This document shows, in pieces, positions 1 to 50,238 of a DNA stretch of 50,238 nucleotides. Within the stretch, counting starts at the first letter, position 1, and the number at the start of each line of letters is the position of its first letter. A program made the position numbers and the translations under genes. Source of the stretch: Okeania sp. SIO2B3 (GTDB lineage Bacteria > Cyanobacteriota > Cyanobacteriia > Cyanobacteriales > Microcoleaceae); contig NZ_JAAHGH010000047.1 in NCBI RefSeq assembly GCF_010672525.1, forward strand, positions 1-50,238. The letters run 5' to 3'. The notes under the pieces were generated by a model that searched no databases, was not told the DNA's origin, and was given only the letters and a program-made list of their open reading frames with translations.

Positions 1-379
1 ATACGTTAGATTCTATTCCTGTCCAAGCTGTTTCAGATAAATGCCCAAACTTGTCTATATAATCATCTCCTTTGGCATCATTTAGAGGAGATAAGTTTAC
101 TACTCTTTCAAACTGCTCTAACAATTTTATTGTTTTATTAGGAATGTCTAATGCTTTGTCATAGTAATGAGCAGCCAGAGGTAATAGCACAATACTAGGG
201 TATTCTTGACAGTAGTAATTAAGCATTTCTGCCCAATTCTTAAATAAGAAATCTATGTTTTCTGAAGATAAGCTTTTCCAGAAATCCTCACTATAAAACT
301 TCCTACTTCCTATTTTTAAATGATCAGGAATTAATCTTTTGTCAACAACTATATCTTGCAGTTTTTTAATCGAAGACAC
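1..379 (-). CDS. Hypothetical protein, 3' end beyond the window
   Basis: An open minus-strand frame runs from a GTG at 377-379 to the left edge (about 126 codons) without a stop. The GTG directly follows an in-frame TAG, so it is the only plausible start before an internal ATG. The protein is mostly helical and rich in aromatic residues (NWAEMLNYYCQEYPSIVLLP, then DYIDKFGHLSETAW). I do not recognise the family. It overlaps the 3' end of the upstream pseudogene by 14 bp, which suggests one transcript. Its position after a degraded small gene would suit an immunity or accessory protein, but nothing in the sequence proves that. Confidence 0.5.
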   Translation of the reverse strand, partial: MSSIKKLQDIVVDKRLIPDHLKIGSRKFYSEDFWKSLSSENIDFLFKNWAEMLNYYCQEYPSIVLLPLAAHYYDKALDIPNKTIKLLEQFERVVNLSPLNDAKGDDYIDKFGHLSETAWTGIESNV

Positions 380-1225
380 CTACAGTAATAGTGTTAGACA
401 CTTCTCTTATCCACGGGTCACCTGATTTTATGACCATTTCTGGATAACCAGACCTTGGCTGATAATACTCTTCCTCCAACCAATAAAGATTATAACTGAC
501 TGTTGCGGATTCCTTGTCCCTTTCAATACTTGTTATTTGACCTGAGTAAGAAGCATACTCTTCTCTTCTCGACCCAAAATATAACCCTTTAAGCCCGCAT
601 CCTCCATTTGTTTGGTTTACTTCCATAGTTAACAACCAATATCCTTCATCCCATAGTTCGCCTGGCAAACTAGCTGCTACAGAACCTTTCTTCTCAGATG
701 GTTTTTCACCTTTGGGCGGTAATTTCTTCTGCTCTTTCTTTTGCTCTTTCTCTTCTTCGCAGTCAGGAATTTTTCTGACTTCTGTATGAGTAACTTGTCC
801 GGCTATCTTGTAAGTCAATACCACACTACACCCATCGCGCGCACCTTCAATTTCATACAAATCAAAAGCATAGCTATAGCGCTGTGCGCAGACAACAGGC
901 AACAGGCAACAGCTCATCTGGGGGAATAAATTGCTGATAATATAAGGCTTTTAGCTATTGGACACCTCCTGCAATTTGTAAATATGCCAGCGCACATTGC
1001 TATAACTTTGGAATTATTAAGCTCTCCTAAGTCTAATTCTACTGCTGCAATTCCAATTCCCAGAGAAATTTTTATGCCATCAGCACCGAAGACAACAGAG
1101 GCTCCAATTCCCGCCTTTTCCCATCCAAGGGTAACTTCGCCACCTTGAGTGTCAATCTCAAAATTTTTAGACAATCCTTTCCCTTGCTACTTTTTCCCTT
1201 TTTTGCCTGCTCCACCTTTACCCAT
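366..1225 (-). pseudogene. Degraded gene of unknown function (amber stop plus MITE insertion)
   Basis: An ATG at 1223-1225 opens a frame reading MGKGGAGKKGKK, then an in-frame TAG (1187-1189), then QGKGLSKNFEIDTQGGEVTL and a Gly/Ile/Val-rich stretch up to about 1010. A ~136-bp insert with terminal inverted repeats (873-1008) interrupts it. The reading continues in another frame with AFDLYEIEGARDGC, a Glu/Lys-rich linker (EEEKEQKKEQKK) and a C-terminal part ending VSNTITVGVFD at 366. Both halves look like real protein, so I read one gene with two lesions. It overlaps the upstream gene by 8 bp (ATGGGTAA) and the downstream gene by 14 bp, typical of an operon. Function unknown. Confidence 0.6.
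873..1008. repeat. MITE-like insert with terminal inverted repeats
   Basis: The left end GCTATAGCGCTGTGCGC and the reverse complement of the right end GTTATAGCAATGTGCGC match at 14 of 17 positions. The inside holds short direct repeats (acaacaggcaacaggcaaca) also found between genes at 10256-10285. The element separates two coding halves of the pseudogene at 366-1225. No clear target duplication beyond TA can be read. Confidence 0.55.
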
Positions 1226-1448
1226 GATTATTATCAAGTCTAATAAAATTCTTGAAATGTGACGCGACCAAGACTAGCGTCTCTAATGCAATATAATCTT
1301 TGGGGTAAGTCGTCCATTTGCAGGTATGGTGGCAATAATAAATAGTATCTGAGCCATCCTTTGCTTTCCTATGGTCTATCCAGCCACTAGCAGGAATTGT
1401 GTTTTTTGCACCTCTAGGTCTACCAGGCTTTTTCTTTAGTTTGGTCAC
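1218..1448 (-). CDS. Small hypothetical protein with AT-hook-like N-terminus
   Basis: 76 residues from a GTG start. The N-terminus KLKKKPGRPRGAKN has the GRPRG core of an AT-hook. It is followed by GWIDHRKAKDGSDTIYYCHH, which looks like a short beta-rich domain. The stop overlaps the ATG of the next minus-strand gene (ATGGGTAA at 1218-1225), supporting a real translated frame. The start is doubtful: there is no ribosome site, and the frame stays open upstream without any start codon, so the gene may be truncated at its 5' end. Function unknown; the AT-hook suggests DNA contact but this is inference. Confidence 0.45.
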   Translation of the reverse strand: MTKLKKKPGRPRGAKNTIPASGWIDHRKAKDGSDTIYYCHHTCKWTTYPKDYIALETLVLVASHFKNFIRLDNNHG

Positions 1449-1956
1449 GGGAGGAAATATTGGTTTTTCTTGTGCGTTGAAGGAGTTAGGAGCTAAGTAT
1501 GATGAGTTGCTGGCTAAATATTCTAGTGATGGAAATTTGGGGAAGGTTCAGGCCATTACTAAATACTTTGATCAGCAAATTGAAGCGATCGCGAAAATTG
1601 AAAACTCAATGGCTGAAGCTCCTAACAGTCCGGCACTTTTACAAATTAAGGCTGTTAAGTTAGCCACAGTTCAAAGCAAAGATGCTCTGATTTTAGCTGC
1701 TCAGTCTGGAGTTAATGTAGACTTACCAAGTACTGGAACATCTCAAAAAGCTCAAGGATTCAAAACTTTAATTGCCTTTAAAGTTATTTCTTTAGCTCTT
1801 AGAAGATTATGGCCAATGCTTAAAAAGGCCAATTGTAGTTAAAAGGCGATCGCTACAATTGTCCCGGAAGGTTTAGGAGATAAGTATAATTTTGTCTCCT
1901 TTTCCTCCCAGAGTGAAGCTAAGAAAATTGTGGAATCTTTACAGTGGTTAAATTGA
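1399..1956 (+). pseudogene. Damaged hypothetical gene with in-frame stop
   Basis: The plus frame reads a helical protein (LGAKYDELLAKYSSDGNLGK, then VQAITKYFDQQIEAIAKIEN) and reaches TAA at 1840-1842. The same frame continues without shift: KAIATIVPEGLGDKYNFVSF, then SSQSEAKKIVESLQWLN and TGA at 1954-1956. The second part looks like genuine C-terminal sequence, so the TAA is probably a nonsense mutation. The apparent N-terminus (1399-1450) lies antisense to the neighbouring gene and has no ribosome site, so the 5' end is probably lost. Family not recognised. Confidence 0.4.
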
Positions 1957-3002
1957 CGAAAAAACAGGTTTTGATGAATCAATTCCAGAAAAGAAGGAAC
2001 AGGGATAAATAATTGACAATTTATAGATAATAATTGCTTTTATTTTTGATTTTTGGAGATATCTGATAGTAGCGATCGCCTGTTTATAAATACCTTGAAA
2101 TTCTCGTACATTAACTCTATTTAGCAGGAAAGTTTCTATAGAGATTTATTCTCAAATTAACAATCAATATCATGTGTCTTTGAATACCTACAAATAATAC
2201 CATTTATCAAAAGCTTTTCTACATTTTGTTGAGCAGGGAACCCACCCCTAACCCCTCCCAGGAGGGGAAGTAGGAGAGTGGGAGAGTGGGGGAGAAGCAA
2301 ACATAATAATAATTAACATTAATTTAGCTTAAATTAGCAAAAAAGTGATTTTGCTTGTACTGATTAATTGACAACTGAAGTCTTCCCAAAGTATAGCAAG
2401 ACTTTTGGGAATTGGTATAAAATTTATGAGGGAGTAGGGAGTAGGGGAAAATTTGAAAGATTCTCAAGAGAATCGAGAAGAGCATTTTTATTATGCCTAA
2501 TTAATTAGACTTGATATGATAATTAAAAATCACCTATCCTTAAAAGAAGAGAATTTATTAAAAGATTTTTTTTCTCTTTGACGCGTAGAAGCTTTAAACC
2601 TTTATTATTCAATTAAATTGTGATGCAGTTATTTCTTAGGAGTCAGGAATACCGAGTCAAAATTAATAGTTTTGATACCATTTATTAGGTCAGAATTTAT
2701 ATTTTTCGTCTAAGGGATATCTCCTATCAAGTCTTTTGACTGCCCTTATTAAATGAAAGCTTATTTAAACAATACTCAGAATGGGAGAAACTATATTCTT
2801 TTTTTCCCACTCCCTACTTTCAAAAAGATGTAGCAAGAATAAATGAGATTTGGTATTACTCAAAAATCAGTAACCTCTTTGAATCAAAAATTTTCCACCT
2901 TTTCACCTACTGAATATTCTCAAAACTTCAAACTAATCTAACTTTGGAAAAATTTTTCTTGTTTCTCCTTGAAACGAGATGCTTTAAACCTTAATTATTC
3001 GG
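1957..3002. other. Non-coding stretch of repeats
   Basis: No credible gene is visible. The stretch holds a repeat at 2197-2418, a G-rich palindrome (CCCACCCCTAACCCCTCC then AGGAGGGG, about 2232-2262) that recurs around the window, a fragment of the CTTTAAACC-type repeat (about 2520-2620 and 2955-3000), and at 2909-2945 a copy of the 3' end of the gene at 4175-6400. Confidence 0.6.
2197..2418. repeat. Dispersed repeat, ATACCA ends
   Basis: It begins ATACCATTTATCAAAAGC and ends TTTTGGGAATTGGTAT, giving imperfect inverted ends (ATACCA...). The same left end (atcaaaagcttttctacatt) and right end recur at 8169-8346, and the right half recurs inverted at 14421-14560. A poly-C/G palindrome sits inside this copy. 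Confidence 0.6.
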
Positions 3003-3056
3003 TAAATTACCTGGTTTCATCGGAGCTAAATAGGGTTTGCTGAAAAAGTCTTATGG

Positions 3057-3857
3057 CCCACATTCCGCACTTCAAAATGTAGTACAAAAATACCGTAAGA
3101 AAGCGATATAGCTGCCGCTAGGCTCCGCCAACGCAATTAATTAAGTATTAATACTGAAAGTCAAGAAAAATTGGCGCGATTCGGATACATTAGAAAAAAC
3201 AGTTGGCAAATAGCCAATAAAAATCCCTCGAAGCCAAAATTTTATGTAAAATTTGACTCTTGGAAGAAAAGACCTATCTATTAAAAATTTTCCAGTGCGA
3301 GAAAAACTAAATTTGCCCTTAAATAAGGAGATAATAATCCTGACAAGATTGGGGAAAAAACTTAAGTAAATGTAATCGTTCATTAGTTAAATTAGATATT
3401 TGTTTAACCTCCTGAAGATAGAAGACGTGAACCGATTGAAAACACTGAAATATCCATCGTAAAGTTGGTCTATCTGTGATACCATTTAAAATCATTGCTT
3501 TTACTACTTTACCTGCACTGACTTTCTCCGTCTTTTTCTCTTCTATTAATTCATTAATTTTATCAACTATTCCTATTTCATCAATTATTCCAGCCACTAG
3601 CCCCAAGTGGTCGGGCATTTTTGATTTCCACGCTCCATTTTTCTTGTTTTTACCTTTTCCAACTTTCGGAGTAATTTTTACATAAAAACTCTCATACATT
3701 GTTCTTGATGTACCTCAGTATTTTTACTAAAAATCTTTTTCAATTTTCTGATGATACCAGTATTAATACTTAATTAATTGCGTTGGCGGGGCCTAGCGGC
3801 AGCTACATCGCTTTCTTACGGTATTTTTGTACTACATTTTGAAGTGCGGAATGTGGG
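3057..3857 (-). mobile_element. Inner IS1634-like deletion derivative with 100-bp terminal inverted repeats
   Basis: The left 100 bp (3057-3156) and the reverse complement of the right 100 bp (3758-3857) differ at only two positions. TTATGG flanks both ends (3051-3056, 3858-3863), a 6-bp target duplication. The inside codes for a shortened transposase remnant. It is inserted into the outer element at 3032-4075, so it moved later. It cannot move by itself but could be mobilised in trans by a full-length relative. Confidence 0.85.
3319..3699 (-). pseudogene. Internally deleted DUF4277/IS1634-type transposase
   Basis: 126 codons. Residues ~30-75 (DHLGLVAGIIDEIGIVDKIN, KVSAGKVVKAMILNGI) match the DUF4277 N-terminus of cyanobacterial IS1634-type transposases as I know them. 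Residues ~78-125 (RPTLRWIFQCFQ, VKQISNLTNERLHLLKFF, PQSCQDYYLL) match the family's C-terminus. The several hundred catalytic residues between them are missing, joined cleanly in frame. The product could at most bind ends. It lies inside the element at 3057-3857. Confidence 0.75.
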
Positions 3858-4174
3858 TTATGGGTGAGGGTAGGAGACAGGAGACAGGAGACAGGATAAA
3901 TGGGTACTTAGGGGAGGTAGGAGTTAAGTTTTGTAAGAATGATTTTCCTGCCCAACTATGCGCCTAAAATATTAACTTTTTGAGGGTTTTATACATGATA
4001 CCAGGGACTTTTTTAGACTCCAAAAAGGCACTTACCTTTATCTGTAAATACTTTTAGATTTATTCAGCAAACCCTAAATAAACTCTTCCTTGAAACTCAC
4101 CCAAATCATTTTGCAACAGTACCTTATCCCAATTTTTTAAACTCAAATTTACTGAATATTCTCAAAACTTCAAC

Positions 4175-6400
4175 CTAATCTAACTTTTTTAAACAGACCA
4201 AAGCATTATAATCAGGCACACCTTCAACAGAACGTTTACCTTTATCTAATAACACATTCCCTTCCGGCCAATGTACTTGTAAATTACCTGGTTTCATCGG
4301 AGCTAAATAAACTCTTCCTTGAAAATCACCCAAATCATTTTTCAACAGTACTTTATCCCCATCTTTTAAACTCAAATTTTCTGCATCAATAGGATTAATT
4401 AAAACTGCTTCTCGCATAGCTCCAGTAATAGCATCCTTCTTTGACTGCACCATACTATTAAATTGTTTGCCTCTACGAGTCGCCACTAAAAAATATCCCT
4501 CTTTTAACTCTTCTTGAGATGAAGAAAGTATTGAAAAATTAGCCTTACTATCCGGTGTAGGAAAATTCCAACCAAAACATAAATGAGAACCACCATATTG
4601 AAAATTATCCCCTGGTTCCTTTAAATGCTGAATTCCCGAATATTGCGGAATTACTAAAGCAATTTCCTGACGAATTTCTGAAGTATTTTTAAACTCTAAT
4701 TTATTTGCTAAATCAGGACGTACTAACTTTGCCAAATCCATAAAAACTTTCCATTCCGGGCGAGCTTCTCCAATTCTCGGTCCTGGAATTTCCGGACTAA
4801 AAATCACCCTTCTTTCTGTAGTTGTTTCTGTTACTCCTCCCGGAATTTCATAACGAGTTGTCGCAGGTAACAATATTACCGTTTCTCCCGGTTCAAGCAA
4901 CATTTGATTAGAACAAACAATATCCTGATGTATTCGCAAAGGTAATCTTTTTATAGCAGCTTCTACATAATCTGGATCTGGCAAAACTTCTAAAAAATTT
5001 CCCCCTACAGAAAACAAAACATCTAACTTTCCTTCCGCAGCATTATCGATCATTTCCGAAGCAATTAAACCAGGAGAATTAGGCACAGAAAAACCCCAAA
5101 AATTACTCATAACTTCTGCATTTTCTTGGTTAATCTTTCTCCCTCCAGGAAACACCGTAGAATAGCATCCCATTTCTGCTCCACCTTGCACCCCAGAATG
5201 TCCCCGAATTGGCATTAAACCACAGCCTTCTCTACCTACAAAACCTTTAGTTAAAGCTAAATTAATAATAGCTCTGACATTATCTTCCCCACACTCATGT
5301 TGAGTAATACCCATACTCCAAACAAATACTGCTTTTTCTGCTTCTTTTACCATTTTGGCAAAGGCATACATTTCGTCGCGGGTGCTTCCAGAAAAGCGTT
5401 CTAACTCTTCCCAAGATTGAGTATCCAATGAAGCTTTTAATTCTTCAAATTGATTCGTATAATTATCGATAAAAAATTCATCTATCCAATCATTAGCAAT
5501 GAGATGTTTAATAGTGCCATTCAGGAAAGCCAAATCGCCATTAACATTAACTAAAAAGAAATCTTCGGCAAACTTAGTACCAAATAAAGCACTTTCAGGA
5601 ATAGACGGTACCCAATAACGTTCCATTCCTGGTTCCCGGTAAGTGTTAATAACTACAATTTTTGTACCTGCTTTTTTCGCCCAGTGTAAATATTTAACAG
5701 TAACAGGTTGATTATTTGCTACGTTAGAACCAATAAATACTAATAAATCTGTACCTATCCAGTCTTTGTAAGAACAAGTAGTAGCAGCAGCACCAATAGT
5801 AGTTTTGAGCGCCCCGGTACTAGGAGAATGACAAATGCGGGCCGCATTATCAATGTTATTAGTGCCCATGGCCCGTGCAGCTTTTTGGGCCACATAATAA
5901 GTTTCATTCACAGTGCCGCGACTGGTAAGGTAGAAACCCAGACGGTCTGGATGAGTATTTTTGAGGCGATCGCTAATTACTTGTAAAGCTTCATCCCAAC
6001 TAATTCGCCGAAACCCTTTGTCCCCTTTGTCACGACGCATGGGGTAAGGTAGTCGTCCCATTTCTCGTAATTCTGCACTACTTTTATTTTGTAGTTGAGA
6101 AACATCTGCTAGTATTTCTGGGTTAAAAGCGGCCATGGTATTAAGGCGCAATAGTCGGAGGCGGACATTACATAAGTGAAAGCCATCGAGAGTCCAATCT
6201 TTCATCCCAGTAGTACCGAGGGAGCACCCATCGCAGACTCCTTTATTGAGAATTTCCCAAGCGTAGGGGAGTTGGTCGAGATTTTCAATTGTTGCGCGTA
6301 TTAATTCCCAGTAGTTATTGGGGTATTGTTCGCCAATACCGAAGGGTTTCCAACTTGCCCAAATTTCCGGGTTCCAGATTTTATTTGGCTTAGGTAACAT
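4175..6400 (-). CDS. YdeP/FdhF-like molybdopterin oxidoreductase
   Basis: 741 residues, a typical length for the YdeP-type family, whose members bind a molybdopterin guanine dinucleotide cofactor and usually one iron-sulfur cluster. Cysteines C56, C59 and C77 (GVCDGCS ... FHLCNVR) are candidate cluster ligands. Then follow the cofactor-binding domain (LLVFIGSNVANNQPV, KIVVINTYREPG), the conserved GREGCGLMPIRGHSGVQGG, and the C-terminal dinucleotide-binding domain (ATRRGKQFNSMVQSKKDA, LKDGDKVLLKNDLGDFQGRV). No signal peptide, so cytoplasmic. The substrate cannot be told; YdeP in E. coli is linked to acid resistance. Single gene; its 3' end is duplicated downstream at 2909-4186. Confidence 0.88.
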   Translation of the reverse strand: MLPKPNKIWNPEIWASWKPFGIGEQYPNNYWELIRATIENLDQLPYAWEILNKGVCDGCSLGTTGMKDWTLDGFHLCNVRLRLLRLNTMAAFNPEILADVSQLQNKSSAELREMGRLPYPMRRDKGDKGFRRISWDEALQVISDRLKNTHPDRLGFYLTSRGTVNETYYVAQKAARAMGTNNIDNAARICHSPSTGALKTTIGAAATTCSYKDWIGTDLLVFIGSNVANNQPVTVKYLHWAKKAGTKIVVINTYREPGMERYWVPSIPESALFGTKFAEDFFLVNVNGDLAFLNGTIKHLIANDWIDEFFIDNYTNQFEELKASLDTQSWEELERFSGSTRDEMYAFAKMVKEAEKAVFVWSMGITQHECGEDNVRAIINLALTKGFVGREGCGLMPIRGHSGVQGGAEMGCYSTVFPGGRKINQENAEVMSNFWGFSVPNSPGLIASEMIDNAAEGKLDVLFSVGGNFLEVLPDPDYVEAAIKRLPLRIHQDIVCSNQMLLEPGETVILLPATTRYEIPGGVTETTTERRVIFSPEIPGPRIGEARPEWKVFMDLAKLVRPDLANKLEFKNTSEIRQEIALVIPQYSGIQHLKEPGDNFQYGGSHLCFGWNFPTPDSKANFSILSSSQEELKEGYFLVATRRGKQFNSMVQSKKDAITGAMREAVLINPIDAENLSLKDGDKVLLKNDLGDFQGRVYLAPMKPGNLQVHWPEGNVLLDKGKRSVEGVPDYNALVCLKKLD

Positions 6401-6589
6401 AATTTATTTAGCTCATATAACAATTTTTATTGCACAATAATTATCGGGTAAATTTTTAGGGGTAAATACAGAAAGCAAAAACTTATCTAAAAGTTCATCA
6501 AACTTACTCATAATTATAGCTATCAAACTAAAATGAGTAATTTTGCTCAGTTGTCTATTCATTGAGTCGTTATCAGCTACAATTAGGAT

Positions 6590-7822
6590 ATGAAGCTAGT
6601 TGAACGTCATGTTATTACCAAATCACATTATTTGTGGTCAGAAATAGACCACAAGGCTTTTTTGTCAAAAAATCTGTTCAATTTAGCCAATTACCATTAT
6701 CGCCAATATTTCTTTGAAAACAAAAAGAAACTAAGCTTTAATCAACTTTATCACCAGGTATCTAAAAGTGACGATTATCAAGCTTTACCTACCAAAGTAA
6801 GTAAGCAAATAATCAGAAGATTAGATTCAGCTTGGAGTAGTTATTTTGCAGCTTTAAGAGAGTGGCAAAAACAGTCAAATAAATTTTTAGGGAAACCAAA
6901 AATCCCCAAATATAAACATAAAATAAAAGGCCGAAATATTCTGCCCTATCCTCATGAATCAATATACAAAAAAACCTTAAAAAAAGGAATTTGTCATCTG
7001 TCAATGAGTGAAATAAAAATCCAAACTTCACAGACAGAAATAATAGAAACCAGAATTATCCCCAAAAGTAGCTGTTACATAATAGAAATAGTCTATGAAA
7101 AATCGGAGTCAACAACAGAAAATCAACAAATAGCAGGAGTAGATTTAGGAGTAAATAACTTAATAGCTGTAACTACAAATCAAACAGGAACTACACCTCT
7201 CTTGATTAAAGGCAGACCATTAAAAGCAATTAACACCTTTTATAATAAACAACGCTCTTATTTACAATCTCAATTAAATAGCCACAATCAAACTAACTCT
7301 CATCGGTTAAAAAAATTAACTCACAAACGAAATTGTCGAGTAGAAAACTATCTCCATACAGCAAGTAAAAGGGTAATAGATTGGTGTATCAAGCATGAAA
7401 TAGGAACCTTAATTATTGGACATAATCAGACTTGGAAACAAGAGATAAAATTAGGGAAAAAGAACAATCAACAATTTGTGAATATCCCTCACTATAGGTT
7501 AATAGAGATGTTAACGTATAAAGCCCAACTAAGAGGAATAAAAGTAATAGTTACAGAAGAATCTTATACATCTCAATCAAGCTGTTTAGATGGAGATGAT
7601 TTACCTAAATATGGAGAACAAAAACCGACATTTAGCGGAAAAAGAGTAACAAGAGGACTGTATAAAACCAGGGAAAATAAATTATTAAATGCAGATGTAA
7701 ATGGGTCATTTAATATAATTAAAAAAGTAATTCCTGATGTCTTGGACCAAGGAATAAAGGGTTTGCCGTTTAACCCTGTAGTGCTTGACCCACTACGAAT
7801 GACTATACTTTCAGACCTTTGA
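6590..7822 (+). CDS. tnpB: TnpB RNA-guided nuclease, zinc-finger-less variant with altered RuvC-II
   Basis: 410 residues. RuvC-I is AGVDLGVNN (D185) and RuvC-III is LNADVNGSFNII. The usual VIEDL-type RuvC-II motif is replaced by TLIIGHNQTWKQ, so the acidic residue there is missing. The nearby conserved VTEESYTSQSSCLDGD (E323/E324 region) may supply the glutamate instead, as proposed for some TnpB subgroups. There are no CxxC zinc-finger pairs. No TnpA lies next to it, so this is a solo tnpB relying on a transposase in trans. The 3' end carries a repeated GAGTAAGTTT (7821-7840) shared with the second tnpB element. Start ATG at 6590 gives the usual length. Confidence 0.88.
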   Translation: MKLVERHVITKSHYLWSEIDHKAFLSKNLFNLANYHYRQYFFENKKKLSFNQLYHQVSKSDDYQALPTKVSKQIIRRLDSAWSSYFAALREWQKQSNKFLGKPKIPKYKHKIKGRNILPYPHESIYKKTLKKGICHLSMSEIKIQTSQTEIIETRIIPKSSCYIIEIVYEKSESTTENQQIAGVDLGVNNLIAVTTNQTGTTPLLIKGRPLKAINTFYNKQRSYLQSQLNSHNQTNSHRLKKLTHKRNCRVENYLHTASKRVIDWCIKHEIGTLIIGHNQTWKQEIKLGKKNNQQFVNIPHYRLIEMLTYKAQLRGIKVIVTEESYTSQSSCLDGDDLPKYGEQKPTFSGKRVTRGLYKTRENKLLNADVNGSFNIIKKVIPDVLDQGIKGLPFNPVVLDPLRMTILSDL

Positions 7823-7850
7823 GTAAGTTTGAGTAAGTTTAGTTGAGCGG
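7740..7850 (+). ncRNA. Probable omega-RNA/right end of the first tnpB element
   Basis: Omega-RNA normally overlaps the tnpB 3' end and runs into the right end. Here GAGTAAGTTTGAGTAAGTTT and AGTTGAGCGG (7821-7850) closely match the right end of the second tnpB element (read on minus at 17778-17805). The guide would begin about 7851. The limits are inferred. Confidence 0.4.
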
Positions 7851-8633
7851 TTATGTTATTTTTGAAGAGAAATTAATATCACCTTAATATTGTTATCAAT
7901 AGACATTTTCAGAAAACAGGGAACAGGGAATTAACAAAATCAGAAGTCAGATAGGGGAGCTGTCGGTAGGGCGACGTACAGAAGTTATTTTTTTCAATAA
8001 TTTATAATTAAGAATTTATAATTACCTCTTATTATAAATAAGAGGATTGGATCAAAAGATTTTTTTTCTTTATTTCTCCATGAATGGAGAGGCTTTATAC
8101 CTGAATTTTTCTGTAACGGGGATTTTAGCAACTCTCCAAAAATATTTCGCCTTAAAAGGCGGGGTTTTATAGCATTTATCAAAAGCTTTTCTACATTTTG
8201 TTGAGCAGGGGAGTAGGGGAGAAGTAAAAAGTAAGAATAATTAACATTAACTAGACTATTTTTAGCAAAAAGGTGATTATAACTGTTTTGATTAATTAAT
8301 AACTGAAGCCTTACCTAAGTATAACGTTACTTTTAGGGATTGGTATTAGGCCAAATTATTTTAATAAAAACACGACCAAAAAATAGGAAAAATGTTTGAT
8401 TTTTATAATTTATGGAATTGATGATTTTTTATTATAGGAATAAATCACAAATTTAATATGTAACTACCTATATATGAATTTGCTATAATGGCAGGGAAAG
8501 GGATATAGGATATTTTTTTATTCCCTATTATCTATTAAACATTTAGTTTGACAACTGATAACTGAAACGACCTTTTAATATTCTCCTAACCAACTATTTC
8601 TTTGCTATATTTGACTTGATTAATATCACATAA
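7851..8633. other. Non-coding stretch with repeats
   Basis: It holds a repeat of the type ...CCTCTT...AAGAGG...GGAGAGGCTTTATACCTGAATT (about 8021-8112) and an element at 8169-8346. The last 290 bases before 8634 show no gene and no clear promoter I can defend. Confidence 0.5.
8169..8346. repeat. Dispersed repeat, second copy
   Basis: Shares its left part (catttatcaaaagcttttct) and right end (GGGATTGGTAT) with the element at 2197-2418, but lacks the G-rich palindrome and is 178 bp rather than 222 bp. Confidence 0.6.
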
Positions 8634-9962
8634 ATGATAACAGCCATAAGATGGAAATTATTAAAGCTTTGCAAACGACTGTATCAAGTGCTTTATATGC
8701 GTGTGATTATCATTCTTGTCACTTTAATCTGTTTGGGTTTTAGTATAGCTTTAGTAGGAACCTACTACCTATCGATTAATTTAGTAGATTCTCAAGCAAT
8801 GCACTATGCAAAAGTAGCTGTCAAAACCTTGAATGAAGCTAGAGTACTGTACAGCAAGAATGTTGTTGATCGGGTAAAGTCAATGGATGGTATCCTGGCC
8901 ATACCTGAATATCATACTGTAAAAGGAGGTATTCCTAATCCTGCTACCTATACTATCGAACTTGGGGAGCGGCTCAGTGATGAATCAGAAGGTCTGTTGT
9001 TTAGACTTTATAGCGAATATCCATTTCCTAATCGACAATTAACAGGAGGACCTCAAGATAAGTTTGAACGGGATGCACTAATTTACCTGAAAAAGCATCC
9101 AAAAGCTTCGTTTTATCGAAAACAGCAATTTGGCGATCGCCTCTCGTTTCGCTACACAGAAGCTGTCCTCATGGAGCCAAGTTGTGTAGCTTGTCATAAT
9201 ACACTGCGAAGTAGTCCTAGAAAAAACTGGAAAGTTGGACAAGTGCGTGGTATCGTAGAAATTACTCAGCCTATTGATAATGTTATCCTGATAGCTGAAG
9301 ATGGATTAAAGGTAATTTATACTGTCTTGATGACTATTATTAGTCTAGCAATTTCAGGTTTAATTTTAGTTATTGGACGCTTTCGTAAAATTAATCAAGA
9401 GCTAGAACAGAAAGTTTTGGAAAGAACAGCAGTTCTCAATCATTTAGCTGCCATTGATGGGTTGACCCAACTGATAAATAGGCGTCAGTTTAATATACTT
9501 CTTCAGCAAGAGTGGCGACGAATGCAACAACAACAACGACCCTTATCGTTGATTCTTTGTGATGTTGATTATTTCAAGAAATACAATGATACCTACGGTC
9601 ATGTAGCAGGAGATAATTGTCTTTGTGCTGTTGCCCAAGTTTTGGATAGTAGTGTTAAGCGTTGTGGAGAATTTGCTGCGAGGTATGGTGGGGAAGAGTT
9701 TGTAATTGTTTTACCAGGAGTAAATAGTTTTGAAGCAAGTAGAGTCGCAACTATAATTATGGATGGTATTCATTCTCTGAAGATACCTCACAAAACCTCT
9801 TTGAATAACTCCTATGTCACCCTCAGTATGGGAATTGCAAGTACTATTCCTAAGGAGCAAAGTTATCCTGAACAATTGATTAAGTGTGCAGATAGAGGAT
9901 TATACCAAGCTAAAGAAGAAGGAAGAGATCGGTTTATTATTTGGAATGAGAAGCAAGAATAG
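8634..9962 (+). CDS. Tll0287-like heme sensor – diguanylate cyclase
   Basis: 442 residues. Membrane segment ~22-48 (VIIILVTLICLGFSIALVG), an extracytoplasmic DUF3365/Tll0287-type domain to ~215 with one c-type heme motif CVACH, a second membrane segment (VIYTVLMTIISLAISGLILV), a short coiled coil and a C-terminal GGDEF domain. The active loop is RYGGEEF, so c-di-GMP synthesis is expected. The RxxD product-inhibition site is absent: the matching residues read RCGE. The DUF3365 fold with heme suggests a redox or gas signal, by family analogy. Single gene. Confidence 0.88.
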   Translation: MITAIRWKLLKLCKRLYQVLYMRVIIILVTLICLGFSIALVGTYYLSINLVDSQAMHYAKVAVKTLNEARVLYSKNVVDRVKSMDGILAIPEYHTVKGGIPNPATYTIELGERLSDESEGLLFRLYSEYPFPNRQLTGGPQDKFERDALIYLKKHPKASFYRKQQFGDRLSFRYTEAVLMEPSCVACHNTLRSSPRKNWKVGQVRGIVEITQPIDNVILIAEDGLKVIYTVLMTIISLAISGLILVIGRFRKINQELEQKVLERTAVLNHLAAIDGLTQLINRRQFNILLQQEWRRMQQQQRPLSLILCDVDYFKKYNDTYGHVAGDNCLCAVAQVLDSSVKRCGEFAARYGGEEFVIVLPGVNSFEASRVATIIMDGIHSLKIPHKTSLNNSYVTLSMGIASTIPKEQSYPEQLIKCADRGLYQAKEEGRDRFIIWNEKQE

Positions 9963-10155
9963 TTTTGCTTAAATTCAAATATAAATCAATACAGTTCAGT
10001 TAAGGGTTTTTTTGGCAGTTCTGTAATCTGAAAAGCTACTCTAATGGTTCCATATCTTATATCAAATCTGGTTAAACAGTTATAGATTGGTTAAGTAAGG
10101 AGGAGTCAACCCACCCCTAACTCCTAACCCCTCCTAGGAGGGGAAGTCAGGAATC

Positions 10156-10435
10156 ATATCATGTCCGTTGGGGCGCGTTTGTGTAAACCCAAGGGTGAAT
10201 ATCTGGAAATTTACAGCAGTTTTCTAGTTGATGAGGTACAAAGTTTTATTGCTCTAGGCAACAGGCAACAGGCAACAGGCAACAGGGAATATAGGAATAA
10301 ATAGTCTTATAGCTGTACCTCACGCTTCCTCAAAAGTGCTGTAAGTTTTTTTCTTGCTCTTAAGCATTCCTACTTATTCCCTCTTCCTTCTTCCTTACCT
10401 TAGCTATACAATACCTATGCTACCGGACATGATAT
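10156..10435. repeat. MITE with ATATCATGTCCG ends
   Basis: Starts ATATCATGTCCG and ends CGGACATGATAT, a 12-bp perfect inverted repeat. Inside are a run of caacaggcaacagg repeats (about 10256-10285) and simple pyrimidine tracts. Shorter relatives with the same ends lie at 11225-11352 and 14633-14763. Confidence 0.8.
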
Positions 10436-10558
10436 CAGGAGTCAGGAGTCAGTAGGAAGAAAGGATGAGAGTTGGAATTATCTGGAGATAAGTAGGCATT
10501 TTATGTCTGCATTGCATGGAAGTAGAAAGTGCGATAACTGTAATTATTAGCAACGGGA

Positions 10559-10630
10559 ATGAGTGTGGAACAAGTAGCACAAATTCTTACTTTAACTGTT
10601 GAGGAAGTGAGGAAAATTTCTGATAGTTAG
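10559..10630 (+). pseudogene. C-terminal remnant resembling Rpn/DUF4351-type proteins
   Basis: A 23-codon frame, MSVEQVAQILTLTVEEVRKI followed by SDS and TAG. This short helix-turn motif is typical of the C-terminus of Rpn-family PD-(D/E)XK nuclease-like proteins common in cyanobacteria. No upstream part is readable, so it is a remnant at best. Confidence 0.35.
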
Positions 10631-10712
10631 ATAATAATATCATCAGGACTTACGCATCCAAATTTGTATCATAAACCGGTTTTTGTAGTGCGGGCAAGAT
10701 GCCCGCAATTAG

Positions 10713-10862
10713 TGTACTGGACAAAAGTGGAATCTGCTGTTATCTGTAAGAGTTCCACAGGATATTGATGAGTATATGCGATCGCTCCCTAATAGAAGTC
10801 AGTGCTTAGAGGAAGCTATAACAGAAAAGGCGAGAAAAGAAATGCACCAATATATTCATTAA
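10713..10862 (+). pseudogene. Remnant of a small ribbon-helix-helix-like protein
   Basis: An open frame without a start codon reads LLLSVRVPQDIDEYMRSLPN, RSQCLEEAITEKARKEM and stops at TAA 10860-10862. The pattern of a beta strand (LSVRVP) followed by two helices fits CopG/Arc-type antitoxins. The 5' end is cut by a repeat containing gcgggcaagatgcccgc. Confidence 0.4.
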
Positions 10863-10935
10863 TGGATAATGGATAATTACCTCTGGTTAAAACCGTTACG
10901 GAATTGAATATCAGGAAATATTATTTCTTCTCTTG

Positions 10936-10973
10936 GTAGGGTGGGATGGCGAGACCTCGCCATCCCACCCTAC
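10936..10973. repeat. Perfect 18-bp hairpin
   Basis: GTAGGGTGGGATGGCGAG is followed after two bases by its exact reverse complement. It sits in a longer repeat that includes the ACCTCT/CCCTTGAAAGGGG ends (about 10875-11060). A related, weaker hairpin (gatggcgagg ... cctcgccat) lies at about 37537-37557. Confidence 0.7.
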
Positions 10974-11097
10974 GAGAAGCTGCCAAGATAGAACTCCGTT
11001 CCGCTGTCGCGTTTCGCGTCAGCGTTGCGAAGCAAACGACCGCTTTTTTCCCCTTGAAAGGGGAAGCGAATAAAGCTGAATTATTTAATTAATAATT

Positions 11098-11506
11098 AGG
11101 GTTTGCGCTTCACTAGTGTTTTAGTAGGGGTAGGAGACAGCTATACTGGAGACAACCCACCCGCGGGGCGCGACCGTGGAGGGGAAGACAGGAGGAACGG
11201 GGAATGAGCGAGGAAGTAGGAGTAATATCATGTCCGTTGGTATATTCCCGTGTAAAAGTTGGGGAAATATCTACCGCCATATAAGTAAAATTTTTCCTTT
11301 TCTTAAAGCTTCTTCCTTCTCTATACAAGACCGATGCTACCGGACATGATATAACAATTGTCAATTTGGGATTTTTCTGCCCAACTATGCGCCTAAAATA
11401 CGCTCCTAGCATGAGCGTTTTAGACGTGATAAGGCACTTTTTCAAGACTCCAAAAAGGCTAAACTCTTTAATATGTCAATACTTTGATATTTAATCAGCA
11501 AGCCCT
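11098..11506. mobile_element. AGGGTTTGC element, second copy, AATT target duplication
   Basis: Starts AGGGTTTGCGCTTCACTAGT and ends AATCAGCAAGCCCT. AATT flanks both sides (11094-11097 and 11507-11510). Its right part (cccaactatgcgcctaaaat, then cactttttcaagactccaaa) matches the right part of the element at 3032-4075. A MITE (11225-11352) and a fragment of the G-rich palindrome are inserted inside. Confidence 0.8.
11225..11352. repeat. MITE with ATATCATGTCCG ends, nested
   Basis: 128 bp bounded by ATATCATGTCCG and CGGACATGATAT. It lies within the element at 11098-11506 and its left part (tgtaaaagttggggaaatat) resembles 10156-10435. No coding capacity. Confidence 0.8.
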
Positions 11507-11600
11507 AATTATTAATTATTCGGTAAGGAATAGTTTAACTATGTAATAATTAATAGCGGGAAAAACATTTATCCAGATAATATTTTTCCTTATTTCTAAA

Positions 11601-12275
11601 TTATTCCCGCAAAACATAACCCACTCCTCGCACAGTTTGAATTAACCTTTTTTCTTCATTAGATTCTAACTTCAAACGTAAGTAACGAATATAAACTTCA
11701 ATAATATTTGAATCGCCCATAAAATCATAACCCCAAACAGTTTCTAAAATTCTATCTCTTGTCAAAACTTGTCGAGGATGAGCCATTAAATATTCCAATA
11801 AATCAAATTCTTTTGCTGTTAATTCAATTGCTCTATTATCCCGATAAACTTCCCTGGTACTTCTATTTAAACTCAGGTCTTCAAACATTAATAAATCGGG
11901 ATTAGGTTCTTGAGTACGTCTGAGATGTGCCCTAACTCTAGCTAATAATTCTTCCACACTAAAAGGCTTTAATACATAATCATCCGCCCCTGCATCTAAA
12001 CCAGCTACGCGATCGCTCACATCATCCTTAGCTGTTAATAGAATAATTGGTACTTTATCGCCAGTAGTTCGCAAACGACGACATAATTCTAACCCCGATA
12101 GACCAGGTAACATCCAGTCAAGAATTATCAAATCTGGCTTAATTTCTCGTGCCATTGTTATGCCGGCGAACCCATCATTAGCCACCGTTACTTGATAACC
12201 TTCATATTTAAGTTCTAGCTCGATAAATTGAGCTAGTTTTGCCTCATCTTCAACTACCAAAATGTGAGATGACAT
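11601..12275 (-). CDS. OmpR/PhoB-family response regulator
   Basis: 224 residues. The receiver has the acidic pair VVEDE, phosphoacceptor D53 in LIILDWMLPG, conserved T in LLTAKDD and K in YVLKPFS. The C-terminal winged helix has ELTAKEFDLLEYLMAHPRQV and the recognition region NIIEVYIRYLRLKLE, ending TVRGVGYVLRE. It therefore binds DNA when phosphorylated. The sequence resembles the cyanobacterial ManR/RppA-type group, but the exact regulator cannot be settled. No sensor kinase is adjacent, so its partner is encoded elsewhere. The ATG start gives a standard receiver N-terminus (MSSHILVVEDE). Confidence 0.92.
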   Translation of the reverse strand: MSSHILVVEDEAKLAQFIELELKYEGYQVTVANDGFAGITMAREIKPDLIILDWMLPGLSGLELCRRLRTTGDKVPIILLTAKDDVSDRVAGLDAGADDYVLKPFSVEELLARVRAHLRRTQEPNPDLLMFEDLSLNRSTREVYRDNRAIELTAKEFDLLEYLMAHPRQVLTRDRILETVWGYDFMGDSNIIEVYIRYLRLKLESNEEKRLIQTVRGVGYVLRE

Positions 12276-12389
12276 TTGTTTTTTAATCTAAACACTTCTA
12301 TTTATTCTACTATAGGAAATACCTTCACTCGTTCAACATAATTTTCTGGAGTTATAGAAGATTCCAAAGAAGGATTTGACGGATAAACT

Positions 12390-13205
12390 TTACTCAACTT
12401 CCTGTACCGGAATTGGAAACTTTTCTCCTTTCAAATAGGCATCAAAATTTTGCTTAAAATAAATCCAAGAAGTCACATCATCCTTATCCAAAAGAGATTT
12501 AGCTGCATTTTTAAACAACGGAACGCGAGTATTCATTTCATCTTGAATTAACTGGGGTAATTCTGCAACACCAGCCACCTTCCCACCCCAAGCACTATAA
12601 ATTAGATTACCAGAGCGATCGCCCATTTTCATCCACGGCACCCAAGGACCTATTCTATCCCATGCCAACATTACCTTAGATACGGAAGTTGTGTCAGGAT
12701 TTTGTAAATCTGCCGTGGGTACTGTCAACTTAAACAATTCACTAGCTTGATAAAGAGGTTGAGGACTATATTCAGCAAACTTTGGATCATCGGCGAGGGG
12801 ATTAGGATAACTAGAAAATAGGTCAAACTTATAAGTAGTCAACTCCTCATCAACTAATGCAGGCATTGGTCTTTTGAACAACCCCTGTACTGGATTATTG
12901 GCCACATGAACTACAGGCAAAACTTCATCCGTCCAGGGATTTTTCCAAATATCCAACTTTTCCCCTGTTTCGGGGTCAAGATAAAAGGTTAGTTCCCTGG
13001 AAGTAAAATCCCAACCTCCCTCCGACCTCGGAATACATCTGGCCACACTCATCCCTACTATTTGGAACAAATGCTGTTTTGGTTCCCCAGGAATAAAGGC
13101 ATAAACCGAACCCTGCCAAGTCAGAAAAGATTGTTGAGCGTCGGTACTAGCACGCACTTTAACCCAGTCTTTTGCTTCAAGTAGTTTTTTGGTAAGATTG
13201 ACCAT
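12390..13205 (-). CDS. DUF1838 family protein
   Basis: 271 residues with no signal peptide or membrane span. Marker motifs are PVVHVANNPVQGLF, the tryptophan-rich GPWVPWMKMGDRSGNLIYSA, and the C-terminal YFKQNFDAYLKGEKFPIP. These repeat in the divergent neighbour at 13617-14417, so the two are paralogs of the same DUF1838 family. The family's function is unknown as far as I know. The gene ends about 115 bp upstream of the OmpR-type regulator gene on the same strand, so co-transcription is possible. Confidence 0.82.
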   Translation of the reverse strand: MVNLTKKLLEAKDWVKVRASTDAQQSFLTWQGSVYAFIPGEPKQHLFQIVGMSVARCIPRSEGGWDFTSRELTFYLDPETGEKLDIWKNPWTDEVLPVVHVANNPVQGLFKRPMPALVDEELTTYKFDLFSSYPNPLADDPKFAEYSPQPLYQASELFKLTVPTADLQNPDTTSVSKVMLAWDRIGPWVPWMKMGDRSGNLIYSAWGGKVAGVAELPQLIQDEMNTRVPLFKNAAKSLLDKDDVTSWIYFKQNFDAYLKGEKFPIPVQEVE

Positions 13206-13616
13206 TCGTTTGCTGATATAATTTTTTGTCTATAATAATATAGCAATTAGCAGTCAGTTATCAGTTATCAGCTTGATTTTTGTGTTTTTTCGTCTAACTT
13301 TTTAGACATACTTTATATGTGAAAGAGAAAATTATAATTCAGAGCTAATTTTAATTACTAAATAGTCAATCAGCAATTATGTAGGCATTCAGCTTTTTCT
13401 GCGGAATGCTACGCAGACAGTTTTTGAACCTAATAACTTACTAAAGTTAGCTAATAACCTTTTTATTTATAAGTTTTAATTCTTTTTGGAGACTAATTCC
13501 TCCTTCGGTTTAATAGTAAGTTCATAACTCATAGCTGATAGCTGATAGCTGATAGCTAAATGCTTACGTAATTATCAATTACTACAAAAATAACTTATAG
13601 AAAGCTGGAGTTAATA
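13206..13616. promoter_or_regulatory. Divergent promoter region between the DUF1838 paralogs
   Basis: A 411-bp gap between divergent genes. It holds a fragment with gcattcagctttttctgcgg and tandem tagctgatagctgatagct units (about 13536-13555). GGAG lies 8 bases before the plus-strand ATG (ctggagttaataatg). No operator can be defended. Confidence 0.4.
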
Positions 13617-14417
13617 ATGGGTGAATATTTTAATGATTATGAATTTGATAACTTAAATTTTTATAGAGATAATCATGGTAAACAACTTTACTATAATTGG
13701 GGTGGAGAAGTTTGGTGGATAGAATCACCTGGAAAACCTCAAGAAAAGTTGTTTTCTATTATTGGGATGAATGCAACAAAAGTATTTCTTAAACCACATC
13801 CAGAATATGGGGAAGCCGGACATAGAATTAATCGAGAAATATGTTTATTTTGCGACCCATCTACTCAAGAAGTATTGCACTATTGGCGACCTAGAGAAGG
13901 AGTCAAAGAAGTTCCTGTCGTACATATTGCTAACCGGATGGTACAGGGTTTTGTCTCACCCAAAAAAATTGTAATTCCTGAGAATTCTGGATATGTGAAA
14001 AAAGTTATAGAAATTCCTTTAGAATATCCTCATCCTTTGGCAAAAGAAAGTAAATATCGAGATTATTGCCCTGGAGAAAAATTTAAAGGAGTAGAATATT
14101 TTACCTCTAGTGTGGCTCGACCAGGGGTAACAGAAATACCTCCTTCTGAGTGGGCAAGAGATTGCCCGTGGATGCCTTGGATGAAATTGGGTTATGGTCA
14201 TCCAGCTCGATTAAGATTTGAAACTACTATTTCTCAGGTAGAATCTTTTGAAGAACTTCATCCTAATTTAGTCAAGTTGGTGAGAGAAACATTGCCAATT
14301 TATGAGTTTGCTCCTGATGAAAGTGATGAACCAAATGTGACAAGTATTTTGTATTTTAAGAAGTATTTTGATGCTTATTTAAGAGGGGAAAAATTTCCAA
14401 TTCCAGAAACTACTTAA
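13617..14417 (+). CDS. DUF1838 family protein, second paralog
   Basis: 266 residues. It shares with its divergent neighbour the motifs PVVHIANRMVQGF, CPWMPWMKLGYGHPARL and YFKKYFDAYLRGEKFPIP. The N-terminus lacks a signal peptide (MGEYFNDYEFDNLNFYRDNH), so it should be cytoplasmic. A good ribosome site (GGAG) precedes the ATG. The middle differs strongly from the paralog, so duplication is old or the copies came separately. Function unknown. Confidence 0.82.
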   Translation: MGEYFNDYEFDNLNFYRDNHGKQLYYNWGGEVWWIESPGKPQEKLFSIIGMNATKVFLKPHPEYGEAGHRINREICLFCDPSTQEVLHYWRPREGVKEVPVVHIANRMVQGFVSPKKIVIPENSGYVKKVIEIPLEYPHPLAKESKYRDYCPGEKFKGVEYFTSSVARPGVTEIPPSEWARDCPWMPWMKLGYGHPARLRFETTISQVESFEELHPNLVKLVRETLPIYEFAPDESDEPNVTSILYFKKYFDAYLRGEKFPIPETT

Positions 14418-14420
14418 ATT

Positions 14421-14560
14421 ATACCAATTCCCATGCATTATTGCTATACTTGGGCAATACTTCAGTTGTCAACTGATAGGTACAAGCAAAATCACTTTGC
14501 ATGCTAATTTCAGCCTGCGTTAATGTTAATTATTCTGATGTTTGCTTCCCCTCCACGGTC
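14421..14560. repeat. Dispersed repeat, inverted partial copy
   Basis: Begins ATACCAATTCCCA and reads ttgctatacttgggcaatac, the reverse complement of the right half of 2197-2418. The other end is lost at a G-rich palindrome. Confidence 0.55.
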
Positions 14561-14632
14561 GGGGGAGGGGCGAGGGGTGGGTCTACTCCCCCACTCCCCT
14601 ATTTCCTCTCCCAGGAGGGGAAGTCAGGAGTC

Positions 14633-14763
14633 ATATCATGTCCGGTTGAATAATTAGACTTTGGTGGAAGGAAAGCAGAAGGCAGCGGGAGCTGGAGGCA
14701 GAAGGTTTTCTCAAGAGTGTCACCTAAATTTTATACACGCTCCGATGCTACCGGACATGATAT
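14633..14763. repeat. MITE with ATATCATGTCCGG ends
   Basis: 131 bp between ATATCATGTCCGG and CTACCGGACATGATAT. The inside carries ggcagcgggagctggaggca-type simple sequence. It is the third element of this type. Confidence 0.8.
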
Positions 14764-14934
14764 TACCTCGCAAAAATGTACTTTTCACCTTTCCAGTTAA
14801 CTCCATTCCTTCAAACCGAGTAGACTGACTTCCAGGCATTTTTACGACTATAAAATGTTGGCGTTGCTGAATTGAAGTATGAATGCGCGATTGTTTGGTT
14901 CTCGCCTTCGCCCCCGCGCATCCCCCATTCAACA

Positions 14935-15025
14935 AAAAGCGAAGCAACATCTGGCTTCCCATCGTTCAAAAGCGAAGCAACATCTGGCTTCCCATCGTTC
15001 AAAAGCGAAGCATCTTCTGGCTTCC
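14935..15025. repeat. 33-bp tandem repeat
   Basis: Two perfect 33-bp units (14935-14967, 14968-15000) with core GAAGCAACATCTGGCTTCCC and a third partial unit with two changes. Each unit holds an inverted motif GAAGC...GCTTC. Small open frames run across it but have no gene-like context. Confidence 0.8.
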
Positions 15026-15301
15026 CCCTTTCTAAGGGGGACGGGAGGGGGATAAAAAAGGGGGACTTTTAGAGTTTTATTCCCCCCGCGCATTGGGGGG
15101 CTAGGGGGGCTTGCATCATACCCAGAATCAGCAACGCCAAAATGTTTATAGCGGTTTTCAAATTGATGAACCACATCGCCATAACTAAAACCCTGTAGGG
15201 ACGTTGCATAAGGGCGTCCCTACTGTGGTCTACTGAAATGAAAACCGCTGTAAGTACCACTAAGCACGAAAATCATAGCTAAATTCACCAAAGCCCAATT
15301 T
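15026..15301. other. Non-coding repeats before the AhpD-like gene
   Basis: Holds C/G-rich palindromes (ccccccgcgcattgggggg, about 15083-15101) and a hairpin gtagggacgttgcataaggg with its partner cgtccctac (about 15196-15224). It contains no gene. Confidence 0.5.
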
Positions 15302-15856
15302 CTATGTATTTAGTTTTGACCAGAAATTTGGTTGGAATTGCTTATCCAAAGGTGTTTTTGCAATGTGATTAGTGTAGTTGTGCATGACCTTAATAGCAAT
15401 GCCTAGAATTACTTCTAATACCTGCTGTTTAGTATATCCAGCTCTCATAAATGCCTCAATTTCACTATCTTCAACCCAGCCACGAGCTTGTACCATTTGT
15501 TGAGTAAAACGACGTAATGCTTGTAATTTTGTATCTGGCATTGGCGTTCCATTCCTGAGAGCTTCAAGGTTTTCTTTAGACATTCCTATCATTTTAGCTA
15601 ATCCAGAATGGGCTGCCATACAGTAATCACAGCCATTCTCATAGTTTGCTGTTAAATAAATCACCTGCTGCTCAACCGCCGTAAAACTTGTCGTCTCAAA
15701 TAAATCCCATAACGTCACTGAGGCTTTTAATAAAGCTGGAGCTTCGGCCAAAACTCCTTCTAAATTAGGGATAAAACTAAAAGTTTGTTGAGCATGAACT
15801 AATGCTTGTTTAGAGTCTTCTGATGCTGTTTTTAGGGTATGAATAGTAAATTCCAT
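15302..15856 (-). CDS. Carboxymuconolactone decarboxylase-family (AhpD-like) protein
   Basis: 184 residues. The AhpD/CMD signature is complete: ENGCDYCMAAHSGLAKMIGM with C76, C79 and H83, the pair of redox cysteines and the nearby histidine. Such proteins act as alkylhydroperoxide-type reductases; cytoplasmic, no signal peptide. The length is usual for the AhpD-like peroxidase-related group. It is divergent from a TetR-type gene, with two palindromes between them, so it is very likely the regulator's target. Confidence 0.87.
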   Translation of the reverse strand: MEFTIHTLKTASEDSKQALVHAQQTFSFIPNLEGVLAEAPALLKASVTLWDLFETTSFTAVEQQVIYLTANYENGCDYCMAAHSGLAKMIGMSKENLEALRNGTPMPDTKLQALRRFTQQMVQARGWVEDSEIEAFMRAGYTKQQVLEVILGIAIKVMHNYTNHIAKTPLDKQFQPNFWSKLNT

Positions 15857-15881
15857 TGGTTAAATATCTAATTCAATAGTT

Positions 15882-15903
15882 AGGTAGACAATTCTGTCTA
15901 CCT
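15882..15903. promoter_or_regulatory. Probable TetR-type operator 1
   Basis: AGGTAGACA-ATTC-TGTCTACCT: 9-bp perfect arms and a 4-bp spacer. It lies 25 bp upstream of the AhpD-like start, in the gap to the TetR gene. Confidence 0.75.
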
Positions 15904-15927
15904 ATTTTTTTGATAGTATATATCTAT

Positions 15928-15945
15928 GAAGACAAGTTTGTCTAC
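15928..15945. promoter_or_regulatory. Probable TetR-type operator 2
   Basis: GAAGACA-AGTT-TGTCTAC shares the AGACA-N4-TGTCT core with operator 1 and lies 11 bp before the TetR start, so autorepression is likely. Confidence 0.65.
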
Positions 15946-15956
15946 TTTTATTTAAA

Positions 15957-16538
15957 ATGAAATCCTCTAATCATCCTCGCCAGCAAATTTTAGAAACTGC
16001 GTCCCAACTTTTTTATCAAAAGGGCATTCAAAATGTGGGCATTAATGAGATTATTGCCACTAGCGGTGTGGCCAAAAGAACTCTTTATCGGCATTTCACA
16101 TCGAAAGACGAACTAATAGAAGCAGTAATGAAACACAGGGCAACAGAATGGTTAAACTGGTTTGAAATGGCAGTACGCGATCGCGGTAATACTGCGAAGG
16201 AGAGATTACTCGCAACTTTTGATGTCTTACGAGAGTGGTATGCTAGTCCAAATTTTCGTGGTTGTCCTTTTATCAATGCTGTACTAGAAATAGCTGATGC
16301 TTCTCATCCGGCCCATGATGTTTCGGTAGGAGTCAGAGAGTCTATTCGGATGCAAGTTAAGCACTTAGCTGAAGAAGTTGGAGTAACAGATGCAGAATCA
16401 TTTTCCCAACAATATTTACTTCTGATTGGAGGGGCAAGCTTGATGGCTACTATTGAAGGGTTTTCTGGAGGTGCTCATTATGCTCAACAGGTATTATCTA
16501 CTTTAATTGATAGCTCTATAGAAAAGTCAAAAATCTAG
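15957..16538 (+). CDS. TetR/AcrR-family transcriptional regulator
   Basis: 193 residues. The N-terminal helix-turn-helix reads GINEIIATSGVAKRTLYRHF with the classic YRHF recognition helix and the following TSKDELIEAV. The rest is the ligand-binding helical domain (FRGCPFINAVLEIADASHPA). It should repress the divergent AhpD-like gene and itself through the two palindromes at 15882-15945. The inducer is unknown; a thiol-reactive or oxidising compound would suit the target but this is inference. Confidence 0.9.
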   Translation: MKSSNHPRQQILETASQLFYQKGIQNVGINEIIATSGVAKRTLYRHFTSKDELIEAVMKHRATEWLNWFEMAVRDRGNTAKERLLATFDVLREWYASPNFRGCPFINAVLEIADASHPAHDVSVGVRESIRMQVKHLAEEVGVTDAESFSQQYLLLIGGASLMATIEGFSGGAHYAQQVLSTLIDSSIEKSKI

Positions 16539-16593
16539 GTATAATCTCATATCCGGTAGCATCGGTATTTTCATTAATGGATAATTGATAATT

Positions 16594-16866
16594 AGGGTTT
16601 GCGCTTCACTAGTCTTTTAGTAGGGGTAGGAGACAGGAGACAACCCACCCCTCGCCCCTCCCAGGAGGGGAAAGACAGGAGACAGGAGGAACGGGGAATG
16701 AGCTAGGAGGTAGGAGCTAAGTTTTGTAAGAATGATTTTTATGCCATAATCGTCCCAAAGTACTAGCTTTATGCAGCTCAAAAAGCTGAAAAGCTGGCAC
16801 TTTTTTAGACCAAAAAATGCTAAAACCTTTATCTGTAAAGACTTTTATCTTTAATCAGCAAGCTCT
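16594..16866. mobile_element. AGGGTTTGC element, third copy, AATT target duplication
   Basis: 273 bp. Starts AGGGTTTGCGCTTCACTAGT like the copy at 11098 and ends AATCAGCAAGCTCT. AATT flanks both sides (16590-16593, 16867-16870). It contains the G-rich palindrome. Just before it (about 16549-16565) is a remnant catatccggtagcatcgg of the ATATCATGTCCGG MITE. Confidence 0.8.
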
Positions 16867-16990
16867 AATTACCTCTCCCTTTTAGGGAGAAGATTGAAAA
16901 ATCAGGAAAAAATTTATTTTCTTCCCCTTGAAAGGGGAGGCTTTTAACCCGAATTGTTTAGTTATTTAATTATTTAATTATTAATTATTT
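16867..16990. repeat. CTCCCTTTTAGGG / CCTTGAAAGGGG repeat
   Basis: Reads acctctcccttttagggaga, ends in ggggaggcttttaacccgaa and then AT-rich attattta units. Related copies, some inverted, lie at about 8021-8112, 10875-11097, 30451-30583, 37433-37640 and 37734-37867. Confidence 0.55.
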
Positions 16991-17145
16991 GCTAAATGTA
17001 GTTGTTAATATTAGTAATCAATAATGGAGGCCTTACATTTGTGAAATATAAAGAAAAGCTAAATAATAGTTAATCTAATAAAGTTTGTTATAGTCTGTCA
17101 ATGGAAAAAACGTTCACACACAAAGTGACTTACGGAGTAATAAAA

Positions 17146-17529
17146 ATGAAAAAAGCATTAGGCAAAGTCATCCTTGCATTTCTTGTCTGTTTACTATCTT
17201 TTGCAGTAGTTTCGCCCAGCCCTGCAATGGCAGATGAATATTATTGTATGTTAGAACTAGAGCCAGATTGTCTAAGACAACTGCCGCTCTCTGGAGACTT
17301 GTTATATGTAGATATACCTCCATCTGGGGTTGACTTAATAGATGTAAATTTCAGCAATTTCTCAAATAATGAAGCTGTAATAAACAGTGATATTGACGAC
17401 CCAATAAAATTACCCCCATTTGGTGAAGAAGACAAAACTTATGAAGTCGTACCAGCAAGCTCAGTTACATTCTCAAATGAGAGTCCTGTTCGAGATACAA
17501 TAGTACAAATCAGAGTAGTTGGGTATTAG
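17146..17529 (+). CDS. Small secreted protein of unknown function
   Basis: 127 residues from ATG 17146, chosen because GGAG lies 9 bases upstream (ggagtaataaaaatg); an earlier in-frame ATG at 17101 lacks a site. The N-terminus KKALGKVILAFLVCLLSFAV and then SPAMA-DEYY is a clear signal peptide with AxA cleavage. The mature part has two early cysteines (EYYCMLELEPDC) that could pair, then an acidic, proline-containing beta-rich region ending IVQIRVVGY. Probably periplasmic or released. The 5' flank and signal peptide are duplicated at 17660-17777. Confidence 0.7.
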   Translation: MKKALGKVILAFLVCLLSFAVVSPSPAMADEYYCMLELEPDCLRQLPLSGDLLYVDIPPSGVDLIDVNFSNFSNNEAVINSDIDDPIKLPPFGEEDKTYEVVPASSVTFSNESPVRDTIVQIRVVGY

Positions 17530-17709
17530 TGATTAATTAAGATAATTTTTTGTAGGGGTGGGCTAATGTAGTGATTGATATTAGCAGTTGATAGACTTGA
17601 TGTTTGCCCACCCTATCCATCACGAAACAATTGTAATCATAGAGGAAGAAACTCCTCTGGATATTTGGAAAAAACCTTCACACAAAAATTGACTTACGGA
17701 GTAATAAAA

Positions 17710-17835
17710 ATGAAGAAAGCATTAGGCAAAGTCATCGTTGCATTTTTTGTCTGTTTACTATCTTTTGCAGTAGTTTCTGTTCTACTAAACTTACCCAAAC
17801 TTACCCATACATGGTGGCATGAGCTTTGGAGCTAG
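17710..17835 (+). pseudogene. Truncated paralog of the small secreted protein
   Basis: The 50 bases before the ATG and the first ~22 codons (KKALGKVIVAFFVCLLSFAV) repeat the gene at 17146. Identity stops after GTTTC at 17777, exactly where the right end of the tnpB element begins; the remaining codons read through element sequence to a stop at 17835. The mature protein is lost. Confidence 0.8.
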
Positions 17836-17936
17836 CTTCCTGTTTTGCTAACGCAAAGCTGCGCTAACGCAGAAGACCACTGACCGCAGTCTGTAACTTA
17901 TCTTCTCCACAGGCTTAAATTCGCTTGGAACTCAAG
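17778..17936 (-). ncRNA. Probable omega-RNA/right end of the second tnpB element
   Basis: Read on minus, the region downstream of tnpB forms stem-prone sequence (TGCGTTAGCGCAGCTTTGCG) and ends GGGTAAGTTTGGGTAAGTTT then AGTAGAACA, close to the right end at 7821-7850. By TnpB logic the guide is the next flank, 17777 down to 17758 on minus. The exact 5' limit is unknown. Confidence 0.5.
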
Positions 17937-19028
17937 CTACTGATACACATAGTTTTTCAGGTTGACCGCAGCATTAAAATCTCTGTCAGTTTCAAAACCG
18001 CATTCACTACACTCATAAGTTCTCAAGTGTAACGGCATTTTCTGTTGATGACCACAGTTTGAACATATTTGAGAACTTGGATAAAATCTATCTGCTATGA
18101 CTAATTCACTGCTGTACCATTCACATTTGTATGTAAGCTGACGTTTGAATTCATAAAAGCCACAATCAGCAATAGCACTTGCTAGTTTGTGATTCTTGAG
18201 CATTCCACTTACATTCAAATCCTCAATTACTATGGTGCTGTGGTTTTTAGCTAACCATGTTGTGAGTTTATGTAGTGCATCTGCTCTGATATCGGCTACT
18301 TTTTTATGGACTTTTGCTAGTTTTTTTACTGCTTTAATTCTGTTTTTGGAACCAATAACTTTTTTACTGACTGCACGTTGATGACGAATTAATCGTTTTT
18401 TGGCTTGCCTATAGGCTTTGACATTAGCAAATTTGCTGCCATCAGAACAGGTTGCTAAAGTATTTATGCCTATATCTACACCAATAGTTCCTCCAACTTT
18501 TTCTGTTGAATCTGGTTCAAAATTGTACTTAAAACTGATGTACCAACTATCTGCTTTTTTTGTTAGCGAAGCTCCTCTGAAAGAGGCTATGGTGACGTTT
18601 TTTACTCTGTATGAAGGTAAAATTTCGTATGTTTTTACTATTCCGATTCTGGGTAATTGTATGTAGTTTCCTTGGAAAATCTTAATACTTCCTTCTAAGT
18701 AAAAGCTGTCTTTTCTGCCTTTTTTCTTGAATTTAGGAAATCCACGTCCAGGAATAGTTAAAAAGTTTTTAAATGCCCTTTCTAAATCTCTTAATGCTTG
18801 TTGTGGGGCACATTTAGATACATCATAGTACCAAGGATTAACTGATTTAACTTCAGCGACTAAACGCTTATGCAAGGTAATTGCACTTGGGCGTTTTTTA
18901 GTTTCTTCGTACTCTTTTATGCAAGTTGCTAACCCCCAGTTATAAGCATGACGTGCAACTCCTGCGTGTTTGGCAAGTATGGTTTTTTGGTAATTATTAA
19001 CTTTTAATTTGGTCTTAATTGATTGCAT
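17937..19028 (-). CDS. tnpB: TnpB RNA-guided nuclease, canonical
   Basis: 363 residues if started at ATG 19028 (MQSIKTKLKVNNYQKTILAK), the usual N-terminus of the group; the open frame extends to 19100 without family support. RuvC-I GTIGVDIGINTLA, RuvC-II STIVIEDLNVSGM, zinc finger CSNCG ... CSECG, and RuvC-III ETDRDFNAAVNL are all present, so it appears intact. It is a solo tnpB with no tnpA beside it. Its right end truncates a paralog of the gene at 17146. Confidence 0.88.
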   Translation of the reverse strand: MQSIKTKLKVNNYQKTILAKHAGVARHAYNWGLATCIKEYEETKKRPSAITLHKRLVAEVKSVNPWYYDVSKCAPQQALRDLERAFKNFLTIPGRGFPKFKKKGRKDSFYLEGSIKIFQGNYIQLPRIGIVKTYEILPSYRVKNVTIASFRGASLTKKADSWYISFKYNFEPDSTEKVGGTIGVDIGINTLATCSDGSKFANVKAYRQAKKRLIRHQRAVSKKVIGSKNRIKAVKKLAKVHKKVADIRADALHKLTTWLAKNHSTIVIEDLNVSGMLKNHKLASAIADCGFYEFKRQLTYKCEWYSSELVIADRFYPSSQICSNCGHQQKMPLHLRTYECSECGFETDRDFNAAVNLKNYVYQ

Positions 19029-19212
19029 TTGAACACGCACACCATGAAAAAAAGTCTTTGACAATATTAGTATATAAATTAATCTATGATAGCAAATCAT
19101 CAGGATATTTTCAAGATTTATTAATATTTGTCTAATGCGTGTCCAATTATTTGAATTCAGTAGTTAGCCCCCCACACTCCCCACACTCCCCCCACTCCCT
19201 CACTCCTCTACT

Positions 19213-22200
19213 CTACCAAGGACTACCCACCATCGTAAACCCTGCCCAATGATAAGGATGAGATAATTTTCGATTCCTCATTTCCCCAAGTACCGATGGT
19301 AACTCTACTGACCCACGCTCTCCAAGTCTCCTAATCTGATTTTCTTTAATCACCACATCCCCACGCAACATTGCTAACTGCGCCTGTCTTACAGCTTCGG
19401 CCTTAATCTTAGTCTGATTCAAATGACTATAAAACTCAGTCATTAATGCCAAGGTAGCTCGATCGTTGACATACCAAATACTAGCTAAAGCTGACTTTAC
19501 TCCTGCTGCTATTGCTAATCCCGCAAATCCTAATTCGGCATCTTTGTCCCCAAAGGCGGTGCGACAAGCTGATAATACTAACAATTCGACAGAAGACTCA
19601 TTCCAACCCAACTCCCTAATTTGGTCTAATTTTATTTGTTCTTCACCCCACAACTGAATGTAAGAATTACTAATTTTTCCCGGTCTAAAATCAGCATGAG
19701 TAGCTAAATGAATAATAGGATAAGGATAATTTTCTCTTTGAGCAATTAAATTATTCAGAGTAAAATCTTCATTGAGAAACATACTACCCTGCCATAGTTC
19801 TTGGGAAACAATTTCTAGTTCGATAGGTACTCCTGGCAAGGAATTGTGAGCAATAAACTCACTTGCTCCCATTGCTAACACCTGAGTGTCTTGGAGCGGT
19901 CGGTAGTTGGTATCCATTAAACTGACACTGGGAATTAAACTCAGGCTATATTTTTCGATCAGGAATTGTTCGCCATCATGTAATGCTGCTACGGCTAAAG
20001 TTCGTAAACCTTCATCCATACTGAATAGTAAGGTATCAATATTGGCTGCTTCTAGTTCCGATGCTATGGGTGCAATGAGCCAATTGTATAATTTTTGTGC
20101 TGGTGATAGATAACTATCATTATCTTGGTTGGCCGGCGTTGTAACTTTTATTCGTAATTCTAGGGCAACTTTCATGATTTGTTCGCGGTTGACTTCGGCA
20201 ATGGTTTTGATGATTGGTTGACCTTCTTTGGTATATAAGATTATTTGTAATTGTTCTGGATAGACATTAATATAAACAATGGCAGATTCTTTTCCGGTTT
20301 GATTTGCCATGTCGCTTAAGATTTCTCGGACGCTTTGTGTAGAAATTAATTTTTCCTCAAGATTTGCTCCCAGGAAATCTGAATATTCCTGGAGACTGTT
20401 TCGTTCTAACATTGTTACTACTTGGTCTGAAGCTGTGGCTGTTATTAGAGATTTGGTATTAACAGGATTAATTGTTTTTAAGATTTGTTGGGTGTCAGTT
20501 GTATGGTTGATAGATGCTTCAGTTTGTTCTTGAGCAGTGCCAGCATTGGTTGTTTGGTTATAGTTAGTGGGAGCGGTTAGGGTGAAAAAATCGCTATTGT
20601 TTGATATTTGCTGTAATATTGACTGGGACTGATTATTATCAATCTGGATGTCGGTGGTTTCAGTTGCGGTGGTTACTGGAATCTCTGTTGAATCATTGAG
20701 ATTTTCTACTGGGATAATCTGGTTATCATTGAGATTTTCTGGTATAATAGTGTCGCCACTATCAATATTAGTAATTGTTTCTATTGCCTCTGGGGCGATC
20801 GCTATTTGTTCTCCGGTATTGGTATTGTCTGGGGTATTATCAATAGTTGGATTCCCACCTACGGAAACAGTTGTTTGCTCTTCTATAGGAATATTGCCAC
20901 CTGTTTGAATATTGATATTAGTGTCTCCTTGATTGACCTGTACAGTTTGAGTCTCGGCGCTAATATTACTACCTGGTTGAATATTGATATTAGCATCTCC
21001 TTGATTGACCTGTACAGTTTGAGTCTCGGCGCTAATATTACCACCTGGTTGAACATTGATATTAGCATCACCTTGATTTGCCTGTGTAGTTTGGTTCTCG
21101 ACGCTGATCTCCCCACCTGCCTGAATATCGATATTAGCATCTCCTTGATTAGCGATCGCCTCTTGATTACCTACAGAAACATCTCCTCCAGCATCAATCT
21201 CAATATTAGCATCTCCATCTCCAGAGATTACAGTTTGGTCTTCGCTGCTGATATCTCCTGTTGCATCTAGATCGATACCACCTGCTTCTCCCTCTGAAGC
21301 AATAGATTCTAAGTCCAAAGTAGTAATGGAGCCATCAGTTGCTTCTAGTTGAATAATACCTGAACTGACCGTACCCAAAGAACTTAAGTTTCCTGTAGTT
21401 ATTTGACTGCCATTAATAATAACTTCACCACTGGGGCCGTCCGGTGCTTGAGTCGTCACATTCCCTGTATTCACTGTTGCTATCTGACTTTGAATTCTCA
21501 AATCACCACTTTCAGTCGCACCAAAGGATAAGACATTTTCCAGATTCACACTTTCTGGGGCATCAATCTCAATACTTCCTCCTCTGCCTTCCTCTGAGAA
21601 AGAAGTAATGTCTCCCGTTGCACTAATCTCCCCTATTTCACTCTCCAATGTAATGTCACCTCCCTGTTGTATCCCTTCCGAACGAATGCCGTTAATACTG
21701 ATATTACCTCGAGATGTGAGAGTGACATCCCCACCAATACCATCTGTAGAAAAAGTGTTTAATTCTCCTTGAACATCCATGCTGTTTTCGCTGCGAGTGT
21801 CAATAGTAATATCACCCCCACGCTCCCTTCCCTGGGATAGAATATTTTCTAGATTAACTGAACCTTCAGCTTGAATATTCACATTCCCGGCTGTACCTTG
21901 TTCTGAAAATGTTTCTATTGCTTGGGTCGAATTGACTTCGCCGTTTTCACTAATAATTTCAACATTTCCCCCTGTGGTTGCTTTGGTTTCGTTGAGGGCG
22001 CTAGCTTCTAGTTTGCCTACGGTAATATTTTCTCTGGCATTTAGTGTAATATTTCCAGTACCGTCGGGGGAACGAGAATTTATTACTCCAGCAGTGGTGT
22101 CTATTGTGCCGTTGTTGCTAGTAATACTGATATTTCCTGCTACTCCTTGGGTGGCTTCTCCTTGAGGTTTTGGTATGAGGATAAAATTATTCAATACCGA

Positions 22201-25200
22201 TCTTTCTTCCCTGACAAAACCTGATGCTAGGTCTATTTGACCTACTTCTATTGCGTCATCCGCAACAATATTTATTGTACCTGTATCGCCTTCATCTGCA
22301 CCGGAATATATTCTTGCTTTTGAGGTATTAATATTGCTACCTGCTTCGAGAATAATATCTCCTCCTTTGCCTGGGTTTTCAGTATCGGATGTAGTTGCGG
22401 GTTCGGAGGCAGAGATCACATTACTATTTTCGGTGATATTGATGTCACCTCCTGCTTTTAAGAGAATTTGACCGCCGTCTGCATCGGCAAAGGAGTAAAT
22501 GTCACTGGTAGTGATGTTTCCTGTGGATGCTTCTAGAGTAACGTTGCCTCCAGTTCCCTCCCCAGAATAGTTTGCCAAAAATCCATTGCTGGTGTCTATG
22601 TTTCCTGTTTCTGTGATGATAATAATTTGACCGCCTTGTTGTTCTCCGTGGGAACTGATGGTATTAGTAGTCACATCTGTTTTTGCACTCAGAGTTACAT
22701 CTCCAGCGTTACCATTTTCTGAAAATGATTGGATGGGTTGAGTAGCATTGATTTCCCCCTGTTCACTGGTAATGGTAATGTCACCTCCGTCAGCAGCTTC
22801 TTTTGATTCTGAGGCAGAAGATTGGATAATACCTGTGGTGATATTTTCTTGACCAATGATTTCTATTGCGCCTGCGTTTCCTGCATCGGTACTTTTAGCT
22901 GAGATGGTACTATTTTCGGCTGAGAGTTCCCCTGTGTTAATAGTAATTTTTCCTCCGTCTCCAGCTCCTGTGGTCTCCGTAATAATTTGACCTTCGAGTT
23001 GAAAGCTTTGACTGGGGTTGATGTTGATGCTGCCTCCGTCTCCACGATCGGAAGTAGCTGCGGATATAGTAGTGTTTTCCGCTATGGTGAGGTTTTCTGT
23101 TTCGATATTTATGATGCCTGCGTTTCCCCTGTCTTCTGTTTCAACTGTTATTCTGCCTTCCCCTGAAATATTTATGTTTTCTGGAGCGAATATATTGATA
23201 TTGCCTCCATCTCCACTGGAAGTAGTGCGGGCTGAGATGAAACCGTTTTCAGTGAAAGTAATATTGAGGTCAGGGTCAAAGCGAGCGGAACGATTTTCTC
23301 TACTCCCCTGCTCCCCTCTCCTATAGGGTTTAAGGGTAAGAGTACCTGCGGGGGTTTCTCCTGCTGTTTCGGCAAATATTCCGAGTTGGCCTGAGATTAG
23401 TAAGTCTGTAGCATTAATGGTAATGTTGCCTCCCGCTTCGGTATTAGTTGCTCCTTCTTTTGCTGTGGCACTAATTTGAGCATCTTCTCCTATGGTTAGT
23501 TTTCTGGTGTTGATTTCTATATCTCCAGCTTTTCCTTGATTATTGGTTTCTGTCGTTAAACTTGTTCCTGTTTCCAGGATGAATTCTTCGGTGTCGATCT
23601 CGATCGCTCCAGCATTTCCTTTGTCTGTGGTAGAAGCTGATATGGCTACTCCATCTGAGAGAGTGAGGTTTTGGGTTTCAATATTGATGGTGCCTGCGTT
23701 TCCTTTGTCTGAAGTTTCTACAGCGATGAATCCTTTTCCAGAAATATCTATGCTTTCTGGAGCATTGAGATTAATGTTGCCTCCATTTCCTGTGGAGGAG
23801 GTAGAGGCAGAAATGAAACCGTCGTTGCTGAAATTGATATTGAGGTTTGGGTTGTCTTCGTAGGGGCTGAGGGTAAGAGTGCCAGCATTTGCTGATGCTT
23901 CAGTTTCGGCGAATATTCCAAGTTTTCCTGTAATATTGAGTTCGTTGGTGTTGATGGTGATATTGCCTCCGTCTCCGGTGCTGGTTGCGCCTAATACTGC
24001 TGTGGCACTGATTTGGGCATCTTGCCCGATATCTACAGTGTTAGCTTTGATAGTGATATCTCCTGGTGCCCCTGCTGCATAAGTTTCGGTGATTAAGCTA
24101 GTGCCTTGCTCTAGGTTGAGCTTGTTTGCTTGGATGTCGATACTGCCTGCGTTGCCTGTACCTTCTGTACTTGCTCGGAGTTGGCTGTTGTTGGTTAGTT
24201 TGATGTTTCGGGGAGTTACAAGGGTGATGTTGCCAGCGTGTCCTTCGGCGTTGGTGATACTGAAGAACTCAGTGTTGTCGAGTATGATGTTTTTTTGGCT
24301 ATCAATGTAGACATCTCCGGCGGGTTGGTCTCCTTTGGTGTCACTTTCGATGGTGACGTTGTTGAGGTTGAGGTTGTCTCCACTAAAGATGTTGACATTT
24401 CCTGATTGGCCTTGAGTGCCTACATCTATTTGTATTGCTTCACTCCAAGAATCTAATTGTATAGATACCTGCTTACTGGTGATGATGGATAAGTCATTGA
24501 GTAGAAGGTCTGCTTTTGATTTACTTTCTATTGTTACCTGCCCAGATTTTTCGTGGGAAGATAGTGTTAGTATTTCTGCATTGCTGAGGTTGTTGGTGGT
24601 AATGTTAACGTCTCCACCATTTCCAGAGTCGTTTTTTCCGACTGAGAATGTGTTTATTTGCAGTTGTTCTGTATCTCCGTATTCTGGACGATTATATTTT
24701 ATTGTATCTGCATTCAAATAAATAGATCCTCCATGCCCTGAGTTACCCTCCATACTTGAATTGGAAAAGGAATTGAGCGATTCTGTGTGAATATTACCTC
24801 CAGCAGTCACAGTAATATTTCCTCCATCTCCCGATCCTTCAGTCCCGCCACTAGAAAATGAATTAACATCTCTTGTTATGATATTACCTCCAGCAGTCAG
24901 AGTAACATCTCCCCCATTCCCTAAGTTGCTTAGAGAAAAAGTATTTATCTGCCCTGTTGTGATATCACCGTCTGCATTGAGAGTAATATCTCCCCCATCA
25001 CCTGAGTTCTGGCCTATGGCAATAGAAGAGTAATCACCATTTTCCAGATTTTCTATTATAGTGATATTTCCCTGGGCAGCGATCGTGATATTACCCCCTT
25101 CCCCTTCGCTGTCGTGAGAATAGGAGGAATCTATATCTCCTGCTGTGATATTACCTCCAGCATTCATGCTAATGTGACCGCCTGAACCTGTATTTTGACC

Positions 25201-28200
25201 AAAATTGGAATTTTCTATTTCTATAGTAATATCACCCCCAGCACTTAGGGTAATATCTCCACCATCTCCAGAAGAAGAATAGGAATTAATCTCTTTTGTT
25301 ATGATATTTTCCTCAGTAGTGATTGTGACATCACCAGCATTACCACGAGCATAGGAGGAATCAAGCTCTCCTGTTGTGATCTTACCCTTAGCTGTAATTA
25401 TAATATTACCCCCATCCCCATCAAAGGATGAAGTATCCAAATTACCCAAAACAATACCAGCACCTGCAATTGTCAAATTCCGCCCATTGGTCTTAATTGT
25501 ATCCACACCAAATGTATTGGGGTCGCTGCCAACATCCGCTTCATTATCCAACATGGTAATAGCACCAATTCCATCCTCATCCACATCTACATGAAATTCT
25601 ATCTCTCCTTCCCCAGGCAGAAATTCCAACGCATCATCTGCTATATCTTCAACTGTAATATCATTTGTCGCCTCTAACTTAACATCGGCATCCCCAGAAG
25701 TTTCATCAAATTCATCATTGATCGTAATATTAGTTCCCGACAAAGAAACACTTTCCCCACTAGCTTTAATGCCACTACCCGTAGCAACAATATCTCCCGT
25801 AGCTTCAATATTAATTGCACCACCTGTCCCGCTATCAACTTCTGTATTTTCTCTAGATTCCACCTCAGAATTATTCTCTATAGTAGAAATGCTTTCTGTT
25901 AAAGTCACATTTTCTGCACTCTGAATTTCTATATCTCCACCAGCAGTAACAATACCATTGACATCCTCACTCACATCACCAATATTCACATCTCCCAACA
26001 CATCAAAAAACGCTCCACCACTACCAGAAACCGCTTCTAAATTTTCTACATTTAATTGCAAAGGTACACCCACAAAACCTATTCCTCCACTGCCATTTGT
26101 TTCAAATAAAACACTATCTGCATTAATAATTGAACTATCAGAAACTCTGGCAATATTTCCACCATTTGCATTAACTAAAACTTGTCCTGTTGTGGTTAAA
26201 TTTGCCAGATTTATATCCCCTACTTCTCCTAAATTTCCTAACTCTATTCTGATGTTTCCACTTCCGGCATTTAATGTTGTTCCATCTAGTTGATTTATTG
26301 ATGCTCCTCCGGCACTCCGGTTATCAATATTCATCTCATCATTATTACCAAGTAGCTCAATATTGCCATTGCCAATTGATGTGTCAATATCGGCATTTAT
26401 ATTAATACTTCTACCTGCTTTTAATTCTACAGATTCTGTAGTTTCTATCTTTTCATTAATTGTTATATCGTTGTCAGCAAATAAAATTATATCTCCTGAT
26501 AATTCCTCAATATTTTCTGCGGAAATTGTCACATCAGAATTTTCATCTTGAGCAAAGGGGTCTATTGGTGTTTCTGTTTCTATTGTTTCTGAATTGTCAG
26601 CAATTTCTGTCTCTGAATTTTCTGTTACCTCTGAATTATCGACATTTTCTTCTGTATTTTCTGTAGATGGCAATTCCGAATTATTATCTACTATTTCTGT
26701 TTCTGAACTTTCAGTATTTTCTGTAGTGGGAGAATCTGTACTTTCTGTAGATGGCACTTCCGAATTATTATCTACTATTTCTGTTTCTGAACTTTCAGTA
26801 TTTTCTGTGGCGGGAGAATCTGTACTTTCTGTAGATGGCACTTCCGAATTATCATCTACTGTTTCTGTTTCTGAACTTTCAGAATTTTCAGAATTTTCAG
26901 AATTTTCAGGCTCTCCCACTGTGATATTTTCTGGGTCTAATAATATTGTTCCTGGAGTGCCAAATGCAGCACTAACATTGACATTCCCATCAAATATTAA
27001 TTGTTGTTTTCCAGATACTTCAACAAACCCTCCATCACCAGAAAATTCTCCTCCTCTAGCACTAATATTTCCGGCAAAATTAGTTATGCCATCTGACCAA
27101 ATTATTACTTGACCACCGTCACCATTTGTGGTAGCATCAGCGGAAATAAATGAGTTATTGTTAACAAATGTTTGCTGAGAATTGGGTACTATTCCACTAC
27201 CTTGAAAGTCGCCTCCAATTAATACTCTTCCTCCTCCATTTAAACCATCAGCATTGATATTGGCATCGATAATTGCTACGCGATCGCCTAACACATTAAA
27301 TTGTCCACCGATATTATATCCCCCCTGACCCCCCTTTGAAAGGGGGGGAGTTGTTGATACATCTATATCTCCAGAAGCGATCGCATCTCCTGTAATACCA
27401 GAAATTATTGTATTTGAATCTATCAACACCACATCACCATTTCCATTCACAGTCATAGATGTGGCCTGAGTTATTTCTCCACCTGTTAACAGTTCGGGCA
27501 AAGATAAGGGGGTTATACCAGACATATCTTCCCCATTCGCTGTTGTTGAACCCACTTCCAAACTTAATAAATGTCCTGGTTGGGATATTCTCAGGGTACT
27601 ACCTCCTTCTACTGCTGCGATCGTAACGTTACCACCTGCTGTGGAGAGTTGCCCCGTGTTGATAACCGTGCCACCCAACAAAGTGAGATTTTCCCCTGAG
27701 TTTAAACTGAGGTTTCCTTCGTTAACTATAGCGCCTGGGTTTGATATATTAAATCTATAGCCACTGGGGTTTCCTACTAGGTTGGCATAATCATTCGTTC
27801 CCATAGCTTGAAACCAGAAATTATTACTGTTAAAACCTATACCTGTGGCAGTGGTAACGCTGAATGAGGCAGGGACATTAAGGCTAGCGTTGGGGCCAAA
27901 CATTATGCCTACGGGGTTCATCAGGAAGAGGTTAGAGTTACCACCGATGACTTGGATGAGACCGTTAATTATAGAAGGGTCTCCACCCGTAATTCTACCC
28001 AGAATGTTGCGAGTATCTGGAGTGGTTAAGAAATTGGCTGTTTGACCGGAGTGAAGATTGAATTGGTCAAAACTGTGGAAGAGGTTAGTCCCATTATGAG
28101 TGCCACCTTGAATATTAAATTGATTGCCGTTTTGATTGACGGTTGTACCTGTGCCATCGTTTGAGGGGGTTATGGGTTGAGATTTGGCGGGAGTTGTAGC

Positions 28201-28263
28201 CAATATCCCTAAAATTACAGTCAGAGCTGTTATACTGTAAGACTCTAATTTATTAGCTTTCAT
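19213..28263 (-). CDS. Giant two-partner-secretion exoprotein with C-terminal CHAT protease
   Basis: 3016 residues. Signal peptide ~1-28; TPS/filamentous-haemagglutinin N-domain ~30-290 with NPVGIMFGP (116-124), a variant of the NPNGI motif. A Glu/Ser-rich linker (~445-565) has 28-residue repeats. A long beta-helix region follows (GNGGNINL-type repeats), then short NQGDANINIQPGGNI-type repeats (20880-21180). From ~2640 a CHAT domain has catalytic H2856 (HLATHADF) and C2900 (VLSACRTAFG) and ends AGFTMVGSPW. CHAT domains are caspase-like cysteine proteases. Export through a TpsB partner would put it outside the outer membrane; no TpsB is in the window. Two inserts look repeat-derived (~306-315 and ~1648-1661). 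Confidence 0.9.
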   Translation of the reverse strand: MKANKLESYSITALTVILGILATTPAKSQPITPSNDGTGTTVNQNGNQFNIQGGTHNGTNLFHSFDQFNLHSGQTANFLTTPDTRNILGRITGGDPSIINGLIQVIGGNSNLFLMNPVGIMFGPNASLNVPASFSVTTATGIGFNSNNFWFQAMGTNDYANLVGNPSGYRFNISNPGAIVNEGNLSLNSGENLTLLGGTVINTGQLSTAGGNVTIAAVEGGSTLRISQPGHLLSLEVGSTTANGEDMSGITPLSLPELLTGGEITQATSMTVNGNGDVVLIDSNTIISGITGDAIASGDIDVSTTPPLSKGGQGGYNIGGQFNVLGDRVAIIDANINADGLNGGGRVLIGGDFQGSGIVPNSQQTFVNNNSFISADATTNGDGGQVIIWSDGITNFAGNISARGGEFSGDGGFVEVSGKQQLIFDGNVNVSAAFGTPGTILLDPENITVGEPENSENSENSESSETETVDDNSEVPSTESTDSPATENTESSETEIVDNNSEVPSTESTDSPTTENTESSETEIVDNNSELPSTENTEENVDNSEVTENSETEIADNSETIETETPIDPFAQDENSDVTISAENIEELSGDIILFADNDITINEKIETTESVELKAGRSININADIDTSIGNGNIELLGNNDEMNIDNRSAGGASINQLDGTTLNAGSGNIRIELGNLGEVGDINLANLTTTGQVLVNANGGNIARVSDSSIINADSVLFETNGSGGIGFVGVPLQLNVENLEAVSGSGGAFFDVLGDVNIGDVSEDVNGIVTAGGDIEIQSAENVTLTESISTIENNSEVESRENTEVDSGTGGAINIEATGDIVATGSGIKASGESVSLSGTNITINDEFDETSGDADVKLEATNDITVEDIADDALEFLPGEGEIEFHVDVDEDGIGAITMLDNEADVGSDPNTFGVDTIKTNGRNLTIAGAGIVLGNLDTSSFDGDGGNIIITAKGKITTGELDSSYARGNAGDVTITTEENIITKEINSYSSSGDGGDITLSAGGDITIEIENSNFGQNTGSGGHISMNAGGNITAGDIDSSYSHDSEGEGGNITIAAQGNITIIENLENGDYSSIAIGQNSGDGGDITLNADGDITTGQINTFSLSNLGNGGDVTLTAGGNIITRDVNSFSSGGTEGSGDGGNITVTAGGNIHTESLNSFSNSSMEGNSGHGGSIYLNADTIKYNRPEYGDTEQLQINTFSVGKNDSGNGGDVNITTNNLSNAEILTLSSHEKSGQVTIESKSKADLLLNDLSIITSKQVSIQLDSWSEAIQIDVGTQGQSGNVNIFSGDNLNLNNVTIESDTKGDQPAGDVYIDSQKNIILDNTEFFSITNAEGHAGNITLVTPRNIKLTNNSQLRASTEGTGNAGSIDIQANKLNLEQGTSLITETYAAGAPGDITIKANTVDIGQDAQISATAVLGATSTGDGGNITINTNELNITGKLGIFAETEASANAGTLTLSPYEDNPNLNINFSNDGFISASTSSTGNGGNINLNAPESIDISGKGFIAVETSDKGNAGTINIETQNLTLSDGVAISASTTDKGNAGAIEIDTEEFILETGTSLTTETNNQGKAGDIEINTRKLTIGEDAQISATAKEGATNTEAGGNITINATDLLISGQLGIFAETAGETPAGTLTLKPYRRGEQGSRENRSARFDPDLNITFTENGFISARTTSSGDGGNINIFAPENINISGEGRITVETEDRGNAGIINIETENLTIAENTTISAATSDRGDGGSININPSQSFQLEGQIITETTGAGDGGKITINTGELSAENSTISAKSTDAGNAGAIEIIGQENITTGIIQSSASESKEAADGGDITITSEQGEINATQPIQSFSENGNAGDVTLSAKTDVTTNTISSHGEQQGGQIIIITETGNIDTSNGFLANYSGEGTGGNVTLEASTGNITTSDIYSFADADGGQILLKAGGDINITENSNVISASEPATTSDTENPGKGGDIILEAGSNINTSKARIYSGADEGDTGTINIVADDAIEVGQIDLASGFVREERSVLNNFILIPKPQGEATQGVAGNISITSNNGTIDTTAGVINSRSPDGTGNITLNARENITVGKLEASALNETKATTGGNVEIISENGEVNSTQAIETFSEQGTAGNVNIQAEGSVNLENILSQGRERGGDITIDTRSENSMDVQGELNTFSTDGIGGDVTLTSRGNISINGIRSEGIQQGGDITLESEIGEISATGDITSFSEEGRGGSIEIDAPESVNLENVLSFGATESGDLRIQSQIATVNTGNVTTQAPDGPSGEVIINGSQITTGNLSSLGTVSSGIIQLEATDGSITTLDLESIASEGEAGGIDLDATGDISSEDQTVISGDGDANIEIDAGGDVSVGNQEAIANQGDANIDIQAGGEISVENQTTQANQGDANINVQPGGNISAETQTVQVNQGDANINIQPGSNISAETQTVQVNQGDTNINIQTGGNIPIEEQTTVSVGGNPTIDNTPDNTNTGEQIAIAPEAIETITNIDSGDTIIPENLNDNQIIPVENLNDSTEIPVTTATETTDIQIDNNQSQSILQQISNNSDFFTLTAPTNYNQTTNAGTAQEQTEASINHTTDTQQILKTINPVNTKSLITATASDQVVTMLERNSLQEYSDFLGANLEEKLISTQSVREILSDMANQTGKESAIVYINVYPEQLQIILYTKEGQPIIKTIAEVNREQIMKVALELRIKVTTPANQDNDSYLSPAQKLYNWLIAPIASELEAANIDTLLFSMDEGLRTLAVAALHDGEQFLIEKYSLSLIPSVSLMDTNYRPLQDTQVLAMGASEFIAHNSLPGVPIELEIVSQELWQGSMFLNEDFTLNNLIAQRENYPYPIIHLATHADFRPGKISNSYIQLWGEEQIKLDQIRELGWNESSVELLVLSACRTAFGDKDAELGFAGLAIAAGVKSALASIWYVNDRATLALMTEFYSHLNQTKIKAEAVRQAQLAMLRGDVVIKENQIRRLGERGSVELPSVLGEMRNRKLSHPYHWAGFTMVGSPW
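20880..21180 (-). repeat. Coding repeats near the C-terminus of the exoprotein
   Basis: Four to five units of about 22 residues (VNQGDANINIQPGSNISAET) lie in tandem. Two neighbouring units are almost identical in DNA (ctccttgattgacctgtaca appears at about 20924 and 20996), so they duplicated recently. Confidence 0.75.
26640..26890 (-). repeat. 84-bp Ser/Glu/Thr-rich coding repeats
   Basis: Three units of 28 residues (SSETEIVDNNSEVPSTESTD, then SPTTENTE) in the linker of the exoprotein. The linker is acidic and likely unfolded, separating the TPS domain from the beta-helix body. Confidence 0.75.
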
Positions 28264-28688
28264 AAAAAACTTCTGCAGTTATAATATTTATATTTAAGTA
28301 AACAGAGAAATTAGGCAACGACAATCTTTTTAGTCATCAATATTACCTTATTTTTCTTCTAGAGATTGTAGCAACTATCCTCCTGTTCATACCACTAAAC
28401 CGATCGTAAGGAAGGCAGAAGGCAGAAGGCAGAAGGCAGAAGGCAGAAGCTTTGTACTCTACCTTTGTGAAAACCGCTATAAACCTGCAAAAGAAAAGAT
28501 ACAGAGGATGATTCCACCTTGGTGAGGTACACCCGTCGCGGGCAAGATGCCCGCACTGGAAAAATTTAATTGTTAATATCTGTACTTCATTATGTGAGAA
28601 ATCTGCTATATCTTTATAACTCTATAATTACTTCAATATTCAATCTCCCCCACTCCCCCACTCCCCCACTCCCTTACTCCCCTACTCC
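28264..28688. other. Intergenic region upstream of the exoprotein
   Basis: The promoter of the exoprotein should lie in 28264-28380, but no box is convincing. Farther on are a tandem ggcagaaggcagaaggcaga tract (about 28411-28448), gcgggcaagatgcccgc (about 28538-28554), and ccccactccc repeats (28645-28685). Confidence 0.45.
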
Positions 28689-29801
28689 CTATTTTGAGAT
28701 AAAACTAGAGCTTTTCATTCTCTTAAGTATCAGAGTTGTCAACCCAGGTCCCACTAAGATAATAGTTAACATTCGAGTCAGTTGAATTGCCAACACTAAA
28801 CCAGCATCACCACCCAACTCATTAACAGTTGCGATCATGGCTTCTAACCCCCCTGGGGTGAAGCTTAAAAGAGAAGTAATTAAGTCCACCTCTGTCAAAT
28901 TATAAAACGCGTAACCTACTCCAAAGAAACCGATAATTAACCCTATTATCAGTCCGATATCAATTAAAATAGCTTTCCACAATTTACGAGCATTTTCCCA
29001 GTCCAACTGAACGCCTATAGAAATTCCTACTAGCAGGAGGCCGACTGCAAATAACCATTGAGGAACTTGTAATTGATATGGCGCTACCCAGAAAGTAGTT
29101 AACCCAACTATAAAACTACCTAAAAAAGCAGAGGAAGGCAAACGTAATAATTTTCCGCCCCAAATTCCTAAACCACAACATCCTGCTACTACTAATAAAT
29201 TCACAAACATGGGTATGCTTGCTTTACCTGATGCTAATAAAGTTGTAGTTTGAGTCTGTTCAATAGCTGGAAACATCAAGATGGTGGCAGTTGGTACAAT
29301 GAATACCACTAAGAACAATCGCAAATATTGGAGGAGAGCAACAGCAATAAGGTCTGCACCTAGTTCTTCACTCATAGCAACAATAGCAGAAGCAGTACCA
29401 GGAATAGATGCCAGAAAACCTGTAGAGCGACTAACTCCACTCCACAGCGACAACAAGTAGCCTTTCAACATAGTCAAGGCAGCAGTGATGAAAATACATC
29501 CCACTACAGGAATAGCGTAAGTGCTAATTAAACGAATTGTTTCTGGTGAAAAGCGAAATGCTGTAGCAATACCAATTATTGCTTTGCCCATCATCATTGT
29601 TACTCTTGGTAACGGTTGGGGAGTACCTTGAGCGATCGCATAGATAATTCCGGCAATCATTGGCCCAAGTAACCAACCGACAGGAAAGTTTAGCCAGTCG
29701 AATATAAAACCTACTAAAATAGCTAAGGTTATGGGGACAATGGTACTTTTGATAGTTGATAATTTGGAGATAATCTTTTGGTTGTTTAACACGCTTAACA
29801 A
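28689..29801 (-). CDS. AbrB-duplication family membrane protein
   Basis: 370 residues with about ten hydrophobic spans, arranged as two similar halves. Motifs include FPVGWLLGPMIAGI, GFLASIPGTASAIVAMSEEL, and in the second half SFTPGGLEAMIATVNELGGD, matching the internal duplication of the AbrB_dup family (often mislabelled as a regulator). It is an inner-membrane protein, possibly a transporter; the substrate is unknown. Orientation matches the exoprotein, but the 425-bp repeat-filled gap argues against a shared transcript. Confidence 0.85.
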   Translation of the reverse strand: MLSVLNNQKIISKLSTIKSTIVPITLAILVGFIFDWLNFPVGWLLGPMIAGIIYAIAQGTPQPLPRVTMMMGKAIIGIATAFRFSPETIRLISTYAIPVVGCIFITAALTMLKGYLLSLWSGVSRSTGFLASIPGTASAIVAMSEELGADLIAVALLQYLRLFLVVFIVPTATILMFPAIEQTQTTTLLASGKASIPMFVNLLVVAGCCGLGIWGGKLLRLPSSAFLGSFIVGLTTFWVAPYQLQVPQWLFAVGLLLVGISIGVQLDWENARKLWKAILIDIGLIIGLIIGFFGVGYAFYNLTEVDLITSLLSFTPGGLEAMIATVNELGGDAGLVLAIQLTRMLTIILVGPGLTTLILKRMKSSSFISK

Positions 29802-29961
29802 TATATAAAATTTGGCAGATAACTTATATCTATTCTGGCAGCTTTAGAATTGTCAATATACTGGGGTAAGTTTTCAACATATTCAGGTATCACCATACAC
29901 TTTTGACAATATTCCTGTGCCAACAGATTAATATTAGTTATTGTAGTTGAACATTTATATT

Positions 29962-30071
29962 AGACATCTCCACCAAAAGAGGGAATAGGGAATAGGGAAT
30001 AGGGAACAGGAAGAAATAATTGATAATTTATGTACGATAATTGATTTTCTTTTTTATTTTTGGAGATGTCT
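29962..30071. repeat. MITE with AGACATCTCC ends
   Basis: Starts AGACATCTCCACCAAAA and ends TTTTTGGAGATGTCT, an inverted end of about 15 bp with two mismatches. gggaataggg repeats fill the middle. A partial relative lies at about 2010-2062. Confidence 0.7.
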
Positions 30072-30073
30072 AT

Positions 30074-30232
30074 TAGACATAGGCGTTAAAAAGATATAGA
30101 CTTTTTGTAAAAGTAGGGAATAGGGAACAGGGAAGATTTTTTGAGGAAAAAAACACGGAAAATGATTGTTTTAGTTATTACACTCTAGTTTATAGCAAAT
30201 AAAGGGCAAGTTTATTTTCACGCCTATGTCTA
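30074..30232. repeat. MITE with TAGACATAGGCGT ends
   Basis: TAGACATAGGCGT at the left and ACGCCTATGTCTA at the right form a perfect 13-bp inverted repeat around 133 bp of AT-rich sequence. It nearly abuts the previous element. Confidence 0.7.
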
Positions 30233-30311
30233 TTTACTGGAGAACATCACCATAATTATGACTTTAACTTGCTCCCGAACAACCCATAAACGAAATAAAA
30301 CGAAATAATCT

Positions 30312-30339
30312 GTAGGGACGTTGCATGCAACGTCCCTAC
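30312..30339. repeat. 28-bp perfect palindrome
   Basis: GTAGGGACGTTGCA is followed directly by its exact reverse complement. A decayed relative is at about 15196-15224. Confidence 0.8.
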
Positions 30340-30340
30340 C

Positions 30341-30452
30341 TGTTCCCTATTAACTGTTCCCTATTAACTGTTCCCTATTAACTGTTCCCTATTAACTGTT
30401 CCCTATTACCTGTTCCCTATTACCTGTTCCCTATTAACTGTTCCCTATTACC
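30341..30452. repeat. Eight tandem copies of a 14-bp unit
   Basis: The unit TGTTCCCTATTAAC repeats eight times over 112 bp; units 5, 6 and 8 have TTACC instead of TTAAC. The single unit (ttccctattccct type) is spread through the window. Confidence 0.9.
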
Positions 30453-30583
30453 GAAAAATTGTGGGTATGTGCCTCCCCTTTTAAGGGGATAATAAAGAAA
30501 AATTTTCATCTCTTTGTCAATCCTCTTCTTTTCAAGGAGAGGTAATTATTCATTATTCATTATTCATTATTCATTGTTGAACT
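30451..30583. repeat. CCTCCCCTTTTAAGGGG repeat, first near-identical copy
   Basis: From ACCGAAAAATTGTGG through cctccccttttaaggggata to repeated attcattattcattgttgaa. Copy 37734-37867 differs at only a few bases, so both are recent. It runs into the 5' region of the MFS gene. Confidence 0.75.
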
Positions 30584-30606
30584 ATTCCCTATTCCCTAAT
30601 TTAACC

Positions 30607-31953
30607 ATGCTTAAAATTACTCCCAAAAATCTGTTACATCCCGACTATCCTTTCACTCCTAAAAATTTCCCGTTTTTTTATGGTTGGATAATTTTAATTG
30701 TTTGCACTATTGGGGTAATAATGAGCATCCCCGGTCAAACTATTGGGATGAGTGCTTTCACTGACTATTTACTAGCTGCTACTGGTCTGTCAAGGTTACA
30801 ATTGAGTAATGCTTATTTTTTTGGTACTTTGACCAGTGGTTTACTATTGCCTTATGGCGGAATATTGCTAGACCGTTTTGGGGCGCGAGTAACTGTTGTT
30901 TGTGCATCAGTAGGTTTGGCTTTAACTTTGTGTTATCTCAGTTTTAGCGATCGCCTAGCCATCCTCATCAGTAACGCATTTCCTAAAATTCCCTATTCAA
31001 CTATAGCGCTATTAATACTGATATTAGGTTTTGTCTGCTTGCGTTTTTCCGGTCAAGGTATGTTAACCATGATCAGTCGTACAACTCTCGGTAAATGGTT
31101 TAACCGTCGTCGGGGTTTTGTTTCTGGTCTTAATGGTGTATTCATGGCTTTGGGGTTTTCTATTGCGCCCTTAATTTTCAGTTCATTGATTAATATTTTA
31201 GGTTGGCGAAATGCTTGGCTAACTATGGCAGCAGTTGTTGGTATTGGTATGGGGTTAATAGGGTGGTTATTTTATCGCGATCTTCCTGAAGAATGTGGTT
31301 TATTAATGGATGGAGAATTACAAACATCTACGGTTGAAGTAGAAAACTCATCTGAAAACAACTTGCAAGATTTTACCCGCGCTGAAGCTATAGCCACAAT
31401 TATGTTTTGGGTGGTGACATTAGTATTATCTTCACAAGCTTTGATAGTTACAGGTATCACTTTTCATATCGTTGATATTGGTGCCGAATTTGGATTATCC
31501 CAAGTACAGACAGTGAGTATATTTTTACCCCAGGCGGTTGTATCTACAATTGTTGGTTATTTGATGGGGGTGGCTGCAGACCGAGTTAATATCAAATATT
31601 TATTCATGGTGATGATGGTTAGTCAGGCAATAGGTGTTGCTTCTATTGCTAATCTTGGCGTGCCGTTATTTCGGGTATTAACTATTGTCGGATTTGGTAT
31701 TAGTTCGGGATGTTTTGGTACTTTATCCGCAGTGGCTTTACCGCGTTTTTTTGGTAGAGCTTATTTGGGTGCTATTTCTGGTTTTCAGATGATGATTTTG
31801 GTGATAGCTAGTGCAATAGGACCTTCTTTTTTAGCTATTTTTAAGGATAAATTGGGTTCTTATCAACCTGGTCTTTACGGTTGTTTGATATTGGTAATTT
31901 TGATTTTAATTCTCACCTTTTTTGCCCGTCACCCTCGCAAACTTGATAGATGA
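30607..31953 (+). CDS. Major facilitator superfamily transporter
   Basis: 448 residues from ATG 30607; an earlier in-frame start at 30514 would translate only repeat sequence, so I reject it. About twelve membrane spans. The A-motif-like loop GGILLDRFGARVTVV follows span 2 and GVAADRVNIKYLF repeats it in the second half. A soluble loop (EVENSSENNLQDFTRAEA) splits the halves. The first span FFYGWIILIVCTIGVIMSIP resembles monocarboxylate/oxalate-formate-type MFS carriers, but the substrate is open. No operon partner. Confidence 0.86.
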   Translation: MLKITPKNLLHPDYPFTPKNFPFFYGWIILIVCTIGVIMSIPGQTIGMSAFTDYLLAATGLSRLQLSNAYFFGTLTSGLLLPYGGILLDRFGARVTVVCASVGLALTLCYLSFSDRLAILISNAFPKIPYSTIALLILILGFVCLRFSGQGMLTMISRTTLGKWFNRRRGFVSGLNGVFMALGFSIAPLIFSSLINILGWRNAWLTMAAVVGIGMGLIGWLFYRDLPEECGLLMDGELQTSTVEVENSSENNLQDFTRAEAIATIMFWVVTLVLSSQALIVTGITFHIVDIGAEFGLSQVQTVSIFLPQAVVSTIVGYLMGVAADRVNIKYLFMVMMVSQAIGVASIANLGVPLFRVLTIVGFGISSGCFGTLSAVALPRFFGRAYLGAISGFQMMILVIASAIGPSFLAIFKDKLGSYQPGLYGCLILVILILILTFFARHPRKLDR

Positions 31954-31979
31954 ATTATATCAGGTCCGGATGATTAGTA

Positions 31980-32072
31980 TCAGGACTTACGCAAATTCAC
32001 CTTGAAAACGCCATATGTAGGGGCGAATGGCATTCGCCCTCACTTGATTTCGTGTTCGTGCATAAGTCCTGA
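31980..32072. repeat. MITE with TCAGGACTTACGCA ends
   Basis: 93 bp. TCAGGACTTACGCA and TGCATAAGTCCTGA form 14-bp inverted ends with one mismatch. The middle has the palindrome taggggcgaatggcattcgccc. Partial copies lie at 10649-10661 (end only), about 33379-33430 (inverted) and about 33680-33740. Confidence 0.75.
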
Positions 32073-32257
32073 GTATAATGAAAATGTCCTCCTCTAAATA
32101 TTATGGATGTTTATGGCTTTCATCTTGACAGTCGTATTATTAAAGCACTACAATAATATTAAAAATTTTGGCTAACTAGGCTGACTTATTGGAAATATTT
32201 CCGGAAACTAAATCAAAACGGTTGTCACAAAGAGCAGAAAAAGTAATAGGGGAAATT

Positions 32258-33289
32258 ATGAGTGAATCAAGAATCATACAAATATCTGGCTGTGATAACC
32301 AAAACCGTACTGGAGATGTAATTTTTGTTCATGGGTTGGATGGAGACCCTCGTAAAACTTGGCATCCTCAAGAAAAAAGTGATGATAACAATTTTTGGCC
32401 TGCTTGGTTGGGAGAAGATTTACCAGATATGGGCATTTGGTCTCTAGAATACAACCTAAAATCTTTTGAGTGGAAGGGTACTACAATGCCTTTAGCCGAT
32501 CGCGCCACTAATATTCTGGCAACTCTTGACTCCTACAAAATTGGCGATCGCCCCTGATTTTTTATTACCCACAGCATGGGAGGACTTTTAGTAAAACAGA
32601 TGCTGCGCCATGCAATAGATTTTGGGATTCCAGAATGGAAGGCAATTTTAGACCAAACTAAAGGTATTGTTTTCTTTTCTACACCCCATTCTGGATCTAA
32701 TATAGCCAATTTGGTTAAGTATATGGGTTGGGTTCTCCGAACTACGGTTAGTATTGATGAATTGGAAGCTCACCATCCACGGTTGCGAGAGCTAACAAAT
32801 GTTCATAGGAATCAAAAAAAGCTAGGTAAAATTCCTATACAAGTGTATTGCGAAAAGCAAAAAACTTATTGGGGCAATGTTGGTGTTTTAGTGGTAGATG
32901 AAACTAGCTATGAACTTAAAGGTTGCCAAAAATCTAATGTCAGTCCAAACAGTCAAACAATTAGCTGTACTCTACTAATCACTAGCAAACAAGAAAATGT
33001 TGAGTTCTACTTGTATTCAAATGATTCTAGCGCTAGAAGAAGCAGGATATTTGAGGCAGGTAAAGAATATATAGCAACACGGGTTGAATTAGGAACATAT
33101 AGTGGAACGCGCCGTGCTAAAAACAATTTGATCACAGACGTACCAATAGAAGCTACTATTACTTTTGATAATGTGCCACTTGAAGTTAATAAGATAGAAG
33201 TTTTTCAAATTAGTTCATGGTTGGGAAGTTCTTACTACAAAAACGATATCAAGGTTGAGTTTCGTGATATTTCTTTGTCAGAAAAGTAA
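32258..33289 (+). pseudogene. Alpha/beta hydrolase with in-frame UGA and replaced C-terminus
   Basis: From ATG 32258 (site GGGGAAATT upstream) the N-half reads VIFVHGLDGDPRKTWHP, an esterase oxyanion-hole motif. In-frame TGA at 32555-32557 follows SYKIGDRP. The same frame continues FFITHSMGGLLVKQML with the nucleophile elbow THSMGG, then IVFFSTPHSGS. After GVLVVDETS (~32910) the expected end with the catalytic His is missing; an unrelated beta-rich stretch follows (QTISCTLLITSKQENVEFYL ... VNKIEVFQISSWLG). So the gene has a nonsense codon just before its catalytic serine and a swapped C-terminus. The second part could still be translated from ATG 32576. Confidence 0.75.
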
Positions 33290-33795
33290 TAACTAACACT
33301 AACAACCATTGCAAGTAGTTAAGTTAACCACTATTCTGAAGCAAATGAGGTATTTCAGCAAGATTAGTTGCATCTACAGGACTTATGCACGGACACTAAA
33401 TCAAGAGGGCGAATGCCATTCGCCCCTACAGGTTTTTGGTTATGACGATGTGGTTCATCAATTTGAAAAGCGCTGTAAATATATTAACTGATTTTTATGA
33501 AGCGAATGCCACTCGCCCCTACAGGTTTTTGGTTATGACGTGAGGTCATCAATATGAAAAGCGCTGTAAATATATTAACTGATTTTTATGAAGCACGGCA
33601 GTGGGAGCATCTTGCTCCCGTGCTAGATATTCCTTTTTCCTGTAAACTATTACGCAAGCAGGACTACCATATAATCATAACTGACGCAAATTTACCTTGA
33701 AAATGCCATATGTAGGGGCGAATGGCATTCGCCCTCATTCGCCCTCAGAAGAAGAATTAATACTCTTACCACCAAATCATCAACCATTACATATT
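33290..33795. other. Non-coding tandem and MITE fragments
   Basis: Contains inverted and direct fragments of the TCAGGACTTACGCA repeat, a ~92-bp tandem duplication (33409-33592), and the words gcgggag/cttgctcccg. It contains no gene. Confidence 0.55.
33409..33592. repeat. ~92-bp tandem duplication
   Basis: Copy 1 (33409-33501) and copy 2 (33502-33592) both run from GCGAATGCC through CGCCCCTACAGGTTTTTGG to ctgatttttatgaa, with a few changes and a 2-bp length difference. Confidence 0.8.
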
Positions 33796-35022
33796 TCACA
33801 ATAAAGCCAAACGCTGATTAGAAGAATAACCAGAAAAAATTCGTGCTATTTGCGATCGCTCAATCTCAAGATGCTGCTCTAAAACACTAGAAATCACATC
33901 GCGGAAGTCCGTTGTCACCGCTAGATCGCGTTTCTGAAACAATTCTGATTCATCCAAACCAGGCCATTGTCCGTAAACCTGACCACCACGCACGCCACCA
34001 CCTAAGACCCACATTACATTACCATGACCGTGATCGGTGCCACCATTACCATTCTCATTAACTGTGCGACCAAATTCTGACATTACTAAAATCACAGTAT
34101 CTGAATAAAGCGGACCCAACTCCTGAACTAAAGTAACCAAACCTTCCCCTAGAGGTTTTAGTCTTCTCGCTAAAGCACCTTGACTGCTTCCTTGGTTAAC
34201 ATGAGTATCCCAATGACCGAGAGCGAGAAACCCTAATTGTGTTTTAGAATCACCAACCATAATTTGAGCTAAATTTTTGGCATCACCAGCAAAACCCTGG
34301 GGGGGTGGCGCTCCTGCTGAAGCCGCTTCCATTTCTTCCTGTAAGTCAGCTAGTAGTAAATCTCTTGCTTGGCGACCTTCTTGGTAAACTCTACTAAGTT
34401 CGTCATTGCTACTATAAAGGCGATCGAATGCTTCATAAATTTTAGGGCGGTCTATGGGTAAACTACGGGTTGATTTTCTCCCGGTGGGAAGACTAGCAAC
34501 TGGCATTGCACCCATGAGAATGCGAGGTGGTATATCTCCTAAGTTTACTGCTTGAGTAGGTTTATCTTTTGGCAGATTTGCTAACAAACGATTCATCCAT
34601 CCATCGGGTATTTTTTTATTACCTGGAATACCTGTTTCCATATAATATTGAGCATCAAAATGGGAGCGAGTGTCGTTGTTTGAACCGCAGGCGTGAACAA
34701 ATGCTAAACTGCGATTTTGCCAGAGGGGTATGATACTTGCTAGAGCAGGATGTAAGCCAAATTGGCCGTCTAAGTCGATCGCTCCTTCTGGTTCTCCTGG
34801 AGCAGGAATTGCTATTTTTGGTCGTGCATTATAATAAGTGTATTCCTGATGGGGAATAACTACATTTAATCCATCGACTCCTCCTCGGAGAAAAATAACT
34901 ATTAATCGTTTACGGTTATTGGTTTGAGCTAATCCTTTTGCTACCCAACCATGACTACCAACAGAGATTATTCCTGAAGCTGATAGTAAGCTGGCAAATT
35001 GTAAAAAATTACGTCTTTTCAT
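33796..35022 (-). CDS. DUF1501 protein with Tat signal
   Basis: 408 residues. The N-terminus MKRRNFLQFASLLSASG is a twin-arginine signal, so it is exported folded. DUF1501 belongs to the sulfatase/alkaline-phosphatase-like superfamily: LIVIFLRGGVDGLNVVIPHQ near the start and GHWDTHVNQGSSQGALA, VILVMSEFGRTVNENGNGGT, DHGHGNVMWVLGGGV near the end, with candidate metal-binding Asp/His. The next gene upstream (35495-36976) encodes DUF1800; the two families usually travel together and likely work together in the periplasm on an unknown substrate. Confidence 0.9.
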   Translation of the reverse strand: MKRRNFLQFASLLSASGIISVGSHGWVAKGLAQTNNRKRLIVIFLRGGVDGLNVVIPHQEYTYYNARPKIAIPAPGEPEGAIDLDGQFGLHPALASIIPLWQNRSLAFVHACGSNNDTRSHFDAQYYMETGIPGNKKIPDGWMNRLLANLPKDKPTQAVNLGDIPPRILMGAMPVASLPTGRKSTRSLPIDRPKIYEAFDRLYSSNDELSRVYQEGRQARDLLLADLQEEMEAASAGAPPPQGFAGDAKNLAQIMVGDSKTQLGFLALGHWDTHVNQGSSQGALARRLKPLGEGLVTLVQELGPLYSDTVILVMSEFGRTVNENGNGGTDHGHGNVMWVLGGGVRGGQVYGQWPGLDESELFQKRDLAVTTDFRDVISSVLEQHLEIERSQIARIFSGYSSNQRLALL

Positions 35023-35494
35023 ATTATATTAAATCCGGTTAAACAGTTATAGAATGGTTAAGTTTTTAGGAGTCAACCCACCCCTCGCCCCTCCCCCTCC
35101 CAGGAGGGGGAGGGGAGGAGCGAGTCAGGAGTAGAAAGAATCACTTTGATGAGCGTAGTTATGGCGATTGGAAAATTTTTTTATGTCCAATAAAACTGAT
35201 TTGATATTACCTCTAATATTAAATCCAGTTGAATACTTATTAGAGTTGTTGGGAGTAGGGGTGGGTCCTCACCCTGCGATACTTCTAAAACTTATGGGAA
35301 GGGATAGATTTGCTACTCCCTACTTTTAGAAGAGATGTCTAATATCATGTCTGGATAAGAGCGCGATAGAACTCCGTGACCTTTACGCGACCAAAAAACT
35401 TTCTCCTTTTCCTCCTCTTCTTTCTTCCCTCCTGACTCCTAAGTCCCCCTCCTGGGAGGGGTTAGGGGTGGGTTGACTCCTGACTCCTCCATCT
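35023..35494. other. Repeat-filled gap between DUF1800 and DUF1501
   Basis: Holds an inverted-end repeat (35026-35209), G-rich palindromes at about 35085-35120 and 35443-35475, and pyrimidine tracts. This separates two genes that are adjacent in many genomes. Confidence 0.5.
35026..35209. repeat. Repeat with ATATTAAATC ends
   Basis: Left ATATTAAATCCGGTTAAAC and right AAAACTGATTTGATATTA form imperfect inverted ends. The left part recurs at about 10059-10095 and another partial copy follows at 35216-35245. Confidence 0.5.
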
Positions 35495-36976
35495 TTATTT
35501 GTACATCATTTCTGGACTACCTAACATTAAAGCTGCTTGTACATCGTTTGGGCTATTTTTGATTATTGCTTGAGTTTGAGCAGAAAAATTATTTCCTAAA
35601 GTTGCAGAAAGTTGCTGACGGTTTATCGGTTTGGGTTTTCCTTGGTTTAACTGACCACGGGAGATATTTGTGGCAAAGCTAATTCTACGCATCATTGCAT
35701 CAGAGTTTAACCATGCTTCTTTAGTATTTTTATAACCATCAGGAGTGCCACAAGCATAAATGTGCATTCCTAATTGGTATAACATTCCAGCAATTTGGTT
35801 CCATCTAAATTTATTAGTTCCTGTTGCTCTAACTGCAGAAATAATATATTGGTACGGAGTTTTAAATTTGCGGTCGTAGTAGTTTTCATTCCAGAATTCA
35901 CTACTGTTGAACAAGGTTTCTAAAACAGAACGAATATTACCATTAGTTTCTTGAAATGTTTGAGCTAGTTGATTAACTAAAGCTCCTGGAGGCCGATCTG
36001 CCACAAAATATTGAGCTAATTTATAGCTAATAAAACGAGCAGTAGATGGATGCTTTGCCAGAATATCTAAGGCTTTTTCTCCTTCTTCTATCCCACCTCC
36101 TTGGATCGGTATTCCTAGAAATATTTTGTCACTATTATCGTGGCGGTCTGGATAAAACTTAAATCCGCTACCATCTCCTGTTCGACGTATAATTCCCCAC
36201 CCAGTAAAAATTTTTGCTAAAGTTACTATGTCTTGTTGTTTATAACCTCCATCTACTCCGAGAGTGTGAAGTTCCATAAGTTCGCGGGCATAATTTTCAT
36301 TTAAACCTTTAAATGTGTTATTAGCACCTTTACTTCCAGGTGCAGTATTTAGCCAATTATCTAAATAGAATAACATGGCTGGATGATGAGCTGTTGCTCC
36401 TAATAAAGTCCGAAAGTTACCAAGTGCATAAGGTCTAATTGCATCTCTTTCATAAGTACCTATCCAGACGCGAATTGGTCTTCCTCTACTTACAGAAACA
36501 CTGAAGTGATTGAACCAAAAATTAATCATTACTTCTTGGAGTTGTCTATTACTCAATATTGCTCTGAGGAAGTTTGCTTTTCTGGCTTCGTTCAGAATGA
36601 TTCTCATTCGATTAATTCTTGCTTCTTTTTGTTTTTGAGTTAGTTTTTTTTGTTTTCTGGGAGGTAGGGGGCCATACTTGTTATAGAGTTGAACTGGGTT
36701 TAAGTCTAAGGTTGTTAATGTTGACAGTTGATTAGTTAATTGTTGAGGTTCTCTAATGGTTTCTGGTTGAAGTTGAGACTGAATATAACTGTTAATTCCC
36801 ATTGATTTAACTCGTTCTATCTCTCCGGGTCTAGGACCAAAACTTAGACGATTCAAAAGATGGATAGTTTGGGTGTTAATAGATTGACTATCAGCGTAGC
36901 TAGGACTTGGTAATCCTAACCAGATAATTAAGCTTAATAGCAGAGATATAATCCAGTACCTAGAGGTTTTTTTCAT
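35495..36976 (-). CDS. DUF1800 secreted protein
   Basis: 493 residues. Sec signal peptide (SRYWIISLLLSLIIWLGLPS then SYA-DS). The family start HLLNRLSFGPRPGEIERVK is present, as are NFWFNHFSVSVSRG, YARELMELHTLGVDGGYKQQ and LAKIFTGWGI. It is soluble after export, probably periplasmic. Function unknown; the constant partner is DUF1501, found next downstream here. Length is normal. Confidence 0.9.
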   Translation of the reverse strand: MKKTSRYWIISLLLSLIIWLGLPSPSYADSQSINTQTIHLLNRLSFGPRPGEIERVKSMGINSYIQSQLQPETIREPQQLTNQLSTLTTLDLNPVQLYNKYGPLPPRKQKKLTQKQKEARINRMRIILNEARKANFLRAILSNRQLQEVMINFWFNHFSVSVSRGRPIRVWIGTYERDAIRPYALGNFRTLLGATAHHPAMLFYLDNWLNTAPGSKGANNTFKGLNENYARELMELHTLGVDGGYKQQDIVTLAKIFTGWGIIRRTGDGSGFKFYPDRHDNSDKIFLGIPIQGGGIEEGEKALDILAKHPSTARFISYKLAQYFVADRPPGALVNQLAQTFQETNGNIRSVLETLFNSSEFWNENYYDRKFKTPYQYIISAVRATGTNKFRWNQIAGMLYQLGMHIYACGTPDGYKNTKEAWLNSDAMMRRISFATNISRGQLNQGKPKPINRQQLSATLGNNFSAQTQAIIKNSPNDVQAALMLGSPEMMYK

Positions 36977-37889
36977 TAATTATTCCTCCTGTAAATACTC
37001 TCATATTTTGATTAGTGGGATTGAATTTATAGCAGGAAACAGAGAACAGTAGGAAAAATATTTCCCTATCTAAAGATTATTATCAGTCTATGTCCGTGCC
37101 CTATCTTTCTATTGCTATATATATTTGTATGGGAGTCTTATTCTGAAAGTTGTTACTTTTATTAAACATTATTTGTAAGCATTCAGCCGTCAGCCATCAG
37201 CTATCAGCTATTGATTTTAATTTAGGATAGAAGCTTGATTAATTGTCTTACTATAAAAGTTGTCTCCCTTGCCCTTAAAGTCAGTCTTTAATTTAAACAC
37301 TGTCCTTAAGAAGAGAGTCTTGTTGCTGTTAACGCAGTTCCTCTGCAGGAGGCTAGCTGACAGCTAATAGCTGTTTGTGTTTGCGTAGCATCCCGTAGGG
37401 AAGCATTCCGCAGGAAATGCTTACCATTATTTACCGAATAATTAATAATTAAATAATTAAATAATTAAATAATTAAATAATTAAACAATTCGGGTTTATT
37501 AGCCTCCCATTTCAAGGGGAAAAAAGCGGTCGAGAGATGGCGAGGTTTCCTCGCCATATCCAATCGACCAAGAGAATAAATTTTTTCCTGATTTGTCTTA
37601 CCTCTCCCTTTTAAGGAGAGGTAATTATCAATTAATGAAAGCAGCATCTTTCAACAATCATAACTGATTTTTTTTGATTTGACCACTACAAAATTTATCT
37701 GTAAAAATCAGGAATTATCTTATCTTCTCTAATTACCGAAAAAAATTGTGGTTTAAAGCCTCCCCTTTTAAGGGGATAATAAAGAAAAATTTTCATCTGT
37801 TTGTCAATCCTCTTCTTTCAAGGAGAGGTAATTATTCATTATTCATTATTCATTATTCATTGTTGAACTATGCTTAATTTTGACTGAAG
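36977..37889. other. 900-bp non-coding region with repeats
   Basis: Contains ttcagccgtcagccatcagc-type units (37181-37212), a gcgtagcatcccgtaggg / gcattccgcagg hairpin (37384-37415), an 8-bp tandem (aaataatt, about 37451-37482), an inverted CCTCCC/AAGGGG repeat (37433-37640) with a gatggcgagg hairpin, and the repeat 37734-37867. I see no gene. Confidence 0.55.
37734..37867. repeat. CCTCCCCTTTTAAGGGG repeat, second near-identical copy
   Basis: Matches 30451-30583 nearly base for base, including attcattattcattgttgaa at its end, about 7.2 kb apart. It ends just downstream of the trypsin–WD40 stop. Confidence 0.75.
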
Positions 37890-39623
37890 TTAAGGAAGTT
37901 TCCAAATATTAATCTTCCGGTCCCAACCACCACTAATTATTGTTTGACCATCAGGACTAATTGCTACTGTACTAATATAACTGGTGTGTCCGTTTAAACT
38001 ACCTTTTAAGTTACCTGTACTCAGCTCCCAAAACTTAATAGTTTTATCCCAACTGCTACTAATTAAAGTTTTACCATTAGGAGTAATAACAATTGACCAT
38101 ACTCCATCTATATGTTCTTTTAAACTATGAATTAATTCATCTGTCTGCAAGTTCCAAATGTTAATCGTGCCATCACTACTACTACTAGCTAATATCTGAC
38201 TATCAGGACTGAAAACTACAGACAAAATTGATAGAGAATTAGTATTTATATTACGAATTAGTTGACCTGTTTGTAGGTTCCATAATTTAATCATATTATC
38301 TTTACTACCACTAGCTAGAAATTGACCGTCAGGACTAATGGCGATCGCATTAACAATCTCAGAATGTCCTTCTAAGGTGCGGATCGACTCTCCACTACTT
38401 AAATTCCAAATTTTAATAGTTCGATCCCAACTCCCGCTTACCAACATTTCACCGTCAGGAGCGATCGCTACTGCATCTACCACATCGTTATGCCCAGTGA
38501 GGGTCTGCACCAGAGTAATATCAGTGACATTTTTATTTTTGGGTAGTTTCCAGATTTTGATAGTTTTGTCATCACTACCACTGATAACTAACTCTTCATT
38601 GGGAGTTACTGCCACTGAATTTATTGATTCTTTGTGAGCTTTCCAAGTGGCTATGATTTCGCCATTTTTAATATCCCTGACTGAAATCATCCCGTTACTA
38701 CTACCACTGATGATATGGGAATTTAAAGCAACTACAGAATTCACTATTCCACCTACTTCATTGGAAATTGCCTTTGCCAGAGTAAAATTTACGGCAGTTT
38801 CTGTGCCATTTTCTTTTGTAGATATTTTTGTAGAAACAGGGTTTGTTGCTTCTGTTGGAGTGGTTGTAATTTTAGCAGTCTGGGGTTGTTGAGAAATGGT
38901 TGGCAACGAAACCTGTTGTCGCCACCTCCAAAAAGTATTAATCTCTATTCCTCCAGAAACGATCGCGTCAGAGTCTTCTTGCAATTTGACAATACCGTTA
39001 ATAGCGACTAGACGACCTTCTGTATCTAGCACTGGTCCGCCACTCATCCCTGCTCTGACTAAGTTATCATAAAGTAAACTATAACCACCGATAGGTTGCT
39101 GACGCCCTTTGACTACCCCTGGTGTACTCAGAAAAATTCGTTGTTGGAGGTTACTGCCTGAACGTGGCCATCCCCCCACAAAAACTGCTTTTCCTTGAAC
39201 TAACTGAGTTGGGTCTCCTGTTTCGGCAACAGGGTAATTTTGAGAACTGGTAAATGGCACAACCGCTAAATCTACATTTGGTACTTGTTTAATGAGAGTA
39301 TAGTAAACTGGATGCATTTCTCCATCGGGTGTGCGTACTTGATAATCTCCTACTTTATTGACAACGTGCCAGTTGGTAAGTATATAATAGACATCTCCTT
39401 GTTTTTCGACAATTACACCTGAACCACCTCTGTTTGGTCCATCAATTCTAACTGTAATTTCTCCTGCTATTTTGTTGATTTCTGATTCTGTTAAGCTCAG
39501 AGCAACTTCTGATGTTATTAGTGGTATTAAGGTAGTGATACTAATGATTAAGTTTCTGATATTAATAGTCTTGAGAGATAAAATACTAATAATGATTATG
39601 GTAATGATTCTCTGAAAATTCAT
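37890..39623 (-). CDS. Trypsin-like serine protease fused to WD40 propeller
   Basis: 577 residues. An N-terminal hydrophobic stretch ~5-45 is a signal peptide or anchor. The protease domain (~48-225) has the full triad: H86 (ILTNWHVV), D118 (VDLAVV) and S204 (RAGMSGGPVLD). After a Thr/Pro linker (~240-275) come seven WD40 blades (~280-577) with repeated SGSWDRTIKIWNLSSGE-type units, enough for one propeller. The protease should act outside the cytoplasm with the propeller binding a partner or substrate. Trypsin–WD40 fusions are known mainly in cyanobacteria. The start may lie at a later Met if the signal peptide is shorter. Confidence 0.9.
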   Translation of the reverse strand: MNFQRIITIIIISILSLKTINIRNLIISITTLIPLITSEVALSLTESEINKIAGEITVRIDGPNRGGSGVIVEKQGDVYYILTNWHVVNKVGDYQVRTPDGEMHPVYYTLIKQVPNVDLAVVPFTSSQNYPVAETGDPTQLVQGKAVFVGGWPRSGSNLQQRIFLSTPGVVKGRQQPIGGYSLLYDNLVRAGMSGGPVLDTEGRLVAINGIVKLQEDSDAIVSGGIEINTFWRWRQQVSLPTISQQPQTAKITTTPTEATNPVSTKISTKENGTETAVNFTLAKAISNEVGGIVNSVVALNSHIISGSSNGMISVRDIKNGEIIATWKAHKESINSVAVTPNEELVISGSDDKTIKIWKLPKNKNVTDITLVQTLTGHNDVVDAVAIAPDGEMLVSGSWDRTIKIWNLSSGESIRTLEGHSEIVNAIAISPDGQFLASGSKDNMIKLWNLQTGQLIRNINTNSLSILSVVFSPDSQILASSSSDGTINIWNLQTDELIHSLKEHIDGVWSIVITPNGKTLISSSWDKTIKFWELSTGNLKGSLNGHTSYISTVAISPDGQTIISGGWDRKINIWKLP

Positions 39624-40193
39624 TTTTTTATTTGTCAGTAATAGTCTTTTTTATTCAGATGTTTAATCAAAGATTTTACTTAGCTTCTCAACCGAAACAG
39701 GTATTTTTCGCCTAGTATAAATACTATTACAGACATTATATCATGTATCTGTGTTTAACCTTCTATAATTTATTTTTACTTCAAGTATTGATTCTTTGTT
39801 TAAAGATAAAATATAGCTGCTAAAGTTAATTACGAATAGTTCAAGAGCAACTTTTGTGTGGCATGAATTCGATTCAGTGGTATGATACTTCTCAAACTAA
39901 ACTATGGCAAAAATTCTATAACTTAAACAGTAGTATGAGAAAAGTTCATTTTGTTAGGCTCAAGCAACAAAGTTGCTAAACTCTCGGACTAATAACAGTC
40001 GTTAAATACTTTTGAAGCCTTTACTATTTGCCCAAAAAATGCTATGACTTGTATTGATAATACAAAACTATATATACCTCTATTCCCAAGAGTACTGCTA
40101 TTGATTTAATGATGTTTCTAAAACTTAATGTTGTAGCCTATATAAAACATAGATTATAATAAATTAAACTGATTCTGTTGAAGTGACTTTGAT
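39624..40193. other. Divergent promoter region, otherwise featureless
   Basis: 570 AT-rich bp between divergent genes. No recognisable gene or repeat family; a possible plus promoter is in the TATAAAACATAGATTATAAT stretch (40140-40159), about 35 bp before the start at 40194, but this is weak. Confidence 0.3.
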
Positions 40194-43100
40194 ATGGTGG
40201 AGCGAAAAAAGATCGAGTATCAAAAAATACTAAAATCTAGCAAAGAACTAAATTTGCTAATTGTAGAAGATGTGATGGAAGATTTAGCGCTCATAGTACG
40301 CACCTTAAAGTCTCATGGTGTAGAATTTACCTATAATGTTGCAGACAGCAAACTAAAATACCAAAAATTGCTTCAAGATAATGTATATGATGCGATATTG
40401 TCAGATTATTATTTAGCAGATTTTGATATTTTCGAGATGCTAAAATTACTGCAAAAATCAGGACAAGAAGTCCCTGTGATTTTAATCACAGATGATTTAC
40501 AAGAAGAGAAAGCTTTTGAATGTTTAAAAGCAGGAGTTGATAATTATATTTTCAAAGATAGATTATTGAGTTTATCAATTATTTTAGAGCGAGCGATCGC
40601 TGAATTTAGGTTAAAAAAAGAACAGCAACGTGCCATTCTCAAGTTACAACAACAAGCTCAACAAGAAGCAATTATTAATCGCATTGTTCAAGGAATGCGT
40701 AATACTTTATTACTGGATGAAGTCCTGCAAAATACTGTCGAGCAGTTACATGAGGTTTTGCAAGTTAGTCATTGTATAATTGTCAGGCTGGACTATCAGA
40801 AAAACATTAATCTTTGTCACTTAAATAATATGACGGTTGAATGCGATCGTCAAGTTAGTTTTTGTTACGATGTTCATCAATATTATTCAGAATTACTCGC
40901 TACAGGAGAACAAGTAAAAATCAGCAAATTCGATACAACCATAGACTCAGAAGTTAAAAATATTATTGACGAGTGTCAAGTGATTTCAGTCTTAATTACA
41001 CCCCTGTTGTATCAGGATACTTACCTTGGTGGAATTCTTCTAGACCAGTGCGATCGAGAAAGAAAATGGACTGAAGATGAACTATCTCTATTGACATCAA
41101 TTGCTGACCATTGTGCCATTGCCATTCATCAAGCTGAACTATATCAACAAGCACAAATAGAAATCGCTGAACGCAAGCGAGTAGAAGAGCATCTACGCAA
41201 AAGTCAGGAACGTTATGCTCTTGCCATTGAAGCAGGTCATGTGGGAATTTGGGAATGGGACTTACAAACAAATGCAATTTACCTCGATCCTATATTGAAA
41301 GGAATGCTTGGTTATCAAGATTGGGAAATTAGAAACATGATGGATGATTGGCATCAATTGGTGCACCCAGAAGATCGAGAACAGGCAATGGCAGCAAAAA
41401 ATGCTCACTTAGCAGGACTGACACCAAAATACGAAATCGAACATAGGATGCAACATAAAGATGGCAGTTACCGATGGTTTTTTTGTTGCGGAGTTGCTAT
41501 TCAAAATGAAAAAGGAATAACGAACAGAATGATGGGAACAAATACAGACATTACACAATATAAGCACGCAGAAGAAACTGTTATTGCTAGTCAACAGCAG
41601 CTTGTAGCTATGATGATGCTTATCCATAATATTACAGAGTGCAAACAAGCACAACAAGCCTTACGAAATCATGAAGTGAAGTTTCGTGCCCTAATTGAAA
41701 ATGCTAACGATTTAATTTTGATTATTGATGTTGACGGAATCTCTCGTTATATTAGTCCATCACTAATAAGAGTTTTGGGATATATACCAGAAAAAACTGT
41801 TGGTCAGGGTATTTTCGATCTAATTCATATGGATGATTTATCCCTCATCACCCACACTTTTCACAAAGCAACTGAAAATCCTGGTATTAGTCAACCACCT
41901 ATTGAGTATAGAGTTAAGCATAGTAATGGTTCTTGGTGCTTTTTTGAAGGTGTTGTCACTAACCTTTTACACGACCCAGCGGTAGCAGGTATTATTATTA
42001 ATAGTCATGATATTACTCAACGCAAGCTAATTGAAGAACAATTAAAACATGATGCACTACATGATCCACTGACTCATCTTCCTAATCGTACTCTGTTTAT
42101 GGATCGTTTGGAGCAAACAATTAAATATGCGGAACGTCGCCAAAATTTTTCCTTTGCCGTCCTATTTGTAGACCTTGACCGATTTAAAGTTGTTAATGAT
42201 AGTCTTGGTCATAGCATGGGAAATCAACTGATTATTGCGGTCGCAAAACAACTCAAAGCATTGGTTTCTCCTGGAGATACAGTTGCTCGTCTTGGTGCAG
42301 ATGAGTTTGTAATTTTACTAGAATATATTTCAGGAATTAGTGATGCTACCTGTATTGCTAATCGCATTCACGAACAACTAACTTCGCCAATTATTTTAGA
42401 AGGAAATGAAGTATTTATTACTGCTAGTATTGGTATTGCTCTCAACTCCACGACTATAGGGTCAGCAGAAAATTTTTTACGAGATGCAGAAATAGCTATG
42501 CAATCTGCCAAAGATATAGGTAGAGGATGTTATCAAATTTTTTGTACCTCTATGCACACTCAACTTCTGAAACGTTTAAAGTTGGAGAGCAATTTACAAA
42601 GCGCTCTACAAGCTATTAAAAATCAACCTACCGCTCAATCTCAATTTGTGCTTAACTATCAGCCAATTGTTTCCCTCGCTACAAACAATATTATTGGTTT
42701 TGAGGCCCTAGTGCGTTGGCAACATCCAGAATTAGGTATAATTTCTCCTGTTGAATTTATTCCTGTGGCAGAGGAAACAGGGTTAATTATACCTCTTGGT
42801 TTGTGGGTATTGAGAGAAGCTTGTCGGCAGTTACGTCAATGGCAAAATGAATTTTCCAATAGTTATCCTTTAAAAATGAGTGTTAATTTGTCTGTGAAAC
42901 AATTTGCTCAAGCAGATTTAATCGAACAAATTGACCAAATTCTCTTAGAAACTCAGCTTGATGGTAGTAATTTAAAACTGGAAATTACTGAAAGTGCTTT
43001 AATAGAAAATTATGAGTTTGTTACAGAAAAAATGTCTCAGTTAAGAGCGCGGAATATTGAGTTATGTATTGATGATTTTGGTACGGGATATTCTTCTTTA

Positions 43101-43403
43101 AATTATTTACACCGTTTCCCGATGAATACTTTGAAAATCGATCGTTCTTTTGTGAATAGAATAGGCGTTGCTAATCTGGTAAGTGAGGGTTCAATTGACC
43201 CCACAGAAATTATCCGTTCAATTATTACTTTATCTCATAATTTAGGTATAAATGTTGTAGCTGAGGGAGTAGAAACTGTAGAGCAAGTTCTTCAACTACA
43301 AGCGTTAAAGTGTGAATATGCTCAGGGTTATTTATTTTCTAAACCCCTAGATATGACAAAAGCAACAAGTTTAATTTCTACAATCAACTCTTCGGAAAAA
43401 TAG
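40194..43403 (+). CDS. Response regulator–GAF–PAS–PAS–GGDEF–EAL protein
   Basis: 1069 residues. Receiver ~20-140 with D71 (AILSDYYLADF); coiled linker; GAF ~165-310 (LLDEVLQNTVEQLHEVLQVS); PAS ~335-465; short coiled link; PAS ~490-605; GGDEF ~615-775; EAL ~800-1060. The GGDEF loop reads RLGADEF, so its second Gly is Ala and synthesis is doubtful. The EAL has FEALVRW, LEITESALIE, CIDDFGTGYSSLNYL and AEGVET, all expected for an active c-di-GMP phosphodiesterase. It should be soluble and probably lowers c-di-GMP upon a phospho- or ligand signal. No kinase is adjacent. Confidence 0.92.
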   Translation: MVERKKIEYQKILKSSKELNLLIVEDVMEDLALIVRTLKSHGVEFTYNVADSKLKYQKLLQDNVYDAILSDYYLADFDIFEMLKLLQKSGQEVPVILITDDLQEEKAFECLKAGVDNYIFKDRLLSLSIILERAIAEFRLKKEQQRAILKLQQQAQQEAIINRIVQGMRNTLLLDEVLQNTVEQLHEVLQVSHCIIVRLDYQKNINLCHLNNMTVECDRQVSFCYDVHQYYSELLATGEQVKISKFDTTIDSEVKNIIDECQVISVLITPLLYQDTYLGGILLDQCDRERKWTEDELSLLTSIADHCAIAIHQAELYQQAQIEIAERKRVEEHLRKSQERYALAIEAGHVGIWEWDLQTNAIYLDPILKGMLGYQDWEIRNMMDDWHQLVHPEDREQAMAAKNAHLAGLTPKYEIEHRMQHKDGSYRWFFCCGVAIQNEKGITNRMMGTNTDITQYKHAEETVIASQQQLVAMMMLIHNITECKQAQQALRNHEVKFRALIENANDLILIIDVDGISRYISPSLIRVLGYIPEKTVGQGIFDLIHMDDLSLITHTFHKATENPGISQPPIEYRVKHSNGSWCFFEGVVTNLLHDPAVAGIIINSHDITQRKLIEEQLKHDALHDPLTHLPNRTLFMDRLEQTIKYAERRQNFSFAVLFVDLDRFKVVNDSLGHSMGNQLIIAVAKQLKALVSPGDTVARLGADEFVILLEYISGISDATCIANRIHEQLTSPIILEGNEVFITASIGIALNSTTIGSAENFLRDAEIAMQSAKDIGRGCYQIFCTSMHTQLLKRLKLESNLQSALQAIKNQPTAQSQFVLNYQPIVSLATNNIIGFEALVRWQHPELGIISPVEFIPVAEETGLIIPLGLWVLREACRQLRQWQNEFSNSYPLKMSVNLSVKQFAQADLIEQIDQILLETQLDGSNLKLEITESALIENYEFVTEKMSQLRARNIELCIDDFGTGYSSLNYLHRFPMNTLKIDRSFVNRIGVANLVSEGSIDPTEIIRSIITLSHNLGINVVAEGVETVEQVLQLQALKCEYAQGYLFSKPLDMTKATSLISTINSSEK

Positions 43404-43770
43404 TTAAAAGGGAATAAGTAAGAAAGAAGATGGAAGAGAGAATAAGAAAAAAAGCATAGGTAGTCCTGCATGGTAATGGTACTGTTTTTCCTCCTGACTC
43501 CTATACGGGCGATTTCCGTTGCGGAATGCTCCTAATTACGCGAATCGCCCCTACGACTCCTGACTCCTACCTTCAAAAGATTTTATATCGATGCTACCGG
43601 ATTTGATATAACTTGTCTATCTCTATCTACAGTCAACTCTGATTAAAATATTATTCTATGCAACTTCTTATGAATTTGTTATGAGCTAAGTTTTTTGATA
43701 ATAAGCTTTAAGTAGTTATGACATAGTATGATAATGTTTGGATAATTATTTAATTGGTGACAATAATCTT
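43404..43770. other. Intergenic region before the propeller gene
   Basis: Contains a pyrimidine-rich ctcctgactcctac repeat, a gcgatttccgttgcggaatg / gcgaatcgcccc fragment (about 43506-43553) and a decayed MITE end gatgctaccggatttgatat (43591-43610). No gene. Confidence 0.5.
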
Positions 43771-44619
43771 ATGAGCAATATTTATGTGTTCCACGAAGGC
43801 AGAGGAGACAATGGGTGGCTTTGGTCTAATGCCTTTGATGGCTCTGAATGGGTTGGCGATCAAAAAGTACCCAATACAGGTATTACTGCGGGTCCATCAG
43901 CAGTAGTATACAATGATCAAATCTATGTGTTCCACCAGGGCATGGAAGATAGTGGCTGGCTTTGGTACAATGTTTTTGATGGCTCTGAATGGGCAGGCGA
44001 TCAAAAAGTACCCGACACAGGTATCAGCGAGGGTCCATCCGCAGTAGTATACAATGACCAAATCTATGTGTTTCACCAAGGTAGGGGAGATAGTGGCTGG
44101 CTTTGGTATAATGTTTTTGATGGCTCTGAATGGGCTGGTGATACCGAGGTTAAGAGAACAGGAATGACTGCCGATCCATCAGCAGTGGTATACAATGACC
44201 AAATCTATGTGTTTCACCAAGGCCGGGGAGATAGTGGCTGGCTTTGGTATAATGTTTTTGATGGCTCTGAATGGGCTGGTGATACCGAGGTTAAGAGAAC
44301 AGGAATGACTGCGGGTCCATCCGCAGTAGTATACAATGACCAAATCTATGTGTTTCACCAAGGTAGGGGAGATAGTGGCTGGCTTTGGTATAATGTTTTT
44401 GATGGCTCTGAATGGGCTGGTGATACAGAGGTCAAGAGAACAGGAATGACTTCGAGTCCATCAGCAGTAGTATACAATGACCAAATCTATGTGTTTCACC
44501 AAGGCCGGGGAGATAGTGGCTGGCTTTGGTATAATGTTTTTGATGGCTCTGAATGGGCTGGTGATACAGAGGTGCGGGGAACAGGTCTTACTGACGATCC
44601 AGATGCGGTTGTCATGTAA
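43771..44619 (+). CDS. Six-repeat beta-propeller, lectin-like
   Basis: 282 residues from ATG 43771 (MSNIYVFHEGRG); a TTG at 43738 is less likely. The protein consists of six 47-residue repeats with IYVFHQGRGDSGWLWYNVFD, GSEWAGDTEV and GMTAGPSAVVYND. Similar FHQG/GxLWY/PSAV repeats occur in propeller lectin-like proteins of Streptomyces and fungi as I know them. Six repeats suit a closed six-blade propeller, with the N-terminal strand pairing with the C-terminal one. No signal peptide. Ligand unknown; a sugar is an inference. DNA units of 141 bp are nearly identical, so amplification is recent. Confidence 0.8.
   Translation: MSNIYVFHEGRGDNGWLWSNAFDGSEWVGDQKVPNTGITAGPSAVVYNDQIYVFHQGMEDSGWLWYNVFDGSEWAGDQKVPDTGISEGPSAVVYNDQIYVFHQGRGDSGWLWYNVFDGSEWAGDTEVKRTGMTADPSAVVYNDQIYVFHQGRGDSGWLWYNVFDGSEWAGDTEVKRTGMTAGPSAVVYNDQIYVFHQGRGDSGWLWYNVFDGSEWAGDTEVKRTGMTSSPSAVVYNDQIYVFHQGRGDSGWLWYNVFDGSEWAGDTEVRGTGLTDDPDAVVM
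43894..44600 (+). repeat. 141-bp coding tandem repeats
   Basis: CCATC of each unit falls at 43894, 44035, 44176, 44317 and 44458, exactly 141 bp apart, with the last degenerate unit at 44599. The middle units differ by only a few bases. Confidence 0.9.
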
Positions 44620-45054
44620 GTAAATATTTTCTAGTCTATTACTTGCTTCTGACAAATTATATTAGACATCTAGGCGTTGGTAAAGCGCGTGTATGATATT
44701 AATCTTAATTACTTAGGAGTCAGGAGTCAGTCCTCAGGAGTCAACCCACCCCTCGCCCCTCCCAGGAGGGGAAGAAAGAAGAAGAAAGAGGAATAGAAGG
44801 AGAAAGTTTTTTGCTCGGGTAAAGGTCACGGAGTTCTATAGTGCTCTTCTGCGGACATGATGTCATACCTCAAATTACCAATGCCGATATCTCCAGAAAA
44901 TAGATATTCCTATTTGAGCAACCCTTTTAGAAAGGTTATATACAGTCCATTGAATAGCGCTTTCCAACAAACTCTGCTATTTATCCAGAGCAAATTTTCC
45001 TATTTTCCCTGCTCCTGATCGACGTTTATAGATTCTTTTTCGGAGATGTTTATT
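44620..45054. other. Intergenic repeats
   Basis: Holds tattagacatctaggcgt (44660-44678, a fusion of the two MITE ends seen at 29962 and 30074), ggagtcaggagtcag with the G-rich palindrome (44717-44775), and a decayed ATATCATGTCC-like end (tgcggacatgatgtcat, 44850-44866). Confidence 0.5.
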
Positions 45055-46758
45055 TTACTCATTCACTGCCGATGGTTGATCGTCAATAGGAATTCTAGGA
45101 AAGCTGGGTAAATCTATTGCTGCTAGTGACAGGTGCTGTTTTTGTGGTACTTCTGATACCACATCTTCTTCAATAACTTCAGGTTCAAATACAAGTGGTT
45201 CCCAAGTTGGTAGATGCAGTTTACTCACTGCTGGGGTTGTCTGTTCTCGATCTTGCTGCACATCCTCTGATACTTCAAAAAAGTCTTCTGCATCTATTTC
45301 TTTTTCTGGATCTTCTTTATACTCACTAACATTCCACTTTCCTGTAGCTATATTCCATGATATACGTTCACTTTTAACTGTTGCTATTGATTCATATTCA
45401 GAAGTATCACCTTCTAGATATTCTTTTACTATTATGTTATTTTCTTCTAATTTTTCTACTTCCTGAGATTGATTTTGATATTCATCTAAATAGTTTTCCT
45501 CCATAACTACATATTCTTCTGACTCTATCTCTTCTAACGCCATTGTTGATGATGTTTCATCTATCAATTCATAACTTGGTTCTTCATCTATTCTACTAAA
45601 TGAGGGTAAACTAGGATTTAATTGACTTGCACTGACCTCTTGAGGTAACTCATTTTGAGGAGTATTTTGGTCTGATAATTCTACTTGTTCAGGTTCTGCT
45701 GAAGCTTGTGGTAGATCTATTTTCTTGCCAAGGTTAATTTTGGCAATGTTTTTTTCTTTCTTGCTAAAAATAGCTTCTTTTTGTTGCTGATTTTTTGGCT
45801 GTGGAGACCAAGGTTTAACTGGTTCTGAGTTTAGTAAGGGGAGCTTTGTGGTGTTAAGGTTGACAAAAGGATTTTCTTGTTTTTGAGGTTCAGATACAGA
45901 GCTACCCTCAGATACTATTACTGGAGATGCTTCCGTTTTAGATATTTCTGTTGGTCGATCTACTGTATCCATTTTTCCTGGCATTTCTAAGCATCTTTCT
46001 AATGCTGCTTTAAACTGTAGAGTTTGCTGCTGCTGACGGTATAGTCTTGCCCGCAATTCTTTGCAACTATTTTCTAATTCTTGGAGATGATAAACTTGTT
46101 GGCTATAAGATTGTTTTGTTAAGGCACATTCCCGTTCCATTTGTGCCTGTTGTTGCTGACTCACATCCCATTTATCTGTTAGAGACTCTACTAAAACTTC
46201 CTGACGTTGAATAATTTGATTGCATAGTTCTAATTTGTAGAATAGGCGAGTTACCTGTTGTTGAGTTGCTGCTAATTCTTTAGTCCTTTCCTCTAGCAAC
46301 TTTTCTTGATTTTCTAGATTTTCTTGACATTCTTCTAAGGTTATTTCTAGGTCTGTAACTCGATTTACCAGTTCTCGGTTACAATCATGTAGAGCTTCCA
46401 TGATGTTTGTAGATTCTAGCTCTTCGATAGAATATTCTGTTGGGCCTACTTGAATTTCTGAAATTTCCTGGGACTTTATTGGAAGTTGATTTTGATTGGT
46501 TGGTACTAAATTTTTGGCTTCTGCTGAAGCTGTTTCTGCTACTGGAATTGAATCGACACTAATTAAATCAGGAAAATTAACTGTTTCCCACTCGTCATCC
46601 TCATCCTCTGGGACAGATGTGTGTATTTCTGGTTCGATAGCTGGTTTGATTTGGTCTACATTATCATTATTATGGCCCAGTTTTTGATTACTTACTGGAT
46701 TATTTGTTTCTGGTAAGTCTTGGTTTCCAGGAAGTTCCGCTTCTGGCATTGCTTTCAC
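45055..46758 (-). CDS. Large acidic coiled-coil protein of unknown function
   Basis: 567 residues without signal peptide or membrane span. The N-part (~1-105) is acidic and low-complexity with DEDDEWETVNFPDLI. Residues ~112-265 form a long coiled coil (LVNRVTDLEITLEECQENLE, ELAATQQQVTRLFYKLELCN). The rest is Glu/Ser/Gln-rich and probably unfolded, with YVVMEENYLDEYQNQSQEVE and a C-terminal cluster of short hydrophobic patches (LHLPTWEPLVFEPEV, LSLAAIDLPSFPRIP). It looks like a scaffold protein conserved in cyanobacteria, but I do not recognise a named family. Confidence 0.75.
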   Translation of the reverse strand: MKAMPEAELPGNQDLPETNNPVSNQKLGHNNDNVDQIKPAIEPEIHTSVPEDEDDEWETVNFPDLISVDSIPVAETASAEAKNLVPTNQNQLPIKSQEISEIQVGPTEYSIEELESTNIMEALHDCNRELVNRVTDLEITLEECQENLENQEKLLEERTKELAATQQQVTRLFYKLELCNQIIQRQEVLVESLTDKWDVSQQQQAQMERECALTKQSYSQQVYHLQELENSCKELRARLYRQQQQTLQFKAALERCLEMPGKMDTVDRPTEISKTEASPVIVSEGSSVSEPQKQENPFVNLNTTKLPLLNSEPVKPWSPQPKNQQQKEAIFSKKEKNIAKINLGKKIDLPQASAEPEQVELSDQNTPQNELPQEVSASQLNPSLPSFSRIDEEPSYELIDETSSTMALEEIESEEYVVMEENYLDEYQNQSQEVEKLEENNIIVKEYLEGDTSEYESIATVKSERISWNIATGKWNVSEYKEDPEKEIDAEDFFEVSEDVQQDREQTTPAVSKLHLPTWEPLVFEPEVIEEDVVSEVPQKQHLSLAAIDLPSFPRIPIDDQPSAVNE

Positions 46759-47297
46759 CTAGGATTTAGAGATTGCCTTATGATTATTATATTTTATTAT
46801 ATTAATGTTATAATTTCTCACCGTCAACCATTTTATTATGTTTATATATATTAATAATGCGGCGAGTAATACAGTTAGGAAAAAAATATATTTTACGAAC
46901 TATCCATAACAAAATTCATTGAATATTTTAGAGAATGTTTGCAAAATAAATATTAAATCGCGTAGTGGCCTGAAACGCCGAAGATGTAGCAATAGTAGGG
47001 TCAGGTTCCACGTTTAATTAATCTTGCTCAACATTAAATTTAGATCAACCCTCACCACCTCCTACCCTTATGACCTAATGCACTATTTTAGCTGTGTTAG
47101 TCTACTAGATTTCTTGATCTCCCCATCACCCCATCTCCCCATCTCCCCATCACCCCATCTCCCCATCTCCCCATCACCCCATCTCCTCATCCTTCTTCAA
47201 GGCCATATATTTTATTGATCGCTAATTGTGAAATATAATGGAAATCTAGAGAAATAATTAATAATTGATTTAGCCTAATTTCTAGAGGACTTTTTCG
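46759..47297. other. Divergent gap with C-rich tandem repeat
   Basis: AT-rich next to both genes. At 47121-47184 an 8-bp unit (ccccatct/ccccatca) repeats eight times in a 24-bp higher-order pattern. No other feature. Confidence 0.6.
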
Positions 47298-48389
47298 ATG
47301 GCTTTGAATTTTAGATTTGCTGTTGCTAGTGATTTACATATTGCAGTTCCTAATACTATTGCTGAACAAGCACATCGTTTTCATTTGGTAGAAGTGAGTA
47401 TCCCTGCTTTTGAAGTAGTATTAGAAAATTTAAGTAAGCTAGATATTGATTTTTTACTATTACCTGGAGATTTAACTCAAGATGGTGAGCTTGAAAATCA
47501 TACCTGGTTAAGTAAAAAATTAGCTACACTTCCTTATCCAGTTTATGTCGTACCCGGTAATCACGATGTACCGACAAAATTCACCAATGATTATTCTATT
47601 GGTTTGGCAGATTTTCCTAGTTATTATCACCATTGTGGATTTGATTATCAGGAACGATTATATTACACTAAACAAATTTTGCCTGGAGTGCGAATAATTG
47701 GGCTTAATTCTAATCAGTTTGATAGTTCGGGTAAACAAGAATATACGGGTGGTTTAGAAGCAGAACAATTAGATTGGTTGAAACAGGTTTTAACTACTAC
47801 GAAAGAGGAATTAGTGATGGTGATGATACATCATAATGTGATTGAACATTTACCAGATCAATCTAATAATTCCCTTGGTCGTCGTTATATTTTAGAAAAT
47901 AGGTTGGCATTGTTAGATATTCTTCAATCTGCTGGAGTTAAGCTGATATTTACTGGTCATCTTCATGTTCAGGATATTGCTGAATATCAAGGAATTTATG
48001 AAATTACCACTGGTTCTTTAGTTACTTATCCTCATCCTTATCGAATCATTGATTTTACTACCGACTCTAGTGGTCAGCAGTCTTTAAAAATTGAATCTCA
48101 TCGAGTTAATTCTTTGCCTAACTTCCCCAATCTTAGCGATATTTCTAGGAACTGGCTTGGCGATCGCTCCTTTCGTTTTATGTTTAAACTTTTGACTAAT
48201 CCTCCTGTAAGTTTATCACCAGAAAAAGCAGAAAAACTTGCTCCTAGTCTGCGTTATTTTTGGGCAGATATTGCAGGTGGTGATGCTGTGTTTAACTTCC
48301 CTGAATTTCCGCCTCACGCTAGACAATATTTTGAAAGTTTTAGTGCCGCTAATAGTATTGATAATAACGCTACCTTACTGTTGCAATAA
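47298..48389 (+). CDS. Metallophosphoesterase
   Basis: 363 residues. All calcineurin-like motifs are visible: ASDLHI (D12, H14), LLPGDLTQDGE (D58), VPGNHDV (N88, H89), VMIHHN and FTGHLHV. These bind two metal ions. The pattern is close to CpdA/Icc-type class III cyclic-nucleotide phosphodiesterases, which cleave cAMP, but the ~90-residue C-terminal extension with FPEFPPHARQYFESFSA is not part of CpdA. Cytoplasmic. GAGGAC lies 9 bases before the ATG. Confidence 0.88.
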   Translation: MALNFRFAVASDLHIAVPNTIAEQAHRFHLVEVSIPAFEVVLENLSKLDIDFLLLPGDLTQDGELENHTWLSKKLATLPYPVYVVPGNHDVPTKFTNDYSIGLADFPSYYHHCGFDYQERLYYTKQILPGVRIIGLNSNQFDSSGKQEYTGGLEAEQLDWLKQVLTTTKEELVMVMIHHNVIEHLPDQSNNSLGRRYILENRLALLDILQSAGVKLIFTGHLHVQDIAEYQGIYEITTGSLVTYPHPYRIIDFTTDSSGQQSLKIESHRVNSLPNFPNLSDISRNWLGDRSFRFMFKLLTNPPVSLSPEKAEKLAPSLRYFWADIAGGDAVFNFPEFPPHARQYFESFSAANSIDNNATLLLQ

Positions 48390-48768
48390 TCCACTCTCCT
48401 TAAAAAAATCATAATTTTATCTTTTCTAGAAAAGAGGAAATAGGGAATAGGGAAGAAAATTTATGAAAAAAGACACAAAAAATTATCCATAAGTGTAATT
48501 TCTACTCCTATTTTTAAGGGAATAGGGAATAGGAAAGAAAATTTATGAAAAAAGACACAAAAAATCGTCCATAAGTGTAATTTCCACTCCTATTTTTATT
48601 AGAATTTATATCATGTCCACACTTTATCGTTTGTGTAAATCCCAGAGTGAATATCTACCGGAAATTTAGTTTTTTTTCTTGTTTTAATAATCTTCCTCCT
48701 CTTCCCTCTTCCTTCTTCCCTCTTCCCTCTTCCTTCTTCTTCCTTCTTCCTTCTTCCTTCTTCCTTCT
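48390..48768. other. Repeat-filled gap
   Basis: An 82-bp tandem duplication (48436-48599), a half MITE starting atatcatgtccacactttat (48609) with a left part like 11225-11352, and an 80-bp pyrimidine tract of cttcttcc units (48691-48770). Confidence 0.6.
48436..48599. repeat. 82-bp tandem duplication
   Basis: Two copies (48436-48517, 48518-48599) share gaaaatttatgaaaaaagac and cataagtgtaattt; differences are few. Confidence 0.85.
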
Positions 48769-50010
48769 TCAAGAAGGTTGACGGCAAATACCAAATACAG
48801 AGGTATAACCATGTAAAAATGTACTACCACCCACCGGACCAATTTCACCATTACAGAAAAAGCCACTGATAGGGATATTCAAATAACTACTAAATAATCT
48901 AGAATCAAAATTAGGCTTACCATATAGTCCCTCTCCTCGTCCCAAACAAGAAAACATTAAAGCAGTAGCATTATTTGTAGATTTAGCCTCGAAAGAAACT
49001 TCCCTTTGATAGCGCTCTAGTAAAATTTCTAAATCTTCTGCTGAGGTATTAGCATCTCGTAAATGAAATTGAATTCGTTGGCCCACCCTTACCTTATCGC
49101 CAATGGCGATCGCTCCTGCTTTAGGATCAACTCCAATTAAATTACGGATCAGAAAATCTCCCTGTTTTAAGTTTTGCTGAAATTCGTCTCTTACTATACC
49201 GACAAAGAGAGAATTTTCTGCTAGTTTCCTGTCTTGTTCGTTGAGATTTTGTACTAAGCCTTGTAATGCTTCTAGTGGAGATTGTTTAATACCACCCACT
49301 ATTTGGTCAGAACTAACGACTTCTTCAAGTTCTAAAACTATATTACGTTCTCCTTCTGTAACACGATATGGTTTACCAATAGGCCGACAACCTTGTGCTA
49401 CTATTGTTTCTAAAATAATATTGCCAGATAGAGAGACTCCTACAGCTCCTTCTTCACAAAGGCGGTCTTGACAAAAAAGTCCTGCATTGTTGCCTGTCGG
49501 GCCACTACTAGCTAATCCTCCTACTTTAGCTGAATTAGGATAAGCATAATCTAGACCTTGAAGCAAGTCATTGATTTTGGCAGAAAATGGGTCAGCGAGT
49601 ATGATAAATTGAGGATTGTCTGCGGTAGGTACTCCGATTAGATTACACCAGTCATCGGGAGAACTGTCTAAGTCTGGTAGTTGTTCTCCACTGATGTGAA
49701 AAGCTGTTACTGTGACTTCTGGCAAATGTGCCAAACTGAGGCTAATGGCTGGTTGATGTTCTAGTTCTTGTGGTTTTCCATCATCATTCATACCAACTAT
49801 ACCACCACCTCCACAACCGACGAGTACTGTTTCTGGTAAATATTCTTTTAGTAGAGGCATGAGTCGTGAATATTCACTGGTAAAAGCTGAGGAGATAAAT
49901 ATCAGTCCTAAATCTGCTGTAGTTCCTAATGATTCTAAACTTTTTTCTACTACTTCTTTAACTGCTGCTTCTAATGAGGGACGGGTTGATAGAGAGTTTG
50001 ACCACTGCAT
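48769..50010 (-). CDS. FIST N/C-domain sensory protein
   Basis: 413 residues. FIST_N (~30-225) has LGLIFISSAFTSEYSRLMPL, VLVGCGGGGIVG and SAKVGGLASSGPTGNNAGLF. FIST_C (~240-390) has CRPIGKPYRVTEGERNIVLE and ends GFFCNGEIGPVGGSTFLHGY then TSVFGICR. FIST domains are thought to bind small ligands, perhaps amino acids, in signal transduction; this one carries no output domain, so it may work with separate partners. Cytoplasmic. The 3' end meets a long pyrimidine tract. Confidence 0.9.
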   Translation of the reverse strand: MQWSNSLSTRPSLEAAVKEVVEKSLESLGTTADLGLIFISSAFTSEYSRLMPLLKEYLPETVLVGCGGGGIVGMNDDGKPQELEHQPAISLSLAHLPEVTVTAFHISGEQLPDLDSSPDDWCNLIGVPTADNPQFIILADPFSAKINDLLQGLDYAYPNSAKVGGLASSGPTGNNAGLFCQDRLCEEGAVGVSLSGNIILETIVAQGCRPIGKPYRVTEGERNIVLELEEVVSSDQIVGGIKQSPLEALQGLVQNLNEQDRKLAENSLFVGIVRDEFQQNLKQGDFLIRNLIGVDPKAGAIAIGDKVRVGQRIQFHLRDANTSAEDLEILLERYQREVSFEAKSTNNATALMFSCLGRGEGLYGKPNFDSRLFSSYLNIPISGFFCNGEIGPVGGSTFLHGYTSVFGICRQPS

Positions 50011-50115
50011 CTATATGGAGGCTCCTTGTGAATATATTTCCAATGTTAATATTTCACCTTCTTGAAAACTAGACACGCGCTAGACATTTGCCATCGGTGA
50101 CTGCAAATAATTTCA

Positions 50116-50238
50116 TTACTCACCCGTTTCAATGTGTACTTGCTGTGAAAGTTGATGTTCCGCCCACAAACTATGGGGAGCGGATACCCTCAAGGGCTTT
50201 CCGACCTTGAAAAAGTTGAGTCCTGCGGATACGATGTA
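50116..50238 (-). CDS. Possible C-terminus of a gene beyond the window
   Basis: The minus frame is open from the right edge for 40 codons, reading YIVSAGLNFFKVGKPLRVSA, PHSLWAEHQLSQQVHIETGE, stop TAA at 50116-50118. Composition is more GC-rich than the surroundings. It could equally be a structured RNA or element end, since the segment contains hairpin-prone cgcccacaaactatggggag. Too short to assign. Confidence 0.3.
   Translation of the reverse strand, partial: YIVSAGLNFFKVGKPLRVSAPHSLWAEHQLSQQVHIETGE

Follow-up and report, generated by a model that had tools for sequence, protein, structure and literature searches.

The window analysed here, a stretch of 50,238 nucleotides from Okeania sp. 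SIO2B3, lies on one contig (C192) of a 10.0-Mb genome of 249 contigs, and encodes an exoprotein of the two-partner secretion (TPS) type that ends in a CHAT domain (Table 1). It had been predicted that this protein begins with a signal peptide and a TPS domain containing NPVGIMFGP, and both were recovered, the TPS domain with PF05860 and TIGR01901 (adhes_NPXG, residues 62-139, E 8.1e-22, NCBIfam) and the signal peptide by eye and hydropathy. The core of the original prediction, an exported CHAT domain with an intact catalytic dyad carried on a TPS exoprotein, is likewise borne out (PF05860, PF12770, H2856/C2900). Pfam found only the CHAT and TPS domains in the protein, with no TPR, LapG or pre-toxin domain, and assigned the flanking genes to a TnpB-type transposase, which is the next ORF downstream, and a PF05145 (AbrB) protein. 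The window contains no TpsB, DUF928 or CHASE2 gene, and the one frame read on the + strand of 19213-28263 is full of stops.

Table 1. Layout of the TPS-CHAT protein, in window positions
Feature	Coordinates	Strand	Basis
TPS exoprotein with C-terminal CHAT protease (putative), 3016 aa, ATG start	19213..28263	-	ORF list, Pfam
Predicted signal peptide, residues 1-28	28180..28263	-	AKS/Q end, by eye and hydropathy
TPS secretion domain, residues 36-237	27553..28158	-	PF05860 E 1.6e-38
NPVGIMFGP motif, residues 116-124	27892..27918	-	Translation
Repeat passenger, predicted beta-solenoid, residues 238-2430	20974..27552	-	Model for ~2044-2430 only; rest from look of sequence
Acidic low-complexity stretch, residues 451-580	26524..26913	-	Translation, orthologue alignment
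Predicted flexible linker, residues 2475-2610	20434..20841	-	pLDDT mostly <50; varies among relatives
CHAT module with N-terminal helical part, residues 2611-3016	19216..20433	-	pLDDT 92.8 for 2601-3016
CHAT domain proper, residues 2721-3014	19222..20103	-	PF12770 E 1.6e-66
Predicted catalytic His2856 codon	19696..19698	-	Dyad alignment
Predicted catalytic Cys2900 codon, sole Cys of the protein	19564..19566	-	Dyad alignment, Cys count

Passenger, linker and CHAT module

Modelling of residues 2000-2660 gave a confident beta-solenoid for about 2044-2430 and very low confidence for about 2475-2610, which we read as a probable flexible linker; the passenger model had no PDB match at E <= 0.001 with Foldseek. 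The beta-helix of about 2300 residues originally predicted is therefore plausible, but about 390 of these residues are confidently modelled, and residues 451-580 are acidic and of low complexity.

Modelling of the CHAT region had been proposed as a check, and AlphaFold2, run on residues 2601-3016 with an alignment (A1) of 68 of the 91 CHAT regions of relatives, returned a confident structure (pLDDT 92.8, pTM 0.92). Given that sequence searches of the PDB with this region were fruitless, the single sequence having no match and the profile chance matches only, a structure search was needed. In the PDB the best Foldseek match was Csx29/TPR-CHAT of Craspase (E 1.1e-15), and others were ciliary central-pair chains (8.2e-10), separase (1.7e-9), the transmembrane anti-sigma factor DdvA (8.6e-8), SAVED-CHAT (1.3e-7), gingipain RgpB (2.8e-5) and caspase-4 (5.8e-4). 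The sole PADLOC match, BovA (E 6.1e-9), covers the CHAT part, and we read this as shared CHAT and not as defence.

The relative loci held 96 CHAT ORFs, from which one weak match and four short pieces were removed to leave the 91 regions. The two dyad residues, which in the window protein sit in HLATHADF (H2856) and LSACRTA (C2900), are both present in 89 of these, the remaining two rows stopping before those columns, as well as in all 27 fused CHAT regions, and they are invariant in the 68-row A1; since one of the six peptides used to search for relatives falls just after C2900, this conservation is slightly favoured. By domain, fold and dyad it belongs with the CHAT proteases of clan CD, its proteolytic activity being predicted. 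Its best named matches are from Okeania sp. SIO1I7 (98% identity over the CHAT part), SIO2C9 (97%), SIO3B5 (95%) and O. hirsuta (94%). Against three Okeania orthologues, dN/dS was 0.15-0.17 for CHAT and 0.13-0.24 for the TPS domain, about 0.3 for passenger residues 581-1500 and 0.30-0.57 for the linker region (2481-2660), and the low values at the two ends indicate that the architecture is not a product of chance.

C2900 is the only cysteine in the protein, where 34 would be expected at the rate of the 21 other ORFs of the window (98 Cys in 8570 aa; Poisson P about 4e-14). The 28 fused proteins together have 58 Cys in 61,233 aa (0.09%), 16 of the proteins having exactly one after residue 40, and the other locus ORFs of at least 200 aa have 2030 in 218,744 aa (0.93%). 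Exported proteins that retain a catalytic cysteine would be expected to show such poverty. It is marked in the fused CHAT proteins and only a tendency in the unfused ones: in the same genome, the Cys count runs from 0 to 9 in the 12 unfused CHATs that score above 90 bits and have a signal-like start (a total of 42 in 10,511 aa), and of those lacking a signal some are richer (8 Cys in 708 aa; 20 in 1100 aa) and others not (2 in 1162 aa; 3 in 528 aa). Signal peptides were scored here by a hydropathy threshold, which the Cys-rich CHATs L148 and L153 pass too. A signal-bearing CHAT protein of 968 aa on contig C190 of this genome (L143) has no cysteine at all and, on that count, is probably not an active cysteine protease, so that the catalytic cysteine is not kept in every exported CHAT.

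Several further observations were made in the window. In the middle passenger (23764-26523, residues 581-1500) synonymous divergence from the orthologue L042 is 0.42, with 0.02-0.13 elsewhere (TPS domain, early and late passenger, CHAT) and 0.25 in the acidic stretch; the excess is weaker against L043 and L044, and it suggests that passenger segments may have been exchanged between paralogues. The palindrome CCCCCTTTGAAAGGGGG lies inside the ORF at 27330-27347, where the protein reads PPLSKGGQGG, with a similar one at 15024-15040; the window has these two places, or 5 matches when both strands are counted, where 0.11 would be expected. Two same-frame ORFs with a stop between them (32189-33289) look like one interrupted hydrolase-like gene, and near-identical tandem repeats around FHQGRGDSGWLWYNVFDGSEWAGD occupy 43738-44619, the protein there being lectin-like by look only.

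TPS, TpsB and CHAT genes in the host genome and its relatives

Whether the genome supplies a TpsB partner with POTRA domains was one check attached to the original prediction. Three ShlB/TpsB genes lie over the cut-off, on C243, C113 and C239, and absence of TpsB is thus no objection to the assignment; POTRA_2 was found in one of the two ShlB genes scanned with Pfam. Contig C192 itself has no ShlB match. The ShlB gene on C243 adjoins a fused TPS-CHAT paralogue, that on C113 adjoins two unfused TPS genes and a signal-bearing TPR-CHAT, and that on C239 has no TPS within the 19 kb examined. There are eight TPS matches in the genome, seven of them over the cut-off, and five TPS are fused to CHAT (window, C243, C1, C237, C169), all ending in that domain; the C113 pair is unfused, with a CHAT gene 9-14 kb downstream on the same contig. 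ShlB was over the cut-off in all 19 genomes reached from 20 relative loci. Within the order, 55 of 60 genomes have TPS, all 55 with ShlB at E 8.4e-23 or better, and in the five that have no TPS, ShlB is absent or weak only (E 2.7e-4 or worse).

The host genome (G000) has 43 CHAT-domain matches, and signal-bearing CHATs are a broad, mainly cyanobacterial group, wider than the single architecture originally described. A quick tree of 97 CHAT rows places the window protein in a 71-row branch (SH-aLRT 100) comprising 26 fused, 18 signal-bearing and 9 signal-less rows and 18 whose 5' end is missing. Five of the nine signal-less rows read as broken pieces of fused genes, one as signal-bearing and three as having unsure starts; with the first six re-labelled in this way and the last three dropped, the tree shows 7 changes in the fused state instead of 12. 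A second branch, of 16 rows, consists mostly of signal-bearing CHATs, and TPS or TpsB occurs in 9 of its 15 unfused loci (L104, L107, L108, L109, L112, L113, L114, L121, L123), with DUF928 and CHASE2 instead in L116 and L119 and none of the four near the CHAT of L106 and L065; the contigs that carry L115 and L120 measure about 4 kb. TPR was found in L123 and L105 of this branch and not in L113. In Cyanobacteria bacterium SBLK (L070:1450-19866) four TPS-CHAT ORFs are neighbours, one of them on the opposite strand.

DUF928 and CHASE2 genes stand beside CHAT/TPS on C113 and C243 of the host genome and in seven relative loci (L079, L082, L083, L113, L114, L116, L119). All four full-length DUF928 genes of the host genome have a CHASE2 gene no more than about 3.5 kb away. 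TPS, TpsB and CHAT accompany two of these pairs, and the pairs on C242 and C135 have no CHAT match on their contigs. Three of the genome's seven CHASE2 genes are away from any DUF928, and among the ORFs of the scanned loci DUF928 occurs in 11 only. The output of the CHASE2 protein is a cyclase in L113 and on C113, C242 and C135, GGDEF-EAL in L082, and, in C243 and L212, a CHAT with GH and SC motifs recognized by eye; in L116 Pfam gave no further domain. A PDB sequence search with the CHAT-CHASE2 protein returned nothing useful. The stretch L122:1732-15875 (C243) holds a sigma-like ORF (weak), DUF1822, CHAT-CHASE2, DUF928 and TPS-CHAT, with TpsB on the opposite strand.

The C-terminal position of TPS proteins

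Eleven TPS proteins that lack CHAT, from loci with a separate CHAT, have a C-terminal region with two cysteines, the last at most 16 residues from the end. An HMM of this tail was trained on 17 TPS proteins and applied to 84, drawn from the relative loci and from 39 further TPS loci chosen among the strongest listed TPS matches of the order genomes, minus ORFs cut at the 3' end. It matched 48 of the 55 proteins without CHAT, the 17 training proteins all being among these 48, versus 2 of the 29 with CHAT. Six of the seven tail-less proteins without CHAT read as truncated or broken ORFs (L056, L071, L076, L085, L095, L098), with L191 unexplained; a Fisher test that omits these six gives p 1.6e-17, treating the rows as independent when 11 of the 29 fused rows come from Okeania genomes. 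The window protein has no tail match and a single cysteine, and hence no C-terminal two-cysteine anchor. In the two exceptions with CHAT (L105, L181) the tail is internal and TPR-CHAT follows it, the arrangement that joining a tailed TPS gene to a TPR-CHAT gene would give. Judged from sequence, then, the CHAT of the window protein stands where the two-Cys tail sits in other TPS proteins.

The anchor of HMW1/HxuA is described, in the excerpted part of the source, as remaining in the periplasm (PMC5422565), and the cyanobacterial tail looks like an anchor of that kind. Natural fusions extend the comparison. L184, L192 and L195 are TPS-tail-POTRA-ShlB proteins, and a TPS-tail-TpsB order, with the tail between passenger and transporter part, was found in every one of six further ShlB frames (L205-L210; four genomes) selected because they are long. 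Five of these six stretches hold a CHAT gene (cut by the stretch end in L205), three of them DUF928 also, and L207, at a contig end, has none; the TpsB frames L213 and L214 contain no TPS or CHAT. In L181:132-7220 a single frame of 2362 aa runs through TPS, tail, ShlB barrel, TPR and CHAT, and its contig (L212) also carries DUF928 and CHASE2. In relatives, then, genes for TPS, TpsB and signal-bearing CHAT are neighbours, and in one case the three make up a single ORF.

In Omp85 proteins the POTRA domains lie in the periplasm, as do the two ends of the barrel, and a CHAT that follows the barrel, as in L181, should therefore be periplasmic too. This placing is strongest for the TPR-CHAT class; for the class of the window protein, which has neither TPR nor tail, it would hold by analogy. 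The original prediction had put the protease outside the cell, at the tip of the passenger. As stated this is unsupported: what relatives have at their C-terminus is the two-Cys tail, the POTRA and barrel of TpsB or barrel-TPR-CHAT, which together with the HMW1/HxuA anchor leans towards a periplasmic C-terminus for the window protein. The protease may, as was also suggested, cut itself free, but inspection of the linker by eye in 18 aligned proteins showed no conserved cleavage site.

Possible roles and comparison with known systems

We tentatively favour, at somewhat under an even chance, the proposal that the protein is a TPS exoprotein whose anchor has been replaced by CHAT, and that this module, in the periplasm, retains the exoprotein and, on a signal, cuts it or a partner. 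The protein would be exported by Sec, its TPS domain would engage one of the three TpsB transporters, and the solenoid would be threaded out and fold outside, while the CHAT module, tethered by some 135 flexible residues, would fold in the periplasm and hold the exoprotein in its transporter. Once triggered, CHAT would cut the exoprotein or a periplasmic partner, and the surface protein would be released or its state reported inward. The periplasmic location, retention, cleavage, substrate and trigger are each putative. Consistent with the proposal are the kept dyad, the purifying selection and the Cys-poverty of the fused proteins, the exchange of tail for CHAT (48/55 against 2/29), the TPS-tail-TpsB fusions and L181, and the TPS or TpsB genes at 9 of the 15 unfused loci of one signal-bearing branch. 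Proteolytic release of TPS adhesins is also known, of FHA by SphB1 and of CdrA by periplasmic LapG, from what is excerpted of PMC5422565. Against it count the linker that shows no conserved cleavage site, the separation of the window copy from TpsB, DUF928 and CHASE2, the Cys-less L143, and the tether itself, which equally allows CHAT to lie outside.

That last point leads to a surface protease, in which the whole protein would be translocated and CHAT refold at the end of the solenoid to cut surface proteins, neighbours or its own linker. The flexible linker before CHAT and the low cysteine content suit this, secreted clan CD proteases exist, gingipain RgpB being one of the fold matches, and a TPS-secreted protease, LepA, is described in the excerpted text of PMC5422565; but the two-Cys tail or TpsB itself holds the same C-terminal position in relatives, and separate signal-bearing CHATs that lack a TPS domain would stop in the periplasm, and we consider this reading unlikely.

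A role in envelope signalling, which we regard as slightly less likely again, would make a periplasmic partner such as DUF928 or the CHASE2 receptor the main substrate, in place of the exoprotein, and the exoprotein the sensor, the response being the CHASE2 output: a cyclase, GGDEF-EAL, or CHAT-CHASE2 next to the sigma-like ORF. The neighbourhoods on C113 and C243 and at the seven relative loci point this way, as do the outputs in L082 and L113 and the precedent of Craspase, which, in the part of PMC9729208 at hand, cuts a nearby-encoded protein that binds a sigma factor. The window copy is unlinked to DUF928 and CHASE2, though, DUF928 is confined to 11 scanned ORFs, and the C242 and C135 pairs have no CHAT on their contigs. 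Delivery of CHAT into neighbouring cells as a CdiA-like contact toxin was rejected as highly improbable: a TPS exoprotein with a C-terminal enzyme would suit it, but all five fused paralogues end in CHAT, whereas CdiA C-termini vary, and a TnpB-type transposase, not an immunity gene, is the next ORF downstream, with no pre-toxin domain found by Pfam.

The favoured proposal, of a periplasmic CHAT that retains and cuts, may belong to a wider, undescribed envelope system, possible although we hold it to be doubtful, with examples among cyanobacteria and in two MAG records of gammaproteobacteria (L113, L114). It would be composed of a TPS exoprotein, TpsB, an exported CHAT, whether fused or not, DUF928 and a CHASE2 receptor whose output is a cyclase, GGDEF-EAL or CHAT/sigma-linked. 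Periplasmic CHAT would act there as a proteolytic switch between surface display and signalling, and the window protein would be the one-piece form, with CHAT replacing the anchor.

TPS and CHAT domains are each already known. The searched literature, which takes in few subscription papers or preprints, contained no study of CHAT with two-partner secretion or hemagglutinin and none pairing CHAT with CHASE2, in agreement with the original statement that no functional study of the TPS-CHAT architecture is known; single-protein TPS and CHAT annotations may well exist in databases, as was also said. New within that literature are the exported CHAT group, the swap between CHAT and the TPS tail, and the fusion of such CHATs with TpsB. 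The place of CHAT at the anchor position suggests that exported proteases of CHAT type control the retention and release of such surface proteins. In the cases studied, TPS adhesins are released by unrelated proteases encoded elsewhere; if our reading is true, a protease built into the anchor position, with natural fusions linking this type of protease to transporter and exoprotein, would let surface proteins be held and released by a self-contained device. CHAT/separase-type proteases would then act beyond the cytoplasm as well, and there would be a testable context for DUF928 and CHASE2, of which little is understood.

LepA of Pseudomonas is a trypsin-like protease. It shares with the window protein secretion by the TPS route and differs in that the excerpted text does not describe it as CHAT (PMC5422565). 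Craspase TPR-CHAT/Csx29 and separase share the predicted fold and the His-Cys dyad with the window CHAT but are intracellular and act in complexes, whereas the window CHAT is exported and has no TPR in Pfam; the Craspase CHAT is activated by a binding event and cuts a nearby-encoded protein (PMC9729208, in part). HetF of Anabaena is also a cyanobacterial CHAT protease, but a CHAT-TM-TPR protein of the divisome, able to cleave PatU3 (PMC8406250, PMC12288457, both in part). That CHAT proteases are otherwise intracellular, as originally stated, holds for Craspase (PMC9729208) and HetF (PMC12288457) within the excerpts of the few papers examined. CdrA (LapG) and FHA (SphB1) are likewise TPS exoproteins whose surface release depends on a protease, and the excerpt notes that putative maturation protease genes appear absent from TPS operons (PMC5422565); LapG and SphB1 are unrelated to CHAT, whereas the window protein has its protease fused to it, and in relatives the protease gene may be a neighbour. 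Closest in layout are the TpsA proteins of HMW1/HxuA type, which share the TPS domain, the solenoid passenger and a separate C-terminal module, this being in their case a small periplasmic disulfide anchor, according to the excerpted source (PMC5422565), and in the window protein a protease module of 400 residues with no cysteine pair.
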